This document shows, one piece after another, positions 1 to 26,324 of a DNA stretch of 26,324 nt. A program made the position numbers and the translations under genes. Under the pieces are notes generated by a model that saw only the letters and a list, made by a program, of their open reading frames with translations, made no database searches and had not been told where the DNA came from. The first letter of the stretch is position 1, and the number at the start of each line of letters is the position of its first letter. Origin of the DNA: a virus; the IMG/VR virus record IMGVR_UViG_3300028162_000004, positions 1-26,324 of that record; one strand, given 5' to 3'.

Positions 1-305
1 TCCCTGTTCCGCTGGTGCGCAAGCTCGGCGTAGGGTTTCTTGAACGACTCCGCGCCGGTGTCGCACCGCCTGAGTCTTTTAGAAGTGCCGCTTCCCATAT
101 TATGGGGACAGGGCAAGCCATCCGTGGCTACGCTGCGGGCGGGCCGGTCGGAACTTCTACCTCGACAAGCGACGGCAGTAACGATAAGAATGTGAATGTT
201 GCTTTCTTCGACGACCGAAAAAAGATGCGCCGCTGGGCAGAAAGCTCCGAGGGGGAAACAGCGATCCTGAAAGTGATGAAGAAGAACGCATTTAAATTTG
301 TTTAG
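1..305 (+). CDS. C-terminal end of tail tape measure protein (partial)
   Basis: The frame is open from the window edge to TAG at 303-305, so only about the last 100 residues are present; the GTG at 15 is an internal Val codon, not a start. The text reads through PVPLVRKLGVGFLERLRAG to a glycine-rich RGYAAGGPVG segment. That GYA.GG.VG signature is common near the C-terminus of phage tape measure proteins, which set tail length and fill the tail tube before DNA ejection. The tail ends in a basic, Lys-rich stretch. The position directly upstream of the hub, peptidase and tip genes fits the usual late gene order. The call rests on this short signature plus synteny, since the long helical body lies outside the window. 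Confidence 0.6.
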   Translation, partial: PVPLVRKLGVGFLERLRAGVAPPESFRSAASHIMGTGQAIRGYAAGGPVGTSTSTSDGSNDKNVNVAFFDDRKKMRRWAESSEGETAILKVMKKNAFKFV

Positions 306-318
306 TTGAAAGGGAAAT

Positions 319-2925
319 ATGAAAAGTACAACCATATCGTCTATACCCGTTTTTGTAATGTGCTATCCGCCGAACTGGGCAGAAACGGTTGACTGTACTT
401 TCAAAGTGATTACGGACACCGAACGGGGGCTTACCGGTAAGGAAGATCGCACACCCATGTCGATGTCCCTTCGCGCTTCTTTGTCCTATACAGCAACTAT
501 GTTGCGGAGAGATGCTACAGAGTTCCGCGCCGCTTTAAATACCCTCGGCAACACGCCCGTCCTTTGCCCCTTCTGGCCCGCTCTTGATAATTACGGTGCT
601 GTAAGTAAGGCGGGAGTATCGGCAGGCTTGTGGGTCGTCTATGAGCCGGGCTGGTCGTCGTGGGAAATCTACGCAGAAGGGGGAGCACCCGCTACCTTTA
701 CTCCTTCCGCGCTGGCTATGAAAGCACCGCTTCTTTGGGGACGTTTCGACGGGAATCCGATGCCGGAGATGCTGACCGACGAACTGACGACTGTAGACAT
801 TAAATTTGTCGAGAACTCCCCTGTCTCCTATGCACTAACAGTCGCCGCGCAACTATTCGACGACGGGCCGGTCGTGGACACAGTAGCGCAACCGATGTTC
901 CCGTTATTGCCGAACTGGGCAGAGGACGTGGCTGTCGGTGAATCTCAATTCGAGATCGTTAAGGACGAAATCGGCTTCGGGCGCGAGACAGCGGATATTT
1001 ATTACGACCAGAAAGGGTCGCGCATCGTCGAGCAATCCTTCGCATGTAAGTCGTGGAGCGAATTTAAAAAGGTGCTCCGATTCTTTTTCTTCTCGTGCGG
1101 CGCGGCGGCGATGTTCTGGCTCCCCGGCTGTGTGGGCGATTCCCGTTTATTGCCGCACCGTCCAACACGCATTACCGTGAGTAACGCAACCGATCCGCTA
1201 TTCGACGGGAATTATATTTGGAATGATGGAATCAGCAAGTGGACGAAGAGCGCGTATCAGGTTTGGCACGACACGCTCTGGTACATGAGCGATGGGACTA
1301 CGACTTACACCGCGCCGGATAACGGACTCAGCATCCCGCCTGCAACATTCACGCGGACGCTGGAGTATCCTTTGACGATTACGGTTGGCGAGGCGGGTAT
1401 TACATTATGTAACGGAGAATATTATTTTTCTGGAATATTAAGTGGATTTCCGTATTGGGAAAACTCAAATGGAATATATATATATAGAAACTCACTGTTC
1501 TGGTATTTTAGAATAGGAACAACCGGAACTATTTATTATCGTTGTTATCAATCAGCTACTCCAATATATCCAAACGGTATATTTACATATGCGGCGGACG
1601 CAGGGATACCGCCAGCCCCCACCCTCGAATACACTCTTGAAGCGCCGGCGGCAACCGTCTCTTACGGCTCGATCACCGTCGATAACCCAGCAGCGTTCGA
1701 GGGCGCCGCCACACTCGCGCTCGTTCAGCGTTCACAGGCGGTCGGTTTCAACATTTTCTCCGTGGATTTAGACACCGGCGAGATTCAATTCGATCTCGAC
1801 CAGCCCTTGACTATTCCTTACACGATCGGAGCGACACAGGTTTCCCCGTTAATCCTCTCGCGCTTCCAACAGCCAGAAATCGAATTCTCGTTCCTAACGG
1901 ACGAGCTGGCGATTGTCAAATCCGCGTTCAAAGAAGTGCCGGAAGAATATGCCGCCGACGAGTTGAACCCGTCCGGAAAGCAGGACGCTCGGGCATACCT
2001 TTATAAGTTCTCCATGACAGGCTACTCGCCTTGGCTATTCACGTCGTTCGAGATGCCGATTACACACGGGACGGACGTTTATGTGCCTAAGCACTTTGAG
2101 CACTCCGAATCGGTCGAGAACGTGAATATGGAGCAGGACGAGTTGACGCTTAAATCTCGCCGATTCTGGGACGCGACAACGGCGTCTCTTAGAAACCCAC
2201 TTGGGTACTTCCTGCCCTTGCGCCTCGAAGCCGTTCTCTATCTCGACATCTACGAATGCCTGCCCGACAGCGACGGGGTGGTAACGAGCGTCAATACGAT
2301 ATTCAAGGGACAGGTCGCGTCCGCTTCTTTCGACGGCCCGATGATAGATGCGAAGTGCTACGGCATCTCGTCTTTGTTTGACCGGAAGATTCCGAATATC
2401 TTAATGCAACCGACATGCAATTACGCTGTATATTCCGCGCCTTGTGGATTGCTTGCGGCAGACTGGAAAATGTCGTCCACCGTAGTTTCGTACACGGCAG
2501 GGTCTTACGAGATTATAGTAACGCCTCCGGTATTCACGGACGACACCCCCACGCAGGCACGACCGACTGTATCGGTATTCGATCACTTCTTCGCTGCCGG
2601 AAAGTTTGAGAAGGGCACCGCCAGCACGTTCGAGCGTCGCGGAGTTTTAGATTCGGTAGCCAACGGGTCGAATATCAAAATCACGTTAAGGCATCCATTC
2701 GATGTCACTCCGGTCGTATCAGAAACAATTTATCTTTGGGCAGGGTGCGACGGTGCTTCAGGGACTTGTAAAGCGTTTGACGACACAATGGTAGCAGGTT
2801 CGGCAGTAAACCCGACAGGGAAGTTCGGAAACTTCGACCGTTTCGGGGGATTCCCGTTCGTGCCGCTAGGCAACCCGACCGTAGCCAAGGTGAACAAGGA
2901 CTACTCGCAGGGAGGTAAGAAATAA
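319..2925 (+). CDS. Composite distal tail / tail hub protein (DUF2163, BR0599-like C-terminus)
   Basis: 868 residues; ATG preceded by AAAGGGAAAT. The C-terminal 280 residues look like the DUF2163/BR0599 hub family (gene transfer agent gp13 type): KHFEHSESVEN, Cys-containing NYAVYSAPCGL, then DGASGTCKAFDD and FGGFPFVPLGNP at the end. The N-terminal part contains two related segments, about residues 15-95 and 195-275. Each begins PNWAE and each ends in a hydrophobic FWP or FWLPGC run, and they resemble distal-tail-protein domains. Between them and the hub domain lie two Trp/Tyr-rich modules (about residues 290-350 and 355-435), possibly carbohydrate-binding. The second of these is encoded by unusually AT-rich DNA. 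The stop overlaps the next ATG (TAATG). The protein would sit at the base of the tail tube and carry the tip complex. The hub assignment is fairly secure; the N-terminal domain reading is inference. Confidence 0.72.
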   Translation: MKSTTISSIPVFVMCYPPNWAETVDCTFKVITDTERGLTGKEDRTPMSMSLRASLSYTATMLRRDATEFRAALNTLGNTPVLCPFWPALDNYGAVSKAGVSAGLWVVYEPGWSSWEIYAEGGAPATFTPSALAMKAPLLWGRFDGNPMPEMLTDELTTVDIKFVENSPVSYALTVAAQLFDDGPVVDTVAQPMFPLLPNWAEDVAVGESQFEIVKDEIGFGRETADIYYDQKGSRIVEQSFACKSWSEFKKVLRFFFFSCGAAAMFWLPGCVGDSRLLPHRPTRITVSNATDPLFDGNYIWNDGISKWTKSAYQVWHDTLWYMSDGTTTYTAPDNGLSIPPATFTRTLEYPLTITVGEAGITLCNGEYYFSGILSGFPYWENSNGIYIYRNSLFWYFRIGTTGTIYYRCYQSATPIYPNGIFTYAADAGIPPAPTLEYTLEAPAATVSYGSITVDNPAAFEGAATLALVQRSQAVGFNIFSVDLDTGEIQFDLDQPLTIPYTIGATQVSPLILSRFQQPEIEFSFLTDELAIVKSAFKEVPEEYAADELNPSGKQDARAYLYKFSMTGYSPWLFTSFEMPITHGTDVYVPKHFEHSESVENVNMEQDELTLKSRRFWDATTASLRNPLGYFLPLRLEAVLYLDIYECLPDSDGVVTSVNTIFKGQVASASFDGPMIDAKCYGISSLFDRKIPNILMQPTCNYAVYSAPCGLLAADWKMSSTVVSYTAGSYEIIVTPPVFTDDTPTQARPTVSVFDHFFAAGKFEKGTASTFERRGVLDSVANGSNIKITLRHPFDVTPVVSETIYLWAGCDGASGTCKAFDDTMVAGSAVNPTGKFGNFDRFGGFPFVPLGNPTVAKVNKDYSQGGKK

Positions 2926-3392
2926 TGGACTCTTGGTTTAATACCCCCGAGAGAGTCCAGCGGCTCAACGAAGCGGCTCAGACATGGCTAGGCACGCCGT
3001 TCGCGGCGAACAGCCGATGTAAAGGCAAACAGGGGGGAGTGTCCTGCCAGATGCTAGCCGAACAGGTCTACAAGGAATCCGGAGTGCCTTTTTCTTTCCT
3101 CGTGCCTTCCGGCTCGATGCGCTGGGCGGGAGTAAGCTCAGACAGCCTGATTGTTCAGTTCTTGGAAACACATCCCGAGCTAATTGCGCTTGTATCCGAT
3201 CCATCTCCGGAAGTAGTGCAGGCGGGCGACCTGCTGGGATTCAAAATAGGCAAGTGCGTTCATCATGTCGGCGTTGCGTTGTCGGAAGATAAATTTATTC
3301 ATTGTATGCGGGGGTCAAGTGCTCTAATCTGCTCCCTATCTGACCCAACCTATAAACACCGCTTGGCATGTATCTGGAGGATTAAACCGTAA
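2925..3392 (+). CDS. NlpC/P60-type tail peptidoglycan hydrolase
   Basis: 155 residues, close to the usual size of tail-associated NlpC/P60 peptidases such as gene transfer agent gp14. The catalytic triad can be read: Cys41 in GGVSCQMLAE, His114 in CVHHVGVAL, and a third polar residue, His126, in FIHCMRG. GDLLGF (about residues 101-106) is the conserved strand before the active-site His. Members of this family cleave gamma-D-Glu-meso-DAP type peptide bonds; in tails they open the cell wall locally during DNA entry. The gene is coupled on both sides by TAATG overlaps, to the hub gene upstream and the tip protein downstream, so the three are probably translated together. One small oddity is the Ser40 preceding the catalytic Cys, where many members have Asp. 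Confidence 0.85.
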   Translation: MDSWFNTPERVQRLNEAAQTWLGTPFAANSRCKGKQGGVSCQMLAEQVYKESGVPFSFLVPSGSMRWAGVSSDSLIVQFLETHPELIALVSDPSPEVVQAGDLLGFKIGKCVHHVGVALSEDKFIHCMRGSSALICSLSDPTYKHRLACIWRIKP

Positions 3393-6300
3393 TGTTTGGA
3401 GGCTCTTCATCCGATACTACCGCCCCTGTTGTTGCTGGAACAACGGAAGAGGACATTAGCACCAATCAGGAGGCTATCCCGATTCCCTATCTGACAGGCA
3501 CGCAGAAAGCCGCCGTGCGCTGGATTTCCGGCGTTTATAACCAGTACAATGTCGAAGTGCCTCTACCGGGCGGCAAGGGCGGCGATAAGAAAGGGGGCGG
3601 GCAGGGCACGGGTACCTACGACTATTTTGGAAGTATAGCCGGTGTGGTGTGTCTAGGTCAGGTCGATGAACTCGTAGCCATCGCCATAGACGGCGAGCAG
3701 GTTTGGGCACTTGGAAATGTGTTCCGTATCGAGCAGGCAAACCCCTTCGTCGGGTCGATTCCCGGAAAAGGCAATTTCCGTTTTTATTGGGGCACAGAAG
3801 ATCAGACGCTGGCTTCGAATTCTTTGTTGAAAGCAGCTAATAACAGCGCGGGAGAAGACCATCCAGATTATCGGGGGATAGCCTTCATTGAGTTTAAAGA
3901 CCTCCTATTCGGGCGGGAAAAAGTATCGGCACCAAGTATAGAGGTTGTAGTAAGTCGCGCGGCTACACAAGCACTGTGCTCTGGAACGGAGCTGGAATTG
4001 GACGACGGACAATCGAATCCGATCGCAACTATCGCCGAGTTAATGACGAATACTCGCTACGGGCTTGGAATGCCGACCACGCTTTTCGATGCTTCTACTT
4101 TCCAAACCACTGCCGAGGCACTATACGCCCGTAAGGATTTGACGTTTTGTTCTCCGTTCCTGAATCAGCAAGCCAGCCTGCGAGAAGTAATCGCAGAAGT
4201 TTCGGCCATGACAGATTGTTTTTTGAAGTGGGACACGTCCCAAGCCAAAATCGTTGCTGGATATTGGGAGCACGGGGATACCCCCGACCTGACAGGCCTC
4301 GTTTCCATCGGGGAAGCCGACCTTACTGAAACTCCTGACTTCGACGCTAGCGGATGGAGCGGGATATCTACCGGTTGGGACATTACTTTTTCTGACCGCA
4401 CGCGCATGTACAAAGACTCGTCCGAGAAATATGACGACGTGAGTTTAATCGAGCTGACCGGCGAGCGCATCCGCGAGAATTTGAATCGACCGTATATCAC
4501 GCGCCGTAATCAAGCACTCGCACACGCTGCCGAGTGGGGAAAGACCGTAGCCCGCCCCTCGTTATCTGGCGAGATCGTTATACGCCGCCGCCGTGCGGCA
4601 CTGCTGACTGTCGGGGAGCTATTCAAACTGGATATCGACGTAGAGCCGGGCGGAGAGCAATTGATTCAGGTTTGCCGATGCTTGGAAAAATCAGCCGACC
4701 AGACAGGCTCTGTTACTGTTAAGTTTTCCGCTGAAACCAATTTGATTCCGTTATCGTACACGCCCGCCGTTGTCCCTTTCACGGATTCAAATACTTTCCC
4801 CGAGCCTGCTCAGTTCGCCTACGTGCGTCCGATTGAAATGCCGCCTGCGTTTGCGGATACGGAATACGGCATCGCCGTCCTAGCACAACGCGAAGACAAT
4901 CTGACCGTTGGATACAATGTCCTGTACGATAAAGCAGTGGACGGAGCGTTTACAAACATCGGAACGATTAGGTCTTTCGGCGTATGTGCTTCGTTATTGA
5001 ATCCTTACTTGAGCACGACTAAAGGAGCCGACGAAGCAGGATACGACCCCGCCACTAACCCCTTGATTCTGGATGTGCTGGATTCCAATACGATTGATCT
5101 CGCATCTATGCCGGACGACGTGGGACTAGACGGAGCTCGCGCCGACCAGTTTTTGCTGATCTTGGCAGAGCTGGACAACCGGGTTGTCAACGGCGATTTT
5201 TCTAACGGCACGACCGGCTGGTCGTTTACGCCCGGTAGCGGCACGCCCGCGCCGACTTTCTCGGCGGTCGATGGAGAGGGTGTCTGTATTAACAGCGACG
5301 TGTCCGGTACGGGGAGCACACTATCTATCGACTCGCAGAGCGTGTTAGCAGGCAAACGGTACGTTGTTACCTTCCGAGCGAAAACCGAAGTAGCCGGAGA
5401 CCTGATATATGCACAGGTGACTAACCAGCGAGACTCGGACGGTAGTTGGACTTGGGCTTCTTTCGACGGCATCGAAGCAGATAAGATCGACGGCGTTCCC
5501 GGTTCGACGGAGTGGACGACCTACACGATGGGAATTACTGCGACATACAGCACAGCTCTGCGCTTCTTGTTTATAGCTGATTTCAATAACGACGGCGGGA
5601 ACACTTGGATAGACAGCCTCCGGATAGTCGAGGAAACGAAGCCCATTAAGCTCGATGCTGACGGCTTTGCTATTACTGAAATACTTTCTGTGTCTGCTGT
5701 GTCGGTTGAGACGGAAGGCACCCGGACGATTCAGGCTCTGCGGGGTCGTTTCTCTACTGGCACCCGCAATTTCAGCTCAGGCGCAGAAGCGTGGCTTGTG
5801 CGACGTGCATCAGTCAAGGTGTTCACGCACGAGGACTTCGCTACTGAGGCGACTGCTGAATCGCCGATTTATTTTAAGACCGAGCCTTACAATATCTTTA
5901 AGACGCGAGACATCGCTGACGACGGTTCGGTAGAATTTACTTTCGCGACGGCTCGTTTCTTCGCTCCTAAAATAGCGTTCGACACTCTGCCCGTTCTAGG
6001 CCCTTATGTCGGTTCTGATTATGTGGTGTCCGGTGTGATTACAGACCAAGACGGCGATTTATCTTCGTGGTCGCTGTCTTATATCGACACAGCCGGAAAC
6101 GAAACCGTAGTCGCAGGCAGCCCAATCGACCCGACGACTTCTTTTGCTTTCTCCGTTCCGATTAAGTTCCCCATCGCCGGAACCTTCGACATCGTTGTCC
6201 GTGCTAAAGATTCGACGACTTTTATCGACAGCTACGTGGAAGAGCGCGTGACGAAGACCGCCTCGGTAGCTACTTCAGTGGTCGGCGTACCTACGACTAT

Positions 6301-7825
6301 TACGACGACAACCGGTTTTAATATGATCTGGCTGAATTGGACGAACCCTACCGACCCAGACTTGGCTATCATAGAAGTGTACGAGAGTGCTTCGAACGAT
6401 ATCAGCACGGCTTCTTTGGTTGCCAGCACCGGCGCGGAATTCTGCTCGGTAGCAATTAATGATACAATAACTCATTATTTCTGGCTTCGGTCGAAAGACA
6501 TCTCAGGAAATTACAGCGCGTTCACTCCGGGCGATACGTCAGGCATTACAGGAACAGCGCGGGGTAGTGTTACAGGCAGTGAGGTGGACGCGGCAGGCGT
6601 CGAGGTGGTATCCGTTCTTCCTACTACGGGACTGACGGACGGACGCGTCGTATATCTGACGACGGATAAAAAGATTTACCGATACATCGCCGGTACTGGT
6701 TGGTCGTCCTCGTCGGCAGCTACAGATATCACCGGACAGATCGTGGCTGACCAAATAACTGCCGGAAGTATTGCCGCCGTCCATGTAGGAGCGAACGAGA
6801 TTATAGCCAGCGAAGCGAATATTCAGAACGGTATAATCACCTCCGCGAAGATCGCCTCTCTGACTGCCGACAAGATCGCCGCAGGAACGATAGGTGCCGT
6901 GAAGCTGACGATGGGCGGAGCCGCCTCGATTATCGAAAGCTCTACGTTTACGGATACGGCAGGCTATCAGCTCAAGGGCGACGGGTCGGCTATCTTTGCA
7001 AACATGGAAATACGCAAGGATACTGTCGTGGCTTCCGGTACAGGCAATTTCATCAAGTCCGCTAACTATGTTCCCGGCGCGTCGGGATGGGCTATTCGCG
7101 GAGACGGTTTCGCCGAGTTCTGGGACATCAACGTGTACGGGAGCGTGCCGTTGCCTCAAGTTTTCGCCGGAGCGACTGAACTTACGAGTGGGTCGTCGTA
7201 CACAAATCGGCTCGATCAGACGGTTGTAACCATCGTTGTTGTCGCCGGAACCACCGCATACTACCGCACCGATGGAGGGATTCCGTCCGGACTGTCCTCC
7301 GAACTGGTTCCGGAAAGCGGGGAAATCACCATCACCGGACGGAAAATTCTGAGAACAAAAAGCTTTGAAGATACCACCGGACGCAGCAGCGGGGTTTTTT
7401 CTGCCGAGTTCTTTAACTACCTTCCAATCATATCGTCGGGAACCCCGTACCTTCGGACATACGAATACAATGCCAGCTATCCGGGAGCTGCTAGCAATAA
7501 TTCAAATCAGGTGCGCTGGTCAACGGGTGGGTCTTCGACGGTCCCGCCGTCATTTACATCGGCCACTTTTAACACAGTTTTCCCGCCTTATGCTGCGTCG
7601 ATCTATTACAATACGGACGGATCACCAAACGGGCTGGCCTATAACATCGGAACGACCGCCGCAGTGTGGTTTATTCCAGGGTATGCAAACCCGTATGCAT
7701 TAGCAAATGTCGTATTTTTCTATCAAAAAGGAACAACCCTGAAACTCTACACCATCGGGCAGGGGGTCTTTCGAACGGTAACAATTTTGGACAGAAGCCC
7801 GGCAAACTTCCCGGACAGTTTCTAG
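3392..7825 (+). CDS. Large tail tip / host specificity protein (J-like)
   Basis: 1477 residues; ATG overlaps the previous stop. The N-terminus (QEAIPIPYLTGTQKAAVRWI, a Gly/Lys-rich loop at about 60-75, then FRFYWGTEDQ and SAPSIEVVVSR) matches the tip-attachment proteins related to lambda J. Residues about 195-430 form the conserved hub region. Residues about 589-749, starting NRVVNGDFSNGTTGW, look like a CBM4/9-type carbohydrate-binding module. Residues about 966-1046 read as a fibronectin type III domain (WLNWTNPTDPDLAIIEVY). Residues about 1100-1250 carry short TA..I.A..I repeats like the central straight fibre region of J (DUF1983-like). The last 220 residues start with a chitobiase-C-terminal-like segment (YYRTDGGIPS, ITITGRKIL). 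The protein should recognise the host receptor at the tail end and plug the tube. The C-terminal modules are the likeliest specificity determinants. Confidence 0.85.
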   Translation: MFGGSSSDTTAPVVAGTTEEDISTNQEAIPIPYLTGTQKAAVRWISGVYNQYNVEVPLPGGKGGDKKGGGQGTGTYDYFGSIAGVVCLGQVDELVAIAIDGEQVWALGNVFRIEQANPFVGSIPGKGNFRFYWGTEDQTLASNSLLKAANNSAGEDHPDYRGIAFIEFKDLLFGREKVSAPSIEVVVSRAATQALCSGTELELDDGQSNPIATIAELMTNTRYGLGMPTTLFDASTFQTTAEALYARKDLTFCSPFLNQQASLREVIAEVSAMTDCFLKWDTSQAKIVAGYWEHGDTPDLTGLVSIGEADLTETPDFDASGWSGISTGWDITFSDRTRMYKDSSEKYDDVSLIELTGERIRENLNRPYITRRNQALAHAAEWGKTVARPSLSGEIVIRRRRAALLTVGELFKLDIDVEPGGEQLIQVCRCLEKSADQTGSVTVKFSAETNLIPLSYTPAVVPFTDSNTFPEPAQFAYVRPIEMPPAFADTEYGIAVLAQREDNLTVGYNVLYDKAVDGAFTNIGTIRSFGVCASLLNPYLSTTKGADEAGYDPATNPLILDVLDSNTIDLASMPDDVGLDGARADQFLLILAELDNRVVNGDFSNGTTGWSFTPGSGTPAPTFSAVDGEGVCINSDVSGTGSTLSIDSQSVLAGKRYVVTFRAKTEVAGDLIYAQVTNQRDSDGSWTWASFDGIEADKIDGVPGSTEWTTYTMGITATYSTALRFLFIADFNNDGGNTWIDSLRIVEETKPIKLDADGFAITEILSVSAVSVETEGTRTIQALRGRFSTGTRNFSSGAEAWLVRRASVKVFTHEDFATEATAESPIYFKTEPYNIFKTRDIADDGSVEFTFATARFFAPKIAFDTLPVLGPYVGSDYVVSGVITDQDGDLSSWSLSYIDTAGNETVVAGSPIDPTTSFAFSVPIKFPIAGTFDIVVRAKDSTTFIDSYVEERVTKTASVATSVVGVPTTITTTTGFNMIWLNWTNPTDPDLAIIEVYESASNDISTASLVASTGAEFCSVAINDTITHYFWLRSKDISGNYSAFTPGDTSGITGTARGSVTGSEVDAAGVEVVSVLPTTGLTDGRVVYLTTDKKIYRYIAGTGWSSSSAATDITGQIVADQITAGSIAAVHVGANEIIASEANIQNGIITSAKIASLTADKIAAGTIGAVKLTMGGAASIIESSTFTDTAGYQLKGDGSAIFANMEIRKDTVVASGTGNFIKSANYVPGASGWAIRGDGFAEFWDINVYGSVPLPQVFAGATELTSGSSYTNRLDQTVVTIVVVAGTTAYYRTDGGIPSGLSSELVPESGEITITGRKILRTKSFEDTTGRSSGVFSAEFFNYLPIISSGTPYLRTYEYNASYPGAASNNSNQVRWSTGGSSTVPPSFTSATFNTVFPPYAASIYYNTDGSPNGLAYNIGTTAAVWFIPGYANPYALANVVFFYQKGTTLKLYTIGQGVFRTVTILDRSPANFPDSF

Positions 7826-7940
7826 GGCAGTTGACACCCCCTTAATAACGAAGGAACGCCATGAGCACCAAGCGACTATCCCTATTAACGAAATTGACTT
7901 TCACCTGTTTTTCCCTAGTATCCCTTGAGGAGTTAAAAAT
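7826..7940 (+). promoter_or_regulatory. Intergenic leader before portal gene; possible promoter
   Basis: This 115-bp gap is the only break of any size in the rightward genes. TTGACT (7894-7899), 16 bp, TAGTAT (7916-7921) is a plausible sigma70-type promoter about 20 bp before the portal ATG. A perfect TTGACA at 7831-7836 has no good -10 partner. An ATG at 7861 with GAAGGA upstream opens a 45-codon frame running into the portal gene (to 7998); it may be a leader peptide or chance. The portal SD (GAGGAG, 7928-7933) is strong. Confidence 0.3.
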
Positions 7941-9341
7941 ATGGCATCTAAAAAACCAGCACCGAAAAAGACCGAGCCGGAAGACCTCACGCAAGTAGGG
8001 GTTATTCACGGGGCAATGTACGATATGTTCGGAGGCTCTTTTTCCGGAGGTATCTTAGCCGCTCTCTCTAACCCCGACCTCCCGAAAGGCGCGTCCCCCG
8101 AAGGCAGTAACACCAACGCTGCTGTAACGACGACCTACCCGCACCCGGTCAACGTCGAATCCGTCCTGAAACTCAAGGATATTTCCTCGCATCACTGCGC
8201 CTGCATCCAAGCCAAGAAGTTCGGGACGATCGGGCTAGGCTTCATCGACGAAGGACAGGCCATCTCTGCTTCCGTTACGACCGACGAGGCACAGAACGCC
8301 GCCGCCAGCCTCCTTTCAGGTAAAGCCTACGTCCGCTCCGCCGTGGATGATAAACTCGACCCGCTGACTCACTACGGCTTCTCCAACGACCTTTTGAACA
8401 TCGCCGAGGATTTCATGGACACCGGCACCGGCTACATGGAGGTTGTACGCAACGCCTCTGACGAAATCACTTGGCTGGGCTTCGTGCCTACCGCCGACAT
8501 CTGGGCGATCTCGCAGGGCAACCATATTTACTACCTGTACCGGAACCCCGTTAGCGGACAGCAGACCTATTTCGCCAAGTTCGGAATAGAAAACAAGAAG
8601 TGGTTATTCTCAGACGGCCCGTACAATGGCAATTCTACGCTGCTGCCTGAGAAGGTGTCGGAAATCATCCCCTTCATCTGCCCGTCGAATCGCGTGCGCC
8701 ATTACGGTTATCCCGAGTGGCTGTCTGCCGCGACCGACATCGACCTGCTGAAAAAGGCGAAGCAGTACAAGGCGGACTTCTACCATAATCGCGGAGTGAT
8801 GGACTTCATTATCGCCGTCATGGGCGAGTCAATGGACTCGGATAAATGGGCTAAGATCGAAACGGCTATTCGCGGTACTTCCGGCATGGGTAACAATTTC
8901 AAGAATCTCGCGCTAAATCTAGGGAACCCGGACGCTAAGTTGCAGGTCGAGAAGCTCGCTTCCGAGAACGGCACGGAAGAACAATTCGGTAAAGACAACG
9001 AGGTGCTCTCGCAGAACATTGTTTCGGCGCACCGTATCCCGCCGCTACTGGCGAATATCCTGATCCCCGGCAAGCTCGGAGCCGCCAACGAGTTCGTGAA
9101 CGCGCTGATCGCAGCACAGCTCCTCGTTTTCGGCCCGTATCAGAATATCTTCCAAAGCACCCTAGCCAAGACCCTTGCAGGGCCGGACGGCATTAAGGGA
9201 ATCAAGGAAGAAGATTTCCGCCTCAGGACGATTACCAGCCAGATCAACCTGACCGGACTTGACACCATAGGGAAGATGCGCTCCGGCGTGAACGACCCGC
9301 AGAACGCCGACAGAGACCTGCAAAAAGGGGTCAAGAAGTAA
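7941..9341 (+). CDS. Phage portal protein (PBSX/P2 gpQ-like family)
   Basis: 466 residues, a normal length for this family; ATG follows GAGGAGTTAAAAAT. The diagnostic region is residues about 335-395: FGKDNEVLSQNIVSAHRIPP, then NILIPGKLGAANEFVNALIAAQ, the helical stem/crown section shared by PBSX-type portals. SNRVRHYGYPEWLSA (about 252-266) and KADFYHNRGVMDFII (about 278-292) are also typical. Twelve copies would form the ring through which DNA is packaged and to which the neck attaches. The extreme N-terminus is Lys/Pro-rich. The gene has no terminase or capsid gene beside it. It lies after the tail tip gene and before a probable neck gene, which is unusual. The family call is strong because several conserved blocks occur in the correct order. 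Confidence 0.88.
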   Translation: MASKKPAPKKTEPEDLTQVGVIHGAMYDMFGGSFSGGILAALSNPDLPKGASPEGSNTNAAVTTTYPHPVNVESVLKLKDISSHHCACIQAKKFGTIGLGFIDEGQAISASVTTDEAQNAAASLLSGKAYVRSAVDDKLDPLTHYGFSNDLLNIAEDFMDTGTGYMEVVRNASDEITWLGFVPTADIWAISQGNHIYYLYRNPVSGQQTYFAKFGIENKKWLFSDGPYNGNSTLLPEKVSEIIPFICPSNRVRHYGYPEWLSAATDIDLLKKAKQYKADFYHNRGVMDFIIAVMGESMDSDKWAKIETAIRGTSGMGNNFKNLALNLGNPDAKLQVEKLASENGTEEQFGKDNEVLSQNIVSAHRIPPLLANILIPGKLGAANEFVNALIAAQLLVFGPYQNIFQSTLAKTLAGPDGIKGIKEEDFRLRTITSQINLTGLDTIGKMRSGVNDPQNADRDLQKGVKK

Positions 9342-9353
9342 GGAGGCTCCTCG

Positions 9354-9998
9354 GTGAACCTCTATAGCCGTATTATTCGCAAACTGCTCCCTGCCGCCCG
9401 AAACAAGGCCATCACGCGCCTTGGAGGAGGGCAACTCGCAGCCGCCCTCAACGAGAACGTCGATTCCGAGAACGAGACCGGCGCAACAGGGCACTTGAAC
9501 GTCCCTCATTACTGGGCACCCTTCTACCACGACCGTGAGAAGCGCGGAGTGGTTCGGTCAAGTAGGGAAGGCGGCATGTTGATTTGGTTCAACGATAAGA
9601 ACGACGATCCTAGACTAAACGGGGGGCTGTATCCTGTGACAAAATCGCAGGTGAGGCACCTGACTAAGGACACGATTCGTTACTTCTCTCAGAAGAACAG
9701 GGAGAAAGTCTCCGCTTACTGCAAGTCCACAGGAAAGCGCAGAAAAGACCTGACACGCGACGATTATATGGCGATGAACCTGCCTATGATCGTAACGAAA
9801 CAATCCCCGCGTCACGGCGACATCGGGGCCGTTCACGATAACCCGTTCTTCTCGGACGCGCCGGGAGGGGGAATGGCGGGATTTAATCAGGAAGCCCTTC
9901 CGATAATCCGCGAGGTATGTTTCGAGCACGTCGAGGAATTTCTACGAAGCACCGGCCTTAAAGATAAAACGATCGTCCGTAACATCGCATTACGCTAA
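9354..9998 (+). CDS. Putative neck / tail-completion protein
   Basis: 214 residues with a GTG start; AAGGAGGCTCCTCG gives a strong SD, and the gene lies 12 bp behind the portal stop. Seen in the protein: a basic N-terminus (LYSRIIRKLLPAARNKA), VPHYWAPFYHDREKRG at about 50-65, a Trp/Phe strand GGMLIWFNDKNDDPRL at about 72-88, a basic central section, and NPFFSDAPGGGMAGF at about 160-175 before a C-terminal helix. The layout (dimer-like helix, aromatic HYW motif, then NPFF) resembles uncharacterised phage structural proteins and loosely the HK97 gp10-type tail-completion proteins. Position next to the portal supports a head-tail joining role. It is the last rightward gene. Function is inference; that it is a real phage structural gene is likely. 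Confidence 0.45.
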   Translation: MNLYSRIIRKLLPAARNKAITRLGGGQLAAALNENVDSENETGATGHLNVPHYWAPFYHDREKRGVVRSSREGGMLIWFNDKNDDPRLNGGLYPVTKSQVRHLTKDTIRYFSQKNREKVSAYCKSTGKRRKDLTRDDYMAMNLPMIVTKQSPRHGDIGAVHDNPFFSDAPGGGMAGFNQEALPIIREVCFEHVEEFLRSTGLKDKTIVRNIALR

Positions 9999-10043
9999 AA
10001 GACGAACCCAGCTACTTCGGGGACTTCTCTAAAAGACGAACCC
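9995..10043 (+). repeat. Direct repeat pair CTAAAAGACGAACCC
   Basis: The 15-bp sequence occurs at 9995-10009, overlapping the last codons of the rightward gene, and exactly again at 10029-10043, running into a hairpin. Read leftward, each copy is GGGTTCGTCTTTTAG, a short T-rich tail immediately after a GGG arm. The pair may be two tandem terminator tails for the leftward transcripts. Confidence 0.6.
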
Positions 10044-10070
10044 CGCGACAGGAAGGGTACCGTCGCGGGG
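10041..10070 (-). terminator. Hairpin between convergent gene blocks, probable terminator
   Basis: CCCCGCGAC (10041-10049) pairs perfectly with GTCGCGGGG (10062-10070) around a 12-base loop. Read leftward it is followed by TTCGTCTTTTAG, which is a moderate U-tract. Read rightward there is no T-run. It lies where the rightward structural block and leftward replication block meet, so it most likely ends leftward transcripts. Confidence 0.55.
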
Positions 10071-10144
10071 CCGGAGCAAAAGGAAAAGGAAGGAAACCGA
10101 GTGCTCGAAGGAATTAAACCATTATACCTTTCTAGCCGTCAATG

Positions 10145-10453
10145 TTAAATACATTCTGCTACTGTGTTTGCCATTTCCCATCCCTCTTCGGTAGGTTTGA
10201 ACCGGGCTATAGGCGACTCATTGCTGGCGTCGAAGTGAGGATCAAGCAACCCACGCGCTTTGTACTTGCCTTTATAAACCATTACTTTGACTCCCTCAAA
10301 ATTAGTGCAGTCTAAGTAACGCACCTTTAAAACGTAAGCGTTTTTATATTCTTTAATATCCAGACAAATCCACCGAGACGGATCGGGATTTGGCACAGCA
10401 GTAACAAACGTGTTTGTGTGGCAATGATTCCAGTTTTTAAATGAGCAACCCAT
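10145..10453 (-). CDS. Conserved hypothetical small phage protein
   Basis: 102 residues; the ATG is preceded by AAAGGAAGTTCGTC, a good SD. The protein is soluble with no membrane segment. It has an N-terminal Cys/His cluster (GCSFKNWNHCHTN), a central beta-rich part (WICLDIKEYKNAYVLKVRYL and GVKVMVYKGKYKARG), and a C-terminal LDPHF...SPIARFKPTEEGWEMA segment that reads like one I have seen in uncharacterised phage proteins near replication genes. No catalytic motif is visible. It is the last leftward gene, 52 bp downstream of the RuvC-like gene, just before the convergent hairpin. Function unknown. Confidence 0.7.
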   Translation of the reverse strand: MGCSFKNWNHCHTNTFVTAVPNPDPSRWICLDIKEYKNAYVLKVRYLDCTNFEGVKVMVYKGKYKARGLLDPHFDASNESPIARFKPTEEGWEMANTVAECI

Positions 10454-10505
10454 GACGAACTTCCTTTCTTTTTCTGTTCTTCCTGCACACTACTCCGAGA
10501 ATGTT

Positions 10506-11093
10506 TTATTTCAAGTTATTTTTCAAACTATTTTTAATCCGTGCTTCTTTAAAATACCGTTCGGCAGCGTAAAGAGCCAGCCCGACGCTATCCCCGGCGT
10601 CTATCCAATCGCCCGCGTTGAGATTTCCGGTCTTGTCGTACTGTTTAAAATTCTCCGGTACAGCGTACTGACAGTTACCCCCGGCGAGGGCGTATTTGAT
10701 GCCAAGGGCCGAGAACACCCGCGCCTGCTTAATGTGCTTCGGTACTGATCCTTTCCACGCCTGCGGGACGGGCAAGTAGACATTAGGGGTGTCCCGCCAC
10801 AGGCCGACCAGCCCACCGGCGACCTGTGCCAAGTGGATAAGGTCTTGAGGCCGTGCGGCGTTCGTCCTTCCGGTGTAGGTTACTTGCTGGGACTCGATGG
10901 CGACCGCCTGTGCTTTCAAAGGACATCCGAACGGAAACCTCAGTATTTGCACGACGGCTTCTTCGTTCTTCGCTCCCTTGGCCTTTACTGTCCAGATGCC
11001 CGACAAAGCAGACATTGTGCCTTCGTCGTTACACACGATCACGGCGGTATGGAGCGAGTGTAGGTCGGGATCGACTCCGGCGAAATACAACAT
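10506..11093 (-). CDS. RuvC-like Holliday junction resolvase
   Basis: 195 residues from ATG at 11093, chosen because it overlaps the previous gene's stop (TGATG) and begins directly with the first catalytic strand MLYFAGVDPDLHS; a longer frame upstream is out of keeping with the family. RNase H-fold acidic residues are present: Asp8 in GVDP, Glu67 in AIESQQ, and Asp165/Asp168 in WIDAGDSVGLAL. HIKQARVF (about 120-127) corresponds to the helix before the last acidic motif. The enzyme would cut four-way junctions or branched replication intermediates before packaging. It lies in the replication module with polymerase, helicase and nuclease. The last ten codons are AT-rich (KNSLKNNLK) and contain one copy of the recurring AAATAANTTGAA motif. 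Confidence 0.8.
   Translation of the reverse strand: MLYFAGVDPDLHSLHTAVIVCNDEGTMSALSGIWTVKAKGAKNEEAVVQILRFPFGCPLKAQAVAIESQQVTYTGRTNAARPQDLIHLAQVAGGLVGLWRDTPNVYLPVPQAWKGSVPKHIKQARVFSALGIKYALAGGNCQYAVPENFKQYDKTGNLNAGDWIDAGDSVGLALYAAERYFKEARIKNSLKNNLK
10510..10521 (-). promoter_or_regulatory. AAATAANTTGAA gene-end motif, copy 1 (N = C)
   Basis: AAATAACTTGAA in the last codons of the RuvC-like gene, followed by the 52-bp gap before the next gene. A second AAAAATA block lies about 12 bases upstream. It is one of four copies in the leftward block; role unknown. Confidence 0.45.
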
Positions 11094-11377
11094 CACCGAC
11101 TCGCTTTCTTCTTCGGCACGTAGCCCTGCTCCCATACGACCGTGAACCAGCTCTTGGAAGCAAAGATGCTGAAGATCATTTCAGGACACGCTGCCTGTAG
11201 TTCTTTGAAGGCTGTCAGGGCGCGGAACTGCTCGGCGTCTTTGAAAGGGTCGGCAGAGTTGAATTTGATCTCGTCGAGGATACCCTTGCCTGCCGTCTTG
11301 CGGATATATTTCAGGATTTCGTCGTATTTGTTAAGGCGTTTACGGCCTCGGGTTTCGTTAGGGTTTTTTAATGACAT
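11093..11377 (-). CDS. Hypothetical small basic protein
   Basis: 94 residues from the ATG at 11377, which is five bases after AAAGGAAT; a start 14 codons further up lacks this and would add an unlikely leader. The N-terminus is strongly basic (MSLKNPNETRGRKRLNKYDE), followed by an amphipathic helix-rich middle (EILKYIRKTAGKGILDEIKF, FRALTAFKELQAA) and a Trp-containing end (SWFTVVWEQGYVPKKKASR). No known catalytic motif can be seen; the composition would suit nucleic-acid binding. Its stop overlaps the resolvase start, so the two are probably translationally coupled. Function unknown. Confidence 0.7.
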   Translation of the reverse strand: MSLKNPNETRGRKRLNKYDEILKYIRKTAGKGILDEIKFNSADPFKDAEQFRALTAFKELQAACPEMIFSIFASKSWFTVVWEQGYVPKKKASR

Positions 11378-11429
11378 GGGATTCCTTTCTTGTTCGGATA
11401 AAAAGAAGGCAGCTCGCAACTACCTTTTA

Positions 11430-11441
11430 TTCAATTTATTT
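11430..11441 (-). promoter_or_regulatory. AAATAANTTGAA gene-end motif, copy 2 (N = A)
   Basis: AAATAAATTGAA, six bases after the stop of the ligase-like gene and within the 70-bp gap before the next gene. Another AAAAATAA block lies on its 5' side. Role unknown. Confidence 0.45.
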
Positions 11442-11447
11442 TTATGT

Positions 11448-12083
11448 TTATTTTTCAGGCACGTTGATTTTCAAAATATTCGGCGTGTTACCACGGACGT
11501 ACGGAACATCCTTGCGCAGTATAATACCTCGCCAGCCCGCGCTTTCCATCCCGTCGCGGAGCATCTGCACCACGGCTTCGTCGGCTTTTAGTTGTGGCGC
11601 ATAGTACAGGTGGTTGTGCCCGGTCTTTCCGGCCAGCAACAGCACCTCTGCGACTTCCGCAATACGTTCCAGCCGCTCGGAAAGTATCGGCGATTCGGCG
11701 CGTCCGTAGAACTCGTCCACGGATAGGCAATCCACCACGTTGTAGGTGAAGTGCTCGATCTGGTTCTTGCCCCAGAGGATCGCGTTACAGGCGTCGTCGT
11801 CCTTTAGGAAGCTGCCGTCCGGGTTTTGTATCGAAATACCCCCGTCGAGCACAATACCGTCCGGAAGCACGCGGAGCAGGTCGAGGAGCGATTCAATGAT
11901 CGTAACCTCGTCGCCTTCACTGTTGAACGCCTTAACGGAGCCTTCGTCGATGATTACAATACATCGCAGGCACGCCTGATTCGCACAGACAAGCCAGTTT
12001 TCGTTGGCAAGGTCGGGCATCTTCTTGAGGTGCTCGCTGTAGGTGGGGTGGAAATTCTTTTCTGCTTTAGTTACTTCGGTCAT
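11448..12083 (-). CDS. DNA ligase-like protein lacking catalytic residues
   Basis: 211 residues from the ATG at 12083 (SD AAAAGGAAAACC). The overall pattern matches the adenylation domain of small ATP-dependent DNA ligases. QACLRCIVIIDEG (36-48) aligns with the motif I strand, IVLDGGIS (77-84) with motif III, YNVVDCLS (114-121) with motif IIIa, GWRGIILRK (183-191) with motif IV, and NILKINV (202-208) with motif V. However, the motif I K.DG core is replaced: where ligases have QPKLDG.RC this has QACLRC, so the nucleotidyl-accepting Lys is absent. The motif III Glu is Gly82 and the motif IV Glu is Arg185. Only the motif V Lys205 remains. No OB-fold domain follows. Probably a non-catalytic or re-purposed ligase fold, for example for nicked DNA or nucleotide binding. 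The homology reading is by eye and needs a profile search. Confidence 0.5.
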   Translation of the reverse strand: MTEVTKAEKNFHPTYSEHLKKMPDLANENWLVCANQACLRCIVIIDEGSVKAFNSEGDEVTIIESLLDLLRVLPDGIVLDGGISIQNPDGSFLKDDDACNAILWGKNQIEHFTYNVVDCLSVDEFYGRAESPILSERLERIAEVAEVLLLAGKTGHNHLYYAPQLKADEAVVQMLRDGMESAGWRGIILRKDVPYVRGNTPNILKINVPEK

Positions 12084-12093
12084 GGTTTTCCTT

Positions 12094-12480
12094 TTAGTGA
12101 GTTGTTCCAGTTTCTTCGAGAAGAGTTTCGAGGTCTTTTTCGGTAATGTCGAGCCGTTGCTTGGCATAAATACGCTCCAGAATCAAAGCCTTGAGCAGAA
12201 TATGATAATTCAGCTCGTCGCCGATCTTTTCACAGAGCAACTCAACGCTCGGGAGCTTCCCTCTGTCGAGGTCGTCGATAATGTCGAGAATCGAAACGGT
12301 GTGCTTCGTCAACATACCCAGTAACGCCTTTTCTGGCGACACGCCAAGGACTCCGGCAGCTCGTTTGAAATTATGGAGCTTGTCGCTGTTCCTTGCGTAC
12401 TCCGAGGATTTAGACCCCATCGTCTGCCGAATCTGTTCGATCGTGTTATCCAGCAGGGTGTCGAAATCGCGATGGTTCAC
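12094..12480 (-). CDS. Conserved phage protein, possibly MazG/DUF1599-like
   Basis: 128 residues with a GTG start that overlaps the previous stop (GTGA). It is almost entirely helical. The conserved-looking stretch KSSEYARNSDKLHNFKRAAG (about 24-43), then EKALLGMLTKHTVSILDIID (about 50-69) and EKIGDELNYHILLKALI (about 84-100), resembles a family frequent in phage replication regions. The E..D pattern of EKIGDELNY is reminiscent of all-alpha NTP pyrophosphohydrolases (MazG-like, DUF1599), which hydrolyse nucleotides in the cytoplasm. That enzymatic assignment is tentative; the gene itself is secure from its coupling and composition. Confidence 0.6.
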   Translation of the reverse strand: MNHRDFDTLLDNTIEQIRQTMGSKSSEYARNSDKLHNFKRAAGVLGVSPEKALLGMLTKHTVSILDIIDDLDRGKLPSVELLCEKIGDELNYHILLKALILERIYAKQRLDITEKDLETLLEETGTTH

Positions 12481-12779
12481 TTTAGTGCCTCCAGCTTCTT
12501 TTTAAGGCGTGTGTTTTGTCCTTTAAGGCACGCGATTTCCTTCTTGAACTTCGCGCTGTTAGCCTTCGCGCCTTCGAGCCATTTGTTGTGTGATTCTAGG
12601 CAATTCGTGATGATTTCATTTGCTCGGGCTATGTTGTCGTTCCGTTCCTTGAGCCAGCCGGACATCATCGCTTCGTCTTCCTTCCAAGCCTGCCGCTCTT
12701 CGTGCATCTCGTGAAAGGCAACTCCCACGGCGACGAGGCTACAAACAATAAAAAATAACTGAATCGCGATCATATACAT
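12477..12779 (-). CDS. Membrane-anchored coiled-coil protein
   Basis: 100 residues; SD AAGGAGAAGGAGT before ATG, which overlaps the previous stop as TAATG. One N-terminal hydrophobic segment (IAIQLFFIVCSLVAVGVAF, residues 4-22) is followed by about 75 charged residues with long helix and coiled-coil character (EMHEERQAWKEDEAMM, then a Lys-rich end LKGQNTRLKKKLEALK). The topology resembles inner-membrane spanins (Rz), but no endolysin, holin or outer spanin gene lies nearby, and the setting is a replication block. Anchoring a replication factor to the membrane is another possibility. Function unknown. Confidence 0.65.
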   Translation of the reverse strand: MYMIAIQLFFIVCSLVAVGVAFHEMHEERQAWKEDEAMMSGWLKERNDNIARANEIITNCLESHNKWLEGAKANSAKFKKEIACLKGQNTRLKKKLEALK

Positions 12780-12922
12780 TACTCCTTCTCCTTTTTAGTT
12801 TCCTTCTCCGGGCCGTAACACGGACACCCGGTTATGTCCCGCTTCGTGCCGTTACAGCACTGCTTCTTGAGAATCACGGCACAGGCCGTCCCGTCGTGTT
12901 GAGCGCACTTATCACCTAACAT
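12779..12922 (-). CDS. Small Cys-rich protein (47 aa)
   Basis: 47 codons from ATG at 12922 to TAA at 12779. SD GGGAGAGGAATAGCA precedes the start, and the stop overlaps the next ATG (TAATG), which supports real translation. It fills the whole gap between the polymerase and the coiled-coil gene. Cys residues are at 6, 14, 21, 22, 33 and 35 with His9, and the C-terminus is Lys/Glu-rich. The pattern suggests a metal-binding knuckle or disulfide-rich fold. I do not recognise the family. Confidence 0.65.
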   Translation of the reverse strand: MLGDKCAQHDGTACAVILKKQCCNGTKRDITGCPCYGPEKETKKEKE

Positions 12923-12924
12923 TG

Positions 12925-15432
12925 CTATTCCTCTCCCGTTAATTCTTCGATTTCAATTTCTTCCGTGTTGTCTTCCTCTTCGACAGCTTCCGGTTCCCAA
13001 GGAATCAACTTCCCATTTTCCCAAACCGGTTCGGCGGCTTTGTACCACCGACGCATCGTACACGCGACGGCTTTGCTGACAATATCCGGAGTAACGACGC
13101 GGAACTGTTCTTCCATGATCGACGCGACTTTAGCCAGCCGCTCGGTCGTGTATTCGTCGTCGAGTATCTCCCCGGCCACTTCGTCGTGAATGAAGAGAGC
13201 AGGCCAAACGCTCCCCGCCAGACTCCCGACCGAACATTCCTTCATCACCGCTGCGAGAGCCGTTAAAGCCCCGTCAGCCGAGATGCCTTGAAGTGCCTGA
13301 CCGTTGGCGCAGGCGCAGTAGTCACACTTCGCCCTGTGCAATCCCAGCGGAGTGTCGTAGGCGTAATAGGTGCGCTTCGAGAACTTGCCTTCGTCGTCCT
13401 CGACGAAATCCGGTTCGTTGATTCTGTCCCAGCACTCTTTGTTGACGTAATTTAGGTACTGCTTCATTTCAGGATAGGTATCAAAAAATACGTCACGTAG
13501 CAGTTCTGCCGTTTTTAAATCCACGGTAACGCCGTAGGTAGCCTTGGCATAAGCGACGAAGGTGCGCGGGCCTAGACCCCCCGGATACCCGAGACCCGTA
13601 GGCTTGGCGAACTTCCGATAGTGCTTAAAGAAATCGCCCCATGTCGCGCCTTCCTTAATGAGCTGGAATTGTGGCGAGGAACACGGCTCGTTTGACAGCA
13701 GTTCGCCGATCTGTTGCAGTATGGAGAAGCGAGCGTCCTTTTCGTCCTCGAAGCCCTCGGCGGCGTCTGCGGCTTCTTTGAAGGTGTCATCGAGCTTGTA
13801 AGCAATCTGCGCCCCTAGAAAGGCGTGTGTGTCTACTCCGGCGTTGATTTTATCAGCAAGAACCGAATGTCCGAATAAATTAAGGCAAACCTGCGCTGCC
13901 GTGCAGAGTTCCATACCGCTATAGTCAATCGAGAACAGCACGCGTCCCGGCGCGGGTATCACGCAAGGACGGATGCGAGGATCGACCTGCTGGCCGTTCC
14001 AAGACGGGTAGAGCTTCGAGGCGTACGACGAGGTGCGTCCGGTGCGTTTCAGCGGAGAGAAGCAGGCGTGTATGCGTTCGGCGGGGGCTTTGCCGTAATA
14101 CTTACTGGCCTGTTCCTCTTCGGTAGCCGGTGCGGGATAGCCGGGTATCGCGCCGTACATGTTCGGAAGGTAGGACGTAACGATTTTCTCGATGCGCTTC
14201 CGTTCGGCGTACTTCGCTATAACGGGGTCGCAGTCCTGAAAGTTCGCCATCCATTCCTTATTGGCTTTCAGCTTCCACTTGTCGGGCAAGCAACGGTCGT
14301 ATCCTTCGGCTGGCGGCTTATCGGAATCGGCGGCGAGTTGTCGAAGAGCCTCGACGACAGCCTCGGTTTTAATCTGGTGCATCCCCTCGATGAAGTCGTC
14401 CTTAATGCCTTCCTGTTTCAGATTAGCGAGCGTGGCTTTCGCCGCCCACGCTTCGCACTTTCCATCTAGCGCGAGTTTCCAGATACGGTCGTGCAGAGTG
14501 ATTATGGAAGTGGAAGCCTTCGTCGCTTCCTTCATCTTCACCGGACAGTTGCACTCGACCTTTTTTCCCTTTTTAAAATCAAGGTGTGATTTATGTCCTC
14601 GGCATGTTTCGAGATGCTCCTTAGTACCTTTGGCGTAGGGCTGCGGGGGAAGGGCAGGAATGACAATCCCTGCCTCGACGAGAGGCTGAACCAGCTCCGG
14701 CGCGTTGTAGAGGTCTTCAAACTCCTTCGTTACGGCAAGCACCCGTTCAGGGTCGAGGAGGTTGCCTTGCAATTCGAGTAGCCGCAAGGCGAAGTGGACG
14801 CGGGTGCGGAAGGTCGCCTGAGTGAACGGGTCGTAGCCGGTGCTCTCAATAACCTTCTTGCGCCGGATTTCCTGCTCCAGAAACACGAGGCCGGTGTACT
14901 TGGCGTCGTCCATCGCGTAGTTGCGATAGTGCTCCGGCCACTGCTCCACAGGATACTCTTTAACGATGCTGTATGTAAGCCGGGCGGAATCCGTCGCTTC
15001 CTTGGCTTCTTTGATGTCGATGCCAAGGTAATCTTTTACCAGTGCGTCAAGGCCGTAGAAAATTTTACGGTTCATACCCCCGTCTTCCACTACGTCGATA
15101 TTGCCGGAGACCGTAAGGTTAATCAACATTTCGCGGAGCATCGTATCGTGGATACGGTCGGCGTAGAGAGCCTGCCAGATCAAAGGCAGTAAGGTCGGCT
15201 CGTAGCGGGAGATGATAGACAGGTCGTAAGCTACGTTCTGCCCGATCAGGTGCGTGTCTGGGTCTTCGAGCAAAGCACGGTAGGTAGCGAGCGTGTCGTC
15301 CCTGTCGAGATGCCCGATAATAGCTACGTCCTTCGTCTGGAGATCATAGAAAGTCGAGCAGATTAAATCAGGGGCGAGGTTGCCGGGGCCTATCAGGTCG
15401 GTTTCGGTATCGAACGCGATATAGTTAGCCAT
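12925..15432 (-). CDS. polA: Family A DNA polymerase with 3'-5' exonuclease domain
   Basis: 835 residues from the ATG at 15432 (SD AAGGAAATTAAA, directly before MANYIAFDTETD). A longer open frame to 15636 overlaps a small upstream gene and is not part of it. Exonuclease motifs: D8/E10 in FDTETD, N66/D70 in GQNVAYD, and YAMDDAKY at about 165. Polymerase motif A is SIDYSGMEL at about residue 502, motif B is RKFAKPTGLGYPGG at about 605-618, and motif C is IHDE at about 748. There is no 5' nuclease domain, as in most phage family A polymerases. In motif B the position equal to E. coli Phe762 is Leu, and the Tyr766 position is Gly. A Cys/His-rich insert (about residues 345-370: C, H, H, C, C) lies between the exonuclease and polymerase parts. 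This is the replicative enzyme of the phage. Confidence 0.93.
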   Translation of the reverse strand: MANYIAFDTETDLIGPGNLAPDLICSTFYDLQTKDVAIIGHLDRDDTLATYRALLEDPDTHLIGQNVAYDLSIISRYEPTLLPLIWQALYADRIHDTMLREMLINLTVSGNIDVVEDGGMNRKIFYGLDALVKDYLGIDIKEAKEATDSARLTYSIVKEYPVEQWPEHYRNYAMDDAKYTGLVFLEQEIRRKKVIESTGYDPFTQATFRTRVHFALRLLELQGNLLDPERVLAVTKEFEDLYNAPELVQPLVEAGIVIPALPPQPYAKGTKEHLETCRGHKSHLDFKKGKKVECNCPVKMKEATKASTSIITLHDRIWKLALDGKCEAWAAKATLANLKQEGIKDDFIEGMHQIKTEAVVEALRQLAADSDKPPAEGYDRCLPDKWKLKANKEWMANFQDCDPVIAKYAERKRIEKIVTSYLPNMYGAIPGYPAPATEEEQASKYYGKAPAERIHACFSPLKRTGRTSSYASKLYPSWNGQQVDPRIRPCVIPAPGRVLFSIDYSGMELCTAAQVCLNLFGHSVLADKINAGVDTHAFLGAQIAYKLDDTFKEAADAAEGFEDEKDARFSILQQIGELLSNEPCSSPQFQLIKEGATWGDFFKHYRKFAKPTGLGYPGGLGPRTFVAYAKATYGVTVDLKTAELLRDVFFDTYPEMKQYLNYVNKECWDRINEPDFVEDDEGKFSKRTYYAYDTPLGLHRAKCDYCACANGQALQGISADGALTALAAVMKECSVGSLAGSVWPALFIHDEVAGEILDDEYTTERLAKVASIMEEQFRVVTPDIVSKAVACTMRRWYKAAEPVWENGKLIPWEPEAVEEEDNTEEIEIEELTGEE

Positions 15433-15455
15433 TTTAATTTCCTTTTTAACGGCGG

Positions 15456-15650
15456 TTAAAACCAAAGACGGCGAACAGCCCACAGCAGGACGCAGAGCCA
15501 GAAGGCAGCCGTTGCGATCTCTGAAGCGCGTTCTTTCAAATCCTGTTCGCGGCAGTGCGTCCAGCTCCCTATCGCGATTAGAACGACAACGGGAATGACG
15601 GACAGAATCAGCCAAAGTGCGAGGTAATCTTGCCAAACATCGAGGTGCAT
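15456..15650 (-). CDS. Small two-helix membrane protein
   Basis: 64 residues; ATG lies one base after the stop of the preceding gene, with AAAGGCGG upstream. Two hydrophobic segments are clear: LALWLILSVIPVVVLIAIG (about 10-28) and ATAAFWLCVLLWAVRRLWF (46-64), joined by a charged loop REQDLKERASE. It sits 23 bp ahead of the polymerase gene. A membrane role is certain from composition if the gene is expressed. Holin-like size and topology are possible, but no lysis genes are adjacent. Function unknown. Confidence 0.55.
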   Translation of the reverse strand: MHLDVWQDYLALWLILSVIPVVVLIAIGSWTHCREQDLKERASEIATAAFWLCVLLWAVRRLWF

Positions 15651-15651
15651 G

Positions 15652-15882
15652 TTACGCCGCCTTTCTTGTCTGTACGTTCGTCTTTCTGCCGTTACGGGCG
15701 AAAGCCTTGTAAGCCGCCTTCTCGTCCTTGTATTTCTTACGCAAGGAGCCGGGGGTCAGAATAATCCGCGCCTCCCCTCCTCGTTTCCCTGTGCGGTTCT
15801 GGACGGCGTAGGTCGCCGTACGGTGAGTCGCCGCGTCGCCGTAAACTGCCTTCTTAATCTTCTTTGCTGTTTTTGAGTTCAT
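15652..15882 (-). CDS. Small basic hypothetical protein
   Basis: 76 residues; SD AAAAGGAAACC before ATG, nearly identical to the ribosome-binding sequence ahead of the ligase-like gene. The protein is rich in Lys and Arg throughout (MNSKTAKKIKKAVYGDAATH, then GSLRKKYKDEKAAYKAFARN). VYGDAATHRTATYAV and AYKAFARNG give it a recognisable small phage-protein look, but I cannot name a family. A nucleic-acid-binding role fits the charge. It is closely coupled to the small membrane protein that follows. Confidence 0.65.
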   Translation of the reverse strand: MNSKTAKKIKKAVYGDAATHRTATYAVQNRTGKRGGEARIILTPGSLRKKYKDEKAAYKAFARNGRKTNVQTRKAA

Positions 15883-15908
15883 GGTTTCCTTTTAGTTTTT
15901 AAAATAGA

Positions 15909-15924
15909 AGCTGTCTCTCCAGCT
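15909..15924 (-). terminator. Short hairpin with T-rich tail, possible attenuator
   Basis: AGCTG (15920-15924 read leftward) pairs with CAGCT (15909-15913) around GAGAGA, followed leftward by TCTATTTT. The stem is only 5 bp (6-base loop), so termination would be partial at best. It lies in the 81-bp gap after the probable single-strand-binding protein gene. Confidence 0.25.
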
Positions 15925-15963
15925 AGCCGCACCACTCCCTAGGCAGGTGTCGCCCGATTTCAA

Positions 15964-16692
15964 TTACCCGTTATCGTTTTCGAGGAACGAGTTGAACTGT
16001 TCCACGGAACCGAAGAACTTCGCGATGTCCTTGGCGTCCGCGTTTTGGGCGACTTCGGCCAGAGGCACCCGGCGTTTGATGTACGTGTTCACGAACACGC
16101 TGATCTCTTCGACCATTTCGCCTTTGTCGTTCTTCACGTACTTACCGGTGTTCTTGACCTTTTCCTTGGTTTCGAGTTCCAGAACGGTCGAGCCGTCGAG
16201 ACACCCCGTATCCGCGTTGACTCCACAGACCAGATCACAAATAACCCTCCAAGCGGCGTCGTCTTCTGTTTCGTCAGCAGCGGGCTTGAAGTTCGGATCA
16301 GCGGCCTTGAGGTCGGTGATCGTTTCAGACACGAGCTGTTCTTCGTCGGTAAAGGAGCGTCCCATCGACTTGAGCACGAATTCCTTCATGTCCTTATGGA
16401 AGTAAGGCCCCTGAAAGATACAGAACGAGACTGCCGTTCCTTTATGTTCGCCGTCGTAATTATCCTGACCGATTTCCCGTCCGTGCGAATCGCAGATCGG
16501 GCGGATACAGGTGAGAATGCGTTTAATGAATTGATTTTTGGTTTTAAGTGCTATTTCGAGACTCGTCTTATTGAGCAGATACCACGCGGTACCCTGCGCC
16601 GGATTATTCTGGCGTTGAGATACCTGTGCTCTGGCAATCCCTGACCAAAGCTGCGTCATGTTCATCGGTTTACTGGTTGCTGGTGTAGTCAT
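15964..16692 (-). CDS. Probable ssDNA-binding protein (phage SSB-like)
   Basis: 242 residues; strong SD ACAGGAGAAAGAAGT. The central strand pattern (YLLNKTSLEIALKTKNQFIK, then GTAVSFCIFQGPYFHKDMKE at about 88-107) and the following helical segment of Asp/Glu-rich sequence (DLKAADPNFKPAADETEDDA) resemble DUF669/gp2.5-like phage single-strand-binding or recombination proteins. Those typically sit beside a Cas4/RecB-type exonuclease and a helicase. A second beta-rich part (STVLELETKEKVKN, VFVNTYIKRRVPL) follows. The C-terminus ends in an acidic tail (SFLENDNG), a common feature of SSBs that contact polymerases or helicases. No diagnostic single motif exists for this fold, so the call depends on shape, tail and neighbours. 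Confidence 0.45.
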   Translation of the reverse strand: MTTPATSKPMNMTQLWSGIARAQVSQRQNNPAQGTAWYLLNKTSLEIALKTKNQFIKRILTCIRPICDSHGREIGQDNYDGEHKGTAVSFCIFQGPYFHKDMKEFVLKSMGRSFTDEEQLVSETITDLKAADPNFKPAADETEDDAAWRVICDLVCGVNADTGCLDGSTVLELETKEKVKNTGKYVKNDKGEMVEEISVFVNTYIKRRVPLAEVAQNADAKDIAKFFGSVEQFNSFLENDNG

Positions 16693-16770
16693 ACTTCTTT
16701 CTCCTGTTTCTGTTGTTCGTTGCTGTTCCTATCCCGTCCGCTCTGCCAAACTACTTTCGGGGGGTTCGTT

Positions 16771-16798
16771 ACGGAAGAGAGTAAAACACCCTCTCCGT
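16771..16798 (-). other. Imperfect inverted repeat in leader of SSB-like gene
   Basis: Read leftward, ACGGAGAGGGT pairs with ACTCTCTTCCGT around GTTTT, giving 11 pairs with one bulged base and one G-U pair. It lies in the 129-bp gap between the 54-residue gene and the SSB-like gene, just downstream of a copy of the AAATAANTTGAA motif. No T-tract follows, so an operator or mRNA structure is more likely than a terminator. Confidence 0.4.
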
Positions 16799-16803
16799 TA
16801 AAT

Positions 16804-16815
16804 TTCAAATTATTT
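16804..16815 (-). promoter_or_regulatory. AAATAANTTGAA gene-end motif, copy 3 (N = T)
   Basis: AAATAATTTGAA, six bases after the stop of the 54-residue gene, at the start of the 129-bp gap before the SSB-like gene and just ahead of the inverted repeat. Role unknown. Confidence 0.45.
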
Positions 16816-16821
16816 TTTAAT

Positions 16822-16986
16822 TTATTTTTCTGCCTTAAAAACACGCGCCTCTACGACGAATCCGTCGTACCCTTTTTTACTTAGCAACTCGGCGTCCTTC
16901 GTAGCGTCTAGCTCGTAGTGGTGCTCGGAGTGTAGGACAGGCGCGCCGCGCCCTTGCAAAGTGAAAACCAAGTGTTTATGTTCCAT
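16822..16986 (-). CDS. Small hypothetical protein (54 aa)
   Basis: 54 codons from ATG at 16986 to TAA at 16822; SD AAAGGAATTAAAC. It begins two bases after the stop of the preceding gene. The sequence starts MEHKHLVFTLQGRGAP, followed by His-rich SEHHYELDATKDAELL and KGYDGFVVEARVFKAEK, probably two short beta strands around a helix. No known motif. Spacing, SD and codon use like its neighbours support a genuine gene. Confidence 0.6.
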   Translation of the reverse strand: MEHKHLVFTLQGRGAPVLHSEHHYELDATKDAELLSKKGYDGFVVEARVFKAEK

Positions 16987-16988
16987 GT

Positions 16989-17192
16989 TTAATTCCTTTC
17001 TAATACTTTTCTCAGCACGTCCGCTTCTAGTTCGAGCTTCCTTTTTTGATCGCCGAAAATCGAGGCGCGAGGGCTTAATTTATCTTCGTCGGCGAGCAGC
17101 CACGCTGTTATTTTTTCTTCTGAGAGCATATACGGCACCTTTCTTTTTATACTTCCTGCTTCATTAATTTGGCTTTTAGTGGGTTCTGTCAT
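16989..17192 (-). CDS. Small hypothetical protein (67 aa)
   Basis: 67 residues from the ATG at 17192, which overlaps the helicase stop as ATGA with GAGGGGGAAGT upstream; the open frame extends further up, but those codons lie inside the helicase gene. The protein has an N-terminal polar stretch (MTEPTKSQINEAGSIKRK), then MLSEEKITAWLLADEDKLSP, and ends in a helix DQKRKLELEADVLRKVLERN. It is probably all-helical. No family recognised. Confidence 0.6.
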   Translation of the reverse strand: MTEPTKSQINEAGSIKRKVPYMLSEEKITAWLLADEDKLSPRASIFGDQKRKLELEADVLRKVLERN

Positions 17193-19312
17193 ACTTCCCC
17201 CTCGAACCGTTCCTTCAGTAATTCCTGACCTTCCTTGTCCAAATAACGCGCTTCCGTGCCCCACTGCCGTAGCACAGCATAAGGGACGACCGTAGGCTTA
17301 AAGGTGTACGTCCCGTAAATCAAGAGCTGTTTATTGCCGATCGTCTGGTGAATATAGGCAGCGTCGTTCAGCGTCGCGCCGAAGGTTATCATATCGAACT
17401 CGGTCGTATGGCAAGTTGTCGCGTGTACTTCGTCGCGTTCCTGCCCGGCTCGGTTCGTGCGCCCTAAAGACTGCTCCGCTAGAATCGCGTCTCGCGGCCA
17501 CTGAAGATAATACGAGTGTCCGAAGTGTTGTAGGTTCAGGCCGGTGGACTTCGAGCCAAGAGAAGCTACCGTAACGCGGCGGCGATTTTCAGGCGCGATG
17601 ATTGCACGGTCGGCAACTTTCCCGGCAGGACAGTACAGCGCGTCGATTCCGGCTTCTATGAGTGCTTCCATAATCCAGCGACCGACCTCCTGATGGTAGA
17701 CCCAGATTAGAAGCCCCTCGCCCTTGTTCTCAGCTTTAAATTGTTTCACCCATTCGACACACGCCCGAATCTTGTAATCACAGACCCGTACGGCACGCCC
17801 GTCGCGCTCGATGCGCCCGTCGAAATCAGCGGCTTTCATCAGCCCCCAGTACGTGTAGAGAAGCTCCCCGACGTTCTTCCCGCCGTGGTTGTGCATATCC
17901 AGACCTATGAGATGCGGCGTGTCTAAGCCTGCCTTGGCGTGCGACTGTATCCACTGCCGGAGCTGCTTCGCATAGTCTTGGTGCAGAGTGTGAAATTCCT
18001 GCGAGCGTTCCAGCAGTATCTTAGCCTCTGGGATAGTGATACCCTTACGCTCGGCGAGCTTCTCTTCGGTAGGCCAGAACAGCTCGTTGTAAAACCCCGC
18101 GCCCTCGATCTCGTAACGCCATTTCCAGATGTGCATTGCATGTTCGATTTCGTCCCCGTTCGGGGTAAGCCACTCGTTCGTGATTTTGGCTATAAGCCTC
18201 TCGACGGCGTTCTGCCCTTCGCACTTCTCGAAATTCGGGACGGCGTTATTGTCGAAGAGCTGGCTTGCCCACGCCGCGCCGTTCACGGACGTAACGACAC
18301 CGGGGCAGGTCTCCAGCCGCTTCTTATACGCCTTCCGGAAGCCCATAAGCCCGTGCTCGAACTGCTCGTTAGGAAAATTCTGCTGCGCCCAGTTCACCAG
18401 AGGCATAATCGGGCCGGTCTTCGGTCGGTTGTCGTTCCGGTAATCGGACATATTGGAAGCCTGAGAATCAATCAGGGCAGACCACGCCTCGGCGATCACC
18501 GGAGCGTTGGGCAGGAAGTTGTTATTCTTGAGCGCAGCGCGAGCGAGGTAGTGATAATCTGCGGGGGACTTGCGGGTAATTGTACCGGACAGACAAATGA
18601 TCTCGGGGTTATGTTTATTGACGTACTCCCTGAACCGTTTCGCGCGGGCTGAGTTACGGGCACCGGATACGTTATGCGCCTCGTCACAGATAATGCAGGT
18701 CGGCTCGATGTCTTCGAGAATCTCGGAGGCGTCCTTCGAGGACATCATGGAATACGTCGCGACGTAAAGCCCCTTCTTGTTGCTCTTGGCGAGCAGGCGG
18801 CGGTAATTGGGCGTGTGCCCGGCGAGGACGTGGACGTGCAGATTAAAGTCGCGAAGCCACTTGCGGTACTGTTGCAGGTCGTGCTCGACAAGCTGAATCA
18901 GCACCGGAGACGGGACGATTAGGAGAATCTTGTGCTTGCCCTTCTGAAAGGCTTCGTTCGCTATCATCAGGGAAGTGAGTGTCTTGCCCCCTCCGACCGC
19001 GATAGGAAGGAACGCGCCGTCGAAATCATAGTAGGCGGCGATAGCGGCAGCCTGCTCGCGGAAGAGCCTGTGCTTCGGGGAGGCGTTGTAGAAATCGCTC
19101 GCCAGATACTTCCAGCTTATCATGTCGATTTCTTCTTTGGTCAGCGGCTCCTGAATCGGAAGCGCGACAATACGCCGGACTTCGGAAGCGATATTATCCT
19201 CGGCCTTCTGCTGCATTCTCGTCAGGGACTTGACGGGAGACAGGGCGGCAGGGGAGACCGGCGCGGGGGTCGCGGCGGCTCGTCGGTGTAACTGGGAGAA
19301 AGAGAGGGCCAT
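17189..19312 (-). CDS. Superfamily 2 (SNF2/DEAH-like) helicase
   Basis: 707 residues; ATG overlaps the methyltransferase stop as TAATG. Helicase motifs in order: Q-like region HRLFREQAAAIAAY (81-94), Walker A GGGKT (107-111), motif Ia LIVPSPVLIQ (131-140), Walker B DEAH (210-213), motif III SGT (242-244), motif V-like GSKSTGLNLQHF, and motif VI SLGRTNRAGQ (about 615-625). An insert of about 300 residues separates the two RecA-like lobes. The EQSLGRTNRAGQ form of motif VI is typical of phage SNF2-type and DEAD/DEAH translocases acting on double-stranded DNA. Likely role: unwinding or fork remodelling in phage replication or recombination. The N-terminal 35 residues are Ala/Pro-rich and probably disordered. 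Confidence 0.88.
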   Translation of the reverse strand: MALSFSQLHRRAAATPAPVSPAALSPVKSLTRMQQKAEDNIASEVRRIVALPIQEPLTKEEIDMISWKYLASDFYNASPKHRLFREQAAAIAAYYDFDGAFLPIAVGGGKTLTSLMIANEAFQKGKHKILLIVPSPVLIQLVEHDLQQYRKWLRDFNLHVHVLAGHTPNYRRLLAKSNKKGLYVATYSMMSSKDASEILEDIEPTCIICDEAHNVSGARNSARAKRFREYVNKHNPEIICLSGTITRKSPADYHYLARAALKNNNFLPNAPVIAEAWSALIDSQASNMSDYRNDNRPKTGPIMPLVNWAQQNFPNEQFEHGLMGFRKAYKKRLETCPGVVTSVNGAAWASQLFDNNAVPNFEKCEGQNAVERLIAKITNEWLTPNGDEIEHAMHIWKWRYEIEGAGFYNELFWPTEEKLAERKGITIPEAKILLERSQEFHTLHQDYAKQLRQWIQSHAKAGLDTPHLIGLDMHNHGGKNVGELLYTYWGLMKAADFDGRIERDGRAVRVCDYKIRACVEWVKQFKAENKGEGLLIWVYHQEVGRWIMEALIEAGIDALYCPAGKVADRAIIAPENRRRVTVASLGSKSTGLNLQHFGHSYYLQWPRDAILAEQSLGRTNRAGQERDEVHATTCHTTEFDMITFGATLNDAAYIHQTIGNKQLLIYGTYTFKPTVVPYAVLRQWGTEARYLDKEGQELLKERFEGEV

Positions 19313-20364
19313 TACTTTTTCTCCGCAATCAATTTAACACGCGCGGCAATTAAACCTATATAATTAGGATTTAGTTCGCAAAGAACGGCATCCCGCCCGT
19401 TTTTTACAGACACGCCTGCCGTAGTGCCACTTCCTCCAAACGGGTCGAGAACGGTTCCGCCAGCCGGACAACCAGCAAGGATGCAAGGCTCTATCAAATC
19501 GGAAGGGAAGGTGGCGAAGTGTGCGCCCTTGTACGGCTTCGTGGTGACTGTCCAGACGGAGCGTCGGTTGCGCTTTCCATCATCTCCTGTTCCACATCTT
19601 CCAAGATTTGTGGGTGCTCTGCCTACGTATGCAGATTCTTGTGCTTCTGACTTCTTGCTCGATTTGTGTTTTACGTTTGGAGCAACGGCATCCTCCTTAA
19701 TCGCCTCGTTATCAAAATAATACTTCGCCGATTTACTTAGCAGAAATATGTATTCATGAGCCTTCGTGCATCGGTCGGTAACGCTTTCAGGCATCGGATT
19801 CGGTTTGTGCCAGATAATGTCCTGCCGCAGATACCATCCGTCTTGCTGAAGGGCGAAAGCAACCCGCCAAGGGATGCCGATTAGGTCTTTTGGTTTGAGA
19901 CCTATGGTGTCCGCTTTCATCCCTTTGCTGTTACCAACGTCGCCAACCTTGCCATCTGGCACCTGATACCCGCGGTTTGCCGCGTAGCTATCCCCCAAAT
20001 TCAGCCACAGCGTACCGTCATCACGCAGAACCCGCTTCACTTCGCGGAATACCTCGACCAGCTTTTTAACGAAGGCATCCGGCGTTTCCTCCAAACCAAT
20101 CTGACCGTCACATCCGTAATCACGAAGTCCGAAGTAGGGCGGTGATGTTACGCAGGTGTTTATACATTCGTCCGGAAGTGTCTTGAGTGATTCGATGCAA
20201 TCACCCGATAATACAGTGTACTCTGCTTTATTAAGTTGTGATTCGCAGTAAAGAACTTCTGCGTCGCATTCTCTATCTACCGGACATTCGGCGTTCTCGC
20301 AGCGCATGGGCTGTGTGTGCCCGTCGCCTACGATAGAGCCTCCGCAATTAGGGCATGTTTTCAT
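19312..20364 (-). CDS. Beta-class DNA methyltransferase with N-terminal zinc ribbon
   Basis: 350 residues from ATG at 20364 (SD GGAAGAGGCTT); it begins inside the preceding small gene. Residues 4-27 form a zinc-ribbon pattern (CPNC...CENAEC). The methyltransferase part has the catalytic motif TSPPYFGLRDYG at 73-84 and the AdoMet-binding motif LDPFGGSGTT near residue 315. Catalytic motif before AdoMet motif is the beta order (N6-adenine or N4-cytosine). The TSPPY form is more often seen in N4-cytosine enzymes, but the base cannot be settled from sequence. GTLWLNLGDSYA and GIPWRVAFALQQDGW are typical of this family. No restriction endonuclease is adjacent, so this is a solitary phage enzyme, probably protecting DNA from host restriction or marking it. 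Confidence 0.88.
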   Translation of the reverse strand: MKTCPNCGGSIVGDGHTQPMRCENAECPVDRECDAEVLYCESQLNKAEYTVLSGDCIESLKTLPDECINTCVTSPPYFGLRDYGCDGQIGLEETPDAFVKKLVEVFREVKRVLRDDGTLWLNLGDSYAANRGYQVPDGKVGDVGNSKGMKADTIGLKPKDLIGIPWRVAFALQQDGWYLRQDIIWHKPNPMPESVTDRCTKAHEYIFLLSKSAKYYFDNEAIKEDAVAPNVKHKSSKKSEAQESAYVGRAPTNLGRCGTGDDGKRNRRSVWTVTTKPYKGAHFATFPSDLIEPCILAGCPAGGTVLDPFGGSGTTAGVSVKNGRDAVLCELNPNYIGLIAARVKLIAEKK

Positions 20365-20518
20365 AAGCCTCTTCCATGCGAAGGTATTCCAGCACCTGTT
20401 CAATAAGGGCGATACGTTCCTTAACCGGCTCTTTAGGCAAAGACTGCATTACAGCAGTGCATTGCTTATCAAATTCATCGGGGATGTACTGCGCTGCTTT
20501 TAATTTACTTATGTCCAC
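20348..20518 (-). CDS. Small helical hypothetical protein (56 aa, GTG start)
   Basis: 56 codons from GTG at 20518 to TAA at 20348; the SD AAAGGAG lies seven bases ahead. It overlaps the methyltransferase start by 17 bp, consistent with translational coupling. The protein (MDISKLKAAQYIPDEFDKQC, then AVMQSLPKEPVKERIALIEQ, ending MEEAYENMP) should form two or three helices. Family unknown. It accounts for the gap between neighbouring genes. Confidence 0.6.
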   Translation of the reverse strand: MDISKLKAAQYIPDEFDKQCTAVMQSLPKEPVKERIALIEQVLEYLRMEEAYENMP

Positions 20519-20546
20519 TTTGTTCTCCTTTGTTCCTGTTTAACTG

Positions 20547-20708
20547 TTAAGCAATTACTTCGTATTCGTTCCAAAAGTGATCAATCGTTACCTTGTGCCG
20601 AGCTTTCAACTCGCGCAGGGATACAGTAAGCGAACAGACTTCCTTTACAATGAAAATCTCTCGCGTGTTTTTATTCCGGACGATTTCGCCGGTGATTACT
20701 TCGTTCAC
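20547..20708 (-). CDS. Small hypothetical protein (53 aa, GTG start)
   Basis: 53 residues from GTG at 20708, which overlaps the previous stop as GTGA and follows a strong GGGAGG SD. An ATG nine codons upstream lies inside the preceding gene and is less likely. The sequence MNEVITGEIVRNKNTREIFI, followed by LTVSLRELKARHKVTIDHFW, has alternating hydrophobic residues suggesting a small beta-barrel, such as an SH3- or KOW-like fold. No named family. Confidence 0.55.
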   Translation of the reverse strand: MNEVITGEIVRNKNTREIFIVKEVCSLTVSLRELKARHKVTIDHFWNEYEVIA

Positions 20709-21067
20709 TTCATTTCCTCCCTGACTTTTTCCCAAATCCCTTCACTGTCGCCCTGCCCTGCTTTATCAAAGCCGTAGTGCAAAATCAGCACCGCTTCCCG
20801 TTCGCCGAGCGACTTCTTAAACCGCTTCTCGTAAATCTTCCCGTAGTGCTGGATATAGGCTACCGCGATCTCGAAACTCTTTTCGTCGTGGAGCCTGTCC
20901 GAGAGACGGTAATCTTTACTTGTGAACGTGTTTACGTCGTGCACGAGCCATGTAGGGAGTAAAAGCACCCCCGCTTCCCCGCGCCCTCCTCGGGCGTGTT
21001 CGTCGAAAGCCGTCTTGACTTCGGCTACCGCGTAAAGGAGGGCGTAAAGGGAAAGAGGAGTTAGCAT
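20705..21067 (-). CDS. Possible lysozyme-fold protein, function uncertain
   Basis: 120 residues from the ATG at 21067 (SD GGAGAGTGTGGT); it overlaps the end of the C5-methyltransferase gene by seven bases. The segments LYALLYAVAEVKTAF, then LLLPTWLVHDVN, AYIQHYGKIYEKRFKKSL and VREEMK follow the order of a phage lysozyme-like/transglycosylase family. In that family a catalytic Glu near the N-terminus is followed by a GPYQI-type strand, then an AY..HYG..YEKR.GK helix. Here the ES.G catalytic context is not preserved (AEVKTAF) and the Asn-Gly-Gly loop is replaced by LHYGFDKAGQG, so enzymatic activity is doubtful. Placement among methyltransferases is odd for a lysis gene. The assignment is a weak inference. 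Confidence 0.35.
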   Translation of the reverse strand: MLTPLSLYALLYAVAEVKTAFDEHARGGRGEAGVLLLPTWLVHDVNTFTSKDYRLSDRLHDEKSFEIAVAYIQHYGKIYEKRFKKSLGEREAVLILHYGFDKAGQGDSEGIWEKVREEMK

Positions 21068-21834
21068 ACCACACTCTCCATTCCTGCAAAAATCCAAAAA
21101 GGAATAACCGGAGTGATTGAGTTGCCCAGAGCTAAATACCTGCGTCCGTCCAACCTGCCGGGAATCCCATCGCTTTCTCGTATTCCTCCGGCATTAGTTT
21201 CCGTAATCTCAACGAGGCAGGAGGACAATCGCTCAAGCGAGACGCCTCCTTTCCACGGCAGCAACATCGGGAGAACATCTTCTGCCCCTCTACTGCGTAT
21301 AACCTGTCCGCGCTTTTCTGCGTAATTAAGTACCGCGTCGGCGCGTCCGGGTTCAGGATGTCCGACAATGTATGCTCTTTTCCTGCGACAAGCGCATCCA
21401 AAATTCTGTGAATCAAAGATTCTGTGTGACCACTCATAAGCGAACATCTCCTGTTTAACTGTTTCCATATGTTTAACGACTTGAGGCACATTCTCGATAA
21501 CTACCCATTCAGGGTCGATTTCATTTATCAATCGTGCTAATTCCCAAAAAAGCCCGCTATGTTCTCCGTCTAGGTGTTTATGTGATCCATGCGCTGCTTG
21601 CGATAAATCGGTGCAGGGAAACCCTCCGGTGATTAAATCAACACCGATGAAATCGCGAAAAAGCTCGCCCGACATTTCTTTAATATCGCCGTAGTTTGGT
21701 ATCTCTGGAAAATGTTTAGCAAGTACAGTACAAGCAAAGGGGTCTATCTCTGAAAAGCCGACGGTATTTATCCCGTTGAGCTTCGCTGCGATAGTAAATC
21801 CGCCGATCCCGCTAAATAAATCAAGGTGTTGCAT
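21061..21834 (-). CDS. dcm: C5-cytosine DNA methyltransferase
   Basis: 257 residues; excellent SD AAAGGAGG before ATG. Motif I DLFSGIGGF (5-13), motif IV GGFPCTDLS with catalytic Cys74, motif VI ENV with Glu114, motif VIII-like FGCACRRKRAYIVG (about 145-158; usually FG.PQ.R.R), and motif X GNSITP (about 236-241) all occur in the standard order. The target-recognition region between VIII and X is short, about 75 residues, so the whole protein is smaller than typical bacterial enzymes. It methylates C5 of cytosine at an unknown short site. A GC-rich hairpin sits between the nuclease gene and its SD. There is no partner endonuclease, so it is likely an anti-restriction enzyme. Confidence 0.9.
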   Translation of the reverse strand: MQHLDLFSGIGGFTIAAKLNGINTVGFSEIDPFACTVLAKHFPEIPNYGDIKEMSGELFRDFIGVDLITGGFPCTDLSQAAHGSHKHLDGEHSGLFWELARLINEIDPEWVVIENVPQVVKHMETVKQEMFAYEWSHRIFDSQNFGCACRRKRAYIVGHPEPGRADAVLNYAEKRGQVIRSRGAEDVLPMLLPWKGGVSLERLSSCLVEITETNAGGIRESDGIPGRLDGRRYLALGNSITPVIPFWIFAGMESVVC

Positions 21835-21847
21835 AGCCTCCTTTGCT

Positions 21848-21871
21848 CCCGCCCCTCCGAAGAAGGGCGGG
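21848..21871 (-). promoter_or_regulatory. GC-rich hairpin before the C5-methyltransferase SD
   Basis: CCCGCCC and GGGCGGG (21848-21854 with 21865-21871) form a perfect 7-bp stem with a 10-base loop. Read in the gene direction it ends about three bases before the AAAGGAGG SD, in the 47-bp gap after the nuclease gene. It could control translation of the methyltransferase or work as an attenuator. Confidence 0.45.
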
Positions 21872-21881
21872 CGTTTCTTCC

Positions 21882-23699
21882 TTATTGACCCGGCTCACCG
21901 ATAACGACAGAAGCGTAGGCTTCCAGCGCGAAGATAAGCACCTGATCGTCCGAGCCTTTCGGCACGTTGACGGCTTCGATAATACTGTTCCCGATCAACT
22001 CCGCCCAGCGAGGCGCGTTGGCGTTAATCATATCGCGGCGGGTGAACACCGGGATAGAATAGTAACTATCCGAAGGCGTACCGGCTTCGCGTGCGATTTT
22101 CAGAATCTCGTCCGCCACAGCCTCCATGAAATCGCGCAGGTAAATGACGTGATTCGCGTCGCCGAATTTGTACGACAGTCGTTTGCGGTTCTGGACGCGG
22201 TGGTAAGCTACCGTGAATCCTTTGCGCTCCGGCTCGTAGAACTGGTCGGCGAACTCCTTACGGGTAAGCCCTTCCTCGACCGGCTTAACGAGCGCGGCGG
22301 GGGCGGCAGGCACTGGAGGAACTGCCGGAGGAGGTAAGGACACCTTCGGCGGTGCTTCGACCTTGACGGCCATTTCCGGAGCCTTGACGACTACGGGCGG
22401 GACGACCTGCGCTACGACAGGGGCTTCTTCGACCGGGGCGTCTTTCAGGACGAACGACACAGAGCCGTCTTCGTTCGCTTCGATCTTGTAGGCGTCCGGC
22501 GAGGGTTTCCCTTCACGCTCAGACAGCACCTTGCACACGGAGCACGGGCGACCGCCGTTCATGCCGAGAACGAGGCTCTTGTTATCGGGGCCGGTACAGA
22601 CCGGGCATGACTCGCTGTACCATGGGGCTTGCTGGCGAGGCGTGTCCGATACGGGCACGGCAGCGACGGCTACCGGCGCGGGGGCGGCTACCTGAACGGG
22701 AGCCGGTACGGACGGGACGGGAACGGGCGTCCCGCTGCTCGCGGCGGCGGCGAGTGCTTTTTTACGATTTAACTCTGCTACTAGTGACATTTTTCTTTCT
22801 CCTTCTTTTGACCCGCTCTCGTTCATCGAGGCGAGGATATTACTGTGTTCTTCTGCTTTGGCTTCGACGGAACTCCCGTCGATTCTAGCCTTATACTCTC
22901 TGCAAGATTCGCGACCTAAACATATCTGCAAAAACGGGCAACCCCCGTACGCATTACACGCGCTCATTTTATCTTCCGGCATCGGTACGTCATGTACTTC
23001 TTTAGCGTTCTTTGAATAAAGCACCATGTCATTTACCACGGGCAGTATTTCCTTATCCCAGTATTCCTGTAACTGTTCCTTTGTTTTTTCGACTTCGATT
23101 ACTTTAACGGCGGGGTCTTCGATGTCTTTCCTGAAAAGGTTATAGCGGAGCCAGAGCGTCGGCTGATCGTAAACGCCCGTGGCGTAGAGTGACTGCCCGT
23201 AGGCGTTCATCGCTACGGCTCTGCCGAGCTTCGCCTTACCGTAATACTTGAAGTTGCCGCAGAATTTATGGTCCTGAACGTGCCCTACAGCAAACGAAAG
23301 GTAGTCGATGAATCCCGAGAACCGTACCTTAACGCCGTGGAACTCGCCAATGTCGTATTTGATAGGATATTCGGTTTGTCCGTCCGGTAGCCGGGTGAGG
23401 ACGCCTTCGGTAATGCCTTTATCAATCAGCGTTTTAACAAGCACCTGATCCGTTTCATTGATGGCAAAACCGGTCGGTTGACTGGTAAAGCGGTTATACT
23501 GCTTTTCCCAGCCTTCAGGGTAAAGCGGCTCGCTCTTATTAAACCGTTCGCAGACTCCGTGCCCGATGTCACCGAGCAGTGTGTTCGTGCCCTGCTTCTC
23601 CGGAAGGCCGAGGACGTGCTTTAGCCACCAAGAGCGGTAGCAGGTCTTCGCCCGGTCGATCTGCGAAGGAGAGATTTTAAGTAGGGGGGTCGTTGGCAT
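21882..23699 (-). CDS. RecB/Cas4-like Fe-S nuclease fused to zinc-ribbon C-terminal half
   Basis: 605 residues; ATG directly follows the previous stop. Residues 1-270 are a PD-(D/E)XK nuclease: SPSQID.AKTCYRSWW with Cys20, GDIGHGVCERF with His47 and Glu51, GFIDYL with Asp132, QDHKF with Asp143 and Lys145, and the QSLY motif at 169-172. Cys248, 254, 260 and 266 (CNAYGGCPFLQIC, then RESC), with Cys20, suggest an iron-sulfur cluster as in Cas4 and AddB. After a hinge, residues 304-605 comprise a Pro/Ala/Val-rich linker, a zinc ribbon (Cys365, 368, 386, 389), a second Pro-rich linker and a final domain of about 135 residues I do not recognise. An in-frame ATG with an ideal SD sits exactly at the junction. 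The nuclease would resect double-stranded ends for recombination or process replication ends. Confidence 0.8.
   Translation of the reverse strand: MPTTPLLKISPSQIDRAKTCYRSWWLKHVLGLPEKQGTNTLLGDIGHGVCERFNKSEPLYPEGWEKQYNRFTSQPTGFAINETDQVLVKTLIDKGITEGVLTRLPDGQTEYPIKYDIGEFHGVKVRFSGFIDYLSFAVGHVQDHKFCGNFKYYGKAKLGRAVAMNAYGQSLYATGVYDQPTLWLRYNLFRKDIEDPAVKVIEVEKTKEQLQEYWDKEILPVVNDMVLYSKNAKEVHDVPMPEDKMSACNAYGGCPFLQICLGRESCREYKARIDGSSVEAKAEEHSNILASMNESGSKEGERKMSLVAELNRKKALAAAASSGTPVPVPSVPAPVQVAAPAPVAVAAVPVSDTPRQQAPWYSESCPVCTGPDNKSLVLGMNGGRPCSVCKVLSEREGKPSPDAYKIEANEDGSVSFVLKDAPVEEAPVVAQVVPPVVVKAPEMAVKVEAPPKVSLPPPAVPPVPAAPAALVKPVEEGLTRKEFADQFYEPERKGFTVAYHRVQNRKRLSYKFGDANHVIYLRDFMEAVADEILKIAREAGTPSDSYYSIPVFTRRDMINANAPRWAELIGNSIIEAVNVPKGSDDQVLIFALEAYASVVIGEPGQ
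22788..22804 (-). promoter_or_regulatory. Internal SD and in-frame start inside the nuclease gene
   Basis: Read leftward: AAGGAG (22804-22799), eight bases, ATG (22790-22788), Met304 of the nuclease frame. It would give a 302-residue protein beginning MSLVAELNRKKALAA, holding the zinc ribbon and the C-terminal domain without the nuclease. SD and spacing are as good as at any true start in the window. Confidence 0.5.
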
Positions 23700-24635
23700 T
23701 TAATCCGCCCTCGCCCATTTCCCGCGTTTCAATGTGTAGAACGTGTCTGCTTTGATTTTCTTACCATCTACTAACGCAGATTTTACAGAGATGCGATGTC
23801 CGTCTTTCCATTCAGCAAGGACAATAAAAGAACCTAAAGACGCTTTGGCTTTTCCTTCTATCCCAATTGAGATAGCTACCGACTCAACACCTTCCACCGA
23901 TGCGGCTGACCGAATGCCGGTGTTCGTAGCGGCTGACCGAATGCCGGTGTTCGTAGCGGCTGACCCAATGCCTGTGCTCGTAGCGGCTGAATAGTCGCCT
24001 GTGTTCGCAGCGGCTGAATAGTCGCCTGTGTTCGTAGCGGCTGACCGAATGCCTGTGTTCGTAGCGGCTGACCGAATGCCGGTGTTCGTAGCGGCTGACC
24101 GAATGCCGGTGTTCGTAGCGGCTGACCGAATGCCTGTGTTCGTAGCGGCTGACTGAGTGCCTGTGTTCGTAGCGACTGACTGGTAGCCGGTGTTCGTAGC
24201 GGCTGACTGAGTGCCTGTGTTCGTAGCGACTGACTGAGTGCCTGTGTTCGTAGCGGCTGACCGAATGCCGGTGTTCGTAGCGGCTGAATAGTCGCCTGTG
24301 TTGCTTTCTTTGTTATTTTTCCAATCGACCTTTGAAAATATAAAATCGACCGAGAGCTTAACCATTGCCTGAGTTGAAATAAATCCTTTAACCGTCAGTT
24401 TCTTGGAGACTCGTTTTGAATCTAATTCGGTTTCAGGGGAAACGCCTTCCGCCTCGATCTCGGCGAACTTGCTATCCGCTGGCGGGTAGTAGTTGAAAAT
24501 ATCAAGCGGGTTCTCGCAGAAATGAAAGCCTCTTTTACATAACTCAACGTCGCCTTCGTGTTCGTAGGTTTTGCCTACTTCAAACTGCATGCCGCGACAC
24601 TTCATATCCTTGTCGAATCCTTTATATCCCTTCAT
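23700..24635 (-). CDS. Nonapeptide-repeat protein, DUF7666-like N-terminus
   Basis: 311 residues; SD AAGGGAGTGCGCT. The N-terminus (MKGYKGFDKDMKCRGMQFEV, then CKRGFHFCENPLDIFNYYPP, residues 1-52) is a family I recognise from phages and prophages of many bacteria; its function is unknown. Residues about 111-245 are an array of 9-residue units SAATNTGXX, where XX is IR, TQ, YQ, DY or IG. Because the units are short, regular and Ala/Thr/Asn/Gly-rich they may build a beta-solenoid. The C-terminal 65 residues (GSFIVLAEWKDGHRISVKSA, then VDGKKIKADTFYTLKRGKW) are a conserved beta-rich cap. Copy number and the XX letters probably change by repeat slippage and recombination. The protein could display a variable surface or be a DNA mimic, but neither is shown by sequence. 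It lies between methyltransferase and nuclease genes. Confidence 0.7.
   Translation of the reverse strand: MKGYKGFDKDMKCRGMQFEVGKTYEHEGDVELCKRGFHFCENPLDIFNYYPPADSKFAEIEAEGVSPETELDSKRVSKKLTVKGFISTQAMVKLSVDFIFSKVDWKNNKESNTGDYSAATNTGIRSAATNTGTQSVATNTGTQSAATNTGYQSVATNTGTQSAATNTGIRSAATNTGIRSAATNTGIRSAATNTGIRSAATNTGDYSAAANTGDYSAATSTGIGSAATNTGIRSAATNTGIRSAASVEGVESVAISIGIEGKAKASLGSFIVLAEWKDGHRISVKSALVDGKKIKADTFYTLKRGKWARAD
23902..24306 (-). repeat. 27-bp tandem repeat array, about 15 units
   Basis: Fifteen head-to-tail 27-bp units inside the preceding gene encode SAATNTGXX. Most units are identical except the XX codons and a few third positions; the unit nearest 24306 is degenerate at its edge. There are no spacers, so it is not a CRISPR array. 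Three codon types for XX (IR, TQ/YQ, DY) recur in blocks, as expected from duplication of short runs. Confidence 0.9.
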
Positions 24636-24690
24636 AGCGCACTCCCTTTTTTGTTTAACTGGTTCCTTTATAGTTTACGTAATTTTATTT

Positions 24691-24702
24691 TTCAACTTAT
24701 TT
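24691..24702 (-). promoter_or_regulatory. AAATAANTTGAA gene-end motif, copy 4 (N = G)
   Basis: AAATAAGTTGAA overlaps the last two codons and TGA stop of the second paralogous methyltransferase gene. It is followed by AAATAAAATT and the 56-bp gap before the repeat-protein gene. Role unknown. Confidence 0.45.
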
Positions 24703-25459
24703 CTTCGGTTAATTTTTCAGCGGCTAAAATTCGCGCTTCGGCTATTCTCTGACGAGCGATCTCAAAGTAACCGGGGTCTAGCTCGATTCCTACAAAATCT
24801 CTGTTAAGGTTCATGCAGGCGACTCCGGTTGTTCCGCTTCCCATCGTGAAATCAAGGACTGCCTCGCCTTCGTTGGTGTAGGTCTTGATTAGGTATTCCA
24901 TCAGGGCTACTGGTTTTTGGGTGGGGTGGAGATGGTCCTTATCTCTCTTAAGCCTGAGTGTAGTTAGTGGGTATCTTTCGCCCTTATTTATAGTGATTAT
25001 TTCATTGCCGAGCAGTTCAGTTGTCTTGGCATCTTTATTATAGTTGTCTGTGCTACCGCCCTTTTTACATGTGTATGGATTACCTGCTGTCATCTGGGGA
25101 TTATAAACCTTATGGTACCCTTTTTCACAAAACACGATTACGTCCTCATTGTTCTTTAGTGGGTACTTCTTTGCGTTAAGGAATCCAGTACCAGCCTCTT
25201 TAACCCATACCCAGCAATACTTAAACATCTTCATATTTGAAGCAATAAGCGTTGTCGTGAACGGCTGGCTTGCGGTCATAACAATCGCACCGTTCTTTTT
25301 CGTAACCCGCTTCAACTGCTCCCACATCGGCTCAAGCGGAATAATCGAGTCCCACTTGCAGGCCGTTGTTCCGTAGGGCGGGTCGGTCATTACCATGTCG
25401 ATGCTTCCGCTCTCAATCTCTTTCATCCGTTCTAGACAATCGCCTTGCATCAATCTCAT
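24692..25459 (-). CDS. Beta-class DNA methyltransferase, paralogue A
   Basis: 255 residues; ATG overlaps the previous stop (ATGA) with SD GAGGATGGA. The catalytic motif TDPPYGTTACKWD lies at about 25-37 and the AdoMet motif VLDFTMGSGTTGVA at about 203-216, the beta order of N6-adenine or N4-cytosine enzymes. KPVALMEYLIKTYTNEGEAV before motif I is a usual feature. The central recognition region (about 65-175) includes KEAGTGFLNAKKYPLKNNED and a Lys/Thr-rich stretch quite unlike the paralogue beside it. The two genes share nearly identical DNA at both ends (172 bp and 45 bp) but differ in the middle. A solitary enzyme, likely with its own target site. Confidence 0.88.
   Translation of the reverse strand: MRLMQGDCLERMKEIESGSIDMVMTDPPYGTTACKWDSIIPLEPMWEQLKRVTKKNGAIVMTASQPFTTTLIASNMKMFKYCWVWVKEAGTGFLNAKKYPLKNNEDVIVFCEKGYHKVYNPQMTAGNPYTCKKGGSTDNYNKDAKTTELLGNEIITINKGERYPLTTLRLKRDKDHLHPTQKPVALMEYLIKTYTNEGEAVLDFTMGSGTTGVACMNLNRDFVGIELDPGYFEIARQRIAEARILAAEKLTEEIS
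24759..24930. repeat. 172-bp shared block (copy in methyltransferase A)
   Basis: Matches 25505-25676 with 4 mismatches and no gaps, by hand comparison. It encodes the AdoMet-binding C-terminal third of both methyltransferases; only one mismatch changes the protein, Ala to Thr. Confidence 0.95.
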
Positions 25460-26190
25460 TCCATCCTCATTTCTTTTAAGGCAGATTCTATTCTCGCTTC
25501 TGCTATCTCAAAGTAACCGGGGTCTAGCTCGATTCCTACAAAATCTCTGTTAAGGTTCATGCAGGCGACTCCGGTTGTTCCGCTTCCCATCGTGAAATCA
25601 AGAACTGTCTCGCCTTCGTTGGTGTAGGTCTTGATTAAGTATTCCATCAGGGCTACTGGCTTTTGGGTGGGGTGGACGTTTTTACCTTTGCGGTTTGAGA
25701 ACTCAAGAAGCTGTGTTGGGCATCTTCCTCCGGTGTTTACAATATCGTGATCTCTCTGAGAACCGTAGCATTCACTGCCTTTATATCCTTTTCTTTTGCC
25801 CGTGTACGGCTCCCCTTTCGCTCTTTGCTGGTTATATGTAGGCTGTTTTTTGTAAAACACCAAAACGTCTTCAATGTTTTTAAGTGGCATTCGTTTTGCA
25901 TTTAACTGTCCTGTGTGTGGCTTCTTCCACGCCCATGAATATCGGAGCCACTCTGCGTTGGAAGCCCCGAGGACTGAGCTAAAGGGCTGAGTTGCCGTCA
26001 TCACAATCGCCCCGTTGGGCTTAATCACCCGCTTCAACTGCTCCCACATCGGCCCTAGCTGGATGATGCTGTCCCACTCACACGCTGTTGTTCCGTAGGG
26101 CGGGTCGGTCATTACCATGTCGATGCTTCCGTCAGGTAACTCCTTCATCTGCTCTAAACAATCGCCGTGAATTAAATAATGATCTGACAT
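25456..26190 (-). CDS. Beta-class DNA methyltransferase, paralogue B
   Basis: 244 residues; ATG has SD GGAGGGGGTATAAAA. Same layout as the neighbouring paralogue: MVMTDPPYGTTACEWDSII at about 23-41 and VLDFTMGSGTTGVACMNLNR near 194-213. The middle differs: AWKKPHTGQLNAKRMPLKNI, followed by basic PYTGKRKGYKGSECYGS and NRKGKNVHPTQKP. The N-terminal 45 bp around the catalytic motif are identical to the other gene. The pair probably arose by tandem duplication, then gained different target-recognition regions by exchange, with the conserved ends kept alike by recombination. The modified base and site are unknown. It precedes paralogue A in the same operon with an ATGA overlap. Confidence 0.88.
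   Translation of the reverse strand: MSDHYLIHGDCLEQMKELPDGSIDMVMTDPPYGTTACEWDSIIQLGPMWEQLKRVIKPNGAIVMTATQPFSSVLGASNAEWLRYSWAWKKPHTGQLNAKRMPLKNIEDVLVFYKKQPTYNQQRAKGEPYTGKRKGYKGSECYGSQRDHDIVNTGGRCPTQLLEFSNRKGKNVHPTQKPVALMEYLIKTYTNEGETVLDFTMGSGTTGVACMNLNRDFVGIELDPGYFEIAEARIESALKEMRME
25505..25676. repeat. 172-bp shared block (copy in methyltransferase B)
   Basis: Partner of 24759-24930. A second shared block of 45 bp is exact between 25365-25409 (gene A) and 26087-26131 (gene B). The stretches between the blocks, 434 bp in A and 410 bp in B, are much less alike. Confidence 0.95.
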
Positions 26191-26192
26191 TT

Positions 26193-26324
26193 TTATACCC
26201 CCTCCGCCTCTAACTGTTTCGCCCTGTATCCTCGAATAATGTTCGCGTCGATACCCTTCATCATCGCGTACTTTAAGACCGTATCCAGCTCGATTTCATA
26301 GAAGTATTTAAACGCCTTCGTGAA
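26193..26324 (-). CDS. C-terminal end of unidentified protein (partial)
   Basis: Open frame from the window edge to TAA at 26193-26195; 43 residues remain, beginning FTKAFKYFYEIELDTVLKYA and ending RGYRAKQLEAEGV. The stop lies two bases before the next ATG, and the GGAGGGGGT near its end doubles as the SD of the following gene. The remaining part is helical with MMKGIDANIIRGYRAK. No family can be assigned from so little sequence. Confidence 0.55.
   Translation of the reverse strand, partial: FTKAFKYFYEIELDTVLKYAMMKGIDANIIRGYRAKQLEAEGV

Follow-up and report, generated by a model that had tools for sequence, protein, structure and literature searches.

A conserved internal start in a Cas4/RecB-like phage nuclease gene points to a second, C-terminal product

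Does the gene for a fused phage nuclease yield one protein or two? The question arises in the window analyzed here, which is the entire virus record IMGVR_UViG_3300028162_000004 (26,324 bases; the record itself may be a fragment). A preliminary description of this DNA had pointed to an ATG codon (Met304) deep inside the nuclease gene, preceded by AAGGAG at an 8-nt spacing, and had proposed that both a full-length enzyme and a free C-terminal protein are made. The start codon, the Shine-Dalgarno (SD) sequence, and the 8-nt spacer are all present in the minus-strand junction, which reads TCAAAAGAAGGAGAAAGAAAAATGTCACTAGTAGCAGAG (Table 1).

The N-terminal half of the encoded protein was characterized by family, fold, and motif searches. 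The Pfam family PDDEXK_1 covers residues 9-260 only (4.2e-11; 43.7 bits against a cut-off of 22) and was the single family assigned in the window protein and its homologues, apart from an additional Dna2 match in the relative L013. The same half matches the phrog_69 exonuclease in a PHROG search and the folds of RecE, AdnA, and Cas4 in a structure search. The PD-(D/E)XK motifs H47, D132, and D143-x-K145 are invariant in the homologue alignment, as are, in alignment A8, one N-terminal and three C-terminal cysteines (C20, C248, C254, and C260 in the window) that probably hold an Fe-S cluster. Since both the PD-(D/E)XK core and the four cysteines are present, we assign the window protein to the Cas4/RecB-like Fe-S PD-(D/E)XK nucleases. 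A Pfam scan of the neighboring ORFs revealed a helicase, a PolA, and methyltransferases, and no Cas1 or Cas2 that would indicate a CRISPR context for a Cas4 protein, within a record that may be incomplete.

Neither the complete protein nor its separate halves retrieved relatives in direct searches of INPHARED or IMG/VR, and none were found in IMG/VR for the window helicase. The successful route led from the portal to the polymerase and from there to a DNA pattern encoding KPTGLG[YF]PGG, a motif of the polymerase. Helicase and polymerase searches pointed to phage ctsHD2 (MW202816.1), in which a 'cas system-associated protein' of 596 aa shares its architecture and junction with the window protein (...AGAAGGAAGGATTGCACCCC-ATG-TCACTA...), and the polymerase search also yielded L013 and G004. 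The DNA pattern marks a group of 35 IMG/VR contigs, to which the family A polymerase of the window (12925-15432, minus strand) belongs, and the nuclease was present in 19 of the 33 contigs searched. The pattern was absent from the GTDB species genomes scanned and thus gave no clue to the host. The final set of homologues comprises 22 fused genes (the window's and 21 further) and one split pair (G034), which together provide 23 C-terminal halves. Identity of the nuclease halves is 30% at the median and 56% at most, so the homologues are not recent copies of one another. Two kinds of candidates were set aside: a polymerase-bearing contig with no nuclease match may be a fragment, and apparent separate C-terminal halves in G015, G027, and G029 are cut by contig ends and are uninformative on splitting.

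The preliminary description had placed Met304 exactly between the nuclease and a half built of a Pro/Ala linker and a zinc ribbon, and this placement agrees with the Pfam limits and with predicted disorder. In an AlphaFold model of the 605-aa protein, pLDDT drops below 50 at residues 278-308 and 320-352, with folded parts on either side, and the model thus puts Met304 at a domain junction. The tail that follows is composed of an amphipathic N-terminal peptide, a Pro/Ala linker, the zinc ribbon (CPVC...CSVC, C365-C389), a second linker, and an alpha/beta domain. In most homologues the tail likewise begins with MS or MG, a short basic amphipathic stretch, and a low-complexity linker.

Table 1. 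Positions of the nuclease gene, its predicted internal start, and its domains in the window
Feature	Position	Strand	Basis
Full-length 605-aa ORF, nuclease of the Cas4/RecB-like type with a fused C-terminal tail (putative DNA-binding)	21882..23699	-	ORF and homologues
Nuclease domain, residues 1-277	22869..23699	-	Pfam, invariant columns, fold match, well-folded model
Internal Shine-Dalgarno AAGGAG	22799..22804	-	Sequence; conserved in homologues
Internal ATG, Met304, predicted start of the short product	22788..22790	-	Start codon in 22/22 fused genes; GTG in split G034
In-frame ORF of the predicted free C-terminal protein (302 aa), begins MSLVAELNRKKAL	21882..22790	-	
Amphipathic peptide at the N-terminus of the short product, then Pro/Ala linker	22740..22790	-	
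Zinc ribbon CxxC-x17-CxxC: C365, C368, C386, C389	22533..22607	-	
C-terminal alpha/beta domain, ~100 aa, residues about 516-605	21885..22154	-	A9/A10 alignments; homologue model

The preliminary description had named full-length homologues without a conserved SD and ATG at this point as evidence against its proposal. Instead, a start codon stands at the junction in all 22 fused genes (21 ATG and, in L067, one GTG encoding Val), 25-51 codons downstream of the last Fe-S cysteine. In 16 of these genes it is preceded by an SD that matches over 5 nt or more, and in 18 over 4 nt or more, a conservation that strongly supports the predicted pair of products. The corresponding proportions for 242 internal ATGs located elsewhere in these genes were 3% and 17% (Fisher 3e-15 for at least 5 nt). 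A test independent of the choice of start codon, in which any ATG with an SD of at least 5 nt was counted inside a 60-codon stretch after the cysteines, gave 16 of 22 for the junction stretches compared to 5 of 152 for other stretches of the same genes (p=8e-14), and 0/22 for each of the other two frames at the junction. The gene therefore combines an SD and an in-frame start codon with a common stop and with retention in relatives, the features expected of two-polypeptide genes with an in-frame internal start.

Similar conservation could arise with no internal initiation at all, if selection acted on the peptide (KEG...MSL) or on a pause in translation at the domain boundary. KEG or EKG does recur ahead of Met in several homologues, and the SD is weak or absent in 6 of the 22 fused genes: L060, L062, L063, and L072 have no recognizable SD, and L066 and L067 have only 4-nt matches. 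However, the SD core AAGGAG occurs in all three codon phases over peptides as unlike as KEGERK, SQRSQN, QKETEE, and ILKEQD, whereas other internal ATGs lack the signal, and L067 carries Val in place of Met. Synonymous shuffling of the same peptides gave an expectation of 6.6 SDs of at least 5 nt against the 16 observed (P=2.6e-8), while the other internal ATGs showed no excess (8 observed, 13.5 expected). When duplex energy was compared per sequence with synonymous shuffles, the summed result was not significant (p=0.18). Judged from these sequences, the conserved feature is a nucleotide signal rather than a peptide, and with a true start used at the same point in the split relative described below, we regard the absence of internal initiation as highly improbable.

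Two further properties distinguish the junction codon from other positions in these genes. The second residue is Ser, Gly, or Thr in 21 of 22 cases, as expected for a true N-terminus; for the remaining internal Met codons the figure is 14% (p=2e-15). In addition, mRNA structure between -25 and +30 at the internal start is low in the homologues (median, 1.8th percentile of the own gene); in the window it is the weakest among the positions sampled in the gene, and it is also low in most of the four genes that lack a recognizable SD. The reading frame across the junction is kept in 22 of 23 homologues despite the variable distance from the last cysteine to the start (25-51 aa), which implies that the full-length product is under selection as well.

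The remaining homologue, G034, has the two-gene arrangement that the preliminary description had proposed to look for in related phages. Here the nuclease is a separate 294-aa gene ending in ACG-TGA, and the C-terminal half starts in another frame at a GTG that overlaps the nuclease stop (GTGA), with AAAGGA upstream. The encoded protein begins MSLFDSL... and continues with a zinc ribbon, RGRP, and the C-terminal domain. The start of this separate gene and the internal start of the fused genes occupy the same site. An arrangement of this kind is also what would be found if two coupled genes had been joined by loss of a stop codon, with the old start still firing and its short product irrelevant. 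Stand-alone nucleases exist in Arthrobacter phage Mimi and Caulobacter phage Kuura, whose phrog_69/phrog_1218 exonucleases have the same nuclease domain and the same type of Fe-S cysteines but, unlike the window gene, neither tail nor internal start. The homologue tree, examined for fusion versus fission, has one well-supported branch only. A functionless start would have decayed at a median identity of 30%, whereas the SD excess over the synonymous expectation, the low RNA structure, and the Ser/Gly/Thr at residue 2 have all persisted, and this makes a mere leftover of gene fusion very unlikely. We consider it highly probable that the phage of the window makes both the full-length enzyme and the free tail.

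What the tail might do was approached through its sequence features and gene context. The libraries searched contain no described relatives of the tail family: the tail returned no meaningful Pfam family, no PHROG family, no convincing solved-sequence match, and no known fold, and weak Pfam hits (PARP, TonB polyproline) were discarded as matches to the low-complexity linker. At E<=0.001 the C-terminal domain matched nothing in PDB or BFVD; a homologue model of it reached a pLDDT of 87 and a pTM of 0.77. An ssDNA-binding or recombinase-loading role for the tail, suggested in the preliminary description, found no backing, as Pfam, PHROG, PDB-sequence, and fold searches yielded no OB-fold, SSB, recombinase, or recombinase-mediator match. 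Tails are 189-342 aa long among the homologues. A zinc ribbon of the form CxxC...CxxC occurs in 18 of the 23 C-terminal halves, often as CxxCxGxG like that of DnaJ, and 14 of 23 tails (L055-L072, L069), the window tail not among them, carry an AT-hook-like GRP(K/R) immediately ahead of the C-terminal domain. Together, the zinc ribbon and the AT-hook-like motif suggest that the tail binds DNA. In the window, ctsHD2, and L013, the nuclease gene neighbors genes for an SNF2-type helicase and a family A polymerase. As the C-terminal domain has no known fold, the proposed role of the tail is drawn from the zinc ribbon, the AT-hook-like motif, and this context.

Several other features of the neighborhood were recorded. 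The first residues of the SNF2-type helicase (17189-19312, minus strand; also in L043, L046, and L020) form a short amphipathic peptide (MALSFSQLHRRAA; MSNPIKQKLAARNR in L046 and MTLSERLNARMQAA in L020). The free tail protein of these phages has a closely similar N-terminus (MSSVFAERLAARRA in G030), and the two could be a common docking peptide for one partner. In L013, a second similar peptide (MKELLARMVGKKTAAEP, 5732-5800) lies deeper in the linker, as though the N-terminal motif had been repeated. Four DNA methyltransferase genes are located within the 26 kb (19312-20403, 21061-21834, 24692-25459, and 25456-26190, all on the minus strand), three of the N6/N4 type and one of the C5 type; two of the N6/N4 genes are adjacent and alike, probably through tandem duplication. 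The DUF7666 protein (23700-24635, minus strand) contains many near-identical repeats IRSAATNTG. Its stop codon is followed without a gap by the ATG of the nuclease gene, which makes translational coupling between the two genes probable.

An alternative function for a free tail is that of an intragenic inhibitor, which would hold the full-length nuclease off until it is needed and thereby spare phage or host DNA. The closest documented PD-(D/E)XK precedent is of this kind: in the Rpn system an in-frame internal start within the nuclease gene gives rise to the C-terminal protein RpnS, which complexes with RpnL and blocks cleavage, and which also exists as a separate gene (PMC10327210). Both arrangements, internal start and separate gene, occur in the present homologues too. 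However, Rpn is a bacterial defense system with a small inhibitory RpnS (~5 kDa of helices), whereas the tails described here are large, carry zinc ribbons and AT-hook-like motifs, and belong to an Fe-S nuclease of a phage replication module. Pfam searches also found no Rpn N-terminal domain (COG5464/Transposase_31-type) in the window or the homologues, and the RpnS/DUF4351 domain matched 0 of the 23 C-terminal halves. In G034 the nuclease lacks a tail, and pairing between tails cannot be the inhibitory contact there. We therefore consider an inhibitory tail unlikely, and in our judgment its role would be complementary to that of the enzyme.

The reading that we prefer, and hold to be somewhat probable as a whole, is a dual-coding gene whose free tail acts as a DNA-binding, co-assembling subunit. 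Ribosomes initiating at the nuclease start would produce the full-length Fe-S PD-(D/E)XK nuclease, flexibly linked to the tail with its zinc ribbon and C-terminal domain, while other ribosomes initiating at the internal SD and ATG would produce the 302-aa tail alone. The free tail would then co-assemble with its counterpart in the full-length protein and would probably bind DNA or a replication partner of the phage, so that a few nuclease heads are carried by a larger DNA-bound complex in the replication/recombination module, beside the SNF2-type helicase and PolA. The size of the tail, its DNA-binding features, and the replication context favor a subunit in its own right, a role to which we give an even chance; co-assembly has precedents in the endolysins (PMC9430671) and Rpn (PMC10327210). 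Dosage control by two starts, co-assembly, and DNA binding are what we infer from the gene. A bolder version, which we put forward only tentatively, is that the tail is a new kind of protein in phage DNA metabolism, combining an uncharacterized C-terminal fold with a zinc ribbon and an AT-hook. It would form the bulk of a nuclease-helicase-polymerase complex, competition between the two start codons would control how much nuclease is made, and the scheme would be conserved throughout a deeply divergent group of phages.

The gene is annotated as encoding one protein (the 'cas system-associated protein' of ctsHD2), while its conservation points to two selected products. A DNA-recombination nuclease would join the few in-frame dual-coding genes on record, the split relative provides a natural control, and the gene lends itself to a direct and inexpensive test of how nuclease dosage is set in phages. 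Conservation of start codon and SD over distant metagenomic homologues can expose internal starts without experiments.

Among known systems, phage T7 gene 4 has an in-frame internal start in a DNA-replication enzyme and encodes the products 4A and 4B. The short T7 form keeps the enzyme and lacks the N-terminal zinc domain; in the gene described here the reverse applies, with the enzyme lost and the zinc-ribbon tail kept. Cas11 is likewise made from an in-frame start inside the gene for a large subunit, as a C-terminal subunit that joins the complex of the full-length protein (PMC11899642, PMC10212523), although it belongs to the CRISPR Cascade and the proteins are unrelated to the window nuclease. 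Two-polypeptide endolysins are also phage genes with in-frame overlapping ORFs, a common stop, and a short C-terminal binding part, and form heteromultimers in some cases (PMC9430671, PMC7098653); an active heteromultimer can depend on the short product (PMC9430671). These enzymes, however, serve lysis and cell-wall binding rather than DNA metabolism. In the open-access literature searched, we found no report of an internal start in a Cas4/RecB-like phage nuclease. In-frame internal starts and dual coding are already known; as judged from that literature, what is new here is this nuclease, its tail, and the conservation of the start between them.
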